Positions 1-64,000 of a stretch of DNA of 64,000 nucleotides are shown here, one piece after another. The notes below the pieces were generated by a model that was not told the origin of the DNA, searched no databases, and worked only from the letters and a program-made list of their open reading frames with translations. Source of the stretch: Snodgrassella alvi wkB2 (GTDB taxonomy: Bacteria > Pseudomonadota > Gammaproteobacteria > Burkholderiales > Neisseriaceae). Positions within the stretch are counted from its first letter, which is position 1. The number at the start of each line of letters is the position of its first letter. The translations under genes and the position numbers were made by a program. The stretch covers positions 620,001 to 684,000 of the forward strand of contig NZ_CP007446.1 of NCBI RefSeq assembly GCF_000600005.1, read 5' to 3'.

Positions 1-459
1 CATTGGAAGTGCTAGCTCAACTTGAGGCATTGTTCTAATCTCATCAAGGATTACGGCAATTAATCGCTTCTGTTCCGGTTCCAGTTCTGAATTATGCCAT
101 GACATGGTTCGTGTAATTGCTTCACGCAGTAAGTCAGATAATTCTAAAACGCATGGTTTGACAGGTAGTTTAGTACAGGCGTTTTTTTGTATATAGATGC
201 TCCATCCTTCGAATGGTCCATGTGATCCAAGAAGACTATGCTGTACATTCGGAGGTATCCAGACACCATGAGTTGCGGGCACTACCCATTGACAATTTTC
301 TGCTTCAATTGAAATTAAACCTTGTAATGTGCCGAGTAATTGTCCTCTCGCATGACCATGGCGTTGTGTCACTCTTTGTGAAGAGTGGCTGACTGTCGAT
401 ATGATCATTGGTTCGCTATCAGAAGAAGCGATCTGTGGAGAAATGAGCGGAGTATTCAT
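1..459 (-). CDS. AraC-family transcriptional regulator, N-terminal part (cut by window edge)
   Basis: 153 residues from an ATG at 459 run off the left edge without a stop. What is visible is a cupin-like ligand-binding domain: the HGHARGQLLGTLQG stretch, then WVVPATHGVWIPPNVQHS, is the pattern of NimR-type AraC regulators. The DNA-binding AraC HTH expected at the C-terminus lies outside the window. The gene is divergent from the MFS exporter at 660, and this family usually regulates an adjacent exporter, so it probably controls that gene. Family assignment is by motif only; the ligand is unknown. Confidence 0.8.
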   Translation of the reverse strand, partial: MNTPLISPQIASSDSEPMIISTVSHSSQRVTQRHGHARGQLLGTLQGLISIEAENCQWVVPATHGVWIPPNVQHSLLGSHGPFEGWSIYIQKNACTKLPVKPCVLELSDLLREAITRTMSWHNSELEPEQKRLIAVILDEIRTMPQVELALPM

Positions 460-659
460 TTATATGGCCCCGATGGGATATTTTGTGGCTTAAATTGGTT
501 AGTAAAACTCTATTCTACTGTCTATCCTGAAGCCTCTTAATTGTATTGAAGATAACAAGTTAGCAATAAATAGATAAGTTGTAGATATGCAAAATAATAG
601 TTTTTTATACAAATTTATTGGTTATTTTCAAATTTATTAATCTCTAGAGAGAGTTTGAC

Positions 660-2024
660 ATGGCACATTCAGTTGAGCTGACGGTCGCAGAAAGAAAGTT
701 AGTGTTTGCTATGACGCTATCTAGTATATTGCCATTACTGGATAGCAGCGTTGTTAATGTTATTTTATCCTCAATTTCGAATGACATTAATGCCTCTTAT
801 GCTTATATACAATGGGCTGTTACTGTATATATGCTGGCCTGTTCTACGGGTATATTACTATCTCCTTATATACATGAAAATTTTGGACTCAAGAAAGCAT
901 GGATATGCTCAATTTTTGTTTTTCTTGTAGGTTCTATATTAGTTGGATTTTCATATAATCTGGTGTCTTTGATTCTGTTTAGATGTCTGCAAGGTTTTGG
1001 TGCAGGAATATTAATTCCAATTACTCAATCCACAATAGCGACTTATTTTGGTAAGGAAGGACTAAAGCCGGTTATGGCATTGATTGCTATTCCGTCAGTC
1101 TTTGCCCCTGCACTAGGACCAGTTTTTGGAGCAATCATATCAGAACAGTTAAATTGGAGAATAGCTTTTTTTATCAATATACCTTTAGTGCTTTTGGCTT
1201 TTTTCTTTGGCTGGACGAAAATACCTGATATTAAAACGTCTAAATACAATATGAATATTTATGTATTTTTGACATTTTTAATTTCTTTAATTCTATTTTT
1301 TATCTCTATTAAAAATATCGCATCTGGGCATTTTTTTGATATTTCTAATATTATTATGCTGGTTTTAGGTATTGGTTTGATGATGGTTTCGCTTATTATT
1401 AATAACAAGTCAGACAGTAAACTGATCGATTTAAGTGCATTTAATAGCTCTAAATACTCAATGTCAATAATGATGGGGTTTCTGACATCGCTTATCTTTT
1501 TTGGTTTTATGATTTTTTTTCCTTTAATACAAGCAATAAAGGATAATGTATCTATTACATATATTGGTATGCTGCTTGCCCTGCAAGGTGTAGGTGCCTG
1601 GTTGGCTAGAAAATTTATTTATAAATCTCTAAGTGAGATAAATTCATTTCTAATTATTGGTGTAGGATTAATAATATCAGCAATCAGTATATTAATTATT
1701 CAAGTTGGTGGGAACGCCTCTGAAATCATCGGTTTTACTGTCCGAGGCTCCGGATTAGGCATCGCCACGATTGCTGTTCTCTCTTCTCCATTCGAGTTTT
1801 GTGATAAAAATCAAATCAAGGACACGAGTGCTGTCACGCGTGTTGTACAGCAGATTGGCGGTGCATTTGGGGGAGTATTATCAGGAATACTTATCTACCT
1901 GACGCAAGCTCAATTAATTTCAGTAAACAATGCTTACCATGTAATGTTTTTTGTATCTCTTGTATTTGGTGTTATTGCTGTTATTGCCTATATTTTCTTT
2001 GGTCGAGTGAATAAAATCGCCTAA
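660..2024 (+). CDS. MFS transporter, EmrB/QacA-like multidrug exporter
   Basis: 454 residues, almost entirely hydrophobic helices. The N-terminal LPLLDSSVVNVILSSISNDI and QWAVTVYMLACS stretches are characteristic of the DHA2 drug:proton antiporters; the RCLQGFGAGILIP segment follows in TM4, and the PALGPVFGAIISEQLNWRIAFFINIP stretch is the motif C region. The protein is somewhat shorter than typical 14-helix members. The start is preceded by GAGAGAG at about 7-13 bases. Divergent from the AraC-type regulator, which suggests a substrate-inducible efflux pair. The substrate cannot be told from sequence. Confidence 0.85.
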   Translation: MAHSVELTVAERKLVFAMTLSSILPLLDSSVVNVILSSISNDINASYAYIQWAVTVYMLACSTGILLSPYIHENFGLKKAWICSIFVFLVGSILVGFSYNLVSLILFRCLQGFGAGILIPITQSTIATYFGKEGLKPVMALIAIPSVFAPALGPVFGAIISEQLNWRIAFFINIPLVLLAFFFGWTKIPDIKTSKYNMNIYVFLTFLISLILFFISIKNIASGHFFDISNIIMLVLGIGLMMVSLIINNKSDSKLIDLSAFNSSKYSMSIMMGFLTSLIFFGFMIFFPLIQAIKDNVSITYIGMLLALQGVGAWLARKFIYKSLSEINSFLIIGVGLIISAISILIIQVGGNASEIIGFTVRGSGLGIATIAVLSSPFEFCDKNQIKDTSAVTRVVQQIGGAFGGVLSGILIYLTQAQLISVNNAYHVMFFVSLVFGVIAVIAYIFFGRVNKIA

Positions 2025-2153
2025 CATAAAATTTGGTTCGTTTATATAAATTTTGGGCGCCGATTAACAAGCCTGTTGCTGAGAGAATAGTGCGAACATT
2101 AGCTAAAAGCCCCACCATCTCACAAACAAATCTCAGTTAATATTATTATTGTA

Positions 2154-3524
2154 TTATGATGCTTTTTGTTGCAGTTTAACCTGGAAATTAATAGTTTCAT
2201 TTTTATATTTTTTAATCTTTACTATATCTAATTCCATTTGCAGCCAGTGCAGCTGGGCAATACCATCAACAATAGACAGTCCCAAGCCACTGCCACTGCT
2301 TTCTTGCCCAGCCGGCCGGAAAAAGCGTTCACGCAGACGTTTCAGGTTTTCCGAGGCAATATCATTACAGGGATTAGTAATGCTGATAGAGTTTGTGTTT
2401 AGGGTTAAATTAATAATACTGTGTTCAGGGCTATAGCGAATGGCATTATCAAGCAGATTACGGATAAGAATAGTCAGCAGGGTATGGTCACCGCAAATAG
2501 GTAATACTGTCGCCGCATCAGTATTAAATTGCCGCAGGATACGACAGTGGCGTTCACGTGCCAGCAAGCAGACACTCTCTATAGCGTCATTGGTAATATC
2601 TGTCCAGTTAACTGCTTCGGTATGGGGTAACTCGGTAAGTGGATCAAGACGGGAAAGAGTAAGAAGCTGATCGACCAGACGGGTAGTGCGGTCGATGCTG
2701 TGTTCAATGCTGCGTACACGCTGTTGCTGAGCATCGTTCAGACTAGTAAGTGCCAGCACTTCTGTTTGTACTTTAAGTGCGGCTAACGGGCTGCGCAGTT
2801 CATGTGCTGCATCAGCTGTGAAGCGCAGTTCACGTGCACGAGATTGTTCTATACGCTGAAATAAATCATTCAATGCATTGATAATAGGAAGAATTTCGGT
2901 AGGTGCAATATTAGAAAGAGGTGTAATACTGTGCGGTTCTCTATGGTACAGAGTTTGTGCCAGTGTCTGAAGTGGCTGTGTACCACGGCGTACGCTCCAT
3001 GCAATCAGCCATAGTAAAAGCGGCAGAGCAAGTATAGATACTGCCAGTTGAGACCATACTGCACGCAATACAGTTTGCAAACGTTCGTGCATACTGAATG
3101 ATACGGCTACTTTGAGTTGCTGCTGAGGACTGTTCAAATAAAAAATACGCCATGCATGGCTTTGCCACCAGTATCCCTGATTAATAAATCCCTGATAATC
3201 CGGTTGATAGGGAATAGACTGGCCTGTTTCATCGGCATTAATCAGTTTACCTTTATACCAGATGGCGTATCCGGATTCTTTGGCATCAATAAGTCCGCGC
3301 TGTGGTTTTGGGATAGATGGCAAAGCGGAATATTGGCTGGAATTGAGGTTGATCGGTGTGTGTAATAATCGCTGTGCCAGCTGACTCATCTGTGTATCAC
3401 CGGCTTCATTGATTTCATGCATTACCGCCACTGCGCTAATGATGGCTGTCAGAATCCACAGAAGTGGCAGGGTGATACCAAGATAGATAATTAAGCGCCG
3501 GCTGATAGCAGTGGTTGGCTTCAA
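2154..3524 (-). CDS. Sensor histidine kinase, QseC/PmrB-like
   Basis: 456 residues. Two membrane helices (about residues 13-35 and 155-177) flank a periplasmic sensor region of about 120 residues. A HAMP-like linker is followed by the H-box HELRSPLAALK (phospho-acceptor His241), the N-box NLLDNAIRYSP and the G-box GSGLGLSIVDG. The ATG overlaps the stop of the response regulator by four bases (ATGA), so the two are translationally coupled. Because the operon sits opposite eptA, the kinase most likely senses envelope stress, cationic peptides or metal, as PmrB/BasS do. Whether it is closer to PmrB or to QseC I cannot settle. Confidence 0.88.
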   Translation of the reverse strand: MKPTTAISRRLIIYLGITLPLLWILTAIISAVAVMHEINEAGDTQMSQLAQRLLHTPINLNSSQYSALPSIPKPQRGLIDAKESGYAIWYKGKLINADETGQSIPYQPDYQGFINQGYWWQSHAWRIFYLNSPQQQLKVAVSFSMHERLQTVLRAVWSQLAVSILALPLLLWLIAWSVRRGTQPLQTLAQTLYHREPHSITPLSNIAPTEILPIINALNDLFQRIEQSRARELRFTADAAHELRSPLAALKVQTEVLALTSLNDAQQQRVRSIEHSIDRTTRLVDQLLTLSRLDPLTELPHTEAVNWTDITNDAIESVCLLARERHCRILRQFNTDAATVLPICGDHTLLTILIRNLLDNAIRYSPEHSIINLTLNTNSISITNPCNDIASENLKRLRERFFRPAGQESSGSGLGLSIVDGIAQLHWLQMELDIVKIKKYKNETINFQVKLQQKAS

Positions 3525-4183
3525 GGTGCCTCTCCGAGCTGATAGCCCAGTCCGCGCCGGGTACGAATAATGGTTGTGCTGATTTTTTTACGTAAATGAT
3601 GCACGTGTACTTCTATGGCATTGCTCTCGACTTCCTGTTCCCAGCTATACAGTTTATCTTCGATTTGAGCACGGCTGAAAACATGTTGCGGATGAGTGAC
3701 GAGTAGCTGTAATAACAGCCATTCACGCTGGGTAAGATTAAGTGGTTTGCCATACAGGCAGGCATGACAGGAGTTAAGTTTCAGACTCAGCTGCCCGAAG
3801 TTAATTTCGGTCTGACTGATGCCCTGACTGCGACGAATAAGCGCATGCAAACGTGCAATCACTTCATCAAGCGCAAAAGGTTTACATAAATAATCATCAG
3901 CACCGGCATTCAGACCGGCAAGTCTGTCGGGCAGGGCATCGCGGGCGGTGAGAATCAAAACTGGTGTGCTGAGATTCTTGCTGCGCCAATGGCTTAAAAC
4001 GTCCATACCATCTCTTTCCGCCAGACTTAAATCAAGTATTACAGCATCGTATGGTGCTACACTTAATGCCTGTTCTCCAAGGCGGCCGGATGCAAAAATA
4101 TCACAAGCCATACCATGCTGGCTCAGACCGGCAGTGAGGCCGTCAGCAATGTCTCTGTCATCTTCAAGAATCAGTATACGCAT
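3521..4183 (-). CDS. OmpR-family response regulator, PmrA/QseB-like
   Basis: 220 residues: receiver domain (acidic pair Asp8/Asp9, phospho-acceptor Asp51, Thr79, Lys101) followed by a winged-helix DNA-binding domain ending RTRRGLGYQL. This is the PmrA/QseB/BasR size and architecture. The gene lies 6 bases after the VIT-type transporter and overlaps the kinase gene by 4 bases, so all three should be one transcript. The direct repeat CTTAAG-N5-CTTAAG in front of the divergent eptA is the site type bound by PmrA, which supports eptA as a target. In Neisseria the analogous regulator of lipid A phosphoethanolamine is MisR; orthology to either is not proven here. Confidence 0.9.
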   Translation of the reverse strand: MRILILEDDRDIADGLTAGLSQHGMACDIFASGRLGEQALSVAPYDAVILDLSLAERDGMDVLSHWRSKNLSTPVLILTARDALPDRLAGLNAGADDYLCKPFALDEVIARLHALIRRSQGISQTEINFGQLSLKLNSCHACLYGKPLNLTQREWLLLQLLVTHPQHVFSRAQIEDKLYSWEQEVESNAIEVHVHHLRKKISTTIIRTRRGLGYQLGEAP

Positions 4184-4189
4184 ATTTTT

Positions 4190-4888
4190 TCATATAATGA
4201 TACCAATAATCCGACCTATCATGCTGGTAAAGGCCAGTGCAAGTGCACCTAATATGACTATTCGGATTACAGCCGGACGTTTGGGAGCTCCGCCCAGATG
4301 TGCTGATATGCAGCCCAGAATACCAAGACCGGCTATAGTGGTAACAGACAGTATGCTCATCAGCCATACGGTAGAACTTAACAGAGATAGTAATACTGGT
4401 AACAAAGCACCGCAAGCAAAAGACAGTGCGGAAGCCAAAGCTGCCTGAAGCGGATTGGCTTTACTGACTTCGGTGATACCGATTTCCTCACGGGCGTGGG
4501 CTTCAAGGGCATTATGTTTGGTTAGCGCTTCGGCAACCTGTTGTGCAAGTGTTTTGTTTAAACCACGCTGACGATAAATATTAGCCAGTTCTTCCAGTTC
4601 TATTTCCGGATATCGGATAAGTGAGTCCAGTTCTTTGCGTAAATCAGCTGCTTCTGTATCGCGCTGGCTGGAAACGGAAACATATTCTCCCGCAGCCATA
4701 GAGGCGGCACCTGAAACAAGCGCTGCAATACCGGATATAAGCAAGGTATGCTGATCCGGATCGGCTGCTGCCATCCCCATTAGCAGGCTGGCAGTGGAAA
4801 TCAGTCCATCGTTAGCGCCAAGAACGCTTGCGCGTAACCAATTGTTACGATTAGAAAAATGTTGTTCATCATGCCATGACTGGCTCAT
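4190..4888 (-). CDS. VIT1/CCC1-family Fe(II)/Mn(II) transporter
   Basis: 232 residues with the family's N-terminal RASVLGANDGLISTASLLMG segment, a cytoplasmic acidic region in the middle (residues about 85-135, with the conserved EHAREE-like stretch HAREEIG) and three C-terminal membrane helices. Members export or sequester ferrous iron or manganese. The SD AGGAG is 6 bases before the ATG. It is the first gene of an operon with a PmrA/PmrB-like two-component system, which makes a link between metal handling and metal-induced lipid A modification plausible. Metal specificity is not readable from the sequence. Confidence 0.88.
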   Translation of the reverse strand: MSQSWHDEQHFSNRNNWLRASVLGANDGLISTASLLMGMAAADPDQHTLLISGIAALVSGAASMAAGEYVSVSSQRDTEAADLRKELDSLIRYPEIELEELANIYRQRGLNKTLAQQVAEALTKHNALEAHAREEIGITEVSKANPLQAALASALSFACGALLPVLLSLLSSTVWLMSILSVTTIAGLGILGCISAHLGGAPKRPAVIRIVILGALALAFTSMIGRIIGIII

Positions 4889-4902
4889 TTCGGGCTCCTG
4901 AT

Positions 4903-4920
4903 AAGTACAAATTAGTACTT
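4903..4920. promoter_or_regulatory. Inverted repeat in front of the VIT/two-component operon
   Basis: AAGTAC and GTACTT, 6-base arms separated by 6 bases, end 15 bases upstream of the transporter start. The position suits an operator overlapping the 5' leader. No regulator can be named. Confidence 0.35.
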
Positions 4921-4974
4921 TGCAGACATATTAATTACCGTACCACAATGACGCCGCTTATTGGCATGGTTTAC

Positions 4975-5007
4975 CTTAAGCTTCACTTAAGGCTGTTTTT
5001 TTACACT
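4975..5007 (+). promoter_or_regulatory. PmrA-type box and eptA promoter
   Basis: Two exact copies of CTTAAG (4975-4980 and 4986-4991) are separated by 5 bases, an 11-base periodicity that matches the direct-repeat sites known for PmrA/BasR regulators (CTTAA-type half sites). Ten bases further on is TACACT (5002-5007), a plausible -10, so the box would sit over the -35 position as in activated PmrA promoters. The predicted transcript has a leader of about 20 nt with AGAGG as SD. Confidence 0.7.
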
Positions 5008-5033
5008 TGCCGCTGTTTAGTTAACAGAGGCTG

Positions 5034-6662
5034 ATGATGCAGTCGAAATGGGTATTAAGCAGCAATCGGGCCATATTATTGCTCAGTATTTATATCTTAT
5101 TGATCTTTAATATAGGTTTCTGGAGCTATCTGTTTCAGCATGTAACCCTGAAAAATAATGTTATTTTCTGGTTTACCGTGCCTGTTCTGATGCTGGCAGC
5201 AATGAATTTTTGTATGCAGTTGTTATTCTGGCCATATTTACACTGGTTGATGGTGCCATTGCTTCTGTTGCTGGGTTCAGCTGTAAGCTATGCAGTGATG
5301 ATGCAGCATATTTATTTTGATGCCAATATGCTGCAAAACATTATGCAAACTAATATAGGTGAAGCCGGTGCCTGGCTGACACCTCAATTCTGGATGTGGC
5401 TGGGCATTACCGGCTTATTGCCGGCGCAGTGGTATTGCTGGGGTGTTAATATTCACTATACAAAACCATGGTATCGTGAATTCGGCAAACGAATTGTTGT
5501 CATAATTGCTTCTTTGATTACGGTTTTTACAGTTATTCTGCTTGCGTATGGCAGTTATATTTCTTTTTTCCGAAATAATAAAACTGTGAATCATTTAATA
5601 GTGCCCACTAATTTTGTCGGAGCAGCAGTAAAAACAGCTTATAACACATATGATGCTCATCAGCCTTTGCAACGCATAGGAATGGATGCCAGTCATCAGC
5701 GTCATGGGAATAAACGGTTATTGATACTGGTGATAGGTGAAACCACGCGCGCTCAGAATTGGGGATTGAATGGTTATCAGCGTCAGACTACGCCAGAGCT
5801 TGCTGCTATGGCTAATCAGGTTGTCAATTTCCCTCATGTTAGTTCGTGTGGTACAGCAACTGCTGTGTCTTTACCCTGCCTTTTCTCGAATATGCCACGC
5901 CAGCATTATCAGGCTAATCTGGCAAAACATCAGGAAGGGCTGCTGGATGTTTTGCAACGTTCAGGAGTTGCAGTAAGCTGGCGTGATAATGATGGCGGGT
6001 GTAAAGGTGTATGTGACCGTATCCGTCATCTGGATGTGCGGGACTGGGCTCCGAATTTGAAATGTAATAGTGATGGTTGTCTGGATGAAAGCCTGTTAAT
6101 TAATTTACACGGTATGATTACTAATATGCCTAATGATGCTGTACTGGTATTGCATACAATGGGTAGTCATGGTCCCGCTTATTATCAGCGTTATCCTGAG
6201 GCATTCCGGCGCTTTACACCGACGTGTGATACGAATCAGATTCAGCAATGTACAAGGGAGCAATTGCGTAATACATATGATAATACGGTGCTGTATACAG
6301 ACCATATACTGGCAGAAATAATTAAGTTATTACAAAATGAATCCGGTCTGGCCAGTGCGATGTGGTATTTTTCTGATCATGGAGAATCTTTGGGTGAAAA
6401 CGGTATATATCTGCATGCAACACCCTATGCCATTGCACCGGAAGAGCAAACCCGTGTACCTATGCTGTTCTGGGCAAACCATGATTTTGCCGAAATCAGT
6501 AATCTGGATATGAACTGCTTACGCCGGCATGCGCATCAGCAAGAATTTTCACATGATAATATTTTTCATTCAGTATTGGGACTAATGGATGTGAAAACCA
6601 GTGAATACCAAACTCAGCTGGATTTATTCGCATCGTGCCGGAAAAATAACTTTAATTATTGA
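5034..6662 (+). CDS. eptA: Lipid A phosphoethanolamine transferase
   Basis: 542 residues: five N-terminal membrane helices (to about residue 175) and a periplasmic sulfatase-fold catalytic domain. The metal/nucleophile motifs are clear: GETTRAQNWGLNGY with Glu236, SCGTATAVSLPC carrying the phospho-acceptor Thr (Thr276 by comparison with MCR-1) and a disulfide cysteine pair, and the SDHGESLGENG metal site near residue 450. The enzyme moves phosphoethanolamine from phosphatidylethanolamine to lipid A and confers resistance to polymyxins and host peptides. Two ATGs are adjacent (5034, 5037); AGAGG at 5026-5030 spaces better with the second. Promoter carries a PmrA-type box. Confidence 0.95.
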   Translation: MMQSKWVLSSNRAILLLSIYILLIFNIGFWSYLFQHVTLKNNVIFWFTVPVLMLAAMNFCMQLLFWPYLHWLMVPLLLLLGSAVSYAVMMQHIYFDANMLQNIMQTNIGEAGAWLTPQFWMWLGITGLLPAQWYCWGVNIHYTKPWYREFGKRIVVIIASLITVFTVILLAYGSYISFFRNNKTVNHLIVPTNFVGAAVKTAYNTYDAHQPLQRIGMDASHQRHGNKRLLILVIGETTRAQNWGLNGYQRQTTPELAAMANQVVNFPHVSSCGTATAVSLPCLFSNMPRQHYQANLAKHQEGLLDVLQRSGVAVSWRDNDGGCKGVCDRIRHLDVRDWAPNLKCNSDGCLDESLLINLHGMITNMPNDAVLVLHTMGSHGPAYYQRYPEAFRRFTPTCDTNQIQQCTREQLRNTYDNTVLYTDHILAEIIKLLQNESGLASAMWYFSDHGESLGENGIYLHATPYAIAPEEQTRVPMLFWANHDFAEISNLDMNCLRRHAHQQEFSHDNIFHSVLGLMDVKTSEYQTQLDLFASCRKNNFNY

Positions 6663-6687
6663 TTTGAAAATAATTATTATATGAATA

Positions 6688-8922
6688 TTATGTTTTAGTA
6701 ATTTCTGGTTTTGTATGAGCAAATTGCTGTAACCATTTTTTTGTTGCTTGTAGATCAAAAGCCTGACGGGCATATTTCATTAATAACAAATGTTTAGGAA
6801 GATAAGAGTCAAATTTTTCCTGTTTTTGTTCTGGAACAAGTTGTGCAAGTGCCCAATCTTCACCAAAATCTTCTTCAGCAAGTTGTTTTAATATTTTTTC
6901 TACATCTTCAATTGATTTATCATATACTAAAATTATTCCATTATTTATCGCTAGGGTCAGATCTTTCCGATGTAAAAGGGCAAAGAGAGTATTAATAAGT
7001 TTGTCTCCTTCCCACGTTAATATATACACTGTGTTATCGTACTGGATTAATCTTTCTGTAGAAAGTTTAAAATATTTAAAAAAACGACAGCTTTCAATAA
7101 ACAGGTTTTTAGCATTATTATCGGTAAAATCTGCTTTCCCGTTTGCAGCTGATATCCTGAAATCTTCATCACATAATATTTGATACATTTCCTTACGGAT
7201 AGTTTCATGAATATTTAAACTATTATTTTGAAATGTCGGAGGAACTCCTCCTTTTGTTTTATCAACTAAAATGATTTTATCTGAAATATCAATGCTGATT
7301 ATTTGCCAGCGCTGGCCAGCAAAAATGATATTTTGTCCTTTTATGAGTATATTCGTGACAGGTATAGATCCTAGCGTTTTGTTTTTGGTTATTACCCGAT
7401 ACTCAAGCGGAGTTTGGAAGACACTATAAAAAGTATAATGGTTAACAAGTTTTTCACCATTTACGCCTAAAATCAGAATATCGTTGTGTGCCTGGCCAAT
7501 TAATTGCTCTGAACCCATATGTCTGAGTAAACTTTTAAACTGAGATGTGGTAACGTTTTGAAAAGGTCCTTCCTTGCATAATAATTGGTAAAGCTGTTCT
7601 ATCCGGATACCACCCCATTGAGCAAGTACAGACAAAATTTGATGCAAAAGTGTTGAGAAATGAAGCAAGCCGTTATCGACTGGTTCAAACCAGTTACTGC
7701 TGATTAACAGACGTACCATCGCTAAAGCTTGAATTAATTCCAGATGTAATAAATCGATAAAATTAGATGTTTCTGTTTTTTTTGTTCCAGCTATTAACAT
7801 CCGTAATATTGATGAATTGCCACGTCTGCCACTTCGTCCTACCCGCTGTCGCAAACTAGAAACTGAATGCGGGCTACCTATTTGTATAACCGAATTAACT
7901 TTACCAATATCAATTCCTAATTCAAGAGTCATGGTGCAAATTGCAGTAGTAGGAAGTGAACTTTTCTGTAAACGTTGTTCTAAGGATTCCCGAAATGATT
8001 TTGCTAAAGAGCCATGATGCGGGAAAAATTCATTCGGCAGATTTTTTTGCTCACACATATCACTCAGGCAAACAGCAATTTTTTCACACTTTGGTCGGCT
8101 ATTAACAAAAACAAGATTGTTACTACCGCGGCAAAAGCGAAATATGTCCTGACAAATTTGATCTGTAACAGTATTAGTAGTTTTAGAAAAACGATTTTCT
8201 ATCTCATCCTGTTTAGATTGATCAATATAGCCACGTACTTGTAATTTAAGTGAAGAATGAGCATGGGTTTCGCGAATTATCTGGCAATGGAGTCTTTGAT
8301 TTGGTCGTAGCGACAGAGGAACACTGTTTAAATCGCCTAATGTAGCACTTAAGGCAATGCGTGGAACTGGTGTTTTTAGCTTGCCTATAAGGTGTTCAGT
8401 ACGAGTTAGCAATGATAATAATTGTATGCCTCTTTCTTGACCGATAAAAGCATGAAATTCATCAATAATGATATATTGCAATGACTGAAAAGCTTTTCGG
8501 AACCAGCCAGAATCATTGAGAAGCATTGATTCTAACGATTCTGGTGTAATTAGCAGAATACCAGAGGGAGATTTTTTAAATTTAGTTTTCTGGTTTGCAG
8601 GAATATCTCCGTGCCATGGGGTAAGTTGCATCGACAGCACTTTCGTCAGACTATAAAGGCGACGATACTGGTCATTAATCAATGCCTTTAATGGACTGAT
8701 ATATAAGATACTTACTCCATTTTGTATTTCCATGCATTTACTACAGGCAGGCAAAAATGCAGCTTCTGTTTTGCCTGCAGCTGTTGAGGCACTAATTAGT
8801 ACATCGGTTTTTCCAGCAAGTATCGGAGCAATAGCAAGTTGCTGAATTTCTCGCAGGCTATTCCAACCTTGCTGGTAAATCCACTTCTTTACTTTTTGGT
8901 TTAGTAAATGATAGCTTTGCAT
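6688..8922 (-). CDS. DEAD/DEAH-box helicase, Lhr/BrxHI-like
   Basis: 744 residues with a complete SF2 helicase core in the N-terminal half: STAAGKT (46-52), DEFH (154-157), SAT (192-194), and QRVGRSGRRG motif VI (359-368). The layout and the long C-terminal half resemble Lhr-type helicases, including BrxHI of type 2 BREX systems. ATG overlaps the ATPase gene's stop by one base (TAATG), so it is co-translated as the last gene of a three-gene operon with a TerB-domain membrane protein and a DUF2791 ATPase. The C-terminal ~350 residues show no motif I recognise. Likely translocates or remodels DNA; no nuclease motif is visible in this protein. Confidence 0.88.
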   Translation of the reverse strand: MQSYHLLNQKVKKWIYQQGWNSLREIQQLAIAPILAGKTDVLISASTAAGKTEAAFLPACSKCMEIQNGVSILYISPLKALINDQYRRLYSLTKVLSMQLTPWHGDIPANQKTKFKKSPSGILLITPESLESMLLNDSGWFRKAFQSLQYIIIDEFHAFIGQERGIQLLSLLTRTEHLIGKLKTPVPRIALSATLGDLNSVPLSLRPNQRLHCQIIRETHAHSSLKLQVRGYIDQSKQDEIENRFSKTTNTVTDQICQDIFRFCRGSNNLVFVNSRPKCEKIAVCLSDMCEQKNLPNEFFPHHGSLAKSFRESLEQRLQKSSLPTTAICTMTLELGIDIGKVNSVIQIGSPHSVSSLRQRVGRSGRRGNSSILRMLIAGTKKTETSNFIDLLHLELIQALAMVRLLISSNWFEPVDNGLLHFSTLLHQILSVLAQWGGIRIEQLYQLLCKEGPFQNVTTSQFKSLLRHMGSEQLIGQAHNDILILGVNGEKLVNHYTFYSVFQTPLEYRVITKNKTLGSIPVTNILIKGQNIIFAGQRWQIISIDISDKIILVDKTKGGVPPTFQNNSLNIHETIRKEMYQILCDEDFRISAANGKADFTDNNAKNLFIESCRFFKYFKLSTERLIQYDNTVYILTWEGDKLINTLFALLHRKDLTLAINNGIILVYDKSIEDVEKILKQLAEEDFGEDWALAQLVPEQKQEKFDSYLPKHLLLMKYARQAFDLQATKKWLQQFAHTKPEITKT

Positions 8923-10229
8923 TACAGTCTGAAATCTGTCAGATTATCATCATTTTCAATTTCTATTTCCATATCAGAGTTTTTTTCTTCTTCTATTTTG
9001 AGTGATTCAAGTAGTTGCTGCCATGAAATCTCTGGATGTTGTTCTATAACGGTAAGCATATCCAAAAATGCCTTAATAGTGTTACGTGGCGTTTTGAAAT
9101 AGGCTTCTCCGATGGTTTGGTTACAATGAATCAGAAATGCCGTTAAAGAATCATCTGGGACAAGGTATTTAGTACTGTCTCCTGAGGCATAAATATGCCG
9201 AAGATTTTTTAGTAAAATATATAATTCTTCAGGGGAAAGACAGGCTAAATGTAATGCTGGGGATGAGTAATCGATTACGTCTGCTTGTTTAGCAAAATTA
9301 TTTTCTGCAAGTCTTGTTTGCAATGCTTCATAACTATATAAGCCTTTGTAAGGATCAAGCAGAAATTCAGGTGTTCCACCTAATAAGAAGCCAATATATT
9401 CAGCATTTCCCTGTAAGCAATCATTTAATATGCGTAGTATTTGCTCATAATTAGATTTTCTGGCCTGTGTATTGCTTAGCTTATATAAATTTACCATTTC
9501 GTCCAGATTAACCAATAATCCGCTATAACCAGCCTGTCGTACAAATAGACTCATTATTTTTAAAGCATCGTAAAAAAAAGCGTCGGAAATAATGGTCCTC
9601 ACCCCTAAATCATTGCGGGCATCGGTTTTGGTGCTGTATTCTGCTCTTAACCATTTAATCGCACAAGCTTTTAAATGTTCATTATCCTCTTCGCTTGCTT
9701 TCCAATATATTTCAATAACTTTGGCAAAATCATAACCTCCAACCATTTCAGATATGGCTGTGAGTCTTTTATGAATAACTTTCTCTACACTGTAGTCGTT
9801 GCTTTCTGCTTCTTTCTGAACTTGGGTAATGAATTTTTCTACAACACTGGTCAGGGCGTTTCCATCAGGTTTATTACGTGTAGACATATTTTTCATTAAT
9901 TCTGAGTAGAGATTTTTGGCCTGACCACCAGTAGCATGCAGGCGTCTGTCTGGAGATAAATCTGCATGTAATGTTACAAATTTCCGTTCCAGTGCAATTG
10001 CTCTTACTACACTCATAAAAAAAGTTTTGCCTGAACCATAGTCACCAATAATCAGCCTGAAAGCAGCTCCTCCATCTTCTATACGCTGGATATCTTGTAT
10101 CATGGCTTTTAATTCATTAACTCTTCCCACCTGTATATACTGAATACCGATTTTCGGGGTAACACCTGCTTTCAGGGATTGAATAATTGCATCTCTTTCT
10201 TTTGCTCTGATTTTTTTTTCTGTCATCAT
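8922..10229 (-). CDS. DUF2791-type P-loop ATPase, BrxD-like
   Basis: 435 residues with a Walker A GDYGSGKT (62-69), a LGVRTIISD signature near 208-216 and a Walker B LLVNLDEM (239-245). These are the marks of the BREX ATP-binding/DUF2791 family. BrxD of type 2 BREX is encoded beside an Lhr-like helicase in the same way as here. Two ATGs are adjacent (10229 and 10226); the SD AAGGA spaces better with the second. A run of nine adenines lies in codons 4-7. The gene starts 1 base after the TerB gene's stop. No PglX, PglZ or other BREX core genes are nearby, so this is not a complete BREX locus. Confidence 0.85.
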   Translation of the reverse strand: MMTEKKIRAKERDAIIQSLKAGVTPKIGIQYIQVGRVNELKAMIQDIQRIEDGGAAFRLIIGDYGSGKTFFMSVVRAIALERKFVTLHADLSPDRRLHATGGQAKNLYSELMKNMSTRNKPDGNALTSVVEKFITQVQKEAESNDYSVEKVIHKRLTAISEMVGGYDFAKVIEIYWKASEEDNEHLKACAIKWLRAEYSTKTDARNDLGVRTIISDAFFYDALKIMSLFVRQAGYSGLLVNLDEMVNLYKLSNTQARKSNYEQILRILNDCLQGNAEYIGFLLGGTPEFLLDPYKGLYSYEALQTRLAENNFAKQADVIDYSSPALHLACLSPEELYILLKNLRHIYASGDSTKYLVPDDSLTAFLIHCNQTIGEAYFKTPRNTIKAFLDMLTVIEQHPEISWQQLLESLKIEEEKNSDMEIEIENDDNLTDFRL

Positions 10230-10230
10230 T

Positions 10231-12660
10231 TTATCCTTGTAATTCAGTTAATATTTCAAAATCTATATAAATATCATTATTTTCTTCTATAAGTGGTGCA
10301 TCTACACATTCATAGGCCCATTCGTTTATGGTTTCAATTGCACCGTCGGGCAATAAATTAAATTTTTTGCATAATTCAATATATTCATCACGCTTCCAAT
10401 GTTCTCTTGTAATCAAAATGTTTAAGAACTGTTGATGAGTGCTATCAAGATTCTGGTTATCCGGCAATTCAGGCTGAGGTACTGTCGGTTCTTCTTCAAT
10501 ATCAGTAAATATAGAGCTTAGTAACGATTGCACATCACTGGTTTCGCTTTCATGCAGTTTAAGAATAGCCGAGTCAAGGATAATATTGCTTTTTTTATCT
10601 GTATCAGTTTTATTATTTTCTGATGCTGCTAATGGTTGTTTTTGCAGAGCTTTGTTGGAGGATGCTGATAGTGTGTGAATGTCATTGACTACGGTAAATT
10701 TGTCTAACCCTAAAGCAGTGTATAATTTTTCAATCTGTTTGATTTCAGCAGGTGCTGCATCACCGTCTGCCAGAGCAATGGAAATGAGCAGATGACTAAT
10801 AATTTTTCTTTGGTTGGAATCAAGTTTTGCTATTTTATCTCTTAAACCTTGCATGCCATGAGTATTATTCAAACACGATAATAAAAAAAGTTGTAAATAC
10901 TGTTTTTCTGTATCTTGTAAATTTTGATTAGAATCTATAAAACGTTTTAGTAATTCTTTTTCTTTCTCATGAATGAAACCATCAATATTTGCTACGATTA
11001 CGCCTAGTCTTATTAATAGCTCAGTATATCGAAACTCTGCACTGGGCTGAAAATTCACTAAATCCGGAGAATCATGTAGTACAATTTTATCTTCAGGATT
11101 GATTTTAATTGTTTGAATGCGGCTGTCAGGTATTATAGTTAAACCAAATTTGTTTGCCATCCGCTGCATCAGCTCATTTTCTTTTTTATTAATTGCTTTT
11201 GGTAATTCGGTATTGATATTTTTCCAAAAATCCTTTACCGAAGCCAAACCGCTCTGCTCCAGCAAGACATGATTGACCCATGCTCTGAACTGTTTAATTA
11301 CAGCAGAATCATTTTTATTAAACAGTTCTGCCGGCAACAAAGTTAGGGCAGTAATATCGTTACGGGAAGAATTTTCTCTTGCTAAGTAACGGCTGTATTC
11401 ACCCAGTAAATTTGTACATAGTTCCGCTATTGCAATCAAGCTTTTTAAAGGTTTTGTTAATATGCTTGGGTCTGGTAAATTGGGATTATCCCATTGGCAA
11501 AAACCAATGGAGCGATTTGCAGCCTGATAGTCGATTTTTAATCTTGTCTTATTAGGTTTAATCAGGATACCCGCAGGAAAATGTTTATTAAATTTCAGAA
11601 AAAAAAGCTGTCGAAACTCCTCTTTACAGCGTCGTGCAGCTGTTCTGAAATAATATTCAGGAGTGTAATCTAACCAGTCTAACGCTAAGCTTGCCTTTAC
11701 AGGTTTTTCATTTTTTACTGTTACAGCCAGTATCAGTTTAAAAAATAATTCATTTGAAAATTGGAATAATTCATTTTTCAGCTGTTTGGTAATAGCTGGA
11801 CGTAAATAGATCATTAATGCCAGTAAATTGCCCGAATAATTATTAAAAGAATAATTACTGTCATAAATTTTTCGTAAACGTATTATTTCATAAAATATCT
11901 CAAAATATTCTTTTATATCAATTAAATGAATAGAGTTTTTATTGGCAATGATGCGACGTTCCAAACCATAAAAATATAGGAAAACATAGCCTATAGGCAT
12001 ATTGGGATGAGAACGATCAGATGCCAGCCAATCTAAATATATCCCGCGACATTGAGGAGAAAGTTCTGAATAGCTTGGCCAATAGCATAATGTAGCATCA
12101 GTATAGAATTCAGTCTCATTTTCAATTTCAACTGGTTTAGACACAGGTAAAGCAGGATCAATCAAACTATCTTCACTACTGTATCCGTTTAATCCCATTA
12201 ATTTACTGCCGTAGAAAATAAATCCTTTGTTCAATTCCCGGTTTTGAATGGTAATTGAACTATCCTGCGGGAGCCAGCGTCCGTCTTCGATATCCTGAAT
12301 TTCTGATTTTTTTGAATAATTATCGGAGGTAATTGTAAAAGTTACCAGTTCATCATCTTCATTTTTATTAACTGATTGTTTATCATTATTATATTGAGTC
12401 GATAACTCGATAATAACTGAATTGATATTATTTTGAGAATAGGGTTGTTGCGTGTTGCTATCATATTCTGATTTTTCAGATTCTGTTTCTACAGACAAAA
12501 TATTATCTTGATGAGGTTTGGCTATTTGCGAAGCCGAGCTTTTCTGAATACGATTGCGTGATGTTGGAGCTGGTGGTTTTTGCTTTTTATTGGAAAAGAT
12601 GATTATTAATGAAAAAAAAATTGCTATACAAGTAAAAATCACCATTTTATAAAATGCCAT
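10231..12660 (-). CDS. Membrane-anchored TerB-N / TerB / TerB-C domain protein
   Basis: 809 residues. One N-terminal membrane helix (about 6-22), a charged low-complexity linker to about 105, then a TerB-N domain recognisable by YWPSYSELSPQCRGIYLDWL and PIGYVFLYFYGLERR (roughly 130-235). After a helical middle region comes a TerB domain (about 565-690) with two repeats containing VIVANIDGFIHEKE and SIALADGDAAPAEI, whose acidic residues are the metal-binding positions of TerB, and a TerB-C domain at the end. First gene of the operon with a DUF2791 ATPase and a helicase. TerB-N/TerB-C proteins have been linked by comparative genomics to stress and DNA-processing systems; activity is unknown. 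Confidence 0.85.
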   Translation of the reverse strand: MAFYKMVIFTCIAIFFSLIIIFSNKKQKPPAPTSRNRIQKSSASQIAKPHQDNILSVETESEKSEYDSNTQQPYSQNNINSVIIELSTQYNNDKQSVNKNEDDELVTFTITSDNYSKKSEIQDIEDGRWLPQDSSITIQNRELNKGFIFYGSKLMGLNGYSSEDSLIDPALPVSKPVEIENETEFYTDATLCYWPSYSELSPQCRGIYLDWLASDRSHPNMPIGYVFLYFYGLERRIIANKNSIHLIDIKEYFEIFYEIIRLRKIYDSNYSFNNYSGNLLALMIYLRPAITKQLKNELFQFSNELFFKLILAVTVKNEKPVKASLALDWLDYTPEYYFRTAARRCKEEFRQLFFLKFNKHFPAGILIKPNKTRLKIDYQAANRSIGFCQWDNPNLPDPSILTKPLKSLIAIAELCTNLLGEYSRYLARENSSRNDITALTLLPAELFNKNDSAVIKQFRAWVNHVLLEQSGLASVKDFWKNINTELPKAINKKENELMQRMANKFGLTIIPDSRIQTIKINPEDKIVLHDSPDLVNFQPSAEFRYTELLIRLGVIVANIDGFIHEKEKELLKRFIDSNQNLQDTEKQYLQLFLLSCLNNTHGMQGLRDKIAKLDSNQRKIISHLLISIALADGDAAPAEIKQIEKLYTALGLDKFTVVNDIHTLSASSNKALQKQPLAASENNKTDTDKKSNIILDSAILKLHESETSDVQSLLSSIFTDIEEEPTVPQPELPDNQNLDSTHQQFLNILITREHWKRDEYIELCKKFNLLPDGAIETINEWAYECVDAPLIEENNDIYIDFEILTELQG

Positions 12661-13038
12661 TCCACTTTAATTCAATGTTAAAAACATATAGAAATAGTTA
12701 ACAAACAAAAGCTGACTGCCTAATACACATTTTATGTAAATATATTTTTAGATATTACGACCATATATATATTTAAGCCAAGTTATTTGGCTTTTTTTAA
12801 TTTGAAATGGAATAATTTATTAGTTTGTGTTGTTTTATGTACAATAAATTTGATGTGTATAAAGCTATTGAGATGATTAACTAGGTCAATTCTTATACTA
12901 TATTAATATTTTTGAAGAAATTAACTTGGTTATTTATTTGAGCAATTATTATTTTTATTAAGTTGTATAGATAACGCACTTAGGTTCAAGCTGCCGTATA
13001 ATCACTCATTTCCTAGTTGGCTGTGAAAGAAATTACGC
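12661..13038. other. Intergenic region between the TerB operon and rdgC
   Basis: 378 bases, strongly AT-rich. It should hold the promoter of the leftward TerB operon and that of rdgC; TATAAT at 12997-13002 is a good -10 for rdgC. A plus-strand hairpin terminator (12775-12798) lies inside it with no plus-strand gene in front. Nothing else recognised. Confidence 0.6.
12775..12798 (+). terminator. Intrinsic terminator with no visible upstream gene
   Basis: AAGCCAA (12775-12781) pairs with TTGGCTT (12787-12793) and runs into a T tract to 12798. The T tract is only on the plus strand, yet no plus-strand gene precedes it. It may end a short RNA starting in 12661-12770 or be left over from a gene displaced by the island. 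Confidence 0.6.
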
Positions 13039-13941
13039 ATGTGGTTTAAGCAATTAAGTATTTATCCGCTCAATAAAGACAATCTGCCGAATTTAGAAAC
13101 TTTGGTTGATAAGCTGACCGAAGCTCAGTTTAAGCCGTGTATGGGATTGGATTGGGACAGTATTGGTTTTGCCAGTCCTGTATCGTTTAGCCCTGAGATG
13201 GTATTTCCGGCACAGAATACATGGCGCATTGCGCTCAAAAAAGAAGAAAAAGTATTACCGGCAGCCGTGGTGCGCGATATTCTTGACGAAAAAATTAATG
13301 AGATTCGTGAAGCTGAAGGGCGGAATGTCGGGCGTAAGGAGAAGATGGAGCTGAAAGAAACCATCACCGATGATTTGTTACCGCGTGCTTTTACTAAAAG
13401 TGGTAAAACAGAAGCCATTATTGATACTCAGCGCGGCTTATTAATGATTAATCAGGCCAATGCCAATCGTGCTGAAATGCTGCTTACGAAATTACGTGAG
13501 GCACTGGGCGGACTGGAAGCGAAGCTGCCACGCACTCAGCAGTCGCCTGGCAGTCTGATGACGGAATGGCTGTTAAGAGGAGATGCGGCCGGTCATTTTG
13601 AACTGGACTGTGATTGTGAACTCAAAGGATTAGGTGATGCTGCACCTGTAGTTCGTATCAGCCATCAGGATTTAACCGCAGAGGAAGTGGTTAATCTGGT
13701 CAAAAATGGTAAGGTTGTTACTCAGTTGGGGTTATGCTGGCAGGACAGAGTACGTTTTGTGCTGACGCAGGATTTTACTCTTAAACGTATTCAGTTTCTG
13801 GATGTGATTCAGGAGGAAGCTGCAGGGCAGGGAGACGATATGCAAAGTATAACCTTTGCATCACAAATACTGATGGCAGAAGCCTTAGGCGATCTGCTTG
13901 CTGAGCTGGTGCATCATTTGGGCGGTTGGTTACCGGAATAA
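13039..13941 (+). CDS. rdgC: Recombination-associated protein RdgC
   Basis: 300 residues, the normal RdgC length. Diagnostic family segments are the start MWFKQLSIYPL, the KEEKVLPAAVVRDIL stretch with GRKEKMELKE, LLPRAFTKSGKTEAIID, and the GSLMTEWL region. RdgC forms ring-shaped dimers on double-stranded DNA and limits RecA action; in Neisseria it also affects pilin variation. Promoter -10 TATAAT is about 37 bases upstream. It stands alone, followed at 90 bases by dcd on the same strand. Confidence 0.95.
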   Translation: MWFKQLSIYPLNKDNLPNLETLVDKLTEAQFKPCMGLDWDSIGFASPVSFSPEMVFPAQNTWRIALKKEEKVLPAAVVRDILDEKINEIREAEGRNVGRKEKMELKETITDDLLPRAFTKSGKTEAIIDTQRGLLMINQANANRAEMLLTKLREALGGLEAKLPRTQQSPGSLMTEWLLRGDAAGHFELDCDCELKGLGDAAPVVRISHQDLTAEEVVNLVKNGKVVTQLGLCWQDRVRFVLTQDFTLKRIQFLDVIQEEAAGQGDDMQSITFASQILMAEALGDLLAELVHHLGGWLPE

Positions 13942-14030
13942 TGGCTTTAAACGGCGTAAATAGTCGCAATTTGCCTGCAACTATGGCATTGGCTTCGGTA
14001 TAATGCGCTAAATTTATTAAGGATACTGTC

Positions 14031-14597
14031 ATGAGTATTAAGTCAGACAAATGGATACGCCGTATGAGTGAAGAGCACGGCATGATTGAACCGTTTGAAC
14101 CTAATCAGATTAAGCAGTTAAACGGTGAAAAAATCATTTCCTATGGTACTTCCAGCTATGGCTACGATATTCGCTGTGCACGCGAATTCAAGATTTTTAC
14201 TAATATCAACAGTACTATTGTAGACCCGAAAAATTTTGATACGCGTAATTTTGTAACTGTTGAAGACGACTTTTGCATCATTCCGCCTAATTCGTTTGCT
14301 TTGGCACGTACTGTGGAATATTTCCGTATCCCGCGCAATGTTCTGACTGTTTGTCTGGGTAAATCCACTTATGCACGTTGCGGTATTATCGTTAATGTCA
14401 CGCCATTTGAACCTGAATGGGAAGGCTATGTAACTCTGGAATTTTCCAATACCACGCCATTACCGGCAAAGATTTATGCTAATGAAGGGGTGGCACAGGT
14501 ATTGTTTTTTGAAAGTGATGAAGAGTGCGCTACTTCTTATAAGGATCGTGCCGGTAAATATATGGGGCAGACGGGCGTAACTTTACCTAAAGCTTGA
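14031..14597 (+). CDS. dcd: dCTP deaminase
   Basis: 188 residues, standard for the E. coli-type enzyme that converts dCTP to dUTP. Clear motifs: [12 protein letters not shown] start, [16 protein letters not shown], and the catalytic stretch [30 protein letters not shown], with a C-terminal [10 protein letters not shown] that closes over substrate. SD AAGGA is 7 bases before the ATG and a TATAAT lies at 13999-14004. Cytosolic enzyme of the thymidylate supply pathway. Confidence 0.96.
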
Positions 14598-14613
14598 TAT
14601 AAGTCTGTGTTTG

Positions 14614-14636
14614 AAAAAGGACGCAATTGCGTCCTT
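14614..14636. terminator. Terminator between dcd and the DUF486 gene
   Basis: A perfect 20-base palindrome at 14617-14636 (arms AAGGACGCAA / TTGCGTCCTT). On the minus strand it is followed by five Ts, so it mainly ends the leftward DUF486 gene; on the plus strand it can fold after dcd but has a short T run. Confidence 0.75.
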
Positions 14637-14670
14637 AAAAATCGGGATGTTCAGGTGGTGGTTTTACAGA

Positions 14671-15015
14671 TTAGCGTTTAAAAGCAAAATACACTGCACC
14701 AAGAATAAAGCCGAAGCTGATTAAATAGTTAAGTCTGAACTCATCCTTTAAATAAAGAATCGCAAACAGAGTAAATACGACCAGTGTCACTACTTCCTGA
14801 ATAATCTTCAGTTGAAATGGTTTAATCCCCCAATGTGCTCCCAGATGATTGGCAGGCACTGCAAGACAATATTCAAATAGAGCAATTCCCCAACTAATCA
14901 AAATAATCCGCCAGAGCGGAAATTGGTAATTATTGGGTTTAATATGCCAGTACCATGCAGTAGTCATGACCAGGTTGGATGCTGTGAGCAAACAAATAAC
15001 AATTAAGTAATGCAT
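14671..15015 (-). CDS. DUF486 / DMT-like small membrane protein
   Basis: 114 residues from ATG 15015, with four membrane helices. Recognised by the N-terminal LTASNLVMTTAWYWHIK, LISWGIALFEYCLAVPANHLGAHW and QLKIIQEVVTLVVF stretches of the DUF486 family, distant relatives of small multidrug-type DMT transporters. I place the start at MHYLIV because family members begin there; an in-frame ATG 48 bases upstream would add 16 residues and neither start has a good SD. Function unknown. Confidence 0.8.
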   Translation of the reverse strand: MHYLIVICLLTASNLVMTTAWYWHIKPNNYQFPLWRIILISWGIALFEYCLAVPANHLGAHWGIKPFQLKIIQEVVTLVVFTLFAILYLKDEFRLNYLISFGFILGAVYFAFKR

Positions 15016-15683
15016 AATGATGTGATGTATATAAATTGATGATCTCTTAATAAGATAAATCATACAATGAAGAAATGGTTTTGTTCATATACTCGGAATG
15101 AAAAATATATCTTACTGCAATCAATGTTTTATTCAAAGATAAATAGCAGGAAGTAATAGAAATGTAATAAGTAATTAATACAAAATTTTATATGTTTTAT
15201 TGATATATATTTAAGCTTTGAATTCAGTTGTATATTTATACTTAATATTAAGTATATCTGTAATTATCTGGAACTGTATTTAGATAGTTTAAGTAAAAGG
15301 TTTACTGTATCTGCGGGTAAAGAGTACAGATAGTGTTTTGAGTAATAAAAATGATGAAGCAGATATTGATTAAGGAAGAAGGTTTTTTGCAATATGTGTC
15401 TGGATTAGTAATTAAAATATATGCTTTTCAACTGAATTTCTTACAAACTGAAATTAATTTCAATTTGGCGCCAGGCAATGGTGATATATCTGAAAAAGAT
15501 ATTTATGACTTGTAATTCTAAATAAATCAATAATTTTTGTGTTAAGGGTGAGCTGGATTCTGGAAGTGGTTTCCGGTGATATTAAGTTTACTAAATTATA
15601 GCTTATGTCTGTGAATGGATTTTTTGTTTGTATGTACGATGAAGAATAAAACAGGTGTTTGCATAGTAATGCAAACACCTGTT
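15016..15683. other. AT-rich intergenic region
   Basis: About 670 bases between two leftward genes. It holds the upstream region of the DUF486 gene, a possible 54-codon frame (15351-15515) and the terminator of the methyltransferase gene at its right end. No RNA gene or mobile element remnant recognised. Confidence 0.5.
15351..15515 (+). CDS. Possible small protein, unrecognised
   Basis: An open frame of 54 codons starting with two ATGs (15351, 15354) and ending in TAA. No convincing SD precedes it, composition is that of AT-rich random sequence, and I recognise no motif. Listed only because it fills an otherwise empty interval; it may well be non-coding. Confidence 0.15.
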   Translation: MMKQILIKEEGFLQYVSGLVIKIYAFQLNFLQTEINFNLAPGNGDISEKDIYDL

Positions 15684-15685
15684 TT
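15648..15685 (-). terminator. Terminator of the methyltransferase gene
   Basis: A perfect 17-base stem (15648-15664 with 15669-15685) and a 4-base loop. The left arm overlaps the TAA stop of the leftward methyltransferase gene. The A/T ends of the stem give a T run on either strand. Confidence 0.8.
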
Positions 15686-16790
15686 ATTGAATGCCTAATT
15701 GCCACAAAGAAGTGATTTCACGATTACGGGCATAGGAAAGTGGATGATGTTGTTCCCGGGCTTTTTGATGCGTGGGTTGAGTATCGATTTTATGAATAAT
15801 TTTTAACCCTGCTGCTTCTATCCATTGATGTAAGGCTTCTGAGGGGCGTAAGCCCAGATGTTCAGCTATATCGGACATAATCAGCCATACCTGCCCGTTT
15901 GCTGAGAGGTGGTTTCTGATATTTTCCAGAAATGTTTTCAACATTTGATGGTTGGGGTCATAGAGTGCGGTTTCTATATCGCTGCTTGGTTTTGCGGGTA
16001 ACCATGGAGGATTGCAGACAATAAGATCGGCCTTGCCCTCAGGAAACAGGCTGGTATGCTGAATATGAATTTGTTTATTTAAACCCAGACGCTCTATATT
16101 TGCTTGTGCGCATACAATGGCGCGCGGGTTATTATCTGTTGCAATGATTTCAGGTATTCCACGCTGTGCGAGTATAGCTGCCAGTACGCCACTGCCGGTT
16201 CCGATGTCCCATGCTGTCTGACAGGCAGAGGGAAGTGCTGCATGGGCAACCAGTTCAAGATATTCACCGCGTACGGGCGAAAATACACCGTAAGGAACAT
16301 GGATTTTTTGTCCTTGCAATGCAGGAATGGAAACACCGGTTTTATGCCACTCATAAGCGCCAATATAGCCTAATAACAGATGCAATGGCAGAAGTAGGGC
16401 GTTCTGATTGGGTTTGCCGAATACGTCGTTCAGAGCAGCTGCAATGTCTGGTGCGCGACTATTGTTAAGTATGCCCTGAGGTTGAATCTCTACTAATAGA
16501 AGCTGGAACAGGCGGCTGTGCTGAGCCTGTTGCAAACGATGTTTATGAAAATCAGTATGAATACGGGCTTTACTGCGAACACGTTTTTTAATCGCAGCCA
16601 GTAGTTGTTTACCCTGATGATAATCACCGCGCCAGAGCAATGCAGTATGCTGACGCATGAGTTGAATCGCCTGTTCAGCGCTGATCTGAGTGATAGCCTG
16701 AATGTGTTTCGGAGCGGGATGGCGGCTGTCGCCTCCCCAGTCTGCCTGCATGTTTTGTGCGTTTTCTGTCCAGTGAATGGTTTCGTTCAT
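15684..16790 (-). CDS. Class I SAM-dependent methyltransferase (HemK/RlmG-like, MTS domain)
   Basis: 368 residues. The C-terminal two thirds is a small-domain methyltransferase: WDIGTGSGVLAAILAQRG is the SAM-binding motif I, IIATDNNPRAIVCAQANIERL follows, and the catalytic motif NPPW sits in ADLIVCNPPWLPAKP. NPPW marks enzymes that methylate an exocyclic or amide nitrogen in RNA, DNA or protein. The N-terminal ~140 residues form a separate helical domain. Substrate cannot be assigned from sequence. Single gene with its own terminator. Confidence 0.82.
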   Translation of the reverse strand: MNETIHWTENAQNMQADWGGDSRHPAPKHIQAITQISAEQAIQLMRQHTALLWRGDYHQGKQLLAAIKKRVRSKARIHTDFHKHRLQQAQHSRLFQLLLVEIQPQGILNNSRAPDIAAALNDVFGKPNQNALLLPLHLLLGYIGAYEWHKTGVSIPALQGQKIHVPYGVFSPVRGEYLELVAHAALPSACQTAWDIGTGSGVLAAILAQRGIPEIIATDNNPRAIVCAQANIERLGLNKQIHIQHTSLFPEGKADLIVCNPPWLPAKPSSDIETALYDPNHQMLKTFLENIRNHLSANGQVWLIMSDIAEHLGLRPSEALHQWIEAAGLKIIHKIDTQPTHQKAREQHHPLSYARNREITSLWQLGIQ

Positions 16791-16896
16791 GTTGGTTTGT
16801 TATATAAAAGGCATTATATAAGAGAATAATATGTTAAACGGGGTTGCAGGTAAATAATATGGCTATGGATTGGGTGTACATGATTTTGCAGAAATA

Positions 16897-16933
16897 AAAA
16901 CTGCCTGAACTTAACAGATGTTCAGGCAGTTTT
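16897..16933 (-). terminator. Terminator of the BI-1 gene, arms containing ACTGCCTGAA
   Basis: A 14-base stem (16897-16910 with 16920-16933) and a 9-base loop, followed on the minus strand by a T run. Both arms carry ACTGCCTGAA, a relative of the Neisseriaceae DNA uptake sequences. Inverted uptake sequences used as terminators are typical of the family. Confidence 0.8.
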
Positions 16934-16949
16934 GTAGTTGGTATGTATT

Positions 16950-17642
16950 TTAGCGGTTATCCATTATAGCCAGCAGAATTTGTATCAGACTGGTAAAGAT
17001 ATTGTACAAAGAGACAAACAGAGTGAGTGCTGCACTGGTTGCACTGTCTTCACCACCGGCAATAACTGTACGGATTTGCCACATAATCATCAGTGAACTG
17101 AAAATGACAAAACCGGCTGCAATAGTGAGTGACAAAACCGGTAAATGCATAAACATATTCAGAATCATACCGATAATTAAAACAACTGCTCCAACGACCA
17201 GAAACTGACCAATACCTTTCATTTCAGATTTGGAACGATGAGCAATTGTTGCCATGGTAAAAAATACGGCCGCTGTCATTAATGCTGCCATACCTACAAT
17301 TTGTGATCCGACAGCAGAAGCCACAGCAAGTTGTAAAAGCGGAGAGATGAAAAATCCGATAACAAAAGTAAAAACCATTAACAAGGCTATACCCAGATTG
17401 TTATAACGGTTTTTTTCAATTGCAAACATCAGCCCGTAAGCGAGAATAAAAAACGCTACAACTGATAGCCATGAATTGCTAAACAGAGCATAGAAATTTA
17501 TATAATTACCTGCGTAAGCACCTGCAGCACAGGGCAGGAAAGAAAGTCCGAGCAGGCTGTAGGCTTTGCGCAGAACAACGGTTTGCTGGTTGTCCCCTGC
17601 CTGACCCAGCTGGGTAAAATCGTAAGTGTTACGAGATTTCAT
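16950..17642 (-). CDS. Bax inhibitor-1 / YccA family membrane protein
   Basis: 230 residues with seven predicted membrane helices after a short cytoplasmic N-terminus. The family's MTAAVFFTMATIAHRSK and the C-terminal SLYNIFTSLIQILLAIMDNR segments are present. Bacterial members include YccA, an inhibitor of the FtsH protease, and the calcium-leak protein BsYetJ. Inner-membrane location is certain from composition; exact role is not. Monocistronic with its own terminator. Confidence 0.9.
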   Translation of the reverse strand: MKSRNTYDFTQLGQAGDNQQTVVLRKAYSLLGLSFLPCAAGAYAGNYINFYALFSNSWLSVVAFFILAYGLMFAIEKNRYNNLGIALLMVFTFVIGFFISPLLQLAVASAVGSQIVGMAALMTAAVFFTMATIAHRSKSEMKGIGQFLVVGAVVLIIGMILNMFMHLPVLSLTIAAGFVIFSSLMIMWQIRTVIAGGEDSATSAALTLFVSLYNIFTSLIQILLAIMDNR

Positions 17643-17852
17643 GAATAATATTCTCCGTGATTTTGTCAGTAAATAATTTCTCTGGTTAATTATATTGTAA
17701 CAATTGTTGGCGAAATGTGCACAATAATGATGAATTGTTACAATAAAAATGTTGATTTTAATTTTTAAATATATTTTCTAATAATATTAGGCTGATTTGG
17801 ATTTTTTCAAGGATTTTGAATCGCCGGCAGAATACATAAATGAGCAGAAATA

Positions 17853-18467
17853 TTATTCTATATTGGCCAGTTTGTGTGTCTGAATGCTTAGCAACCATTT
17901 ATTATTATGGCGGTTTTGATTCAGTCTGCCGAGATATTGTAATGTAGTAAGCATATTGAACTGGTTGTTTTGTTCGCAGGGTGAAAGAAAATAGTGTCTG
18001 GCCTGAATCTGTTGTTCTATGTTCTGGCAGAAGGTAAGAAAATCCGGATGGTTTTCAACTACGATGCGTACTTCGTCAGCCTGGCGCTGTAGTGGAAACG
18101 GATATTGTTGCCGGTAATGAAACTTCGGGCTCAGGGCTATATAGTCGATAAGCGGGTCTACTGTGCCCAAACCATTGCTTTCGATGGCAAGATAATAATT
18201 TTCCTGTTTAAGTGCGCGTAAAAGTAAGGGCAGTTTTTTGTTGATAGTAGGTTCGCCGCCAGTAATGATAATGTTTTTACTCTGAAACTGACTGACGGTA
18301 TTGAGGATGTGCTCCAGACTCATACTTTGGTAATTCATGAAGTCAGTATCGCACCAGGGACATTTGAGGTTACAGGCTGCCAGACGGATGAAAATAGCAG
18401 GCATACCGGTATTGTAGCCTTCGCCCTGCAGGGATTCGAAGATTTCGACAATATTAAACTGGATCAT
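17853..18467 (-). CDS. queE: 7-carboxy-7-deazaguanine synthase (radical SAM)
   Basis: 204 residues from ATG 18467. The N-terminus IVEIFESLQGEGYNTGMPAI is the QueE substrate-binding signature and the cluster motif is CNLKCPWCD, the QueE variant of CX3CX2C. ITGGEP binds SAM. It converts carboxytetrahydropterin to CDG in queuosine synthesis. The ATG overlaps the queD stop by four bases (ATGA), which favours this start over one 45 bases upstream. Transcribed with queD behind a preQ1 riboswitch. Confidence 0.92.
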   Translation of the reverse strand: MIQFNIVEIFESLQGEGYNTGMPAIFIRLAACNLKCPWCDTDFMNYQSMSLEHILNTVSQFQSKNIIITGGEPTINKKLPLLLRALKQENYYLAIESNGLGTVDPLIDYIALSPKFHYRQQYPFPLQRQADEVRIVVENHPDFLTFCQNIEQQIQARHYFLSPCEQNNQFNMLTTLQYLGRLNQNRHNNKWLLSIQTHKLANIE

Positions 18468-18892
18468 GAGCTGGTATTCTGATATTCGCAATAGGAAGTA
18501 GGGGTTTCCCATAGGGTAATTTTGGATACTGGCAGATGAGCCGTAAGCTTGTTGAAGATAAACTGGCTCATGCTTTCAGCAGTAGTGCGACAGGGAAAGG
18601 CAAATACTTTTCGCTCCATTTGGCGAAGGAGGGCTGCGATTTTACATTCGTTGCTATTCGTTTCATCATACAAATAGGCATGATCCAGCAGGCTGATAAT
18701 ATGCTGGTTAATGATTTTTTTGATGTCGGAAAAGTCCATAACCATTTCTTTGCTGGATCCTTGCTGATGTAGCTGGTCGCTTACTTCGACAATCAGGCGA
18801 TAGGTGTGTCCGTGCAGGTTATGACATTTGCCCTGATGCCCGTCCAGCATATGGCAGGCATCAAACTGGAATTCTTTGGCGATTTTAAACAT
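18464..18892 (-). CDS. queD: 6-carboxytetrahydropterin synthase
   Basis: 142 residues. Zinc ligands are in FDACHML and HNLHGHTY, and the catalytic Cys is in GKCHNLHGH. DFSDIKKIINQHI, LDHAYLYDET and the C-terminal LWETPTSYCEY are typical. QueD turns 7,8-dihydroneopterin triphosphate into carboxytetrahydropterin, the step before QueE. No convincing SD precedes its ATG; a 21-codon frame ends 9 bases upstream and probably delivers ribosomes by coupling. Confidence 0.94.
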   Translation of the reverse strand: MFKIAKEFQFDACHMLDGHQGKCHNLHGHTYRLIVEVSDQLHQQGSSKEMVMDFSDIKKIINQHIISLLDHAYLYDETNSNECKIAALLRQMERKVFAFPCRTTAESMSQFIFNKLTAHLPVSKITLWETPTSYCEYQNTSS

Positions 18893-18901
18893 ATTTTCTG
18901 T

Positions 18902-18967
18902 CTAAAAGCCAAAGAAGAAAGATTTATCATTAAGAGAAGATGATATTGCAGAATACAGTTGATACAT
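18902..18967 (-). CDS. Leader reading frame upstream of queD (21 codons)
   Basis: ATG at 18967 to TAG at 18902-18904 on the minus strand. The AGGAG at the end of the preQ1 riboswitch is its only nearby SD (11 bases from the ATG, a little long). The frame stops 9 bases before queD, which itself lacks a clear SD. This arrangement suggests that the riboswitch controls translation of this frame and queD follows by coupling. The peptide sequence resembles nothing I know. Confidence 0.5.
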   Translation of the reverse strand: MYQLYSAISSSLNDKSFFFGF

Positions 18968-18978
18968 GTGTAGCAGGG

Positions 18979-19016
18979 CTCCTAGTTTTTTTTCGTGGGA
19001 TGGATTGCGAACCACG
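18979..19016 (-). promoter_or_regulatory. preQ1-I riboswitch
   Basis: Read on the minus strand: CGTGG, then TTCGCAATCCAT, then CCCACG closing a five-base stem, then an A8 tract and CTAGGAG. This follows the preQ1-I layout (GG-UUC-binding loop, CC, A-rich tail that folds back, then CUA/SD), and is close in form to the Thermoanaerobacter tengcongensis aptamer (stem, GGUCGCA loop, A-rich tail, AAGG). The tail contains the SD, so ligand binding should block translation initiation. It precedes queD-queE, the expected target in preQ1 biosynthesis. Confidence 0.8.
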
Positions 19017-19138
19017 TGGTTATTCAGTTTTCAATAACACATTTGCTGTGTGAAGGGATTTCTATTACTTCAAGTATATATTTTAATGGTATCAGCTGTT
19101 TTCTTACAAGGGTAACTGTGAGTAACTGCGGGATTGAT

Positions 19139-20809
19139 TCAGTGTCGTCCTGAGCGCCAGATTGACCAGATTACCCAGAGGCTGTTGCTGAATGCCAGTA
19201 AATAGCCAATCAGTCCGAAAAACGACAGGCCGAATATTTTCGGACCGGAATTAATACTCATAACAATAGATGAGCCAATGATAAGTGCCGCTGTAACAAT
19301 TCCCATTGTCAGGCGATTAACAACTTTATCCAGCTGGTTGTTAAATTTATCGATGTGCTGAATGTTCAGGTTAACAGGGAGCTGTCCGTGCCGGATGCGT
19401 TTACTTAGACGTAATAGATTTTGGGGTAGTGTATCTATTAACTGAGCTAAAAGATGTAACTGTATTTTATTGTGGCGCCAGATTGACTGGATGTTAAAGC
19501 GATTGCGCAGTACGTTTTTGATGGTGTTTCGTGCATGATTTAACAGTTCAAAGTCGCCGTCTATTTTTTTTATAACGCCATCAAGGGTAATCAGGCATTT
19601 GAACAGGATAATCAGATCCGCAGGCAGGGTGAGACCATGTTCACGAATAATATGGGTAATATCGTTAATTATCTGACTGATACGCAGTTCTTTACTATTG
19701 AGCTGCTCATAATTATTCAGCATTTCCAATACATCTGTTCCGAGCTGGTCTTCGTTAATAATTTCTCCCTGCGCCCAGTTGGACAGAACATATTGCAGTG
19801 CAAACTGGTCGTGTTCCAGCAGTGCATGAATCAGAGTGATGATTTCCTGATGGCGCTGCTGGCTTAGCCGGCCGACAAGTCCGAAATCAATTAAGGTGAT
19901 TCGTCCATCATTTCGTACTAAAATATTACCCGGATGCGGGTCTGCGTGAAATAAACCATGCTGTAATATCATATCAAGAATGGTATCGACCAGTGTGGCT
20001 GCAAGATTTTTTCGCTGCTGCTTGTCCCAGCCGGTGAAATCAAGATTTTTAAGTAAAGTATCGTCAATATATTCTTGTACTAATATTTGCCGGTTAGAAT
20101 ATGCCGCATAAGTTTGTGGTATATGGATTTGCTGCTGATGGTTGTAAAGACGGGAAAAATGTTGCATATTGCGACGTTCGGCAGACAAATCTGTTTCTTT
20201 TTCGAGTGAACGGGCAAAATATTGCACCATTTGTACCGGATAGTAACGTCTGGACTCGGGTATTTCCGATTCAAGCAGTTGTGCTATGTGGTTAAGAATA
20301 CGCAGATCAGCTGCTACGGTTGACTCAATACCCGGGCGTTTAACTTTAATGGCGACCTGTTCTCCGCTGATAAGTGTGGCGCGGTGAACCTGTGCTATGG
20401 ATGCGCTGCCGACAGGCTGAGCTTCTATATTACTGAAAATGCTTTCCAGTGGCTGGTTAAGCTGAGCCTGAATAATATTTCTGATGTCTGGAATCGGAAG
20501 AGGATGTGTGTTGTTTTGCAGATGGGCAAATTCCTCTGTCCATTCTTCTCCGAAGACATCGGTACGGGTAGCCAATATTTGTCCGAGTTTGATGAATGTT
20601 GGTCCGAGCTCTTCAAAGGCGAGCCGCACTCGTTTTGGTGTGCTCAGGTAGTGCTGGTGATTCTGGCCTGATGGGTCGGAGTGTTTGTACCAGCGTCTTG
20701 GTAATTTGATACGAACAAGAAATTCACCCAGACCATGTCTGGCCAGAATGGTGATAATTTCGCGCATACGCGCCCAATCGCTGATATGGGATGAGCTGGG
20801 TGAATACAT
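19139..20809 (-). CDS. ubiB: Ubiquinone biosynthesis ATPase/kinase-like protein UbiB
   Basis: 556 residues from ATG 20809, matching E. coli UbiB length. The UbiB/ABC1 signature KxGQ is in FEELGPTFIKLGQILATR; the A-rich nucleotide loop is PVGSASIAQVHRA, followed by VAIKVKRPG; the catalytic stretch is LFHADPHPGNILV and the DFG equivalent is LIDFGLVG. Two C-terminal membrane helices anchor it. It supports coenzyme Q synthesis. Upstream in-frame ATGs would extend it into the divergent NlpC/P60 gene, so I prefer this start. Confidence 0.92.
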   Translation of the reverse strand: MYSPSSSHISDWARMREIITILARHGLGEFLVRIKLPRRWYKHSDPSGQNHQHYLSTPKRVRLAFEELGPTFIKLGQILATRTDVFGEEWTEEFAHLQNNTHPLPIPDIRNIIQAQLNQPLESIFSNIEAQPVGSASIAQVHRATLISGEQVAIKVKRPGIESTVAADLRILNHIAQLLESEIPESRRYYPVQMVQYFARSLEKETDLSAERRNMQHFSRLYNHQQQIHIPQTYAAYSNRQILVQEYIDDTLLKNLDFTGWDKQQRKNLAATLVDTILDMILQHGLFHADPHPGNILVRNDGRITLIDFGLVGRLSQQRHQEIITLIHALLEHDQFALQYVLSNWAQGEIINEDQLGTDVLEMLNNYEQLNSKELRISQIINDITHIIREHGLTLPADLIILFKCLITLDGVIKKIDGDFELLNHARNTIKNVLRNRFNIQSIWRHNKIQLHLLAQLIDTLPQNLLRLSKRIRHGQLPVNLNIQHIDKFNNQLDKVVNRLTMGIVTAALIIGSSIVMSINSGPKIFGLSFFGLIGYLLAFSNSLWVIWSIWRSGRH

Positions 20810-20882
20810 ATGATGATGTCCCGAACAATTGCTATTTACAGGATAGCAGAATTGTTTGATGAACTGATGGAATAATGTTGGC

Positions 20883-21422
20883 ATGAAGTGGATAAAAACA
20901 TTAATGAAGACGGCAACGGTATGCTTGTGTGCCAATTTCATTCTGATTTCGCCGGTAATGGCGGCGCCGGATGAAGGTCTGGATAATGCAGCGCTGGAGC
21001 GTTTGATTCGTGACAGGACTGCTACACCGGCTGTGCGTACAGGTGATGACGCCAGTGACCTGATTATGAACGCAATGGGACTGCTTGGTGTTGCCTATCA
21101 TTTTGGCGGAAATTCACCCACAAGCGGACTGGATTGCAGTGGTTTTATGCAATATATCTTTCGGCGCAGTATGGGTGTTACTTTGCCGCGCAGTTCACGG
21201 CAGATGGCTACGGTAGGTGAAGCAGTCAGCCGAACCAGTTTGCAGCCGGGGGATCTGGTATTTTTTAGTCCGGGTGGTGGTGGAATTTCCCATGTTGGTA
21301 TGTATATCGGTAATGGCCGGATGATCCATGCGCCGCGTACGGGTAAGAATATTGAAATTACCAGTATTGAACAGGGTTATTGGTCTCGTGCTTTTGTGAC
21401 TGCGCGCAGGGTGAAACACTGA
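20883..21422 (+). CDS. NlpC/P60 family peptidoglycan hydrolase
   Basis: 179 residues with a signal peptide (about 1-27, ending VMAAPDE) and a C-terminal C40 domain: catalytic Cys in GLDCSGFMQYIF, the His in ISHVGMYIG and the MIHAPRTGKN end. These enzymes cut D-glutamyl-meso-diaminopimelate bonds in peptidoglycan, in the periplasm. The stop overlaps the next gene's ATG (TGATG), so the two are coupled. Divergent from ubiB. Confidence 0.9.
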   Translation: MKWIKTLMKTATVCLCANFILISPVMAAPDEGLDNAALERLIRDRTATPAVRTGDDASDLIMNAMGLLGVAYHFGGNSPTSGLDCSGFMQYIFRRSMGVTLPRSSRQMATVGEAVSRTSLQPGDLVFFSPGGGGISHVGMYIGNGRMIHAPRTGKNIEITSIEQGYWSRAFVTARRVKH

Positions 21423-21637
21423 TGAAACCTTTACCACCGATGCCGAAGTGGGTAGATGATGCGGGCAATGTGGTCTCTTGCACTGAAAAAATTAAGGTGA
21501 TGCAGCAAAATATGCAGGAGATCTATGAGCTGGCACAGGAAGCTTTTGAAGACGGACTACTGATGGGGTGTCAGGAAAAGCAGTTACGCGCTTATCTGAG
21601 CGAACTGATGAACGCAGTGGAGAACCCCTATCAATAA
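21422..21637 (+). CDS. Conserved small hypothetical protein
   Basis: 71 residues starting MKPLPPMPKWVDDAGNVVSC, translationally coupled to the NlpC/P60 gene by TGATG. Mainly helical, no signal peptide, no membrane segment. It resembles short conserved betaproteobacterial proteins of unknown function found beside other genes, but I cannot name a family. The coupling is the main evidence that it is real. Confidence 0.7.
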   Translation: MKPLPPMPKWVDDAGNVVSCTEKIKVMQQNMQEIYELAQEAFEDGLLMGCQEKQLRAYLSELMNAVENPYQ

Positions 21638-21805
21638 TGTATTGATAGTGTGTACTGCTTAAGCACTCATCGAACTTCATCTATCAAAATTCTGAATATT
21701 TGGTTATGTATGCTAATTTGTTGCGTACATAGCAATGGTTTTCTGCTGCCTTTAAAATGATTAAATACAACTATGAAATTTTGTCAGGGTCACCAGTTGG
21801 CCATA

Positions 21806-21836
21806 AATAACGCCCATCATCAGGATGGGCGTTATT
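21806..21836 (-). terminator. Terminator of the Pro/Thr-rich membrane protein gene
   Basis: A perfect 13-base stem (AATAACGCCCATC / GATGGGCGTTATT) with a 5-base loop, 19 bases past the stop of the leftward gene at 21855. Confidence 0.8.
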
Positions 21837-21854
21837 GTTGCTGTGAATATTGGT

Positions 21855-22379
21855 TTAAAACAGATTATCCAGCGGTTTGCCGTTATTTCCGTTTGCTGCG
21901 GGTTTTGGTTTTGTTGTCGGAGCGGTATTAACAGGAGTTTCAGAGTTATTTTCTCTATTAGTGGCAGCTGGTACATTTGTGGGCGTAATAGGTCGAATTT
22001 CTTGTGTATTTTCCGGGGTGGCTCTGTCTCTGGTATTAGCTCTGCCGGTAGTAGCAGGTAGAGCAGGTTCGGAAGCAGTATCAGGTTCTGTACTCTCTGA
22101 AGCAGCTATAGCAGGATTGGGTGAAAATACTGGTGTTGGAACATTACTGCCTGTTACCGGTGCACCGGTCGGGGTCAGTACTTCAAAGCTTGCCTGCGAG
22201 GCGAACTCTGTGGTTTCAGAGGTTGAATTCAGAACTTGCCATGCGTGAAAAACAAACCAAACAACAAATATGGCCAGAATCAGAAATAAAGTCAGTAGAA
22301 TTTTGGTGAATGTACTCAGACCAGTTTTAACCGCTTTTTTTTTGTTTTTTGTTTCCGGTGCGGTAGGTTTAGTGCTCAT
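21855..22379 (-). CDS. Single-pass membrane protein with Pro/Thr/Asn-rich periplasmic tail
   Basis: 174 residues: a short basic cytoplasmic N-terminus (KNKKKAVK), one membrane helix (about 25-48) and about 120 residues of low-complexity Pro/Thr/Ala/Asn sequence. No folded domain is recognisable. The layout resembles cell-envelope or divisome anchors such as FtsN-type proteins without their SPOR domain, but that is only an analogy. A nine-base homopolymer lies in the Lys codons near the N-terminus. Monocistronic with a strong terminator. Confidence 0.65.
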   Translation of the reverse strand: MSTKPTAPETKNKKKAVKTGLSTFTKILLTLFLILAIFVVWFVFHAWQVLNSTSETTEFASQASFEVLTPTGAPVTGSNVPTPVFSPNPAIAASESTEPDTASEPALPATTGRANTRDRATPENTQEIRPITPTNVPAATNRENNSETPVNTAPTTKPKPAANGNNGKPLDNLF

Positions 22380-22519
22380 GATAGGTAATCCTTCAGGGAT
22401 ATCGTTGCGTATAATATCGTTATTATACGCAAAATTTTGTTTACGCTAATCAGGTACTGGCAATTTACTGCTTCGATAAGTTTGGTCTATATGGTTGTAT
22501 CGCAGCAGAATGTCGGTTA

Positions 22520-23146
22520 TCAGGGATTGGCCGGTGTACTCTTCGGAGTATTTTCAAAGGTTTGATACAAAGTAATAACTTTCTGAACACCAGACGTTGT
22601 ACTGATGGCCGTTGTAGCGGCCTGTTGTTCATCTGGTGTCAGAATACCCATTACATAGGTGACGCCATTATAAGTAACTACTTTGACGTGATTTGCCGAT
22701 ACGCCTTTGGTATTTAGCAGATTGGAACGTATCTTTGAGGTAACCCAGGTATCATCTGTAACATGACTTAATTTACGATTCTGAGTGGCAATATCAATGT
22801 AGTTATAGATTTTTTGTGCCGCAGGCTGGGCACGGGCAACTCGCTCTACCAGATTTTTATCATTTTCACTGGCTACTAAGCCAAGCAGTAATATCTGTCG
22901 GTTGTAGCTGATAACGGAGAGTGTAGGCTGGAATTTACTTTCCTGTGCCTGACTATTCAGGTATGAGATAGCACCATCATGAATCCGAACTTCCATTATT
23001 TTGTCATCTGCCTGTGCGCCAGTAGTACGTCGGTCGATAACTGAAAGCGTACCAACAGTGGCACCACCTACCAGAACAGCCGGACAGCCGGTCAGGGTAG
23101 TGGTCAGGCAAAGTCCCAATGCCAGAGCAGAAAGATATTTTTTCAT
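22520..23146 (-). CDS. dolP: BON-domain outer-membrane lipoprotein DolP (YraP/GNA2091-like)
   Basis: 208 residues. Lipoprotein signal with lipobox LTGC at residues 18-21, then two BON domains (about 48-115 and 120-195), the second containing DDTWVTSKIRSNLLN. DolP maintains outer-membrane integrity at the division site; the meningococcal orthologue is the vaccine antigen GNA2091. I start at MKKYLSAL (AGGT 7 bases before) rather than three codons earlier. It follows diaA on the same strand by 30 bases, as in many proteobacteria. Confidence 0.9.
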   Translation of the reverse strand: MKKYLSALALGLCLTTTLTGCPAVLVGGATVGTLSVIDRRTTGAQADDKIMEVRIHDGAISYLNSQAQESKFQPTLSVISYNRQILLLGLVASENDKNLVERVARAQPAAQKIYNYIDIATQNRKLSHVTDDTWVTSKIRSNLLNTKGVSANHVKVVTYNGVTYVMGILTPDEQQAATTAISTTSGVQKVITLYQTFENTPKSTPANP

Positions 23147-23176
23147 GAAATACACCTGTAAATTGGTTGTTGCAGG

Positions 23177-23764
23177 TTATATACCACCTAGCAATAATTG
23201 GTCAATCTGTGCGCACAAGGCATGAATAGTTACCTGATGTGCCTCAAGTACACGTAAAGGATGGTCGCCGGGTACATTGAGCCAGAGATCGTCATCGCGC
23301 AATAATCCGGCAACTTCACCACCGCTTCCGCCGGTAATCGCCAGCACTCGCATATCACGTTCATGCGCGGTTTTAATCGCACTAACCAGATTGATATTCT
23401 GACCATCTGCCGATAGTACACAGAGCATATCATGCTGTTTGCCAAGTGCGTGAATTTGCTTGGCAAACATATCGTTAGGACCGCTGTCGGTTAATATGCT
23501 GAGTACAGAAGGATTATTGCACAGTGATAAGGCGGCCAGTGCCATGCGTTCCTGTTGTAATCGGGTCACCATATAGGCGGCGAGCGTGTTTGCCAGTGAT
23601 GCATATGCACCATTACCGGCAATAAGCAGCTTGCCATCACTCATCAAGGCCATCAGTATTCCCTGAGCAACTTCGGCAATTGGTTCAGCCAGTAAGTCTG
23701 CACACTCGTTCAGAAGCTGGGCACTATCGGCAAAATGTTGATGGACGGAGATGGATTCTGTCAT
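23177..23764 (-). CDS. diaA: SIS-domain protein DiaA/GmhA-like
   Basis: 195 residues: a SIS fold with LLIAGNGAYASLA and VLAITGGSGGEVAGLL as the phosphosugar-binding loops and HQVTIHALCAQIDQLL at the end. In the dolP-rsmI neighbourhood the usual gene is diaA, which helps DnaA assemble at the origin; the close paralogue GmhA makes ADP-heptose precursors. The loop GNGAYASLA deviates from the common GNGGSAAxA, which argues against isomerase activity. Upstream of dolP in one operon. Confidence 0.82.
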   Translation of the reverse strand: MTESISVHQHFADSAQLLNECADLLAEPIAEVAQGILMALMSDGKLLIAGNGAYASLANTLAAYMVTRLQQERMALAALSLCNNPSVLSILTDSGPNDMFAKQIHALGKQHDMLCVLSADGQNINLVSAIKTAHERDMRVLAITGGSGGEVAGLLRDDDLWLNVPGDHPLRVLEAHQVTIHALCAQIDQLLLGGI

Positions 23765-23846
23765 ATAAATTAATTTGTTAATTAAGGCGGGAGCATGAAA
23801 TATGCTTGGTATTCACAATGTGTTACGCGTAAATACCCCTGTGCAG

Positions 23847-23958
23847 GTTTCAGGCTGCGTGACTTCTGAAACGGCACTATTATACGGTTTATAACCCGTG
23901 CAATTGTTAACCGTAAACTCTGAAACATTATCACTACGTGGTATAGTAACAGTTTCAG
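23847..23958. repeat. Cluster of inverted GTTTCAG/CTGAAAC repeats
   Basis: GTTTCAG at 23847-23853 and 23952-23958, and CTGAAAC at 23866-23872 and 23920-23926, form two inverted pairs within 112 bases. Between them TACGGTT (23883-23889) and AACCGTA (23909-23915) make a third. All lie between divergent diaA and rsmI. They could be operators or nested RNA hairpins. Confidence 0.45.
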
Positions 23959-24023
23959 GCTTATGTACGGAGTTTTCAGTTTAATGCCTGATGCTAAAGT
24001 TTAATCAGATTACGGATTTATAA

Positions 24024-24902
24024 ATGCAAGCCCATTACCAGAAAGCTGTTGCCAGCATTGTACCGCAAACCCTTTATGTAGTGGCTACTCCGATTGGTAA
24101 TCTGGCAGATCTGAGTTTTCATGCATTGGCAGTATTATCCCGGGCAGATTTAATTTGTGCAGAAGATACACGGGTAACACAGCAATTACTGCGTGCATAC
24201 GGTGTTTCTGCACGATTGATCAGTGTGCGTGAACAGAACGAACAAAGTATGGCAGAGCGCGTTATTGCTGCTCTGGCTGCCGGTCAGGTAGTGGCACAGG
24301 TTTCTGATGCCGGTACGCCGGCAGTGTGTGATCCTGGTGCACGGCTGGTAACACGGGTACGTGCGGCCGGTTATCAGGTATTACCGGTAGCAGGCCCGAG
24401 TGCAGTAATGACAGCTTTGAGTGTTGCGGGAGTTACTCAGTCAGATTTTTATTTTGCGGGATTTTTACCGGCAAAAAGTGGTGAACGTCATCAAAAGCTA
24501 CAGTTATGGAAAGAAGTATCTTATCCGGTAGTTATGTTTGAAACGCCCCACAGAATTACAGATACACTGGCACAAATGGTTTTACTTTATCCGCAACGTA
24601 CTCTGATGCTGGCACGTGAAATCAGTAAAACTCATGAAACCTATCTATGCGGCACAGTTTCTGAAATTCAGTCGATTGTACAGGCAGATGCTAATCAGAA
24701 ACGTGGTGAGATGGTACTGGTACTTCATCCGGCACCAGTAGAAAAAAATACCGAGCTGTCTGCTGAAGCTATTAATATTATGCAGATTTTAGTGCAGGAA
24801 CTGTCAACCAAGCAGGCTGCTGTACTGGCTGCGCAGATTAGTGGTGAAAACCGAAAAGCCTTATATGATTGGGCAATTAATGCTAAAAAGTTATCAGAAT
24901 AA
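24024..24902 (+). CDS. rsmI: 16S rRNA (cytidine-1402-2'-O)-methyltransferase
   Basis: 292 residues with the diagnostic TLYVVATPIGNLADLSFHAL start of the domain, AEDTRVTQQLL, QVSDAGTPAVCDPGARLV and VAGPSAVMTALSVAG. The tetrapyrrole-methylase fold is typical of RsmI, which methylates C1402 of 16S rRNA in the ribosomal P site. It is divergent from diaA-dolP as in E. coli, but lpoA and yraN, which lie between them in enterobacteria, are absent from this window. Confidence 0.95.
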   Translation: MQAHYQKAVASIVPQTLYVVATPIGNLADLSFHALAVLSRADLICAEDTRVTQQLLRAYGVSARLISVREQNEQSMAERVIAALAAGQVVAQVSDAGTPAVCDPGARLVTRVRAAGYQVLPVAGPSAVMTALSVAGVTQSDFYFAGFLPAKSGERHQKLQLWKEVSYPVVMFETPHRITDTLAQMVLLYPQRTLMLAREISKTHETYLCGTVSEIQSIVQADANQKRGEMVLVLHPAPVEKNTELSAEAINIMQILVQELSTKQAAVLAAQISGENRKALYDWAINAKKLSE

Positions 24903-25052
24903 ACACAATCATTAGGACATGTTAAAATAATTTATGCCCGATGCTATTTTACACAATGCTGGTCATTGTTTATGATACTGTCTGAATTGGTTATTGCCGC
25001 CGCTGTTGCGCTGGCACCCCCTGAATATTGCAATGATTTAAGGTAAACCGTT

Positions 25053-25988
25053 ATGTTGAAAAAAAGTGTGAATCGTTCCGGCTGGTGCTTGCTGGTACTG
25101 GCATTAAGTGCCTGTACCCTTTTCAAACAGCCGGCAGCACCGACAGAAACGGGTAGCAGTGATGTAACTACAGGTACTGCTGCTACCACTGCCGACAATC
25201 CATATGGTGCTGCTCCTTATACGCCACCGGCAAATACAGCTCCGGCTTATACACCTGCCGCTGCAGGTACTTCTACTGGTTATGTGGGCAATTACTCTCC
25301 GGTTGATATTAATGCAGCAACGCATACGGTACAGCGCGGAGATACGGTATATAACATTTCCAAACGTTATCAGATTACTCAGGATAATCTGCGTTCATGG
25401 AATAATATAATAGAGAATAATATTAAGATAGGGCAGGTTCTGCGCGTGAAGCCTGCCGGCTATGTGGCGCCGGCAGGTAGCACAAACACAACTACTACTG
25501 TGACTGCTCCTGTACAAACAGCAAATGTTACTACTACTACCAGTACAACCACGACAACTACACCAACTAGTACAAGTACTGTATCAACCAGTAAAACAGT
25601 GAGTGTTGGAGGCGTCCGCAATGTAAGCGGAATTGAATGGCAGCGTCCGACCGCCGGTAATATTCTGCAGAGTTATGGCGGCAGCAGTAAAGGTATTGAT
25701 TATGGTGGTAATGCCGGGCAGCCTATTCTGGCAGCTGCTTCTGGTAAAGTAGTGTATGCCGGTAATGGTTTGCGTGGCTATGGTAATCTGATTATCGTAC
25801 AGCATAATCAGACATATCTGACTGCCTATGGTAACAACCAGAATATTCTGGTAAAAGAAGGTCAGCAGGTCAAACGTGGGCAGCAGATTGCTACTATGGG
25901 TAATACTGATGCTAAACGAACTCAGCTGCATTTTGAATTGCGTGAAAATGGCCAGCCACAGGATCCCAGCCGTTTTCTGCCAATGTGA
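25053..25988 (+). CDS. nlpD: NlpD/EnvC-like LysM + LytM lipoprotein
   Basis: 311 residues. Lipoprotein signal with lipobox LSAC at 18-21, a Pro/Thr/Ala-rich linker, a LysM domain (about 91-135: HTVQRGDTVYNISKRYQIT), a second Thr-rich linker of repeated ACT/ACC codons, and a C-terminal LytM/M23 domain (about 205-311). The metal ligands of active M23 peptidases are missing (GIDYGGN instead of HxGxD; QLHFELR remains), as in NlpD and EnvC, which activate amidases rather than cutting peptidoglycan. The usual surE-pcm-nlpD-rpoS context is absent. Confidence 0.88.
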   Translation: MLKKSVNRSGWCLLVLALSACTLFKQPAAPTETGSSDVTTGTAATTADNPYGAAPYTPPANTAPAYTPAAAGTSTGYVGNYSPVDINAATHTVQRGDTVYNISKRYQITQDNLRSWNNIIENNIKIGQVLRVKPAGYVAPAGSTNTTTTVTAPVQTANVTTTTSTTTTTTPTSTSTVSTSKTVSVGGVRNVSGIEWQRPTAGNILQSYGGSSKGIDYGGNAGQPILAAASGKVVYAGNGLRGYGNLIIVQHNQTYLTAYGNNQNILVKEGQQVKRGQQIATMGNTDAKRTQLHFELRENGQPQDPSRFLPM

Positions 25989-25990
25989 GT

Positions 25991-26071
25991 ATCAGTCGGC
26001 TAACTGATTGTTTTAGTTATTAATAATAGCACTTATTATTAGGATAAATAAATTCTGAAAAAAGTGCTATT
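25991..26071 (+). terminator. Hairpins after the nlpD-like gene
   Basis: A small hairpin (ATCAGT 25991-25996 with ACTGAT 26003-26008) is followed by TGTTTT. Further on AATAGCACTT (26025-26034) pairs with AAGTGCTATT (26062-26071) over a 27-base loop. Either may end the nlpD-like transcript. Confidence 0.4.
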
Positions 26072-26153
26072 TATATATTTTAATACTGTTTTAAATAATA
26101 TTAATTTACATAATTAAAATAAATTCAATTTAATAATTAGTAAGGGGTGAATT

Positions 26154-26798
26154 ATGAAAAAACAGATTATCTTTTTGTTTTTAATGCTGCCTTTGATATG
26201 TTGTGCTTATCCAGTTTACCCCCAAAAAGCAGAATCATTGCAATCCTTTGAAATAGGAGACTTTATAAAATTATTTATGCAAATCCCTACAAATGAAAGC
26301 AAAGATTTTATTGCATGGGATACATTTGTTAATAATGAAAATTTTATTTGGGAAACTGATGGGGTTGATAGTTCTGAATCAGATGATGGTTTAGTTTCCT
26401 ATTATCGAAATGCAATGGTACGAATTAATGTTAATGGTCTTGCTCCTATGAGATTAAAGCAAAATTGGACAGAAATGCCTTGGACGGTAGGGTATTCAAC
26501 AACTTCTAATCCAAATTTTGGTGCTGAAGTGGTAAGTATTGATAATGAATGCTTTGGTTATTACACTACAAATAATTGTATACTTCCGCCATTTAAGTCG
26601 TTAAAAAGAGTGAATATAAATTATAAAAAGATATGCAAAATTGAAAGAGGGAACGGATTTGAGACTGTAGGGTATGAACTAAGTTCTAAAGGTTTAAGAA
26701 CAATATATTTATTATATGAACAAGATGGCGGGACAGGAGGTTCTTATGAAACTTATCATTTATATTTTAGGAAGCCAGAAAATCTTTGTGAATCTTAG
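26154..26798 (+). CDS. Secreted protein of unknown function
   Basis: 214 residues with a signal peptide (about 1-18, ending CCAYP) and no membrane segment after it. The mature part is rich in aromatic and acidic residues and has four or five cysteines toward the C-terminus (ECFGYY, NNCILPP, KICKIER, NLCES), which may form disulfides. GC content and codon use are clearly more AT-rich than the neighbours, which suggests acquisition. SD AAGGGG is 8 bases before the ATG. I recognise no family. Confidence 0.65.
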   Translation: MKKQIIFLFLMLPLICCAYPVYPQKAESLQSFEIGDFIKLFMQIPTNESKDFIAWDTFVNNENFIWETDGVDSSESDDGLVSYYRNAMVRINVNGLAPMRLKQNWTEMPWTVGYSTTSNPNFGAEVVSIDNECFGYYTTNNCILPPFKSLKRVNINYKKICKIERGNGFETVGYELSSKGLRTIYLLYEQDGGTGGSYETYHLYFRKPENLCES

Positions 26799-26950
26799 TG
26801 AAATTTGAACAAATAAATTATTGATAATCTATATTTTTCCTATATTTAATTATCTTTTTGGGCATAATTTTTCTTTTTCAAATAATTTATATAACTCTAA
26901 TTTAGAGATAATTTAGAAATATTTATCATCTTTGAGTCAATAATACAAAT

Positions 26951-26998
26951 AAATACACCTGTTTATTCTTTTTGCTAATAAGGTTTACAGGCGTATTT
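26951..26998 (-). terminator. Probable terminator of the isochorismatase-like gene
   Basis: AAATACACCTGT (26951-26962) and ACAGGCGTATTT (26987-26998) pair on the minus strand with one G-U, about 65 bases past the stop of the leftward gene. The T run is weak. Confidence 0.5.
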
Positions 26999-27062
26999 CT
27001 AAAAATTTATGTAAACTGCTGACTGAATTGCGATTCAAGTAAAATTTATACTATTAAAAGTA

Positions 27063-27608
27063 TTAACTGAGGAACTGTTCAGCAGATTGTACAGTAGCAA
27101 GATAATTCAATGCGGCTAAAAAACTGTTTTGTACATTTGTCGCGCTAATGATGGTGCTATTGAACTCCAGACTCAGTGTTGCACATGCATCTGCAATAAC
27201 AATTGGCTGATAACCGAATTCAACTGCCTGACGAGTGGTAGAGTCGACACACATGTGTGTCATCATGCCACAGATAACCAGTTGCTCTATCTTTTGTTGT
27301 TGAAGGTATTCATGCAGGGTTGTTTGTAAGAAGCTATTGGGATAGCTTTTATGAATTATAAATTCATTCGTGTCTGCAATCGGCAGTAATTGATGATGTA
27401 ATTCTGCACCATGGCTGTCAGGCTGAAAAAAAGTAGCTCCCGGTTTATTATTAATATGCTGGATGTAATACACGGGCAGCTGCTGATTGCGGAAATACTC
27501 ACGAACCTTCAATATTTTTTTCAGTGCCAGTTGTGGTTGGTACAGTTCCATTTTACCTTCTGAAAAATAATCATTTTGTACATCAATTATAATGAGTGCT
27601 TGTTTCAT
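27063..27608 (-). CDS. Isochorismatase-like cysteine hydrolase
   Basis: 181 residues with the family triad: Asp in ALIIIDVQNDYF, Lys in FIIHKSYPNSF and Cys in ICGMMTHMCVDSTTRQA. The cis-peptide region and MMTHMCVDSTTR match the nicotinamidase/isochorismatase hydrolases. Substrate is unknown; the group hydrolyses small amides or vinyl ethers. Divergent by about 100 bases from an Lrp/AsnC-type regulator, which probably controls it. Confidence 0.88.
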   Translation of the reverse strand: MKQALIIIDVQNDYFSEGKMELYQPQLALKKILKVREYFRNQQLPVYYIQHINNKPGATFFQPDSHGAELHHQLLPIADTNEFIIHKSYPNSFLQTTLHEYLQQQKIEQLVICGMMTHMCVDSTTRQAVEFGYQPIVIADACATLSLEFNSTIISATNVQNSFLAALNYLATVQSAEQFLS

Positions 27609-27713
27609 TAGTTATATCCTGTTGGTTTTAATAATTTAATTATGCGCCTTATCTGTTTTCGACAGAATAGGCTGATGAAAAAGATATACACGATTTATTT
27701 TCAGGATGAAACT

Positions 27714-28106
27714 ATGGATAAAAAAGACAGAGCAATTCTGGATTTATTAAAAAATAATAGTCGTTTGTCGTGGAAAGAAATTGGTGAGAAAGTATTTCTT
27801 AGTGGACAGGCAGTGGGGCTAAGGGTACAGAACCTGATTGAGACCGGCGTGATAGAACGTTTTACACTGACTGAACACTTGATATCGGAACAATTTATTT
27901 TTATTTATATGAATAGCAGCCGGTTTGCTGAATTCGAGCATTTGGTGAGTACCTTTGCTGAGGTACAGGCTCTGTATAAAATTACGGGTGATGGTTGCTA
28001 TTATATTCATGCAAATTTTACTGCCGAGCAGCTGGAACCGTTTTTACAACAGATAACAGTTTACGCACGTTATAAAGTAAGCCATAAATTACGCAGACTG
28101 ATTTAA
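27714..28106 (+). CDS. Lrp/AsnC-family transcriptional regulator
   Basis: 130 residues from ATG 27714 (SD AGGA 7 bases upstream); in-frame upstream ATGs lack an SD. MDKKDRAILDLLKNNSRLSWKEIG and the following VFLSGQAVGLRVQNLIETGVI are the AsnC-type winged HTH, and the rest fits an RAM ligand-binding domain, though shorter than in Lrp. Divergent from the cysteine hydrolase, suggesting local regulation. Effector unknown. Confidence 0.85.
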   Translation: MDKKDRAILDLLKNNSRLSWKEIGEKVFLSGQAVGLRVQNLIETGVIERFTLTEHLISEQFIFIYMNSSRFAEFEHLVSTFAEVQALYKITGDGCYYIHANFTAEQLEPFLQQITVYARYKVSHKLRRLI

Positions 28107-28124
28107 TCTGATATCTGTGTAAGC

Positions 28125-28700
28125 TTATTGAGTAAGGCATGCGGCAATAATGGTATGTTCTTTCAGACACAGATTGTGAGCAAAATATAAACTATTTTCT
28201 ACCAGCCCCAGATCTTCTTCGCACTGAGTTTCAGTTTCAATAATCAGCATTTGTTCCGGCCGTCCAGCATGCAGGCTCATGCGCATTTGTGCGGGAGTAA
28301 ACGGCAGATTATGCTTTTGGGCGAAGCTGCGTGCACGGCTGTTTGCTGTTTTCAGCATGGGTATCAGGGTAATATCCAGATGAAAAATTCTTACACCCAT
28401 TACCAGAATACGTGCGGCAAACCAATCTGCCTCATCACTGATAATATCAGGAGTAGGTTGTTCAAAGCCCAGACGCTGTGCAGCAATTAACATTGCTATC
28501 AGGCGAAGCTGAGGAATCAGAGCTTCACTAAGCATAAATGCAGTCTGGAATTGTGGCTGTAGCTGACATAGGTCAGAGCGGTGCTGATTGCCGTCAACAA
28601 TCATGTACCACCGTTGAAGCTGAGCCACAGGTGATTCTGATTGCCGTATCTGATTTAGCGGTAATGCGGACATTTTATTCTCCAGTAGTTGTCGATTCAT
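28125..28700 (-). CDS. Unrecognised protein behind an aromatic leader attenuator
   Basis: 191 residues from ATG 28700 (AAGG 8 bases upstream) or 182 from ATG 28673, which has the stronger SD GGAG at 6 bases. No signal peptide or clear membrane helix; the sequence is mostly helical with a central hydrophobic stretch (EALIPQLRLIAMLIAAQRLG). I do not recognise a family. A leader peptide packed with Phe, Tyr and Trp codons and an intrinsic terminator lie immediately upstream, so the gene is probably regulated by aromatic amino acid supply and may act in that metabolism or in transport. Follows ubiX on the same strand. Confidence 0.75.
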   Translation of the reverse strand: MNRQLLENKMSALPLNQIRQSESPVAQLQRWYMIVDGNQHRSDLCQLQPQFQTAFMLSEALIPQLRLIAMLIAAQRLGFEQPTPDIISDEADWFAARILVMGVRIFHLDITLIPMLKTANSRARSFAQKHNLPFTPAQMRMSLHAGRPEQMLIIETETQCEEDLGLVENSLYFAHNLCLKEHTIIAACLTQ

Positions 28701-28736
28701 TTGTAATGCCTTTCTGTATGAGGCGTTTGTAGCAAC

Positions 28737-28766
28737 AAAAAACCGCCTCGGTTTGGCCGGGCGGTT
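28737..28766 (-). terminator. Attenuator terminator
   Basis: On the minus strand AACCGCC (28766-28760) pairs with GGCGGTT (28747-28741), extended by CGG/CCG around a short loop, then a T6 tract (28742-28737). It lies between a leader peptide and the start of the gene it would regulate, 37 bases before ATG 28700. Its 3' arm contains ACCGAGG (28752-28746), complementary to CCTCGGT inside the leader frame (28824-28818), giving a competing structure. Confidence 0.8.
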
Positions 28767-28792
28767 CACTTTTTTATTTTGCTTATTAGATA

Positions 28793-28870
28793 TTATATAA
28801 ACGCAAAAAAGCACCGCACCGAGGTGTGGTACCAATAATAAGCAAAAGAGAAAGTGGTTGCGTTTTTCAT
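28793..28870 (-). CDS. Aromatic-residue leader peptide
   Basis: 25 codons from ATG 28870 (or 26 from the adjacent ATG 28873) to TAA at 28795-28793, with SD TAAGG 7 bases before the second ATG. Within residues 7-24 the peptide reads FSFAYYWYHTSVRCFFAF: five Phe, three Tyr and one Trp in 18 residues. This is the composition of classical attenuation leaders such as PheL. The hairpin ACCACAC/GUGCGGU and the downstream terminator complete the attenuator. TTGACA at 28905-28900, at the end of ubiX, may be a -35, but its spacing to a -10 is poor, so co-transcription with ubiX is possible. Confidence 0.75.
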   Translation of the reverse strand: MKNATTFSFAYYWYHTSVRCFFAFI

Positions 28871-28901
28871 CATTAAACCTTAAACCTTATTGAAACATGT
28901 G

Positions 28902-29537
28902 TCAAGAATTATTTTTTTCACCCCAGCGTGTAATCAACTGATGAGGTATATGCAACTGGTCCAAAATACGTCCAACTACAAAATCCACCATATCCTGAAT
29001 AGTTTGAGGGTGCTGATAAAAACCGGATACTGGGGGCAGAATGCATACACCCAAACGTGACAGTTTAAGCAGATTTTCCAAATGAATGGCTGATAAAGGC
29101 GTTTCCCGCGGTACGATGATTAGCGGACGATTTTCTTTAATCGATACATCAGCTGCCCGTTCAAGTAAATGGTCGGAAGTGCCGGCTGCAATGGCAGCAA
29201 CACAACCCATGCTGGCCGGACAGATAATCATTGCATCAGCGGGATTGGAACCAGAGGCCGGAGGTGCAAACCATTCATCGCGGCCAAATACAGTAAGCAT
29301 GGATAAGTCTACGCCGTATTCTGCACACAATGCGGCATTACACTGTTTAGCATTTGCAGGTAAATGCCAGTTGATTTCCTGTTGTGCGACTATCTGGGCA
29401 GCCTGTGAATACAGTAACCAGACCCTTATATCAGCCTGTAACAGGCAGCCCAGCAGACGTTTGGCATAAGGCATACCCGATGCTCCGGTAAGAGCCAGCG
29501 TAACGGTTTTGACAGAATGAGCAGAGGGAAAAATCAT
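28902..29537 (-). CDS. ubiX: Flavin prenyltransferase
   Basis: 211 residues. LALTGASGMPYAKRLLGCLL binds FMN, SGSNPADAMIICPASMGCVAAIAAGTSDHLLERAADVS and PLIIVPRETPLSAIHLENLL are standard UbiX segments. It prenylates FMN to make the cofactor of UbiD decarboxylase in ubiquinone synthesis. Cytosolic. Its 3' end abuts the leader-peptide attenuator of the next gene. Confidence 0.95.
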   Translation of the reverse strand: MIFPSAHSVKTVTLALTGASGMPYAKRLLGCLLQADIRVWLLYSQAAQIVAQQEINWHLPANAKQCNAALCAEYGVDLSMLTVFGRDEWFAPPASGSNPADAMIICPASMGCVAAIAAGTSDHLLERAADVSIKENRPLIIVPRETPLSAIHLENLLKLSRLGVCILPPVSGFYQHPQTIQDMVDFVVGRILDQLHIPHQLITRWGEKNNS

Positions 29538-29762
29538 AATAAAACTAGTGTATATTCAAATATGCCTGTTATTATAGCTATTTTGTTTTCAATATAACAT
29601 TTGGCATATGACAGCTATATTCAGATGAAAACCATTATTAGCCAGTTGAAGTTTTATTTTCTGTAATTGTGATTAATTAATCAAGCTCCGCAGGTAATGG
29701 CAGGCTGGCAAAAAACTTAAATTTCTGAATAACTAAATACAAATATTAATACTGATCATGGA

Positions 29763-30269
29763 ATGATAAGCATGTTGTGGAAAAAAATATTATGGTGGCC
29801 CTGTTTTTGTGTCAGTATTCTGGCCGGCTGTGCTCAGGTTCCTCCTCCTGTTGCTGAAGAGCGTGAATGTGATTCGAGAGCGATGGCAATGGCTTTATTG
29901 CAATCTAATCAGCCTTATGGTACCAATAATGTTCGCTGTGCGGTATCGTCAAAAAACTTACCTGTAATGAAACCTGAACGTACCGCACCACCTGAAGTCA
30001 GCCTGCGTATTGAACGGTCGGTGACAGAAGTGAGTAAATGTCTGCATGAAAAATTTCAGTCACGGTTTAAACTGCCGCAGGAATTTTACAAAATCAGCTC
30101 CTATCCTAATGGCACTCAGACACTGGCACTGGTAAATCCTTTCACACAGACAGAAGGTTTACAGATAGACGTAGTTAAAGCAGGTATGTCGCAAAGTATA
30201 GTTAATCTATATTCTAATGGTATGACTTTGTCGCAAGCGTGGAAAAAATTTCCTGAGCTGTGCCGCTAA
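29763..30269 (+). CDS. Lipoprotein of unknown function
   Basis: 168 residues with a lipoprotein signal (lipobox LAGC near residues 20-23 followed by AQVPPPV). The start may instead be ATG 29772, three codons on. The mature part has a conserved-looking C-terminus (SQAWKKFPELCR) and four cysteines. I recognise no family; it looks like short neisserial envelope lipoproteins. Ends in a strong terminator. Confidence 0.7.
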   Translation: MISMLWKKILWWPCFCVSILAGCAQVPPPVAEERECDSRAMAMALLQSNQPYGTNNVRCAVSSKNLPVMKPERTAPPEVSLRIERSVTEVSKCLHEKFQSRFKLPQEFYKISSYPNGTQTLALVNPFTQTEGLQIDVVKAGMSQSIVNLYSNGMTLSQAWKKFPELCR

Positions 30270-30308
30270 ATGGCATCAGTTTTTGATTTGCATAAAGTAG
30301 AATGTATC

Positions 30309-30334
30309 AAGCCCCTCTCAAAGGAGGGGCTTTT
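30309..30334. terminator. Bidirectional terminator
   Basis: AAGCCCCTC (30309-30317) and GAGGGGCTT (30324-30332) with a 6-base loop and a T4 run on the plus strand, between the converging lipoprotein and polyamine-binding protein genes. Confidence 0.8.
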
Positions 30335-30359
30335 GCAAACATGGGATTTAGCCGGAAAT

Positions 30360-31523
30360 TTATTTTCCTGCTTTGAGATTTTGCCATAATCGCAATTCGT
30401 ATTTCAGGGTATCCGATTTTGCCGGTAATACCAGATAACTGTTAGCCAGAACTTCATCTGACGGAAAAATACTGTTATCTTCGCGATATTCTTTTTTTAT
30501 CAGTTCTTTTGCCGGCATGCTTGAGGGCGCGTAACTAACATAATTGGCGTTTCTGGCCGCTATTTGCGGTTCCAGTATCCAGTTCAGGTAGCGATAGGCA
30601 TTTTTGAGGTTGGTTGCATCTTTCGGGATAGTTAATGTATCTATCCAGAGAGAAACTCCCTGAGTCGGAACCAGTACCACGATATCTTTTTTACCGGTTG
30701 CATCCAGCCGGCGTCGTTTGGCAATGTTCAAATCACCGCCAAAACCAATGGCTACACAAACATCGCCGCGTGCCAGATCGTCGATATAACCAGAAGACGA
30801 ATAACGCAATACATTGCTTCGGTTCGCTTTGATAATATTAGCTGCAATATCTATATCATCTTTGCTTTGGCTGTTCGGATCTTTGCCGGCATAATGCAAC
30901 GCTAGCGGAATCATCTCTACCGGACTATCCATGTAACTGATGCCACAGTTTTTCAGTTTGTCGGTATACTCAGGATTAAACACCAAATCCCAGCTATTAT
31001 GCGGCATTGGTGTAGCACCGAGTGCGGCATTCACTTTTTCAATATTGATTGCAATGGTATTCATACCCCAGTAGTTGGGTACCGCATACTGATTATCCGG
31101 ATCTACGTCTTTTAATAAATCCAGTAATTTCGGGTTAATGTATTTCCAGTTAGGCAACTGATTTTTGTCCAGTGGCTGGTATGCTCCGGCTTTAATCTGG
31201 CGTCCGACAAATGAGTTGGACGGCCCGACAATATCATAGCCGGACTGTCCGGTCAGAATTTTGCTTTCCAGTGTTTCGTCACTGTCATAAAAATTGTAAG
31301 TGACTTTAATGCCATATTTTTTTTCAAATTCACCAATAGTTTTCGGGTCAACATAGTCTGACCAGTTAAATATTTTAAGTGTCTTGGTGTCGCTCAAACT
31401 ACCAGGTTTGCTGGCCGCTACAGCAGAAGCCGGTTGAGGACCGGCATTGTCGTGTGAACCGCTGCATGCAGTCAGAATACATAAAATCAAACCGGATAAA
31501 CCCAGACAGGCTGTGTTTTTCAT
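30360..31523 (-). CDS. potD: Polyamine ABC transporter substrate-binding lipoprotein (PotD/PotF-like)
   Basis: 387 residues from ATG 31523 (AAGGA 5 bases upstream). Lipoprotein signal with lipobox LTAC at 17-20, an Ala/Pro linker, then the PotD/F fold: LKIFNWSDYVDPKTIGEFEKKYGIKV, YDIVGPSNSFV and WGMNTIAINIEKV. The conserved acidic and aromatic residues that bind spermidine/putrescine are expected in these stretches. No permease or ATPase genes are adjacent, so it must use components encoded elsewhere. Divergent from alaS. Confidence 0.9.
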   Translation of the reverse strand: MKNTACLGLSGLILCILTACSGSHDNAGPQPASAVAASKPGSLSDTKTLKIFNWSDYVDPKTIGEFEKKYGIKVTYNFYDSDETLESKILTGQSGYDIVGPSNSFVGRQIKAGAYQPLDKNQLPNWKYINPKLLDLLKDVDPDNQYAVPNYWGMNTIAINIEKVNAALGATPMPHNSWDLVFNPEYTDKLKNCGISYMDSPVEMIPLALHYAGKDPNSQSKDDIDIAANIIKANRSNVLRYSSSGYIDDLARGDVCVAIGFGGDLNIAKRRRLDATGKKDIVVLVPTQGVSLWIDTLTIPKDATNLKNAYRYLNWILEPQIAARNANYVSYAPSSMPAKELIKKEYREDNSIFPSDEVLANSYLVLPAKSDTLKYELRLWQNLKAGK

Positions 31524-31841
31524 GTCCGTCCTTTTCAAAGATGTGCCAAGGCTGGCTGGCATGGTTATGTGTTAACCACCTTTGTAACTTCAATCTGTTC
31601 GTATGGGGGTAACTATACCGCATAAGGCATTAGTGTTGTCGGAATTGTCATTTTGGCATGGATTTTCGTCTGTTCAGGTAGGCTTATGCGTAAAACTGCG
31701 GTAAGATAAGCGGATGATTTTAACAAGGGTGATGGTTGAGGTGGACTAACCAGTGTCCTGTTTTTATATCTATGTTCAGGCAGTCTGTGTTTTATACAGA
31801 CTGCCTGAATACGATTAATCACCCGTCTTATTGAAACTACC
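31524..31841. other. Divergent intergenic region potD / alaS
   Basis: 318 bases carrying promoters for both genes. Its one notable element is a 14-base-stem hairpin at 31775-31809 with DNA-uptake-sequence-like arms, close to the alaS start. No gene recognised. Confidence 0.6.
31775..31809. repeat. Inverted repeat with ACTGCCTGAA arms before alaS
   Basis: TTCAGGCAGTCTGT (31775-31788) and ACAGACTGCCTGAA (31796-31809), perfect 14-base arms with a 7-base loop, 32 bases before the alaS ATG. No T tract follows and no gene ends here, so it is not an ordinary terminator. The arms share ACTGCCTGAA with the terminator at 16897-16933. Confidence 0.7.
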
Positions 31842-34469
31842 ATGAAAACAGCAGAATTACGTTCTAAATTTCTTCAATTTTTTGCAAGTAAGGGTCATCA
31901 GGTTGTACCTTCATCTTCACTTGTACCTCCGCAGGATGATAAAACCCTGTTGTTTACCAATGCGGGTATGAATCAGTTTAAAGATGTGTTTCTGGGTTTT
32001 GACAAGCGCCCGTACAGCCGTGCGACAACTGCACAAAAATGTGTGCGTGCCGGTGGTAAACACAATGATCTGGAAAACGTTGGTTATACCGCGCGCCATC
32101 ATACATTTTTCGAAATGCTGGGCAATTTCAGCTTTGGCGATTATTTTAAGCGTGATGCCCTGCATTTTGCCTGGGAATTTCTCACCAGTAAGGACTGGCT
32201 GAACCTGCCACCGGAAAAACTGCTGGCAACTGTATATGCAGATGATGATGAAGCTTATGATATCTGGTTAAATGAGATTGGTCTGCCACCGGAAAAAATT
32301 ATCCGTATAGGTGACAATAAAGGCGCACGTTATGCTTCTGATAATTTCTGGCAAATGGGCGATACTGGTCCGTGCGGTCCTTGTTCGGAAATTTTTTATG
32401 ATCATGGCGAACATATCTGGGGCGGGCCTCCGGGCAGCGCCGAAGAAGATGGTGACCGTTTTATAGAAATCTGGAACTGTGTATTCATGCAGTATAACCG
32501 GGATGAAAACGGTAACATGAATCCGCTTCCTAAGCCGTCAGTTGATACAGGGATGGGACTGGAGCGGGTGTCGGCAGTATTGCAGCATGTACACAGTAAT
32601 TATGAAATCGATCTGTTTGTCAATTTGCTGCATGCTGTAGCCCGTGTTGTAGGCATTCCCTATAGTCAGGATGTACCGAGTCTGAAAGTCATTGCCGACC
32701 ATATCCGCTCTTGTGCGTTTTTAATTGCTGATGGTGTATTACCCAGCAATGAGGGGCGTGGCTATGTATTGCGGCGTATTATCCGCCGGGCTGTACGCCA
32801 TGGTTATAAACTGGGTTGTAAACAGGCATTTTTCCATTTGCTGGTAACGGATCTGGTGCAGGAAATGGGCTCTGCCTATCCTGAGCTGGTTGAAAAACAG
32901 ACACAAATCAGTGATGTACTGAAACAGGAAGAAAGCCGTTTTGCACAAACACTGGAAACCGGAATGACTCTGCTGGAAAGTGCCTTGCAGGATGGCGGAC
33001 AGACACTGGCTGGTGAGGTAATTTTCAAACTGTATGATACTTATGGCTTTCCATATGATTTAACCGCTGATATTGCGCGTGAGCGTAATATCAGTCTGGA
33101 TGAAGAAGGGTTTGAGCGTGAAATGGCTGCTCAGCGTGCCCGTGCCCGTGCAGCGCAGAATTTTAAAGCCAATACTCAGCTTACCTATGAAGGTGCTGAC
33201 ACAGAATTTACCGGCTATCAGCAACGCCAGAATGAAAGCAAAGTTCTGGCTTTGTATCAGGATGGTGAAGCTGTTGAGCAGTTAAATGCCGGTGAATCAG
33301 GTGTGGTCGTGATTGACTTCACACCGTTTTATGCAGAATCTGGTGGTCAGACTGGTGATACTGGTTATATTTTTGCCGGTGAAAACCGCTTTCAGGTAGA
33401 AGATACGCAAAAAATCAAAGCTAAAGTATTTGGTCAGTTTGGCGAAATGCTATCCGGCAGTCTGAAAGTGGGTGATGCTGTTACTGCTCAGGTAGACAGT
33501 GTACTGCGCGAAGCCAGTATGCGTAATCACAGTGCCACTCATCTGATGCATCGCGCCTTGCGTGAAGTATTGGGTACACACGTTGAGCAGAAAGGTTCTC
33601 TGGTTAATGCTGAGCGCACCCGCTTTGACTTTTCACATCCACAGCCGGTTACCGCTGCACAACTGGCCGAAGTTGAACGTCGGGTAAATCAGGCAATTGT
33701 GGCCAATGTTCCTGTATGTGCGCAGAATATGAGCTTTGATGAAGCCATTGCTGCCGGTGCGATGGCGCTGTTCGGAGAAAAATATGGTGACGAGGTACGT
33801 GTACTGAGCATGGGCGAATTTTCTACCGAATTATGCGGCGGTACCCATGTTGCACGGACTGGAGATATTGGTCTTTTCAAAATTATTTCTGAAAGTGGTA
33901 TTGCTGCCGGAGTACGCCGTATTGAAGCTGTGACCGGATTGAATGCTTTACAGTTTGTTCAGCAGCAGGAAGAGTTGCTTAAGGCAGCGGTTGCCGAAGT
34001 AAAAGCACAGACTGCTGAAGATTTGCTGCCTAAACTTCAGGCAATACATACTCAGACCAAACAGTTGGAAAAGGCATTAACTGAAGCCAGAAGTGAACTG
34101 GCCAGACAGGCAGGTACCGCTTTGCTGGCTCAGGCCAGAACTATTGGTACAGCTCGTCTGGTGCTGGGACAAATTGAGGCAGAAAGCAGTGCTCTGAGAG
34201 ATATTGCTGCTGATTTAATTGCACAGGGTGATAATATTATCGTTCTGCTGGCAGCAGTAAATGATGGTAAAATTGCCATCATAGCAGGAGTATCAAAAGC
34301 ATTAACTAAAACAATCAAGGCTGGTGAGCTGGTTAATTATGTTGCCGGTCAGGTTGGTGGTAAGGGTGGCGGTCGTCCCGAACTGGCACAAGCCGGCGGG
34401 CAGGATATAGCTGCATTAGAACCGGCGCTCGCCAGTGTAACTGACTGGTTAGCTTCCAAATTAGGATAA
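31842..34469 (+). CDS. alaS: Alanyl-tRNA synthetase
   Basis: 875 residues, full length. Class II catalytic core ([64 protein letters not shown]), editing domain zinc motif [11 protein letters not shown] and [13 protein letters not shown], and a C-terminal oligomerisation domain ending in [15 protein letters not shown]. Cytosolic, essential. Followed by its own terminator. The hairpin just upstream may influence its expression. Confidence 0.98.
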
Positions 34470-34494
34470 AGACTTAGTAAATGAAAACAGCAAG

Positions 34495-34533
34495 CGGTTT
34501 ATGGATGATAAAAAAACATAAGCCGTTTTTTTT
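34495..34533 (+). terminator. Terminator of alaS
   Basis: CGGTTTATG (34495-34503) pairs with CATAAGCCG (34517-34525), one G-U, followed by eight Ts. Confidence 0.8.
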
Positions 34534-34554
34534 GCTTATTCACAGGAGAATACA

Positions 34555-35172
34555 ATGCAGAGGTATGTAAAAGCTTGTTTGGCAGGCTGGATGCTGATGG
34601 TTGCAGTATGTTCGTTCGCTGCAACGCAGGAACAGCTGGCGCAACAACAGTTACAGCAAAATGTGGATATGGTGTTATCAGTGGCTCGTGACAAAAGCCT
34701 GAATGAACAACAGCGTATTAGTCAGATAGAACGTTATGCCGATCAGTATCTGGATTATGAGCGTATTTCAGCTTTGGCCGTAGGTATGCAATGGCGACAG
34801 TTTACTGCACAGCAAAGACAGGATTTCAGTGCGGCCTTTAAAAATATGATTGTGCGCATTTATGCACATTCAGCATTGATGGGTGCCAGTAATGCATCTG
34901 TGAAGGTTATACCTAAGGTAGTGAATCAGGGTAATAACCGGCTGGAAACATTTACCGAAATTGTTAGTGCCGGTAATAAGCACTACACCGTGGGTTATCA
35001 GATGTATTATGCTAATGGTGTCTTTAAAATTTATAATTTCCGGGTCAATGGTACCAGTCTGGTAACGGTATACCGCAGTCAGTTTGATCAATTGATTCAG
35101 AAACAGGGTATTGATGCAACTATTGCTCAGTTACGTGATAAAGGTTTGGGTAAAGTGCAAATCAATAAATAA
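34555..35172 (+). CDS. mlaC: MlaC/Ttg2D-family phospholipid-binding protein
   Basis: 205 residues with a signal peptide (to about residue 23, CSFAATQ) and the MlaC fold: QQRISQIERYADQYLDYERISALAVG, QRQDFSAAFKNMIVRIYAHSAL, and FKIYNFRVNGTSLVTVYRSQFDQLI. MlaC ferries phospholipids across the periplasm between outer and inner membrane complexes. Here it stands alone between alaS and a converging small gene, without mlaFEDB, so it is either an orphan paralogue or a relocated family member. Confidence 0.88.
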   Translation: MQRYVKACLAGWMLMVAVCSFAATQEQLAQQQLQQNVDMVLSVARDKSLNEQQRISQIERYADQYLDYERISALAVGMQWRQFTAQQRQDFSAAFKNMIVRIYAHSALMGASNASVKVIPKVVNQGNNRLETFTEIVSAGNKHYTVGYQMYYANGVFKIYNFRVNGTSLVTVYRSQFDQLIQKQGIDATIAQLRDKGLGKVQINK

Positions 35173-35191
35173 TACATTTATTTGAACAAAA

Positions 35192-35224
35192 AAACGGTGA
35201 TGGATTAAATATCCATCACCGTTT
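35192..35224. terminator. Bidirectional terminator
   Basis: A perfect 14-base stem (35192-35205 with 35211-35224) with a 5-base loop, A-rich on the left and T-rich on the right, between converging mlaC and the GlsB-like gene; its right end reaches the latter's stop. Confidence 0.85.
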
Positions 35225-35226
35225 CG

Positions 35227-35478
35227 TTATATCTGTCTGTTTTTAATTTTGCCGTAAATAAACAGAATAATGCAGGCAAAAATAATCGAAGCTATTAAAC
35301 CGGCTTTTTCACCTGCATGGTACCAGCCAAATGCCTGACCAACATATCCGGCCAGTAATGAGCCGCCGATACCGAGTAAAGTGGTGATCACTATGCCAAG
35401 TTGCTGTTTGCCCGGATAGATTAGTTTGGCAATTAAACCAATGATAAAGCCAACTATAATTGTCCAGAGTAACCCCAT
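35227..35478 (-). CDS. GlsB/YeaQ/YmgE family small membrane protein
   Basis: 83 residues, three membrane helices with the family's glycine pattern: LLWTIIVGFIIGLIAKLIYPG, then GIGGSLLAGYVGQAFGWY and ASIIFACIILFIYGKI. Labelled transglycosylase-associated in databases but of unknown function, often stress induced. SD AGGAG is about 10 bases before the ATG. Confidence 0.88.
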   Translation of the reverse strand: MGLLWTIIVGFIIGLIAKLIYPGKQQLGIVITTLLGIGGSLLAGYVGQAFGWYHAGEKAGLIASIIFACIILFIYGKIKNRQI

Positions 35479-35725
35479 GATGTTGTACTCCTGAGAATAA
35501 GGAAGCTTTATCTTAATCCTGTGGCTATAATAAAAGTTGAGTTATTAAGTAAAATCAATATTAATTATGATTTTTTAAATAAATATATGTAATCAGTAAG
35601 TTATATTTTAAAGATAAACACAAGAACAACTGACGGAAGATTTAAGCAGCGTGAAAGAGAAAGTGTAAGATAATTCTTAGTTTAATCTCTAAGAGAATAG
35701 TATTTGCATGAAAATAGATAAGTAA

Positions 35726-35758
35726 AAAAAAAGCATAACAATAAGTTATGCTTTTTTT
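35726..35758. terminator. Bidirectional terminator
   Basis: AGCATAAC (35732-35739) and GTTATGCT (35745-35752), 5-base loop, flanked by an A run and a T run. It lies 13 bases after the stop of the small secreted-protein gene. Confidence 0.8.
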
Positions 35759-35770
35759 ATTACCAGAATG

Positions 35771-35977
35771 TTAGTGATTACCAGCATAGGTATTAACAGT
35801 ACGGAAAGGAGTATTTTCTGGTGTAGAGTCAGAAACATGAGTGTTTTGACCATTTTGAGCAGTAGATTCGCTGAAATGACGAACATCAGTATCATCGTTG
35901 TTACTATTAGCCATAGCGAAACCTGCAGTCATAGCTAAAGAAGCAGCCAGTAAAGCGGAAGAAACTAATTTTTTCAT
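35771..35977 (-). CDS. Small secreted polar protein
   Basis: 68 residues. Signal peptide MKKLVSSALLAASLAMTAGFAMA, then a 45-residue mature part made almost only of Asn, Asp, Ser, Thr, Glu and His without cysteine, ending FRTVNTYAGNH. Strong SD (AAAGGA, 8 bases) and its own terminator make it a credible gene despite size. Likely a disordered periplasmic or exported peptide; function unknown. Confidence 0.75.
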   Translation of the reverse strand: MKKLVSSALLAASLAMTAGFAMANSNNDDTDVRHFSESTAQNGQNTHVSDSTPENTPFRTVNTYAGNH

Positions 35978-36149
35978 TTTTGTTTCCTTTCAAAATGAAT
36001 TATCAAAATATTTTAAATTTAAACGCCAAATTGTTATTTTTGCTTTTGCAATATGGTTATATTAATACTTTATTAGTATTTTGATAATACCTGATTAGTT
36101 AAAGATGAATTTCTTATTGAGAAACTCAATGGCGATGTTTAATGTCAAT

Positions 36150-36194
36150 AAAAAACAGACTAAAACATCATTTATTCAATGATGAAAAAGTCTG
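36150..36194 (-). terminator. Terminator of glyA
   Basis: On the minus strand CAGACT (36194-36189) pairs with AGTCTG (36161-36156), and CATCAT with ATGATG inside, separated by a symmetric T4/T4 internal loop; six Ts follow. About 77 bases past the glyA stop. Confidence 0.65.
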
Positions 36195-36270
36195 CTTTGA
36201 GTATAAGTACTATTTTATAGTCAATCAACAGGAATGATTGGAAATTATATTAATACTATAATATTGTGGT

Positions 36271-37521
36271 TTATTTACCATATACAGGTAAACGATTGCA
36301 AATTTTCTGTATTTTTTCTGAGACTTCTGAAATAACTTTTTCATTGTCTGCATTATCCAGAACATCAGCAATCAGATGACCAAGTTCACGCGTATCTGTT
36401 TCAGTAAAGCCGCGAGTAGTAATCGCTGCCGTGCCTAAACGGATACCAGAAGTGACAAATGGTTTTTCCGGATCATTAGGGATGGCATTTTTATTAACGG
36501 TAATATGTGCTTTGCCCAGCACCGCTTCTGCCGTTTTACCGGTAAGTTTTTTTGGTTGCAGGTCTACCAGAAATACATGGCTTTCAGTACGGCCTGAAAC
36601 AATACGCAAACCACGTTCAATCAAGGTTTCTGCCAGTACTTTGGCATTAGCTTTAATCTGACGGGCGTATTGTTTGAATTCTGGTTGTAAGGCTTCTTTG
36701 AAGGCTACTGCTTTGGCTGCAATCACATGCATTAACGGACCACCTTGCAGGCACGGGAAAATAGCTGAATTCAGTGCTTTTGCATGTTCATCGCTGCGGC
36801 ACATAATTACACCGCCGCGCGGTCCGCGCAGAGTTTTATGGGTAGTAGTGGTCACAAAATCAGCAAAAGGCACCGGATTCGGATACTCTCCGCCAGCGAC
36901 CAGACCGGCGTAATGCGCCATGTCTACAAACAGATAAGCACCTACTTTATCTGCAATCTCACGGAAACGTGCCCAATCTATTTCCAGAGCATAAGCGGAA
37001 GCACCGGCCACGATCATTTTCGGCTTATGCTCCAATGCCAGCTGTTCCACCTGTTTGTAGTCGAGGATTTCATTTTCATCCAAACCATAGGTAATGGCGT
37101 TATACAGGCGACCGGAAATGTTGACACTGGCTCCGTGAGTCAGATGGCCCCCATGCGCCAGAGACATGCCCAGAATAGTGTCGCCTGGTTGTAATACGCT
37201 GGCGTAAACGGCCTGATTGGCCTGAGAACCAGAATGAGGCTGTACATTGACATAACTGGCGCCAAATAATTCTTTCAGGCGGTCGATAGCCAGCTGTTCT
37301 ACTTCATCAACATATTCGCAGCCACCATAATAACGTTTACCCGGATAGCCTTCGGCATATTTATTGGTTAGCTGGCTGCCCTGAGCCTCCATTACGGCGC
37401 AGCTTACGTAGTTTTCTGATGCAATTAGTTCTACGTGATCTTGCTGGCGCTGATCTTCACGGGCAATGGCACCGGCCAGTTCCGGATCAAATTTTTCGAT
37501 GGTTAACGCTTTGGAAAACAT
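36271..37521 (-). CDS. glyA: Serine hydroxymethyltransferase
   Basis: 416 residues, full length. PLP lysine in [17 protein letters not shown], folate and substrate motifs in [41 protein letters not shown]. Interconverts serine and glycine with one-carbon transfer to tetrahydrofolate. Cytosolic; monocistronic with an unusual internal-loop terminator downstream. Confidence 0.98.
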
Positions 37522-37839
37522 GGTGGTTGTTCCTTTTGAGGATGAAGAAATAAAGAATTTGCTGAATGCAGCAGAGAATGAGTGGTGGTTATTTTAACTG
37601 ATAGTATTGTGTATGTGGCTGAATTTGATAATGTGTGATGATGAAGTATATTCATAAATACTCATTCAGACGATGTAATACTGGATTTCCGCCTGGTAAT
37701 GGTAATAACCTGTTTATAGGATTCAGTAAATCAATTGCGGATGCTGAATCAAAAATAAATTATCTGGTCGAGAAGTGATGCAGTCTGATAAAAAACAGCC
37801 CTGTTAGAAACAGGGCTGTCTGACATTATCCGGAATCAA
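37522..37839. other. Intergenic region glyA / aarC
   Basis: 318 bases between two leftward genes. Contains the glyA promoter region and the aarC terminator. A CATCGTCTGAA (minus strand, 37663-37673) resembles the core of neisserial DNA uptake sequences. Nothing else recognised. Confidence 0.5.
37791..37819 (-). terminator. Terminator of aarC
   Basis: ACAGCCCTGTT / AACAGGGCTGT, 11-base perfect stem with a 3-base loop (37795-37819), then a T6 run on the minus strand. Confidence 0.85.
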
Positions 37840-39357
37840 TTACATTTTCATAGAACCGGTTTTCAGGAATTGTTCATGCCAGCTTAAAGCTTCAGTGAGA
37901 ATATGAGGTGTATGAATACCTTTTGCCGTTTGCAAAGCACGGTCGTAGTAATCCTGCAACTGATCGCGATAATCCGGATGAGCACATTTTTCAATCATCA
38001 CTTTTGCTCTCTGCCGCGGAGCCAGACCGCGCAAATCAGCCAGACCCTGCTCAGTAACAATAATCTGTGTATCGTGTTCGGTATGGTCAACATGTGAAAC
38101 CATCGGCACGATGCAGGATATCTTGTCATCTTTAGCAGTAGACGGGGTAACAAAGAAATTCAGGAAGCTGTTGCGTGCAAAGTCACCTGAGCCGCCGATA
38201 CCATTCATCATGCTGGTACCCATTACATGGGTAGAATTGATGTTGCCGTAAATATCGGCTTCAATCATTGAATTCATCCCAATAATACCTAAACGGCGCA
38301 CCAGTTCCGGGTGATTGGAGATTTCCTGCGGGCGCAGAATAATGCGGTCACGGTAAAAATCAATATTGTCTGCAAAATCCTGGAATGCCTTAGCAGACAG
38401 GGAAATAGCGGTAGCAGATGCAGTAGCCATTTTTCCGGCACGTATCAGATCCAGCATGCCGTCCTGCAATACTTCGGTATAGCCATACAGATTTTCAAAC
38501 GGACCGGTTAACAGACCTGCCAGTACGGCATTTGCCACGTTACCAACGCCAGACTGAATTGGCAGCATTTCTTTAGGCAGACGCCCCATTTTGATTTCAT
38601 GAGACAGGAAATCAACAATATAAGCGGCAATCTGTTTGGATTTGTCATCAGGTTCGCTGAAAACATTGTCGCGATCCGGAGCATTGGATTCAACAATAGC
38701 GACTATTTTGTTTAAATCAACTTTCAGGTATTTTTCACCGATGCGATCATCAGCGCGGGTCATGTTAATTGGTTTGCGGTGGGGCGGAATAGCATTATCC
38801 ATAGGAATATCATGCATACCTTCCATTTGTATCGGCAAACCGGTATTGATTTCCAGAATAACCTTGTCCGCCATATCCAGCCACGTCTGATTATTACCGA
38901 TTGCGGTAGACGGAATCAGATGTCCGTCTTCAGTAATGCCCAGTACTTCGATAATGGCTACATGCATGTGACCCAGAAAACCAAACCATGCCTGCTGGGC
39001 AACATGCGATAAATGCATGTCAATAAAATTGACATCGCCATTGTTGATTTCCTGACGCATATGGCGATCAGTATTAAATGGTAAACGCTGATTTATTGCA
39101 TGTGCCTCAGCTAGTGCGCCATCACATTCCGGCGCAGTGGAAGCACCAGTCCATACATTAATTTTATATGGCCGACCGGCAGCATGTTCAGCACGGGCAA
39201 AGTCAGCAATAGCCTTCGGCAAAACTTTAGGATAGCTGGCACCGGTAAATCCGCTCATGCCGACATTGGCATTATTATCTATCAGGGTAGCAGCTTGCTC
39301 AGCAGACATAAGGCGGGAATGAAGTGAGGTATAACGAATGCGATCCTGTACGGACAT
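37840..39357 (-). CDS. aarC: Succinyl-CoA:acetate CoA-transferase
   Basis: 505 residues, the exact length of Acetobacter AarC. Catalytic Glu295 in YGYTEVLQDGML, with GSGGSGDFARNSFLN and the C-terminal EQGLADLRGLAPRQRA motif of the acetyl-CoA hydrolase/transferase family. The enzyme moves CoA from succinyl-CoA to acetate, allowing the TCA cycle to run without succinyl-CoA synthetase while consuming acetate. This fits a gut symbiont living on acetate and carboxylates; S. alvi is reported to work this way. Monocistronic. Confidence 0.9.
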   Translation of the reverse strand: MSVQDRIRYTSLHSRLMSAEQAATLIDNNANVGMSGFTGASYPKVLPKAIADFARAEHAAGRPYKINVWTGASTAPECDGALAEAHAINQRLPFNTDRHMRQEINNGDVNFIDMHLSHVAQQAWFGFLGHMHVAIIEVLGITEDGHLIPSTAIGNNQTWLDMADKVILEINTGLPIQMEGMHDIPMDNAIPPHRKPINMTRADDRIGEKYLKVDLNKIVAIVESNAPDRDNVFSEPDDKSKQIAAYIVDFLSHEIKMGRLPKEMLPIQSGVGNVANAVLAGLLTGPFENLYGYTEVLQDGMLDLIRAGKMATASATAISLSAKAFQDFADNIDFYRDRIILRPQEISNHPELVRRLGIIGMNSMIEADIYGNINSTHVMGTSMMNGIGGSGDFARNSFLNFFVTPSTAKDDKISCIVPMVSHVDHTEHDTQIIVTEQGLADLRGLAPRQRAKVMIEKCAHPDYRDQLQDYYDRALQTAKGIHTPHILTEALSWHEQFLKTGSMKM

Positions 39358-39713
39358 CGTGTTTTCTCCTTATTAAATCAAAAATGCCTGACCCTTGCCT
39401 GGTCAGAGTGAGGCGTAGAAGATAAGTGTTTGTCTTTGCCGTATATTCAATTCAGTACGAATGCTATGACATAATGACTCTAACAACGGACTGCATTTTA
39501 CTGTAAATAATTTTGTTTTGCTGTTCTGTCTTTGTACTGAAAAAGTGCAGAACAGCAGATACAGATAAATAATTACAAATTAATAATTAAGAATTTGAAT
39601 TAATACATTAAGTTGCAAAATAAACAGACTATCAGATTAGACAATGTTTACACAATATTTTAATAGTATTGCCTAAGGTTTCGTTGCCGGAGAATTTTCT
39701 AAATTAAATCAGT
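39358..39713. other. Intergenic region aarC / miaA
   Basis: 356 bases of AT-rich sequence in front of leftward aarC. It should contain the aarC promoter; I see no hairpin, RNA gene or reading frame worth naming. Confidence 0.5.
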
Positions 39714-40658
39714 TTAAGCAAAAAACTGCTGTATTAATTGCTGCGCATGTTCTTGCAGCCCTGTTGGATTAAACGGATCGCATACATGTTCGGGATTCAG
39801 TTTACGCAACCATGTCAGCTGACGTTTTGCCAGTTGCCGGGTGGCAGTAATTCCGCGTTCAACAAATGTACTGTAGTTAGTTGTGCCATTAAGATAGTCA
39901 AAAGCCTGCCGATAGCCTACACAGCGAATTGAAGGCAAATCAGGATGCAATTCCGGGTATTGCAGACGAAGTGCTTCCACCTCTTCCACAAAACCCTGTG
40001 CCAGCATCGAATGAAAGCGGGTGGCAATCTGTGTATGCAGGCGGGCACGGTCGGCCGGTAAAAGTGCCAGTGTACATACATTTAAAGGACTCTGCCGGTT
40101 TTCCTGTTTAGCCAGATGGCTACTCATGGGAACACCAGTGATGTGATAGATTTCCAGTGCCCGTTCAATACGCTGGCTATCACCGGCAGGCAAGCGGGCA
40201 GCAGTAATGGGATCCACCCGCTGTAATTGTGCATACAGAAAGTCTGTACCGTGCTGTTGTTTAAGTTTATCCAGTTCGGCACGGATTTGCGGATTGGCCT
40301 CCGGCAGGCTGTTCAGTCCCTGTGTCAGGGCATGGTAATACATCATGGTACCGCCCACGAGCAAAGGCAGGTGACCGCGTGTATGAATTTCCTCGACTAA
40401 ATCCACACAATCACTGACAAACTGGGCAGCACTGTAGCTTTCAAGCGGTGAAATAATATCAATCAGATGATGGGGCACTGCTTCTAACTCTTCTGCACTG
40501 GGTTTAGCCGTACCAATATTCATATCACGATAAATCAGGGCTGAATCCAGACTGATAATTTCAATCGGAAACTGCTCAGCCAGACTCAGAGCCAGACTGG
40601 TCTTGCCTGACGCTGTAGGACCAAGCAGAGCAAAAACTTTTGGCAGAGATGCAGACAT
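39714..40658 (-). CDS. miaA: tRNA dimethylallyltransferase
   Basis: 314 residues. P-loop [62 protein letters not shown] and [14 protein letters not shown] are all standard MiaA segments. It isopentenylates A37 of tRNAs that read UNN codons. Stand-alone, without hfq or mutL nearby. A 14-base perfect palindrome CGCTCAATTGAGCG (40698-40711) lies about 40 bases upstream of its start. Confidence 0.97.
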
Positions 40659-41360
40659 AGTGGCTACCGTAGTTTAAACAGTTATTGTAGCGATTTACGC
40701 TCAATTGAGCGATAGATAGTTAGATAAGAGTATAAATCGGGATAAGCAGCATAATGTTATGTAATCTGTTAAAGCAGTTAAAGAAAATCAAAGCATAAAT
40801 ATGAAGATTATTTTTTGAACATTAGATATTTTAAAATTTTCTTTTTTGCAGAGATATTTGAAGCAATAGAGTAACAAAAAAATTAGCGAGTAATTTCAAT
40901 TGCTGATTAGCTGAATTGAGAAGAAAACAGCTATTGTACGAAAGCAATGATAATTTACTTGCATAACACGGGTGTATTTCTAATCAGATGTCAGCTAAAC
41001 GACTTTAAAATTAATCTGTGCCGGCAAATTAATATAACTGTTGTGCAAGAGGTATTCTGCTAGTAATTAATATTTTGTTTTAAGTTAAGATTTAATTTTA
41101 TGATTCGGAATAATCAGATACCTCAGTAGCAGATATTTCAGCCAGCTAAAAGAATAAGTGCTGCGGATATCAGCAACTATGAAAGTAATATCTTATATTT
41201 ATACCTTTTCAAATTTGCTATCAGTGCATTTGCATAATATTTGCATTCGGCATGAAAATGCACATAATATAAGTTTATTGTTACACTAACCTTTATAATA
41301 GCCAAATAAAGTTATGGTAGTTATTTAGAGAGAGTAACTTAGTCAGGAATAAATGTTTAC
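40659..41360. other. Long divergent intergenic region miaA / nadK
   Basis: 702 bases, AT-rich, the longest gap in the window. Visible elements: the palindrome at 40698-40711 and a TATAAT at 41294-41299 that could serve nadK. No tRNA, terminator or frame with a good SD was found. Confidence 0.5.
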
Positions 41361-42251
41361 ATGAATAGCCAGTTTAACCATATCGGAATTGTGACACGGC
41401 CGCAAACACCAATGATGAGTGAAGTACTGGACGAACTCATTACTTTTTTATGTGAAGAAGAAATTTCGGTGTATCTGGATAGTGAAGCGCAAGCGGATAA
41501 CCAGATTAATCCGGTATTGCTGCAACGCTGTAATATTATTAATAAATGTGAAATGGGGCGGCGTTGTGATCTCGTTATGGTACTGGGTGGTGACGGTACT
41601 TTATTGTCTGTTGCCCGTAAACTGGCACCTTACCGGGTACCATTGATTGGTATTCATCAGGGACATCTTGGTTTTCTGACACAAGTACCGCGTGCTCAGA
41701 TGGTAACAGAATTAACCGGCATGCTGACTGGCAAATATCTGCCCGAAGAACGTATTTTGCTGGAAGCGACTGTGGTACGTGCAGGCGAAGAAGTTTATCA
41801 TTCACTGGCACTAAACGACGTTGTACTCAGCCGTGGTGCACTGGGGCAGATGATTGAATTTGAGGTATTCATCAATAAAGAGTTTGTTTATACCCAGCGT
41901 TCAGACGGTTTGATTGTGTCTACACCTACTGGTTCGACGGCATATGCTCTGGCTGCCGGTGGTCCTATTTTACAGCCAACTCTGCGTGCATTCAGTTTGG
42001 TTCCTATATGCCCGCAATCCATGTCCAACCGGCCGATTGCTGTTAGTGATACCAGTGAAATAGAAGTGCTGATTACTAAAGGCAGCGATGCCCGGGCTCA
42101 TTTTGACGGACAGGCGTTTTTTGATTTACATACTATGGATAAAATCCGTATTTGCCGCTATCGCAATTCTCTGAGGATTTTACATCCGGTTAATTATCAA
42201 TATTACAAAACTCTGCGCCAGAAACTGCATTGGGGTGACCAGCTGGTATAG
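41361..42251 (+). CDS. nadK: NAD kinase
   Basis: 296 residues. The GGDGT motif is in MVLGGDGTLLSVARKL, followed by GIHQGHLGFLTQ, NDVVLSRGA, and SDGLIVSTPTGSTAYALAAGGPI. Phosphorylates NAD to NADP. Followed on the same strand by recN, a neighbourhood common in proteobacteria. Cytosolic. Confidence 0.97.
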   Translation: MNSQFNHIGIVTRPQTPMMSEVLDELITFLCEEEISVYLDSEAQADNQINPVLLQRCNIINKCEMGRRCDLVMVLGGDGTLLSVARKLAPYRVPLIGIHQGHLGFLTQVPRAQMVTELTGMLTGKYLPEERILLEATVVRAGEEVYHSLALNDVVLSRGALGQMIEFEVFINKEFVYTQRSDGLIVSTPTGSTAYALAAGGPILQPTLRAFSLVPICPQSMSNRPIAVSDTSEIEVLITKGSDARAHFDGQAFFDLHTMDKIRICRYRNSLRILHPVNYQYYKTLRQKLHWGDQLV

Positions 42252-42493
42252 CTGTTTGCTGTATAAACAAACTTAAGCCGTTAATCAGATTTTAAATAAT
42301 TTTTGTAGCCTGATATCATCTCTGAAAAAATAATGTGTATGTTGCTATTGGTGGAAAAAACACAATAAAAATTAATAAAACCGAAATTTATTATCGATTA
42401 TTTTAGATTTTTCTAAAAAATGGTTTCTTATTTTCCTAAAAAATACTAAAATCCGGCATAAATCATTAATACTTTCTCTAAGAAAGGTTGTTT

Positions 42494-44155
42494 ATGCTTC
42501 TGGCGCTGTCTTTGCGTGACTTTGTCATTGTTGATGAACTGAATCTGAGTTTTCAAAGCGGCTTTACCGTTTTGACAGGTGAAACAGGGGCGGGTAAATC
42601 AATCACGCTGGATGCATTGGGTCTGTTGTTAGGTGATAAAGCTGATTATGGTCAGATAAGACATGGTGCCAGAGAAGCCCAGTTATCAGCACTGTTTGAT
42701 GTCAGTGATGTAACGCATGCCCGCACCTTACTACAGGAACAGGGATTACTGGATGAAAACGAAACGCAATTAAGTATCCGCCGTACGATTGATATAAAAG
42801 GAAAAAGTCGCAGTTTTATTAATAATCAGGCGGTTACTCTGAGTCAGTTGCGGCAGATAGGTGAATTATTAATTGATATACATGGTCAGAATGCACACCA
42901 CTCTTTAAATAGTGAATCCGCGCAACGTATATTACTGGATGCATTTGCGGGTGCTGATACAGAAGTTGCTCTGGTACGTGAAGCCTATCAGCGCTGGCAT
43001 GAAGCCAAAAAAGAGCTGGAAAAAGCGCAAACACAGGCTGATAGTCTGAATATTGAGCGTGAGCGCTTGCAATGGCGCTTTGATGAGCTAAATGCCCTGA
43101 ATCTTCAAGAGCATGAGTGGGAAAATCTCAGTCAGAGTCATGATTCATTAGTACATGCGGCGGAAATACTGCAAACGGCGGAAAATGTAGAAGAAGTTCT
43201 CAATGGTGATGAGGGTTTGCAAAGCCGTTTGTATCATTGCCGGCAGCAACTGGCTGCACTGATTAAAGCAGCTCCTGCTTTTGCAGACAGCGTGGCATTA
43301 CTGGAATCAGTAGAAGCAGAATTGAGTGAAGTCAGTGCGTATTTGCGTGAAGCCACTGCCAGTGTAGAGACTGATGAAAATTTATTAGCACAGCAGGGAC
43401 AGCGCATGCAGGAGTTAATGAGTGTTGCGCGTAAATATCGGATCGAGCCACCACAATTGCCTGAAGAGCTAGAAAAAGTTGAATCAGCTCTTAATGAACT
43501 GGAGGCGGCTGCGGATATTGAAGCGTTACAGGCGCGGGTAGTAGAACGCGAAAATGAATATATGCATGCAGCACAGCAATTATCAGTGAAACGCCATCAG
43601 GCAGCGAAAAAGCTGGCGAAACAAACCACGGCTCACATGCAAAATTTATCAATGCAAGGCGCACGCTTTCATATTGAATTGTTAAGTGCCTCATCATCTG
43701 TGCATGGTCTGGAGCAGGTACAGTATCAGGTAGCTGCCAATCAGGGCACGCCTTTAAGAGCAATGAGCAAAGTCGCTTCCGGTGGTGAGTTGGCACGTAT
43801 CAGTCTGGCTCTGCAAATGGTTACCAGTCAGTATAATGCGGTACCTACATTGATTTTCGATGAGGTGGATACCGGTATTGGCGGAGCTGTAGCTGATGTT
43901 GTTGGTCACGCACTGCGTAGTCTGGGGCAAAATCGTCAGGTGCTGGCTGTTACTCATCTGCCGCAGGTCGCAGCTTGTGGTCAGCAGCACTGGCAGGTGC
44001 GAAAACATAACAGCAAAGGGCAGACTGTAAGTGAAATAAATGTACTGGCTGCGACTGATCGGGTGAATGAGATTGCACGAATGCTTGGCGGCGAAACCAT
44101 TACCGATACCACACGTAATCATGCCAGGGAAATGCTGGAGCTGGCGCAAAGTTAA
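42494..44155 (+). CDS. recN: DNA repair protein RecN
   Basis: 553 residues from ATG 42494 (SD AGAAAGG 6 bases upstream; the TTG two codons earlier would overlap it). SMC-like: Walker A GETGAGKS at the N-terminus, long coiled coils in the middle (about 155-370), signature SGGELARISLAL and Walker B TLIFDEVDTGIGG at the C-terminus. Acts early in double-strand break repair. No LexA-type box is evident upstream. Confidence 0.96.
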   Translation: MLLALSLRDFVIVDELNLSFQSGFTVLTGETGAGKSITLDALGLLLGDKADYGQIRHGAREAQLSALFDVSDVTHARTLLQEQGLLDENETQLSIRRTIDIKGKSRSFINNQAVTLSQLRQIGELLIDIHGQNAHHSLNSESAQRILLDAFAGADTEVALVREAYQRWHEAKKELEKAQTQADSLNIERERLQWRFDELNALNLQEHEWENLSQSHDSLVHAAEILQTAENVEEVLNGDEGLQSRLYHCRQQLAALIKAAPAFADSVALLESVEAELSEVSAYLREATASVETDENLLAQQGQRMQELMSVARKYRIEPPQLPEELEKVESALNELEAAADIEALQARVVERENEYMHAAQQLSVKRHQAAKKLAKQTTAHMQNLSMQGARFHIELLSASSSVHGLEQVQYQVAANQGTPLRAMSKVASGGELARISLALQMVTSQYNAVPTLIFDEVDTGIGGAVADVVGHALRSLGQNRQVLAVTHLPQVAACGQQHWQVRKHNSKGQTVSEINVLAATDRVNEIARMLGGETITDTTRNHAREMLELAQS

Positions 44156-44479
44156 TTCTGCTATTACGAATTTATCTGCAAGCTTTCTGATTTTTCAATG
44201 TATATATGTCATTACTGCAAAAGCCGGAAATGATATTTATTTAAGTAAATAATTATAAAATAACGTTTATCTGCTTATGTTTTATGCATGCTGTTCTTTA
44301 TCACAACAGTTTTAATAACAAAACATATTCTGATAATTTTCCTGTCAGCGTGCATTTTTATAATATATGACTGATATAGACTGGAACGGGCTGCTTTAGC
44401 CTGAGCAAGGTGTATACGTTCAGTCTGTTTCATGCGCGATGTATAATAATAACTTTCAATATTCTATGATGAGTTGCTG
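44156..44479. other. Intergenic region recN / tusA
   Basis: 324 AT-rich bases. TATAAT at 44442-44447 is a plausible -10 for tusA. No clear recN terminator or RNA gene seen. Confidence 0.5.
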
Positions 44480-44719
44480 ATGAGTGAACCACACAGTGAT
44501 AGAACACTAGATGTTATCGATTTAAATTGCCCGATGCCGATTTTACGTGCAAAAAAAGCGCTGGCAGTAATGGATAGTGGAGAAGTATTGCTAGTACTGG
44601 CAACAGATAAAACTGCTCCTGATGATTTTGCAGCTTTTTGCCGGCAGACAGGACATGAATTATTGCATCAGCAAATCAGAAATGATGATGTAATAATGAT
44701 GTGGGTAAAACACCGCTAA
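44480..44719 (+). CDS. tusA: TusA-family sulfurtransferase
   Basis: 79 residues with the TusA signature CPxP in LNCPMPILRAKKAL, where the Cys carries the persulfide. TusA proteins relay sulfur for tRNA thiolation and for molybdenum cofactor enzymes; the latter could matter here because a formate dehydrogenase system is encoded nearby. ATG 44480 is preferred over an in-frame TTG two codons earlier. A uptake-sequence-like ACCGTCTGAA (minus strand) lies just after the stop. Confidence 0.88.
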   Translation: MSEPHSDRTLDVIDLNCPMPILRAKKALAVMDSGEVLLVLATDKTAPDDFAAFCRQTGHELLHQQIRNDDVIMMWVKHR

Positions 44720-44860
44720 GTTTTTCAGACGGTAATTTATTACAATTAATTACAATATTTTGTTAACTTTATTCAGGTTCAGGTTGTAGAAGCTGCGACA
44801 GAATAGTACATTAACCTATTATTTTTAGCTGTGTAACACACGCTGATAGAACGGATACAG

Positions 44861-45901
44861 ATGCAGACTCTCACTATAACCCGTCCGGATGACTGGCATC
44901 TTCATGTGCGTGATGGTGCAGCATTAAAGGCAGTATTACCTTTCAGTGCACGGCAAATGGGGCGAGCCCTGATTATGCCAAATCTGAAACCACCGGTAAC
45001 CTCAGTTGCAGCAGCACTGGCTTATCGTGAACGTATACTTGCTGCAGTACCTGCGGGCAGTCATTTTCAGCCATTGATGACTTTATATCTGACTGACCAG
45101 ACTACTCCGGCACTGATACGCGAAGCCAAAGAGGCAGGTATTATTGCGTGTAAGCTTTATCCTGCCGGTGCCACAACTAACTCTGCGGCTGGTGTCAGTG
45201 ATTTGTGGGCTTTATTGCCAGTATTGGAAACCATGGCTGAAACAGGCATGCCACTACTGGTGCATGGTGAAGTAACCAAAAGTGAAATTGATATTTTTGA
45301 CCGTGAATCAGTATTTATTGATGAACTTTTACAGCCGCTATTACAACGTCTGCCTGAACTGAAATTAGTATTTGAGCATATCACCACTGCACAAGCTGCT
45401 GAGCTGGTGATTCAGGCTGGTGAAAATGTGGCTGCTACGGTAACACCCCAGCACTTGCTCTACAATCGCAATGCTTTACTGGTAGGGGGAATCCAGCCTC
45501 ATCACTACTGTTTGCCGGTACTAAAGCGCGAAACCCATCGTCAGGCACTGTTACAGGCTGTAAGCGGTACACAGTCACATAAATTTTTTCTCGGTACCGA
45601 TAGTGCGCCGCATGCTCAGCACAGTAAAGAATGTGCTTGCGGATGTGCGGGTATATTCAGTGCCTTTGCTGCTATTGAGTTATATGCGGAAGCTTTTGAG
45701 CAGGCGGGAGCACTGGATAAATTACAGGCTTTTGCAGCAGAAAACGGTCCGCGGTTTTATGGTCTGGAAATCAATAAGGAAACCATTACACTGAAAAAAA
45801 TAAATCGCACAGTGCCACCATACTATCCGTATGGTAATCATGAACGACTGATTCCGTTGCGTGCTAATCAGACCATTAGCTGGAGTGTGGTAAATAATTA
45901 A
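44861..45901 (+). CDS. pyrC: Dihydroorotase
   Basis: 346 residues, PyrC type. Zinc ligands HLHVRDG, the carbamylated Lys in [23 protein letters not shown] and the catalytic Asp in [10 protein letters not shown]. Forms dihydroorotate in pyrimidine synthesis. Two bases separate its stop from the thioesterase ATG, so they are co-transcribed. Confidence 0.97.
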
Positions 45902-45903
45902 AT

Positions 45904-46344
45904 ATGCAAGATTCAACTCAAATTACAGACCGGCTATCAGTACAAGCACATCAAACCGAAATTCGGGTGCGCGGCTTTCACATAGATGTATACCGCCATG
46001 TTAATAATGCACGCTATCTGGAATTTCTGGAAGAGGCACGCTGGCATTATTTTGATGAAGCCGGCTTAACGCCAATGTTTACTGAAGCCGGTTGTGGAAT
46101 GGCTGTGATAAATATCAATATCAGTTACCGGCGCAGTGCCGGTTTCGGAGATGATTTGCTGATATCTACTGCTTTGAGCAAAATACAACCGCGCAAAGTA
46201 GAAGTTAATCAAACGATTACTCTTAAAAATACAGGACAGACAGTTGTGCAGGCTGTGGTGACGTTTATGGCTTTCGATCAGCAAAGCAATAAAGCAATTT
46301 CTTTTCCTGCTGCGATACAAGAACGATTTAATGCTATCAGGTAA
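45904..46344 (+). CDS. Acyl-CoA thioesterase, 4HBT hot-dog family
   Basis: 146 residues. VRGFHIDVYRHVNNARYLEFLEEARWHYF carries the hot-dog motif with the catalytic acidic residue, as in YbgC/FadM-type thioesterases. Substrate uncertain: small or long-chain acyl-CoAs. Directly behind pyrC and closed by a strong shared terminator. Cytosolic. Confidence 0.88.
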   Translation: MQDSTQITDRLSVQAHQTEIRVRGFHIDVYRHVNNARYLEFLEEARWHYFDEAGLTPMFTEAGCGMAVININISYRRSAGFGDDLLISTALSKIQPRKVEVNQTITLKNTGQTVVQAVVTFMAFDQQSNKAISFPAAIQERFNAIR

Positions 46345-46352
46345 CAATATAA

Positions 46353-46403
46353 GTTAAGTCAGTAAAAAACCCTGCGCTTGGCAGGGTTTTTTACTGACTT
46401 AAC
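46353..46403. terminator. Strong bidirectional terminator
   Basis: A perfect 23-base stem (46353-46375 with 46381-46403) and a 5-base loop, with A6/T6 inside the stem next to CCCTGC/GCAGGG. Serves the converging thioesterase and ydcH-like genes. Confidence 0.9.
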
Positions 46404-46413
46404 TCAACCACTA

Positions 46414-46635
46414 TCAGGCTTTACCGTCAGCTTCACGCAGCATGGCGTAAATTTCATCTTTCAGGCGCAATTTTTCCCGTTTCAGTTCGTCCAGATTATC
46501 CAGACCACTGGTTACCGGGTTATTAGTCAGACCGGTAATTTTATCGTCCAGTCGGTTGTGTTCTTCGAATATATTAGCAAAATGGGTATTTTCCGCCTTT
46601 AATTTGGTAATCAGGTCGCGATATTCAGGAAACAT
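46414..46635 (-). CDS. YdcH/DUF465 family small protein
   Basis: 73 residues, all helical, beginning MFPEYRDLITKLKAENTHF and ending KREKLRLKDEIYAMLREADG, the YdcH (DUF465) pattern. These short proteins form antiparallel coiled coils; function unknown. Monocistronic. Confidence 0.88.
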   Translation of the reverse strand: MFPEYRDLITKLKAENTHFANIFEEHNRLDDKITGLTNNPVTSGLDNLDELKREKLRLKDEIYAMLREADGKA

Positions 46636-46778
46636 ATAACATCCTTTACAGTTGGTTAAAATGATTTTTATTATTTTGCATTAATTATAGCTTAAGGTAT
46701 ATAAGATTGCGCTAGTTATGACGTAAAAAGTAACAAGAGCATGTTAAACTGGCACAATAATACATACGGGAGTTTATA

Positions 46779-47369
46779 ATGTATAAACGGTTAATGGGTT
46801 GGATAGGCGCATTTATTCTGGCTTTAAGCCTCAGCGGGTGTGGCTATAATACAATGCAGTCACAGGATGAGGCTGCAAATGCTGCCTGGTCGGAAGTGCT
46901 GAATCAGTATCAGCGTCGTGCTGATCTGGTACCCAATCTTGTGAATACAGTTAAAGGCTATGCTAAACATGAACAACAAGTTTTAACCGACGTTACTAAT
47001 GCCCGTTCACGTGTAGGCAGTCTGAATATGACCAGCAGTGATGCTGATAATCCGGCAAAAATGGAACAGTTTTCACAGGCACAGGGAAATCTGAGCAGTG
47101 CTCTGAGCCGCTTGCTGGTAGTAACAGAAAATTATCCTGATCTGAAAGCTGATCAAAGTTTCCGGGATTTACAAGCGCAGCTTGAAGGCACAGAAAACCG
47201 TATTGCTCTGGCACGCAACCGCTATATTCAGACAGTACAGGTTTACAACACTACTTTGCGTTCTTTCCCGAACAATATCACAGCCAAAATTTTCGGAATG
47301 CATGTTCGCCCGAATTTTGTACCGGAAAATGAAGCGGCGGTAAAACAGGCACCGCAGGTAGAATTTTAA
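46779..47369 (+). CDS. LemA family protein
   Basis: 196 residues. N-terminal signal anchor with a Cys in LSGCGYN (lipobox-like), then the LemA helical bundle: AWSEVLNQYQRRADLVPNLVNTVKGYAKHEQQVL and LLVVTENYPDLKADQSFRDLQAQLEGTENRIALARNRY. LemA genes normally sit next to TPM-domain genes, as here; the pair is thought to act in envelope stress or respiratory quality control, without settled function. Confidence 0.93.
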   Translation: MYKRLMGWIGAFILALSLSGCGYNTMQSQDEAANAAWSEVLNQYQRRADLVPNLVNTVKGYAKHEQQVLTDVTNARSRVGSLNMTSSDADNPAKMEQFSQAQGNLSSALSRLLVVTENYPDLKADQSFRDLQAQLEGTENRIALARNRYIQTVQVYNTTLRSFPNNITAKIFGMHVRPNFVPENEAAVKQAPQVEF

Positions 47370-47765
47370 TTCGTTTTCTGTTGTTATTTTATGTAATCAA
47401 TTAAACAGCCAGTTTATCAGAACTGGCTGTTTGCATATCAGCATAGTAAGCAGCTGCTACTATTGTGCAAAATGTTTGTTTGCAGAATCTGACAAAATGG
47501 AAATTAAAAATTTATATGGTTGCGGCTGTTTTCTGAACAGATAAGGGTAATTGTTAAACATACCAGCAGTTCGATAAAAACTTGCAATGATAACTGTGGA
47601 AATTTGCTGTATCGGACTGAATACTTGTATTCTGATGTAATAGCAGAATCTGTTTGTCTGAAAGTATGGAGTCAGATAATAGCGGTCTTATTATCCTGAC
47701 AAACAAAAGGTTAGTATGAACTAAAATACAAGCAAATTTGCTTTTATGGCACTAAGGTTGCAAAG
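47370..47765. other. Intergenic region lemA / TPM gene
   Basis: 396 bases. The lemA terminator (47403-47432) is at its left end, so the TPM gene must have its own promoter in the remaining 330 bases. No gene or repeat recognised. Confidence 0.55.
47403..47432 (+). terminator. Terminator of lemA
   Basis: AAACAGCCAGTT / AACTGGCTGTTT, a perfect 12-base stem with a 6-base loop, 33 bases after the stop. Confidence 0.8.
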
Positions 47766-48629
47766 ATGAACACAATACGCTTATCTGTCCACAGGCTACT
47801 CGGTCTTTTTCTGGGCTGTTTTTTTGCAATGCATTTGCTCGCTGCCGATGGTTTGGTTCCTGTACCAGCGCTGACTGATCCGGTAATGGATACAGCCAAT
47901 ATGTTACAGCCGGCAACCCGTGCAGAATTAAACCAGCAGTTACTGGCGTTCAGCCGGCAGCATGGCAGCCAGATTATAGTATTGACAGTTCCGGCTATCG
48001 CACCGGAAACACCTTTTGACTATGCTACACGTGTTATGGATAGCTGGAAACCAGGACGTAAAGGAATTGATGATGGTGTACTGTTGTTGCTGGTGCGCGA
48101 TGAACATAAAACGTTTCTGGCACCCGGTCGCGGACTGGAAGGGGCTATTCCTGATGTTTATGCTAAAAGAATTCTGGATGATGTGCTTCGTCCGCAGTTA
48201 CGGGCAAATAATGCAGACGGAGGTGTACGTGAGGCTGTAAATCAGCTGGAGAAGCTGATTAACGGTGAAAAATTACCGGCACAACAATCTGCACATCAGG
48301 AATCTGATGATTCAGGCTCAACAATTTTTGGAATTCTGTTACTGATATTTATAGCCGGTTCATTTTTGAAAAATATATTTGGTAATACGCTGGGCAGTGC
48401 AATTGTCGGATTTCTGGTATTAAGTTTTGGCTGGTATTCGGGCTGGAGCCTGTTTGCAGCGATTATTGGTGCAATTCTGGCATTCATAATAGCACTCATT
48501 TTTGCCGGTAATATTTTTATTGGCGGCTCTGGCGGTGGTAGGGGCGGTTTTGGCGGTGGTTCAGGAGGCGGAGGGTTTAGCGGAGGAGGCGGCGGCTATG
48601 GTGGTGGCGGAGCCTCCGGTAGCTGGTAA
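47766..48629 (+). CDS. TPM-domain membrane protein (YgcG-like)
   Basis: 287 residues: signal peptide (to about residue 25, HLLAADG), a TPM domain (DPVMDTANMLQPATRAELNQ, GSQIIVLTVPAI, GIDDGVLLLLVRDEHKTFLAPGRGLEG), two or three membrane helices and a Gly-rich C-terminus (GGGRGGFGGGSGGGGFSGGG). This is the usual LemA partner. It is separated from lemA by a terminator and 396 bases, unlike the tight operons seen elsewhere. Confidence 0.88.
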   Translation: MNTIRLSVHRLLGLFLGCFFAMHLLAADGLVPVPALTDPVMDTANMLQPATRAELNQQLLAFSRQHGSQIIVLTVPAIAPETPFDYATRVMDSWKPGRKGIDDGVLLLLVRDEHKTFLAPGRGLEGAIPDVYAKRILDDVLRPQLRANNADGGVREAVNQLEKLINGEKLPAQQSAHQESDDSGSTIFGILLLIFIAGSFLKNIFGNTLGSAIVGFLVLSFGWYSGWSLFAAIIGAILAFIIALIFAGNIFIGGSGGGRGGFGGGSGGGGFSGGGGGYGGGGASGSW

Positions 48630-48753
48630 TACTGGCAGTCATAATTGAATTCCCCGTTAAATACTGACAATTTGTAAATTTTACGTAAAATAATGTATAG
48701 TTATTTATTTATATAATTATGATTATTTAGCATTTCGTTTCTGGTGGGCATAC

Positions 48754-49686
48754 ATGTCTAAAGTCGGTTATGGTATCTGTTTTTTGCTGTTGTGCTTTTT
48801 AGTCATGCGTTATAGCGTGTTCGGGGTGCTGATTGATATTGTACTAATCATCCTGATTATGTTTTATCTTCAAGCTTTGCAGATTGTAGATGATGGTACT
48901 GAAGCATCTATCGCTGCCGACAATAATCTTTATATAGTTGTTATGTTTGAAGTGGCCGGTCAGATATGTGCAGCCAAAGGACATGTTTCTGATGAAGACC
49001 GGTCGCGTGTCTATGACATGATTAAAAAAATGCAGCTGGATGCAGAAACTGAAGTTTTGTCGCGTTATGCTTTTAATATGGGGCAGACAAAAAATTATCC
49101 GCTCAGAACCAGACTTAAACAACTATACCGGGCTTATAGTGATGACAAGCGCGGTTTAATGCTGTTTTGTAAAAATATGCTTGAATTAGCGCTGATTGAC
49201 GGACGGCTGCATAATAATGAACGGCGCATTCTGAATATCATAGCGGATGAATTTCGTATTCCTTATGCACAAATGCTTATTTTTGCCAGCCAGACTATTC
49301 ATCAGGAAAATGAATACCGGCATTACTGGCAGACCAACGAGCAATGGAAACAGCAGCGTCAGCGTGCGCGTTCAGAGCAACGCCGGCAACAATATCAGCA
49401 ACAGCAGAAGCAATATCAGCAGCAATACCAGCAACAGCAACACTATAATCAGCAACAACAGCCTGAAGAACCGTTTGGTAGTGATCCTTATCGGGTACTG
49501 GGTATATCAGCAAAAGCGAGCCCGCAGGAAATTAAACAGGCATATCGCCGCCTGATGAATAAATATCATCCGGATAAACTCATTAAGCAAAATCTATCGG
49601 AAACTAAGATGCAGCAGGCAACTGAACATGCTCAGCGTATACAGGCAGCCTATGCTTATGTGAAACAGTTACGCGGATTTGTTTAG
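48754..49686 (+). CDS. djlA: DjlA-like membrane co-chaperone (TerB-like + J domain)
   Basis: 310 residues: two short hydrophobic segments at the N-terminus, a TerB-like helical domain (about 60-185; CAAKGHVSDEDRSRVYDMI and LIDGRLHNNERRILNIIA), a Gln-rich linker of about 35 residues (190-240) and a C-terminal J domain (about 245-305) with the HPD motif in NKYHPDKL. This is DjlA architecture; DjlA stimulates DnaK and affects capsule and envelope signalling. The Gln tract is unusually long. It lies between two TPM-domain genes. Confidence 0.9.
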   Translation: MSKVGYGICFLLLCFLVMRYSVFGVLIDIVLIILIMFYLQALQIVDDGTEASIAADNNLYIVVMFEVAGQICAAKGHVSDEDRSRVYDMIKKMQLDAETEVLSRYAFNMGQTKNYPLRTRLKQLYRAYSDDKRGLMLFCKNMLELALIDGRLHNNERRILNIIADEFRIPYAQMLIFASQTIHQENEYRHYWQTNEQWKQQRQRARSEQRRQQYQQQQKQYQQQYQQQQHYNQQQQPEEPFGSDPYRVLGISAKASPQEIKQAYRRLMNKYHPDKLIKQNLSETKMQQATEHAQRIQAAYAYVKQLRGFV

Positions 49687-50120
49687 ATATAGATAAGGGC
49701 ATATAGAATATATGCTTATTTTAAAATATATAGCCCTTAGAATTTTGAATAATCTCTAATTTCCTAACTAGAAAATCTGTCAGAGCTGGCTCTGATAATA
49801 GGTTGGTTTTTATGTTAGAAATCATTTTTGCTCTCTGGCAATATCTGGATTTTTACTTTAAAGGCTAATTTTCCTGATAAATTGATTAGTATCGTTATCA
49901 TCAAAATATATGCTAACTAATGTCGCCAGCAATAATATTCGTTACATCTGACTTTCCGATTTTCTGTTTTTATATGATATATGTTGTTTTTGTTATCAGC
50001 CTGGTAACAGCAGCATTTTCTTATTAAGAAAATTTATGGTAGTGTAAGTAGAATGCTGATTATTCTGGAATTAATTAAGTAACTCAATATATACTTTTTA
50101 ATAAATCTGCGGTGCTAACT
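49687..50120. other. Intergenic region djlA / second TPM gene
   Basis: 434 AT-rich bases containing a weak djlA terminator at the left end and presumably the promoter of the next gene. Nothing else recognised. Confidence 0.5.
49694..49739 (+). terminator. Probable terminator of djlA
   Basis: TAAGGGC (49694-49700) pairs with GCCCTTA (49733-49739), with further A-T pairing inside; a short T run follows. Confidence 0.5.
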
Positions 50121-50675
50121 ATGAAATCAGATATACAGGAAAAAGCAGAATATACGAGCTTAAATAAACTCAATATGCAATTATTACCACGTATCTGGCG
50201 CCACTGGATAAATCCGCGCCAGCGGGTAAGTAAATATTTTCCTGCTCTTGCATTGCAACAGCTAACTGAACAAATTACATTATCTGAGCAACGTCATACC
50301 GGACAGCTTCGGTTTGTGATTGAATCCAGCCTTGATACCGCGAATTTGTGTCATCACACTACGGCACGCCAGCGTGCACAGTATTGGTTCGGAAATCTGG
50401 GTATATGGGATACTGCTGAAAAAAGTGGTATTTTGGTTTATGTACTTTTTGCAGATCGCGCAGTAGAAATTATTGCAGACCGGGGTATTAATACCTGTGT
50501 GAGTATGGTGCATTGGCAGCAGATATGTAATCGCATTACTCAGGCATTTCAGCATCAACGATATATGGATGGTTTAACTGCCGGACTGGATGAGCTGACG
50601 GAATTACTTGTACAGTATTTTCCGCGTACGCATGTCGGTACTAATGAACTGGCCGATGAAGTTATTCTGCACTAG
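50121..50675 (+). CDS. Second TPM-domain protein, no signal peptide
   Basis: 184 residues from ATG 50121 (an in-frame GTG lies three codons earlier). It has the TPM core (ALQQLTEQITLSEQRHTGQLRFVIE, ARQRAQYWFGNLGIWDTAEKSGILVYVLFADRAVEIIADRGI) but no signal peptide and no Gly-rich tail. LemA clusters often encode two TPM proteins of these two types; here djlA has come between them. Probably membrane-associated or cytoplasmic. Function unknown. Confidence 0.82.
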   Translation: MKSDIQEKAEYTSLNKLNMQLLPRIWRHWINPRQRVSKYFPALALQQLTEQITLSEQRHTGQLRFVIESSLDTANLCHHTTARQRAQYWFGNLGIWDTAEKSGILVYVLFADRAVEIIADRGINTCVSMVHWQQICNRITQAFQHQRYMDGLTAGLDELTELLVQYFPRTHVGTNELADEVILH

Positions 50676-50865
50676 TTTTGAAAAGCTAAGTATTTATATG
50701 GGTTAATTTTCAAAGTACTGTAACGGCTTAATATTCAATTAAGTTATCAGTGTGCAGCATTTTCAGTAAATTAGCCCATAATTACAAAAGATGTGGAATT
50801 AATTATTAATATTTCGGGATAAAACGCCATAAATAGTTTTTTTGAATTAAATTTATTTAATAATA

Positions 50866-50894
50866 TTAAAATACAAATATATAAGGTCTATAAT
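50866..50894 (+). promoter_or_regulatory. Sigma-70-type promoter for a short transcript
   Basis: TTAAAA (50866-50871), 17-base spacer, TATAAT (50889-50894). No annotated plus-strand gene follows until 54568, so it would drive the small peptide/RNA at 50.9-51.0 kb. Confidence 0.5.
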
Positions 50895-50938
50895 ATATCT
50901 GCGGCTTAAAAGGACAGATTGACAAAGAGGGAATGTGC

Positions 50939-50986
50939 ATGGCCGCAGGTAGTTTGACTATCGCACGTATGCATAAGCCGGAATAA
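50939..50986 (+). CDS. Possible 15-residue peptide (MAAGSLTIARMHKPE)
   Basis: ATG 50939 is 7 bases after GAGGG (within AAAGAGGG, 50924-50931); an in-frame ATG at 50933 is too close to the SD. TAA lies inside the left arm of a hairpin (AAGCCGGAATAA 50975-50986 with TTATTCTGGCTT 51007-51018, one G-U). GAATGTGCAT (50931-50940), covering the start region, is complementary to ATGCACATTC (51034-51043), which overlaps the modE stop. I recognise no known peptide. It could be a small protein, a leader or a structured RNA. Confidence 0.4.
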   Translation: MAAGSLTIARMHKPE

Positions 50987-51041
50987 TCTAAAATTGCATG
51001 ACAGGGTTATTCTGGCTTCAGTTTGTCTGATGAATGCACAT

Positions 51042-51836
51042 TCAGCGCAAACGTCCGATAATAATGTTCGGCGCCTTGATTAACAGCATGATTTTATCTT
51101 CATTTTTCAATTGCATAGTTTGTGCACTATGACAGGTAATACTGGCGGTCAGGCTGACAGCTGCGCCTAAATCCACAGTAATCACACTGTTTACAGCACC
51201 AGTATCTATGTGGCGTATTTGACCGGTTAGCTGGTTACGAGCGGATATTTGTAAATTCGGATCGGGATGTGCAAGCATAATGGCTGATGCCTGAATGAGT
51301 GCCAGTGCATCAACGCCTACAGCCAGTTCCATCTGTTCACAACTGTGTCTGGTAAGTATGGCTACCAGTTCCTGTCCGTTGCTCAGTTGCAGATGAACCT
51401 CATTATTTACAGCCCCTTCAATGATTTGGCTGATTCTTCCGGCGAGCTGGTTATCAGCACTTAAATCCAGATTCATTTTTTGCCATAAACTATGATGACT
51501 ATTGTCAGCGTCAGCTTCCAGTTGCCGGATGAGTTGCTGATGACGTTGCTGCATAGTGTGATAATAATTTAAAAAAGCTTCACCAAAAGCTGTTAATACA
51601 CTGCTCCCGCCGCCCTGACCACCGGTTTGGCGTAAGACTAAAGGTTCAGGCGCCAGATTATTCATTGCATCTATGGCATCCCATGCTGCTTTATAACTCA
51701 TAGGTACCGCTTTAGCTGCCTGGGTAATGGAACCGAAACGCCGGATATTTTCCAGTAAACTAATCCGTTTGCTGTTGCCAATTCGCTGGCCGTTAATAGT
51801 GGGAATTAGTTCGCTGTTAAGATTAAATTGATTCAT
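51042..51836 (-). CDS. modE: Molybdate-responsive regulator ModE
   Basis: 264 residues from ATG 51836, close to E. coli ModE (262). N-terminal winged HTH (GNSKRISLLENIRRFGSITQAAKAVPMSYKAAWDAIDAMN), the GGQGGGSSVLTAFGEAFLNYY stretch that follows, and two MOP/TOBE domains (about 130-195 and 200-264) that bind molybdate. It overlaps the end of modC by 14 bases, so it is the last gene of modABCE and likely autoregulated through the ModE box in front of modA. Confidence 0.93.
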   Translation of the reverse strand: MNQFNLNSELIPTINGQRIGNSKRISLLENIRRFGSITQAAKAVPMSYKAAWDAIDAMNNLAPEPLVLRQTGGQGGGSSVLTAFGEAFLNYYHTMQQRHQQLIRQLEADADNSHHSLWQKMNLDLSADNQLAGRISQIIEGAVNNEVHLQLSNGQELVAILTRHSCEQMELAVGVDALALIQASAIMLAHPDPNLQISARNQLTGQIRHIDTGAVNSVITVDLGAAVSLTASITCHSAQTMQLKNEDKIMLLIKAPNIIIGRLR

Positions 51837-52518
51837 TGCGATTGTTACGAGGAGCTGAGTACAGACATCCATTATCCATATGCCAGATTTGAGCGTCAAA
51901 AGCAGCTGCATCTTCCGGATCGTGAGTAATCAGTAGCATGGGTAAATTTAATTTCTGCTGCCAGGCAGATAACTCAGAACGCATTTGAGCCCGTAGCTGA
52001 GTATCCAGTGCAGAAAATGGTTCATCCAGCAGAATAGCTCGCGGCTGAGCAATCAATGCACGAGCCAGAGCCACACGCTGGCGCTGCCCGCCGGACAGAT
52101 GAGCCGGATATTGTTCTGCTACCGAATTGAGCTGCATAGCAGTCAGCCAGTGATCCACTTCTGTATACCGACTGCGTTTTTTCGGATTGAATAAGCCGTG
52201 ACGAATACCGCAGGCAATATTCTGCCGGACATTTAAATGGGGAAAGAGGGCATAATCCTGAAATACAAAGGCCAGTTTACGTTGTTGCGGGCTGAGATTA
52301 ATATGCTGCTGTGCCTGAAACAGAGTAACACCATTCACATTAATATGACCCTGTTCAGGAGTCAGCAGACCGGCAACAGCCTTTAGCATCAGACTTTTAC
52401 CGCTGCCTGAGGCTCCCATAATAACTGTACGCTGTGACTGACAGCACAGGCGGATATCCAGAGTAAAATGACTTCCGTCATTACGCTGAAGGGTTTTCTG
52501 AAAATTAAAATCTAACAT
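51823..52518 (-). CDS. modC: Molybdate ABC transporter ATPase ModC (no MOP domain)
   Basis: 231 residues from MLDFNFQ (ATG 52518); in-frame ATG 52527 is an alternative with a closer AGG. Walker A GASGSGKS, Q-loop AFVFQDYALFPHLNVRQNI, signature LSGGQRQRVALARAL and Walker B RAILLDEPFSALD are intact. The C-terminal MOP domain present in E. coli ModC is absent: the protein ends about 20 residues after the H-loop region. Energises molybdate import with ModB; cytoplasmic face of the inner membrane. Confidence 0.92.
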   Translation of the reverse strand: MLDFNFQKTLQRNDGSHFTLDIRLCCQSQRTVIMGASGSGKSLMLKAVAGLLTPEQGHINVNGVTLFQAQQHINLSPQQRKLAFVFQDYALFPHLNVRQNIACGIRHGLFNPKKRSRYTEVDHWLTAMQLNSVAEQYPAHLSGGQRQRVALARALIAQPRAILLDEPFSALDTQLRAQMRSELSAWQQKLNLPMLLITHDPEDAAAFDAQIWHMDNGCLYSAPRNNRNESI

Positions 52519-52590
52519 AAAAACCATTGGCCTGGTTAAAAACTGACAAAGCAATATCGGAAAACCATATTGTTTGATTCAGGTAGCGGA

Positions 52591-53271
52591 TTATTTAAGA
52601 TTGGTCATAGGTACTTTGCCGGATAAAAGTTTGCCAGTAAGCAGTAATATCAGAATACAGACCACAGATATAATCAAGACCAGAGTATTGGCCAGATAGT
52701 CATCTCCGGCCTGTACTGCTTCATATACGGCAATCGACAGAGTTTGTGTCTGCCCCGGAATGCTGCCTGCCACCATCAGCGTAGCACCGAATTCACCCAT
52801 ACTGCGTGCAAATGCCAGTAATACGCCGGCCAGAATACCTCTCCAGGCCAGCGGCAGAGTAATGCGCAGAAATACTCCGGCATTACTGATACCCAGAACA
52901 CGCGCTGCCTGCTCCAGCTGGGAATCCAGACTTTCAAATGCAGCACGTGCCGGTTTGAATACCAGAGGAAACGATACGATTGTTGCCGCTACAACAGCAC
53001 CCTGCCAGGTGAAAATCAGATTAATACCCAGATAACGTTCCAGCCACTGACCAATAAAGCCATTTTTTCCAATCAGAACCAGTAAGTAGTATCCCAGTAC
53101 CGTTGGCGGCATTACCATTGGCAAAGTGAGAATGGTATCAATCAGCTCCTTACCCCAGACAGCTTTACGGGCAAGTACATAACCTATACCAACCCCCAGA
53201 ACCAGATTGATAGCAGTTGCCCACAGGGCGATTTTAAGTGACAGGGCAAGAGCAATCCAGGCCGCAGCCAT
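52591..53271 (-). CDS. modB: Molybdate ABC transporter permease ModB
   Basis: 226 residues, five or six membrane helices. LPMVMPPTVLGYYLLVLIGKNG and the EAA loop QAARVLGISNAGVFLRITLPLAWRGILAG with ARSMGEFGATLMVAG identify ModB. 36 bases separate it from modC, 65 from modA. Confidence 0.95.
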   Translation of the reverse strand: MAAAWIALALSLKIALWATAINLVLGVGIGYVLARKAVWGKELIDTILTLPMVMPPTVLGYYLLVLIGKNGFIGQWLERYLGINLIFTWQGAVVAATIVSFPLVFKPARAAFESLDSQLEQAARVLGISNAGVFLRITLPLAWRGILAGVLLAFARSMGEFGATLMVAGSIPGQTQTLSIAVYEAVQAGDDYLANTLVLIISVVCILILLLTGKLLSGKVPMTNLK

Positions 53272-53336
53272 TATCTACTCCTTGAAATAAAAATTCAGAC
53301 AGAATTGCGGGAGGATAACTGCCGGTGGAAAAATAC

Positions 53337-54104
53337 TCAGCGTGCGTTTTGAAAACCGTAACGCTTAAGAATTTTCTGACCCTTTGGCGACTGGATAAAA
53401 TTAATAAAGCGGCTGGCAGCTGCCGGTTCTTTACTGGCTACTGTCTTAGCAATCGGATAGCTGATTGGCTTACTGGTCGGGATGGTTGCAGCTACACTAA
53501 CTTTATCCGGCATAATGGCCGCATCTGTGCCAAATACGAAACCGGCTTCTGCTGACTGATTAGCTACGTAATCCAGAGCCTGACGGACATTATTCACATT
53601 CACAATTTTAGGCTTTACCGTACTCCATACTTTTGCCTGCTCCATTGCTGCCTGAGCATAACGTCCGGCCGGTGTAAAAGCGGGGTTGCCCAGTGCAATA
53701 TGTTTAATACCTGGTTGCTGCAGATCTTTCAGTCCGCGTACATTCAGACTGCTTTTTTTCGGAATAATCAGTACCAGACTGTTATTTACAAAATTAATTC
53801 TGTCCTGTGCCCGCACAAGATTCTTAGTCTGAGCCTGATCCATAGTTTGCTGATCAGCAGAAGCAAATACATCTACTGGCGCACCGTTTTGCATCTGCTG
53901 AAGCAGAGAGCCTGAAGCTCCGAAATTAAGCAGTACTTTATCCTGAGGATATTGCTGCTGATATGCTTTGGCAATGTCATTAAATGCATTGGTCAGACTG
54001 GCAGCCGCTGAAACTGTGATATTGGCGGCAAGTGAAGCAGTGCTCATTACACTCAGGCTGATTGCAGTAATGATAGTAGTCAGACGAATGTAGTCAAAGC
54101 GCAT
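53337..54104 (-). CDS. modA: Molybdate-binding protein ModA
   Basis: 255 residues with a signal peptide (about 1-27, SLAANITV). ITVSAAASLTNAFNDIAKAYQ, LLNFGASGSLLQQMQNGAPVDVFASAD and GFVFGTDAAIM are standard ModA ligand-site segments. Periplasmic receptor delivering molybdate or tungstate to ModBC. First gene of the operon, with a ModE-type operator 74 bases upstream. Confidence 0.95.
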   Translation of the reverse strand: MRFDYIRLTTIITAISLSVMSTASLAANITVSAAASLTNAFNDIAKAYQQQYPQDKVLLNFGASGSLLQQMQNGAPVDVFASADQQTMDQAQTKNLVRAQDRINFVNNSLVLIIPKKSSLNVRGLKDLQQPGIKHIALGNPAFTPAGRYAQAAMEQAKVWSTVKPKIVNVNNVRQALDYVANQSAEAGFVFGTDAAIMPDKVSVAATIPTSKPISYPIAKTVASKEPAAASRFINFIQSPKGQKILKRYGFQNAR

Positions 54105-54177
54105 ATTCTTATCCCTATTTGAAATAAATTATTATCCGGCGCCAGGTCAGGCAATACCGATTATAAAGGAAAATTGT

Positions 54178-54205
54178 TTCGAAATATATATAAGTATATA
54201 GCGAT
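54178..54205 (-). promoter_or_regulatory. ModE operator
   Basis: TTCGAAATATA (54178-54188) and TATATAGCGAT (54195-54205) are separated by 6 bases. The right half matches the ModE consensus TATATAnCGAT exactly; the left half matches ATCGnTATATA at 8 of 10 defined positions. It lies 74 bases before modA, suited to repression of modABCE when molybdate is ample. Confidence 0.75.
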
Positions 54206-54293
54206 AGACAGTCATAGAGATGTGCGATACAACATATATGTCATAGCAAATAAATAATTTATAAATCAATTTGTATGCAAAATATTCATGACT

Positions 54294-54328
54294 AATAGAA
54301 ATAATTTATTGAATAAATTATTTCTATT
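54294..54328. repeat. Perfect 16-base-arm AT-rich palindrome
   Basis: AATAGAAATAATTTAT (54294-54309) and ATAAATTATTTCTATT (54313-54328) around TGA. It lies mid-way between modA and fdnG, 240 bases before fdnG and 190 before modA. Without a T tract on either side it is more likely a protein-binding or DNA-structural site than a terminator. Confidence 0.6.
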
Positions 54329-54567
54329 TATTGCTAATGTAATAACTTGTATTTTAACCTTTATACTAATTAAATCCGGAATTTAAATGAAATTGTAATT
54401 ATTTATTTAAAGTAGAAAATGTTGATAAAATTTTATAATAGTTTAAATAAGGTATTATAATAGGATTAAATGTTAGTATAAATTAATTTTCTAGCATAAT
54501 TAGTAAGCAGTGCGGGGATGGATTTCCTGCAAATAAATAATAAAAATTTTATTAGGAACATACACAC

Positions 54568-57500
54568 ATGAACCTGACAAGACGCCAGTTTTTCAAGGTT
54601 ACCGCAGCAGGTGCCGGCGCGACAGGACTGGCAGTGATGGGCATGGCTCCTGCCACAGCCTTTGCTGAAGTCCGCCAGTACAAGCTGTTGAGGGCTACAG
54701 AAACACGTAATAACTGCACATATTGCTCAGTTGGTTGTGGTACGTTGTTGTATAGTCTGGGTGACGGTGCCAAAAACGCCAAAAAGAAAATTTTTCACAT
54801 AGAAGGTGATCCCGATCATCCGGTCAGTCGCGGCAGCTTATGTCCTAAAGGCGCCTCACTGATTGACTTTGTTAACAGCCCGAACCGTGTATTGCATCCG
54901 CAGGTTCGTGAAGCCGGAAGCACAGAGTGGAAAGACATCAGCTGGGATGAGGCACTGGATCGTATTGCCCGCCTGATTAAAGAAGAACGTGATGCCAATA
55001 TTATTGAAAAAAATGCTGATGGTGTTACGGTTAACCGGCTGGAAAGTGTGGGTATGCTGTGCGCTTCTGCCAGCTCCAATGAAACCGGTATTCTGACTCA
55101 GAAATTCATGCGTTCGCTTGGGTTGGTTGGTGCTGATTCACAGGCACGGGTTTGTCATGGCCCAACAGTATCTGCACTGGCTGCTACGTTTGGTCGTGGC
55201 GCTATGACCAATACCTGGACTGATATCCAGAACGCCGATTTTATTCTGGTTATGGGTGGTAATGCCGCGGAAGCACATCCGGTAGGTTTTAAATGGGTTA
55301 TTGAAGCCAAAAAACAAAAAGGCACTAAACTGATTGTTTGCGACCCGCGTTTTAACCGTACTGCCTCTGTAGCCGATCATTATTTGCCGATTCGTTCCGG
55401 TACCGACATAGCTTTCCTCGGAGCGGTAATCAACTGGCTGATTAAAAATGATAAAGTGCAATGGGATTATGTTAAAAACTATACCAATGCTGCCTTTATT
55501 CTAGCTGATGACTATGGTTTTCATGAAGGTCTGTTTTCCGGACATGCCGATTACACGACTGAAGACGGCAGCGCGGCACCGGAAGCAGCTCCGAAAGGTG
55601 CCAAAGGCGGGGCTGTTTATAATAATGCCAGCTGGACATACGAGCTGGATGAAAACGGCTATGCCAAAGTAGACCCGACTTTGGAAAATCCGCGTTGCGT
55701 CTGGCAGATAATGAAAAAACATTATGCCCAGTACACACCGGAAATGATGCACAAAATTACCGGTACCCCGATTAAAGATTTTCTGCTGGTGTGTGAAGCT
55801 CTGGGGGCAACCTCGGCAAAAAACAAAGCCGGTACAATTCTGTATGCACTGGGCTGGACTCAGCATACTTATGGTTCGCAGAATATCCGTACCATGGCTA
55901 TGATTCAACTGATTCTGGGCAATATCGGTATGCCCGGTGGGGGTGTGAATGCTTTACGCGGCCATTCCAATATTCAGGGCTTGTCTGATCTTGGTTTGCT
56001 GTCTACCAGTCTTCCGGGCTATCTGAGCCTGCCTAACGAAAAGAAAAATCCGACTTTTGATGATTATCTGAAAGTTCAGACACCTGCGGCCATGCGTCCG
56101 GGACAGCTTAATTACTGGAGCAATACGCCCAAATTTATGGTAAGCCTGCTCAAATGGTTCTTTGGTGATAAGGCTACCAAAGAAAATGACTGGGGCTATG
56201 ACTGGCTGCCGAAGTGGGACAAAATGTATGATGTGCTGCAAATGACCGAAATGATGTATCAGGGTCAGATGCACGGTTTGCTGGTACAGGGTTTCAATGC
56301 CATGGGTTCCTTTCCGGATTCCAACCGTATCATTGAAGCATTTTCCCGCCTCAAGTGGATGGTAGTAATGGATCCGCTTAATACCGAAACGGCTACCTTC
56401 TGGGAAAATCATGGTGATGCGCATGACGTAGATTCACGCTCTATCATGACGACAGTGTTCCGTCTGCCTGTACCTTGTTTTGCAGAAGAAAATGGTTCGA
56501 TTGTCAATTCTTCACGCTGGCTGCAATGGCATTATGCCGGAGCCGAAGCTCCGGAAGAAGCCAGAGCCGATCTTGAGATTCTGGCTGATTTGCATTTACG
56601 TATTAAAGCTCTGTATGAAAAAGAGGGCGGTAAAGTACCTGAGCCGATTTTGAATCTGAGCTGGCCGTATAAAGTGCCGCATTCACCTACACCAGAAGAA
56701 ATGGCACAGGAATCCAACGGCTGGGCACTGACGGATATTAAAGACGAGAAGGGTAATATTATCGTGCCTAAAGGCGGGCAGCTGGATAGCTTTGCTCAGT
56801 TACGCGATGACGGAACAACAGCCTGTGCCTGCTGGATTTTTGCCGGTTCCTGGACTAAAAACGGCAACCAGATGGCACGGCGTGATAACAGCAATGCCGG
56901 ACTGGGTAATACCCCGGGCTGGGCGTGGGCGTGGCCGGCAAACCGCCGTATTCTGTATAACCGCGCTTCCTGCGATCCGTCCGGCAAAGCCTGGGATCCT
57001 GACAGAATATTAATTCACTGGGACGGCAGCAAATGGATTGGTGCGGATGTGGCTGACTACAAGGCAGATCAGGCACCTGACACCAATATGAATCCGTTTA
57101 TTATGAATGAAGAGGGTGTTGGTCGTCTGTTCTGTACCAAAAAACTGGTAGATGGTCCGTTTCCGACATTCTATGAGCCTACTGAATCACCGGTTGGCAA
57201 AAACCTGCTTTATCCTAAAGTGCTGAATACACCCGCAATGCGTTTGTTTGACAGCGTTAAAGGTCGTATCGGTAATAAAGATGAGTTTCCTTGTGTCGGC
57301 ACTACATATCGTCTGACAGAGCATTTTCAGTTCTGGACGAAATCCGTGAAATTGCTGATGATTGCTCAGCCCGAACAGTTTGTTGAAATCAGCGAAGAGC
57401 TGGCAGCACAAAAAAATATTGCTAAAGGCGATACGGTTAAAATCAGTACTAAGCGCGGCTGGGTAGAGGCTAAAGCCGTGGTAACCAAACGCCTGCGTCC

Positions 57501-57675
57501 GTTGGAAATTAACGGGCAGACCATCCATCAGATAGGTATTCCCCTGCATGGTGGCTGGGTGAATGTTGGTGAGAAAAAACAGTTTCTCATTAACACACTC
57601 ACACCATTTGTTGGTGACTGCAATACACAGACACCAGAATACAAAACCTTTTTATGCAATATCGAAAAAGCGTGA
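54568..57675 (+). CDS. fdnG: Formate dehydrogenase-N alpha subunit, cysteine type
   Basis: 1035 residues. Tat signal TRRQFFK with a hydrophobic stretch to about residue 33, a [4Fe-4S] motif with Cys50, Cys53, Cys57 and Cys92 (NNCTYCSVGCG, SLCPKGA), and a bis-MGD domain. The active-site residue is Cys196 in ARVCHGPTV (codon TGT, 55153-55155), where E. coli FdnG has selenocysteine at the same number. An insertion of about 20 residues (Ala/Lys/Gly-rich, near 330-345) explains the extra length. Oxidises formate in the periplasm. Lies divergent from the molybdate transport operon. Confidence 0.96.
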   Translation: MNLTRRQFFKVTAAGAGATGLAVMGMAPATAFAEVRQYKLLRATETRNNCTYCSVGCGTLLYSLGDGAKNAKKKIFHIEGDPDHPVSRGSLCPKGASLIDFVNSPNRVLHPQVREAGSTEWKDISWDEALDRIARLIKEERDANIIEKNADGVTVNRLESVGMLCASASSNETGILTQKFMRSLGLVGADSQARVCHGPTVSALAATFGRGAMTNTWTDIQNADFILVMGGNAAEAHPVGFKWVIEAKKQKGTKLIVCDPRFNRTASVADHYLPIRSGTDIAFLGAVINWLIKNDKVQWDYVKNYTNAAFILADDYGFHEGLFSGHADYTTEDGSAAPEAAPKGAKGGAVYNNASWTYELDENGYAKVDPTLENPRCVWQIMKKHYAQYTPEMMHKITGTPIKDFLLVCEALGATSAKNKAGTILYALGWTQHTYGSQNIRTMAMIQLILGNIGMPGGGVNALRGHSNIQGLSDLGLLSTSLPGYLSLPNEKKNPTFDDYLKVQTPAAMRPGQLNYWSNTPKFMVSLLKWFFGDKATKENDWGYDWLPKWDKMYDVLQMTEMMYQGQMHGLLVQGFNAMGSFPDSNRIIEAFSRLKWMVVMDPLNTETATFWENHGDAHDVDSRSIMTTVFRLPVPCFAEENGSIVNSSRWLQWHYAGAEAPEEARADLEILADLHLRIKALYEKEGGKVPEPILNLSWPYKVPHSPTPEEMAQESNGWALTDIKDEKGNIIVPKGGQLDSFAQLRDDGTTACACWIFAGSWTKNGNQMARRDNSNAGLGNTPGWAWAWPANRRILYNRASCDPSGKAWDPDRILIHWDGSKWIGADVADYKADQAPDTNMNPFIMNEEGVGRLFCTKKLVDGPFPTFYEPTESPVGKNLLYPKVLNTPAMRLFDSVKGRIGNKDEFPCVGTTYRLTEHFQFWTKSVKLLMIAQPEQFVEISEELAAQKNIAKGDTVKISTKRGWVEAKAVVTKRLRPLEINGQTIHQIGIPLHGGWVNVGEKKQFLINTLTPFVGDCNTQTPEYKTFLCNIEKA

Positions 57676-57687
57676 GGGGAATAAGTC

Positions 57688-58602
57688 ATGGCTTTACAAT
57701 CTTTGGATATAAAACGTCGTTCGGCTACTAATCAGCTCACGCCGCTACCACAGGCAAGAAAACCAATTGAAATTGCCAAACTGATTGATGTTTCTACCTG
57801 TATAGGCTGCAAAGCCTGTCAGGCTGCGTGTTCGGAATGGAATGACATTCGTGATGAAGTTGGTACCAATCATGGTGTATACGATAACCCAATTGACCTG
57901 AGTGCGGATAGCTGGACAGTAATGCGGTTTTCTGAAACTGAGCAATACGGCAAGCTGGAGTGGTTGATTCGTAAAGACGGCTGTATGCACTGTTCTGACC
58001 CAGGCTGTCTGAAAGCCTGTCCGTCACCGGGTGCAATCATTCAGTATGAAAATGGTATCGTCGATTTCCATCAGGAAAACTGTATTGGTTGCGGTTACTG
58101 TATTTCCGGCTGCCCGTTTAATATTCCGCGTATTTCGAAAAAAGATAACCGCGCTTACAAGTGTACCCTTTGTTCCGATCGTGTTGCCGTCGGGCAGGAA
58201 CCGGCCTGTGTGAAAACTTGTCCTACCGGCGCTATTCATTTCGGCAGCAAAGAAGACATGAAGTCTTTGGCCGGGGAGCGTATAAAAGACTTAAAACAGC
58301 GCGGTTTTGAGCAGGCAGGGCTCTACGATCCACAGGGTGTGGGCGGTACCCATGTTATGTATGTACTGCATCATGCGGATAAACCCAGCCTGTACCATGG
58401 TCTGCCGGACAATCCGCGTATCAGTACCACCGTTAAATTATGGAAGAGTATGCTCAAACCGATAGCAGCATTCGGTATTGCTACCGCTGCTTTTGCCGGC
58501 TGGCTGCACTACATTACCATTGGTCCGAATCGCCCTGACGATGATAAAGAACAGGTTCTGAATCGTGAAGGCGAAATCCTCAAAGATAAAGGGGACGCAT
58601 AA
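57688..58602 (+). CDS. fdnH: Formate dehydrogenase-N beta (iron-sulfur) subunit
   Basis: 304 residues with four cysteine clusters: [37 protein letters not shown] and [22 protein letters not shown] single membrane helix near 255-275 anchors it. It passes electrons from FdnG to the cytochrome subunit. GAGGGG serves as SD; 12 bases after fdnG. The stop overlaps the fdnI ATG by one base. Confidence 0.96.
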
Positions 58603-59261
58603 TGAAAAGATTATTAATTCAGCGATATAAAAAATCCGAGCGGTTTAATCACTGGGTAGTAGCCGGCTGCTTTGTGCTGCTGGCTGTTTCCGGTCTGGGT
58701 TTTTTCTATCCGTCTTTTTTCTGGCTCACTGAAGTTTTCGGTTCTCCGCAATTGGCACGCATCCTGCATCCGTTCATCGGAGTGGTGATGTTTCTGGGCT
58801 TTTTTATCCAGTTTTTCCGCTATGTAAAATATAATTTTTTTGAGCGGGATGATATTAAATGGTTACTGGGAATTAAGCATATTCTGCTGGGAAGAGAAAT
58901 TGGTGATACTGGCAAATATAATGCTGGACAAAAATGTATGTTCTGGCTGATGTCCATCAGTATGGCACTGCTGCTTATCAGCGGGCTGATTGCCTGGCGG
59001 CAGTTTTTTTCCGGATATTTTCCAATTTGGGTGGTACGTATCGCTTTGCTGGTGCATTCTGCCTCTGCAATCCTGCTGATTGTCGGTATTATTATTCATG
59101 TGTATGCCGCCTTGTGGATTAAAGGCACAATTCCGGCGATGGTGGAAGGAGTGGTTAGTCAGGAATGGGCGAAAAAGCACCATCCGCGCTGGTACCGCGA
59201 AATGATGGCAAAAAAAGAAGCCAAAGCGCAGCAAAATTCCACGTCACAGACAACTGAATAA
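58602..59261 (+). CDS. fdnI: Formate dehydrogenase-N gamma subunit, cytochrome b556
   Basis: 219 residues with four membrane helices. RFNHWVVAGCFVLLAVSG, the ILHPFIGVVMFLGF helix and the VHSASAILLIVGIIIHVYAALW helix supply the histidine ligands for two b hemes. Carries electrons to the quinone pool. A Lys/Glu-rich tail follows the HHPRWYREM conserved end. TAATG coupling with fdnH. Confidence 0.95.
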   Translation: MKRLLIQRYKKSERFNHWVVAGCFVLLAVSGLGFFYPSFFWLTEVFGSPQLARILHPFIGVVMFLGFFIQFFRYVKYNFFERDDIKWLLGIKHILLGREIGDTGKYNAGQKCMFWLMSISMALLLISGLIAWRQFFSGYFPIWVVRIALLVHSASAILLIVGIIIHVYAALWIKGTIPAMVEGVVSQEWAKKHHPRWYREMMAKKEAKAQQNSTSQTTE

Positions 59262-59285
59262 TTTAGATAATCATCATCAGTAGTG

Positions 59286-59316
59286 CTGTCTGTATGGCGT
59301 ATTGTCATACAGACAG
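59286..59316 (+). terminator. Probable terminator of fdnGHI
   Basis: CTGTCTGTATG (59286-59296) and CATACAGACAG (59306-59316), an 11-base perfect stem with a 9-base loop and a weak T-rich run, 25 bases after fdnI. Confidence 0.6.
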
Positions 59317-59402
59317 TAATATTTTATCTTCTTACGTAATCCGGTTAATATGTCGGTACAAGTCTTTTCCGGCTATTACCGGTTCATAAATACAGAAACC
59401 TC

Positions 59403-60203
59403 ATGAATTACACCCCCGCCCAAAATCGCACTGTCTGGGTGGCACAGGCTGGAGAATGCAGTAGTACCAGTGATAATATCAGTGCCGAAATCCCGGTAGC
59501 ACTTGTTTATAACGGTATCTCCCATGTCGTATTAATGGCTACGCCCGCTAATATTGCCGAACTGGCATTGGGTTTCAGCCTGAGTGAAGGCATCATTGAA
59601 AATGCAGAGCAAATTTATGCGATTGAAATTACTGAACATCTGCATGGAATTGTGGCTGAGATTGAGCTGGCCAGCGCAGCATTTGCACGTTTGAAAAGTC
59701 GCCGTCGCCAGATGAGCGGACGCACTGGTTGCGGACTGTGCGGTATTGACAGTCTGGCAGCTGTTCAGCCAGAAATAGAACCGGTTTTACGCGATTGGCA
59801 TGTAGAATTTAGCATAATCGGGCGTGCTTTGACCGATTTTAACCATCATCAGCAACTGCGGGCGCAAACTGGTTCAGTTCACGGCGTGGCGTGGGCTGAC
59901 AAGGCAGGTAAGATTGTAACCGTCCGTGAAGATATCGGCCGGCACAATGCTTTAGACAAGCTTATTGGCTGGGGATTACATGCAAAAGTGGATTGGAAGC
60001 ATGGTTTTGTGGTATTGTCCAGTCGCGCTAGTTTTGAAATGGTAATGAAATCAGCAATAACCGGTATCGGGTGTATCGTGGCCGTATCTGCGCCCACCAC
60101 CTATGCCATTGATTTGGCTCACAAGGCTAATATCACGCTGGTGGGTTTTGCGCGTCATAATCGCCAAGTAATTTATACCCATCCTCAATTTTTTCATCCT
60201 TAA
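59403..60203 (+). CDS. fdhD: Formate dehydrogenase sulfurtransferase FdhD
   Basis: 266 residues. The sulfur-relay cysteines are Cys110 and Cys113 in GRTGCGLCGIDSL; GFSLSEGII, SVHGVAWADKAGKIVTVREDIGRHNALDKLIG and SSRASFEMVMKSA are further FdhD signatures. It transfers sulfur from IscS to the molybdenum cofactor before insertion into FdnG, and is required for activity. No strong SD. Downstream of fdnI with a weak terminator between. Confidence 0.95.
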   Translation: MNYTPAQNRTVWVAQAGECSSTSDNISAEIPVALVYNGISHVVLMATPANIAELALGFSLSEGIIENAEQIYAIEITEHLHGIVAEIELASAAFARLKSRRRQMSGRTGCGLCGIDSLAAVQPEIEPVLRDWHVEFSIIGRALTDFNHHQQLRAQTGSVHGVAWADKAGKIVTVREDIGRHNALDKLIGWGLHAKVDWKHGFVVLSSRASFEMVMKSAITGIGCIVAVSAPTTYAIDLAHKANITLVGFARHNRQVIYTHPQFFHP

Positions 60204-60303
60204 CGCATGTTTAAAACAAAAAATAATAGAATATACTCTATTGTTTTTGTTTCGCTTTTTAGATTGAATAAGAACTATATTACCACTTACAGTAAGGACG
60301 ACT

Positions 60304-61629
60304 ATGTTATCGATTATCAAACGATATAGCCGTAATTTGGCCTGGCAAATTTTAATCGCACTGATTATGGGGGTAGCACTGGGATTATATCTGCATACTT
60401 TTTCAGATCCTTCTCATCCCTACTACAAAACCTATCAGTCGTGGGTAATCAATGTATTACAACCGATGGGGGATATTTTTATCCGCCTGATTAAAATGAT
60501 TGTGCTGCCCATCATTCTCAGTACGCTGACATTGGGTATTGCCGGACTGGGTAACTCCAAAAGTCTGGGTCGACTGGGCGGTAAAACTATTCTGTATTTT
60601 GAAATTATCACTACTATCGCCATTGGTGTGGGTTTACTTTTCGGTAATCTGTTTCACCCGGGTAGCGGCATTGATATTTCCAATCTGCACCACAGCAATG
60701 TCAGTCAGTACGTACAAAAAAGTGAAGCACTGGCCGAGAAGCCTCATGGTCTGGTTATAATGATTCTGGACATGATTCCGCATAATATATTTGATTCGCT
60801 TAGCAGCGGTGAAATTCTGCCGGTAATCTTTTTCTGTGTGTTTTTTGGTCTGGGCTTAACTAAGCTACCTGATAATCAGCGCCTGTTCTTTTCAGATTTT
60901 CTGAAAGTGATTTCAGACGTAATGTTCAAAATCACCAATATGATTATGCGTTACGCACCTATCGGGGTATTTGGTCTGATGACTGTTACCATCAGTAAAT
61001 TCGGTTTCGGTTCGCTGATTCCGCTGATGAAACTGATTTTAATAGTTTATCTGGCGATGATAGTATTTACTCTGGTGATTCTGGGTGGCGTGGCCTATTT
61101 CTGCCGCTTTAACATTTTCACTATTATCAAAATTCTGAAAGATGAGCTGATAGTGGCTTTCTCAACCTCCAGCTCAGAAACTGCGCTGCCAAAAATGATT
61201 GAGAAAATGGAAGCATATGGCGCGCCGAAATCTATTACCAGCTTTGTGATTCCTACCGGATATTCATTTAATCTGGATGGTTCTACGCTGTATCAGAGTA
61301 TTGCAGTTATCTTTCTGGCGCAGTTATACGGTATTTCTCTGTCGGTTAGTGATCAGGTAATGATTGTGATTACGCTGATGGTGGCTTCTAAAGGTATTGC
61401 CGGTGTACCGGGTGTATCGTTTCTGGTACTGTCTGCCACGCTGGCTACAACATCCATTCCGTTAGAAGGTCTGGGCTTTATTCTGGGTATCGACCGTATT
61501 CTGGATATGGGACGTACTGTAGTTAATGTAATCGGTAATGCTCTGGCTTCATTGGTTATTTCGCGCTGGGAACATGATTTTGATGATGAAAAAGCGCGGG
61601 AATATGAGAAATCACTTGGTATTAAATAA
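60304..61629 (+). CDS. Dicarboxylate/amino acid:cation symporter (GltP/DctA family)
   Basis: 441 residues of DAACS type. The re-entrant serine-rich motif is AFSTSSSETALPKM and the substrate-site stretches are PTGYSFNLDGSTLYQSIA and SKGIAGVPGVSFLVLSATL with the C-terminal GIDRILDMGRTVVNVIGNALASLVI. Likely imports glutamate, aspartate or C4-dicarboxylates with protons or sodium. SD AAGGA 6 bases before the ATG. It sits between fdhD and fdhE without an obvious link to formate metabolism, other than feeding carboxylates to a carboxylate-based energy metabolism. Confidence 0.92.
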   Translation: MLSIIKRYSRNLAWQILIALIMGVALGLYLHTFSDPSHPYYKTYQSWVINVLQPMGDIFIRLIKMIVLPIILSTLTLGIAGLGNSKSLGRLGGKTILYFEIITTIAIGVGLLFGNLFHPGSGIDISNLHHSNVSQYVQKSEALAEKPHGLVIMILDMIPHNIFDSLSSGEILPVIFFCVFFGLGLTKLPDNQRLFFSDFLKVISDVMFKITNMIMRYAPIGVFGLMTVTISKFGFGSLIPLMKLILIVYLAMIVFTLVILGGVAYFCRFNIFTIIKILKDELIVAFSTSSSETALPKMIEKMEAYGAPKSITSFVIPTGYSFNLDGSTLYQSIAVIFLAQLYGISLSVSDQVMIVITLMVASKGIAGVPGVSFLVLSATLATTSIPLEGLGFILGIDRILDMGRTVVNVIGNALASLVISRWEHDFDDEKAREYEKSLGIK

Positions 61630-61644
61630 TTAGTTTTCAGTAAT

Positions 61645-61675
61645 AAAAAGGTTCAGAAATTTCTGAACCTTTTTT
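61645..61675. terminator. Terminator of the symporter gene
   Basis: A perfect 30-base palindrome (AAAAAGGTTCAGAAA and its complement, 61645-61674) ending in a T6 run on the plus strand. Confidence 0.85.
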
Positions 61676-61873
61676 GTTATCCGATTTATCACATTTTGAA
61701 AAACAAATTGATAAGAGACATTATCTTTCTCTATTGATGGCATATAGAAAATCATAGACAGTAAATCCAGACAGAATACCTATTTTTGGTTAAACTTGGT
61801 TATTTAATTTGTTGATAATGATAACGGTACCATTACCTGAACAAGTAATACCGTTATATAACCGCGTTGATAC

Positions 61874-62803
61874 ATGAAAACACAAGTAACACCAGAAACC
61901 ATACAAGCACAGGAATTTTTTCACATCCCGTTCTGGCAGCAGCCTCCTGTTGATATTTTCAGCCGGCGCGCATTGCGGCTGAATGAATTGGCTGCAGAAG
62001 ATAATAGTGACTGGCAATCATACTTACAGCTACTGGCTGTTATCAATAATGCTCAGCAAAATTTACTGGAGCAATATGCACAGGAAGCCTGGGTAATTCC
62101 TGAGACTGATAAAGATGAAGTTCCGCTTACTCTGGCATTACTGAGTGCCAATAGAGACCTGACAGAGCGTCTGTTTACCGATTTACATGCTTTACTGCAA
62201 GCAGATTTGTCACCAACTGCTCAGCAGGTATGGAAAGAGTTATTGCAGCTCGACAGTGAAAGCCGCAACCAGTTATGCCAGCATGCATTTAATCAGCAGC
62301 TCGGGATAGCTCAGCAGGATTATCAGGTCTGGGTAAATGCAGTGGTGCAGATTGTTTATACTCATGCAGCGTTAAATCTGGCTGCTACAACGGTAAAACC
62401 TCTGTCTGAACCGGGTTTTTGCCCCTGCTGTGGTACTGATGCTGTGGGTTCAGTAATAGTCGGACAGGGTGAACTTGAAGGGTTGCGCTATTTGTGTTGT
62501 GGTGTATGCAATAGTCGCTGGCACAGTGTACGGGCACGCTGTAGTTTTTGTGATAATAGCCGTGATCTGGGCGTACACCGGATTGAACAGGTAAAAGAAG
62601 GTGTATTGTCTGGTGCAGAGGCGGAATGCTGCCCCAGCTGTCATGCTTACCGTAAACGTTATCGCCTGGCCAGGCAACAATATGCTGATCCGATTGCTGA
62701 TGATTTGGCCTCTTTAGCTCTGGATATACTGTTGAATGAAGAGGGATGGCAGCGTGGCGGAGCTAATCCGTTTTTACTGATGGGAAAAATACCCAGACAT
62801 TAA
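61874..62803 (+). CDS. fdhE: Formate dehydrogenase accessory protein FdhE
   Basis: 309 residues. Helical N-terminal half and a C-terminal rubredoxin-like part with CXXC pairs: FCPCCGTDAVGSV, LCCGVCNSRWHSVRARCSFC and ECCPSCHAYRKRY. FdhE binds the catalytic subunit and iron and is needed for assembly of respiratory formate dehydrogenases. Separated from fdhD by the symporter gene and its terminator, so it must have its own promoter. Confidence 0.93.
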   Translation: MKTQVTPETIQAQEFFHIPFWQQPPVDIFSRRALRLNELAAEDNSDWQSYLQLLAVINNAQQNLLEQYAQEAWVIPETDKDEVPLTLALLSANRDLTERLFTDLHALLQADLSPTAQQVWKELLQLDSESRNQLCQHAFNQQLGIAQQDYQVWVNAVVQIVYTHAALNLAATTVKPLSEPGFCPCCGTDAVGSVIVGQGELEGLRYLCCGVCNSRWHSVRARCSFCDNSRDLGVHRIEQVKEGVLSGAEAECCPSCHAYRKRYRLARQQYADPIADDLASLALDILLNEEGWQRGGANPFLLMGKIPRH

Positions 62804-62812
62804 ATTAAGCTA

Positions 62813-62854
62813 AAGCTGTTTGGCTTGAATAAATAATAGGGAGTCAAACAGCTT
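62813..62854. repeat. Inverted repeat after fdhE
   Basis: AAGCTGTTTG (62813-62822) and CAAACAGCTT (62845-62854), perfect 10-base arms with a 22-base loop, just after the fdhE stop. No T tract follows, so terminator function is uncertain. Confidence 0.4.
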
Positions 62855-62891
62855 AAATAAGAAAATCTGATCTAACAGATGGATAATAAAG

Positions 62892-63455
62892 ATGAAAAAA
62901 GCGGAGAAGTTTTTTTCCAGAGTAATTGGTTCTTTAATTATCGTATTGGGGATAATCTGTTTAGCTGAAAGTAAAAGCAATCAGCAGCTCTATTATCTTC
63001 CTTTGCAAAATAAAGCCAAATATCTTTTATCATTAAATTGTGCACCAAACCAATGCACTACACAGGGGAAGATGATATATAACCATCCGGAAAATATATC
63101 TGCTAAATCCATCAGTACACCAATTTATCATTTTCGCTATTATTTCCGGATAGCAGATAAAACCTATATTAATGATGATTTGCGTGTTTTTAGTGAAGGT
63201 TTTGGTTTTAACAAAGCCGGATTGCGCTATTTTCCTGCAGGTGGTCTGAATTCAGCTGAATTTTTTTCAGAAGAAATCATTTTTGACCCGGATAATCCAA
63301 ATATAAATTTACCCGCGACATATGCAAAAGTTCTTCATGAAATTCCCAGCCCTTATGGCTTTTTTGAAGGCTTTTTTATTATTATTGGAGGAATTATTCT
63401 TACTCTAATCAGCTATTGGAATAAAATTTTTTTAAAAAGCAGGCTTGATAAATAA
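62892..63455 (+). CDS. Two-helix membrane protein, DUF3592-like
   Basis: 187 residues: one membrane helix at the N-terminus (about 10-25), an extracytoplasmic beta-rich domain, and a second helix near 155-178. The IFDPDNPNINLP stretch just before the last third resembles the conserved YDPxNP of DUF3592 proteins. Function unknown. Weak SD. The adjacent TetR gene runs towards it, with the two stops abutting. Confidence 0.6.
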   Translation: MKKAEKFFSRVIGSLIIVLGIICLAESKSNQQLYYLPLQNKAKYLLSLNCAPNQCTTQGKMIYNHPENISAKSISTPIYHFRYYFRIADKTYINDDLRVFSEGFGFNKAGLRYFPAGGLNSAEFFSEEIIFDPDNPNINLPATYAKVLHEIPSPYGFFEGFFIIIGGIILTLISYWNKIFLKSRLDK

Positions 63456-64000
63456 TTAAAGAAGTATTTCTGATACCCAATTAAAACTATTTTTTATTAT
63501 TTCATCGTAAAGTAATTTATTATCTTTATAAATAAGACTGATATTACTGAGTCCTTCTAATATCACCATTAATTGATTGGTTATCGCCTCATTTTGTGGG
63601 TTTTGCCGGAGTTTATCGCGGATTAAATTTCGAATAAATTCTTTATGCTCCATAACCAGCTCTTTTATTGCATTATCGTTATGGATTTCTTCTCTTGCTC
63701 TGACAAATAAGCAGCCATTAAAATCGTCTTGATTGTACCAGTTTAAATGCCATTTAAATATCTGAATAATGGACTGTTGCTGGTCAATATCAGCTATTGC
63801 TTCGGTAAGTTCTTGTTTAAATCGCAAGTCTCTTAGTTTTAAAACTTCAAAGATTAAATTGTCTTTATTGCCAAAATGTTTATATAGCGTTGTTTTAGAG
63901 CAACCTGACTGGTCTCTTATTTCATCGACTCCTACGTTGCCAAAACCCTTTTGATAAAAGAGTTGTTCTGCTGTATCAGCAATTAATCTGTATGTTTTTT
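63456..64000 (-). CDS. TetR-family transcriptional regulator, N-terminus cut by window edge
   Basis: Open from the right window edge to the stop at 63456, at least 181 residues. The first visible stretch is a TetR HTH: IADTAEQLFYQKGFGNVGVD, then EIRDQSGCSKTTLYKHFGNKDNL. The C-terminal ligand-binding domain is helical. The first few residues and the start codon lie outside the window. Target genes are probably beyond 64 kb, upstream of it; the ligand is unknown. Confidence 0.9.
   Translation of the reverse strand, partial: KTYRLIADTAEQLFYQKGFGNVGVDEIRDQSGCSKTTLYKHFGNKDNLIFEVLKLRDLRFKQELTEAIADIDQQQSIIQIFKWHLNWYNQDDFNGCLFVRAREEIHNDNAIKELVMEHKEFIRNLIRDKLRQNPQNEAITNQLMVILEGLSNISLIYKDNKLLYDEIIKNSFNWVSEILL

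Follow-up and report, generated by a model that had tools for sequence, protein, structure and literature searches.

A probable ribosome-mediated attenuator that would sense aromatic tRNA charging, in front of an uncharacterised and possibly TrpRS-like protein of Neisseriaceae

Introduction

The attenuators of the trp, phe and his operons are built from the same parts: a leader open reading frame (ORF) rich in cognate codons, a protector stem, alternative antiterminator and terminator pairings, and a spacing that allows a stalled ribosome to choose between them. A variant is found in Sinorhizobium meliloti, where according to the part of the source consulted the Trp leader mRNA (trpL/rnTrpL) starts at its own AUG and the attenuated target is trpE(G) (PMC7298713). 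Small regulatory proteins may also be placed under such sensing; in the consulted accounts of Bacillus subtilis, expression of rtpA, which encodes the zinc protein anti-TRAP, follows uncharged tRNA-Trp by a T-box mechanism. HisZ, for its part, is a regulatory subunit. The hisZ gene of bacilli with a His leader peptide, as the consulted part of that source describes it, is a synthetase-like paralogue under leader-peptide attenuation, with clear homology to the HisRS family (PMC2965389).

The locus described here shares the general architecture of the trp, phe and his attenuators, and differs from them in that the target is a lone orphan gene instead of a known pathway gene, that the leader has a Tyr-Trp-Tyr core together with Phe, and that the 5' side of the antiterminator is the end of the leader ORF itself. 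With S. meliloti it shares attenuation and a leader mRNA starting at the AUG, the latter being a prediction in our case, and the target is an uncharacterised protein rather than trpE(G). Its likeness to rtpA lies in the proposed kind of product and signal, and the relation to a synthetase, clear for hisZ, is weak here. No paper on this leader or this protein was recognised in the open-licence PMC literature; riboswitches have been reported for the gonococcus, and the consulted part of that report mentions "leader peptide" once, for opa (PMC4176332).

Judging from sequence comparison, a genuine attenuator is very probably present here and belongs to the classical ribosome-mediated type (trp/phe), and its target gene is the novel part. 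We are fairly confident of the reading as a whole, in which the attenuator senses aromatic tRNA charging and controls a possibly TrpRS-like, non-catalytic protein.

Arrangement of the locus

The window is the whole stretch of DNA that was analysed, 64,000 nucleotides of Snodgrassella alvi wkB2 (contig NZ_CP007446.1, positions 620,001 to 684,000), and coordinates are counted from its first letter. Comparison with relatives, at protein identities of up to 88%, likewise puts it within or close to S. alvi. On the minus strand the order is ubiX, the leader ORF, the hairpin with its T6 tract, and then the 182-aa gene.

28902 to 29537, minus strand: ubiX (flavin prenyltransferase, by family match), the upstream neighbour, given as context only
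28900 to 28905, minus strand: predicted -35 box TTGACA of the leader promoter, from the sequence
28877 to 28882, minus strand: predicted -10 box TAAGGT, 6 nt 5' of the leader ATG
28793 to 28870, minus strand: leader peptide ORF of 25 codons, MKNATTFSFAYYWYHTSVRCFFAFI and stop, with its ATG at 28870 (ORF translation)
28829 to 28852, minus strand: putative regulatory codons F S F A Y Y W Y, with the Tyr-Trp-Tyr core at 28837-28829
28836 to 28847, minus strand: segment 1, UUUUGCUUAUUA (leader codons), 5' side of the protector stem in the MFE fold
28777 to 28788, minus strand: UAAUAAGCAAAA, 3' side of the protector stem in the MFE fold
28802 to 28817, minus strand: GCGGUGCUUUUUUGCG, predicted 5' side of the antiterminator at the end of the leader ORF, with the seed GCGGU at 28817-28813
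28761 to 28775, minus strand: AAAAAAGUGAACCGC, predicted 3' side of the antiterminator, including the 5' arm of the terminator (duplex calculation)
28737 to 28766, minus strand: intrinsic terminator, AACCGCCCGG-CCAAA-CCG(A)GGCGGUU and then T6 (fold, -17.1 kcal/mol); hairpin at 28766-28741 and T6 tract at 28742-28737 (sequence and fold)
28125 to 28673, minus strand: candidate target, the orphan gene of 182 aa, with a GGAG ribosome-binding site at 28683-28680

Both the 25-codon aromatic leader frame and the GC-rich terminator with T6 before the next gene, as described in a previous sequence-only reading of this DNA, are thus present. That reading gave the protein 182 to 191 residues; 182 is the length that stands, and 191 is obtained only with a start at ATG 28700. 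A further in-frame ATG of the leader exists at 28873, the conserved start being the one at 28870. The orphan gene apparently stands alone, and the next gene beyond it, on the opposite strand, encodes an AsnC/Lrp-type regulator. Folding of the region is better than that of 200/200 dinucleotide shuffles (z -3.9).

The only Rfam match of the window at the gathering threshold is a PreQ1 riboswitch at 18976-19021 on the minus strand (46 bits). Membership of the leader in the Rfam families Phe_leader (RF01859, 34.4 bits, below the 55-bit threshold) and Trp_leader (RF00513, 19.3 bits, below the 41-bit threshold) was rejected on these covariance scores.

Conservation of the leader peptide and of its gene

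The orphan protein occurs in 79 of 83 Neisseriaceae genomes and in 20 of 399 genomes of an order sample, 11 of them from the same family and nine from a second family (f28), whose homologues are weakly similar (E 1.5e-21 to 9.4e-4). Seventy loci were read from the 79 genomes, and since these loci are related the counts that follow are not independent. With a broadened pattern an aromatic-run ORF precedes the orphan-gene homologue in all 70 loci (62 with a stricter first pattern). Both patterns demanded Tyr-Trp or close variants, so that the presence of Tyr-Trp in 62/62 canonical leaders is forced. An unforced check, which takes the upstream short ORF densest in Phe and Tyr alone, recovers Tyr-Trp in 67 of 70 loci. 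It does not do so in L047 and L049, where the run is YYYRW, or in L074, where the leader ranks second. Aromatic leaders are also found in 9/9 loci of f28, two of which carry YYYGY instead of YYWY. These two counts bear out the conservation in relatives that the sequence-only reading had set as a test. A leader was likewise recognised in 70/70 upstream regions vs 48/2100 shuffles, a comparison that is partly circular because Tyr-Trp or two variants of it were demanded and the criterion was set after these loci had been seen.

Residue counts were taken from 62 canonical distinct leaders, the codon table leaving out six differently spaced loci and identical copies. Tyr follows Trp in 59 of these. 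An aromatic residue occupies position -2 in 51 (F 29, Y 21, W 1), the others including S 4 and C 4. As read from these alignments, Tyr-Trp-Tyr is the nearly invariant core of the leader, and mixed sensing of Phe, Tyr and Trp is plausible.

The tRNAs that read UNN codons carry ms2i6A, and loss of ms2i6A relieves trp and phe attenuation. It might therefore be supposed that the leader reports undermodified tRNA (ms2i6A37; UNN codons for Phe, Ser, Tyr, Cys and Trp), or slow translation generally, and not aromatic charging, and the frequent swaps among UNN codons at its variable positions, such as position -2, would suit this idea. However, the F-S and Y-C swaps are single transitions that may be drift, the Tyr-Trp-Tyr core is held more strictly, and an Ala codon lies inside the aromatic run, so that we consider it improbable and retain aromatic charging as the likelier signal.

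A covariance model (R1) and its alignment (A4) were built from 50 of the 70 loci. R1 matches at E <=1e-5 in 77 of 83 Neisseriaceae genomes, and in every case the match lies immediately 5' of the gene (tables compared by eye); no R1 match is present in any of the four Neisseriaceae genomes without the protein, although in two of these four the loss of protein and leader may be a matter of assembly, because the genomes are in at least 360 contigs. In G061 the protein is present without an R1 match, and in G063 the sole R1 match (E 0.007) lies elsewhere in the genome. The model is weak outside Neisseriaceae: at E 0.01 it matches in 16 of 300 order-sample genomes and finds two of the f28 genes. 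Weak second matches in G009, G029, G046, G050, G059, G060 and G063, as well as the matches in G291, G322 and contig 138 of G155, resemble unrelated terminators and were discarded.

Promoter and translation start of the leader

Of 66 distinct upstream regions, 14 carry an exact TTGACA at -35 or -36 relative to the leader ATG (chance rate 42/14000 for -36 to -28); 20 more have it at -37 to -39, and in the remainder it is farther up or inexact. The -10 element reads TATGGT or TATGAT in close relatives, and TAAGGT of the window is a weak match to TATAAT that was missed by the motif scan. A -10 box 6 nt before the ATG predicts a leaderless transcript, and from this arrangement transcription probably starts at the leader AUG. 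The "good SD" that had been ascribed to the leader has to be given up as a real feature: an SD-like tetramer precedes 7 of 66 distinct leaders (the window's included) vs 58 of 70 downstream genes, and the AAGG of the window lies inside the predicted -10 box.

Could the frame be a chance ORF and the hairpin the plain terminator of ubiX? The position of the leader directly behind ubiX and the unconserved SD would be as expected. Against this, the leader is conserved across Neisseriaceae and in another family, promoter-like TTGACA occurs just 5' of it in 34 of 66 regions, and in L017 and L018 (the same as L066 and L073) the upstream neighbour is not ubiX and the leader is still there. Since it is kept where ubiX is not upstream, the leader belongs to the orphan gene, and a chance origin is hardly credible.

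Two further observations concern this segment. In the window the stop codon of ubiX (TGA, 28904-28902) sits inside the predicted -35 box. In L038, L039, L043, L063, L064, L067, L076 and L080 a short ORF of the MEGLQ..F....LL..LDFLF type recurs across the leader promoter; it may encode a genuine small protein or simply follow from the conservation of the promoter.

Terminator, antiterminator and predicted protector stem

A terminator of -10 kcal/mol or below is present in 70/70 loci vs 180/1400 random windows. Among 50 aligned sequences its closing pair is G-C in 30, A-U in 19 and G-U in one, and the CCGC columns are invariant. The sequence-only reading had proposed that CCTCGGT in the leader pairs with ACCGAGG in the 3' arm of the terminator. 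This complementarity does exist in the window; 2 of 68 loci preserve it exactly, 14 of 68 form at least six contiguous pairs, and as a general antiterminator mechanism it was rejected on the exact count. The conserved antiterminator instead joins GCGGU of the leader (the V-R-Y/C codons) to RCCGC in the 5' arm of the terminator, and this seed forms at least five contiguous pairs in 67 of 68 loci. L047 and L049 were excluded from these pairing counts, as the arm was located by the RCCGC pattern, which they do not have.

Sampling of synonymous codons, with the pooled codon usage of the downstream genes, reaches the observed seed pairing in a mean of 2.5% of cases; L075 (31%) and L036 (11%) stand apart. 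The antiterminator duplex continues through UUUUUUGCG. Its computed energy is -19.0 kcal/mol in the window and lies between -13 and -27 kcal/mol in 67 of 68 loci, L087 being the exception at -8.8, and its advantage over shuffled spacers is modest (mean z -1.74). The protector stem is clear in the MFE fold of the window; over 68 loci the protector duplex with the spacer has a likewise modest mean z of -1.49, and in several loci the stem was not seen.

Peptide positions C-terminal to the Tyr-Trp-Tyr core are conserved as well (HTxVRY). Such conservation, together with the predicted leaderless start as in S. meliloti, might speak for a short RNA or leader peptide that acts in trans like Sinorhizobium rnTrpL/peTrpL, the terminator serving mainly to make the RNA. 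However, the rare codon CGG accounts for 66 of 92 leader Arg codons after Trp vs 66 of 890 in the downstream genes, and because Arg is mostly encoded in this way, RNA pairing explains some of the constraint on HTxVRY. Leader and gene are moreover retained together and lost together, and we judge a main role in trans very improbable and attenuation in cis the better account.

In 60 of 70 loci, 17 nt separate the Trp codon from GCGGU. By ordinary footprint reasoning, this spacing lets a ribosome at Tyr-Trp-Tyr break the protector stem while GCGGU stays free. Stall simulation of the window gives 1.2 leader-terminator pairs in the free RNA, 6.9 with a ribosome stalled at Trp and 0 with one at the stop codon, and the terminator pairs fall from 9.7 to 5.9 under the stall. 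Among 62 loci simulated at equilibrium, at least three leader-terminator pairs appear under the stall in 19, and in 11 of the 62 they form with no ribosome present; the terminator is the preferred fold in most Neisseria even under stall. This method is blind to a co-transcriptional choice made before the 3' arm of the terminator exists.

Aromatic attenuation, as first proposed for this locus, is strongly supported by the conserved leader, the near-fixed spacing and the joint presence and absence of leader and gene; the pairing then named and the SD are not conserved.

The downstream protein

Neither Pfam nor NCBIfam gives the window protein a match above the curated cut-off, and the earlier statement that it matches no aromatic pathway enzyme holds, no enzyme family lying above the cut-off in these two collections. 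Two weak matches were taken as chance: PHP_C, found in 13 of 19 relatives (best E 0.006) and below the cut-off in the window protein, and glycine C-acetyltransferase (3/58, best E 5.6e-4).

Structure prediction of this protein, which had been suggested with the first description, hinted at a weak resemblance to the Rossmann core of bacterial tryptophanyl-tRNA synthetase (TrpRS). AlphaFold models were obtained for the window protein (pLDDT 75, pTM 0.73) and an N. elongata relative (pLDDT 68, pTM 0.68), and among the best 50 Foldseek hits in the PDB, TrpRS makes up 49 for the former and 45 for the latter. The best E is 2.3e-3 (TMq 0.39) for the window model and 0.13 for the N. elongata model, none being 0.001 or below, with a TM-score of about 0.4 and an overlap of roughly 85-135 aligned columns in most TrpRS hits. 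Against viral models the best E was 0.44. PDB sequence searches returned four chance-level hits (E 0.37 to 2.1), none of them TrpRS, and a second search returned none.

In profile comparison by hhalign, family residues 43-133 align with TrpRS 77-185 (49 TrpRS sequences), with a score of 19.96 vs 19.02 for the best of 60 column shuffles and a probability of 0.8%. The TyrRS profile scores 22.2 over 20 columns and ubiX 16.9, and a TrpRS-TyrRS control has a probability of 95.7%. HIGH-type and KMSKS are the motif names for aminoacyl-tRNA synthetase catalysis; on reading the 182-aa protein, neither was found. The protein may share a predicted fold with TrpRS and differs from it in lacking these motifs and any significant sequence similarity, and TIGR00233 (tryptophanyl-tRNA synthetase) is not among its profile matches. 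Because hhalign barely beats the shuffles and the catalytic motifs are missing, the TrpRS relation is treated as a lead. All 31 relatives searched have an intact trpS. A tyrS above the cut-off is present in 29 of them, and the other two genomes are 60% and 68% complete.

The sequence-only reading had suggested a possible new player in aromatic amino acid metabolism, and a biosynthetic or catabolic enzyme unrelated to TrpRS would be compatible with the absence of a family match. It would also agree with aroG (DAHP synthase), where an F/Y/W leader ORF is found in three of eight loci of other families of the order; such mixed aromatic leaders on common-pathway genes fit, without proving, an aromatic-starvation role of the orphan protein. 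However, the window protein lacks an enzyme family above the cut-off, the fold hits are TrpRS, and trpB is present in each of the 83 Neisseriaceae genomes, also in those four that lack the protein, so that trpB co-occurrence is uninformative and there is no simple link between the protein and having the Trp pathway. An enzyme unrelated to TrpRS hence seems unlikely to us.

We instead lean to a regulatory role. The weak TrpRS resemblance directs attention to tRNA charging and away from the pathway enzymes, and the product may, on the predicted models, be small and non-catalytic and either descend from the TrpRS Rossmann core or resemble it, possibly as a TrpRS-derived pseudo-enzyme. It may likewise act in regulation or as an accessory factor, and not in biosynthesis, and be produced when the charging of aromatic tRNA fails; most likely it is a response factor for such failure. 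The fullest version of this proposal, a stand-alone, catalytically dead TrpRS relative under a leaderless leader that acts as an aromatic-starvation response factor in Neisseriaceae and the second family, is doubtful as it stands.

Other aromatic leaders were noticed in the same material. The aroG leader ORFs are those of L232, L233 and L236 from three other families, a terminator having been read by eye in L232 only; among 16 Neisseriaceae aroG loci (14 from Snodgrassella) a short aromatic ORF was seen in L224 alone, and there is none in the genome of the window. A second trpB has its own Trp-type leader and terminator (MNTQNFFWRNWQLHFGAAHDCAVC) in two of ten such upstream regions read, at 310-442 in L186 and 326-458 in L187, from two Neisseriaceae genomes. 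In L209 and L210 of family f51 (about 300-480) a Tyr-Tyr-Trp-Tyr leader and a terminator stand before a 179-aa protein, for which homology to the orphan family could not be demonstrated in these two genomes.

Proposed mechanism and its meaning for the family

The RNA part of the model is well supported. Ribosome stalling, the direction of the response and the amino acids that count are inferred, and the function of the protein more weakly so. The transcript would begin at the leader AUG. With ample charged tRNA-Tyr, tRNA-Trp and tRNA-Phe, the ribosome would reach the leader stop codon and cover GCGGU, or alternatively the protector stem would form behind it; in either case the terminator could fold and transcription would stop. 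When aromatic tRNA is undercharged, the ribosome would stall in the F-A-Y-Y-W-Y run and open the protector stem, which would free GCGGUGCUUUUUUGCG. The freed segment would then pair with AAAAAAGUGAACCGC, which holds the 5' arm of the terminator, and RNA polymerase would read through into the orphan gene.

If the stand-alone TrpRS relative proves true, the product would match anti-TRAP or HisZ at the protein level and would represent a new class of regulators derived from aminoacyl-tRNA synthetases, and if the TrpRS resemblance holds, this would be another case of a synthetase fragment turned regulator. The codons of an attenuator reveal what its target gene serves, which makes it a direct and cheap route to the function of a protein family; here a conserved attenuator points a family of uncharacterised proteins, present in most Neisseriaceae, to aromatic tRNA charging.
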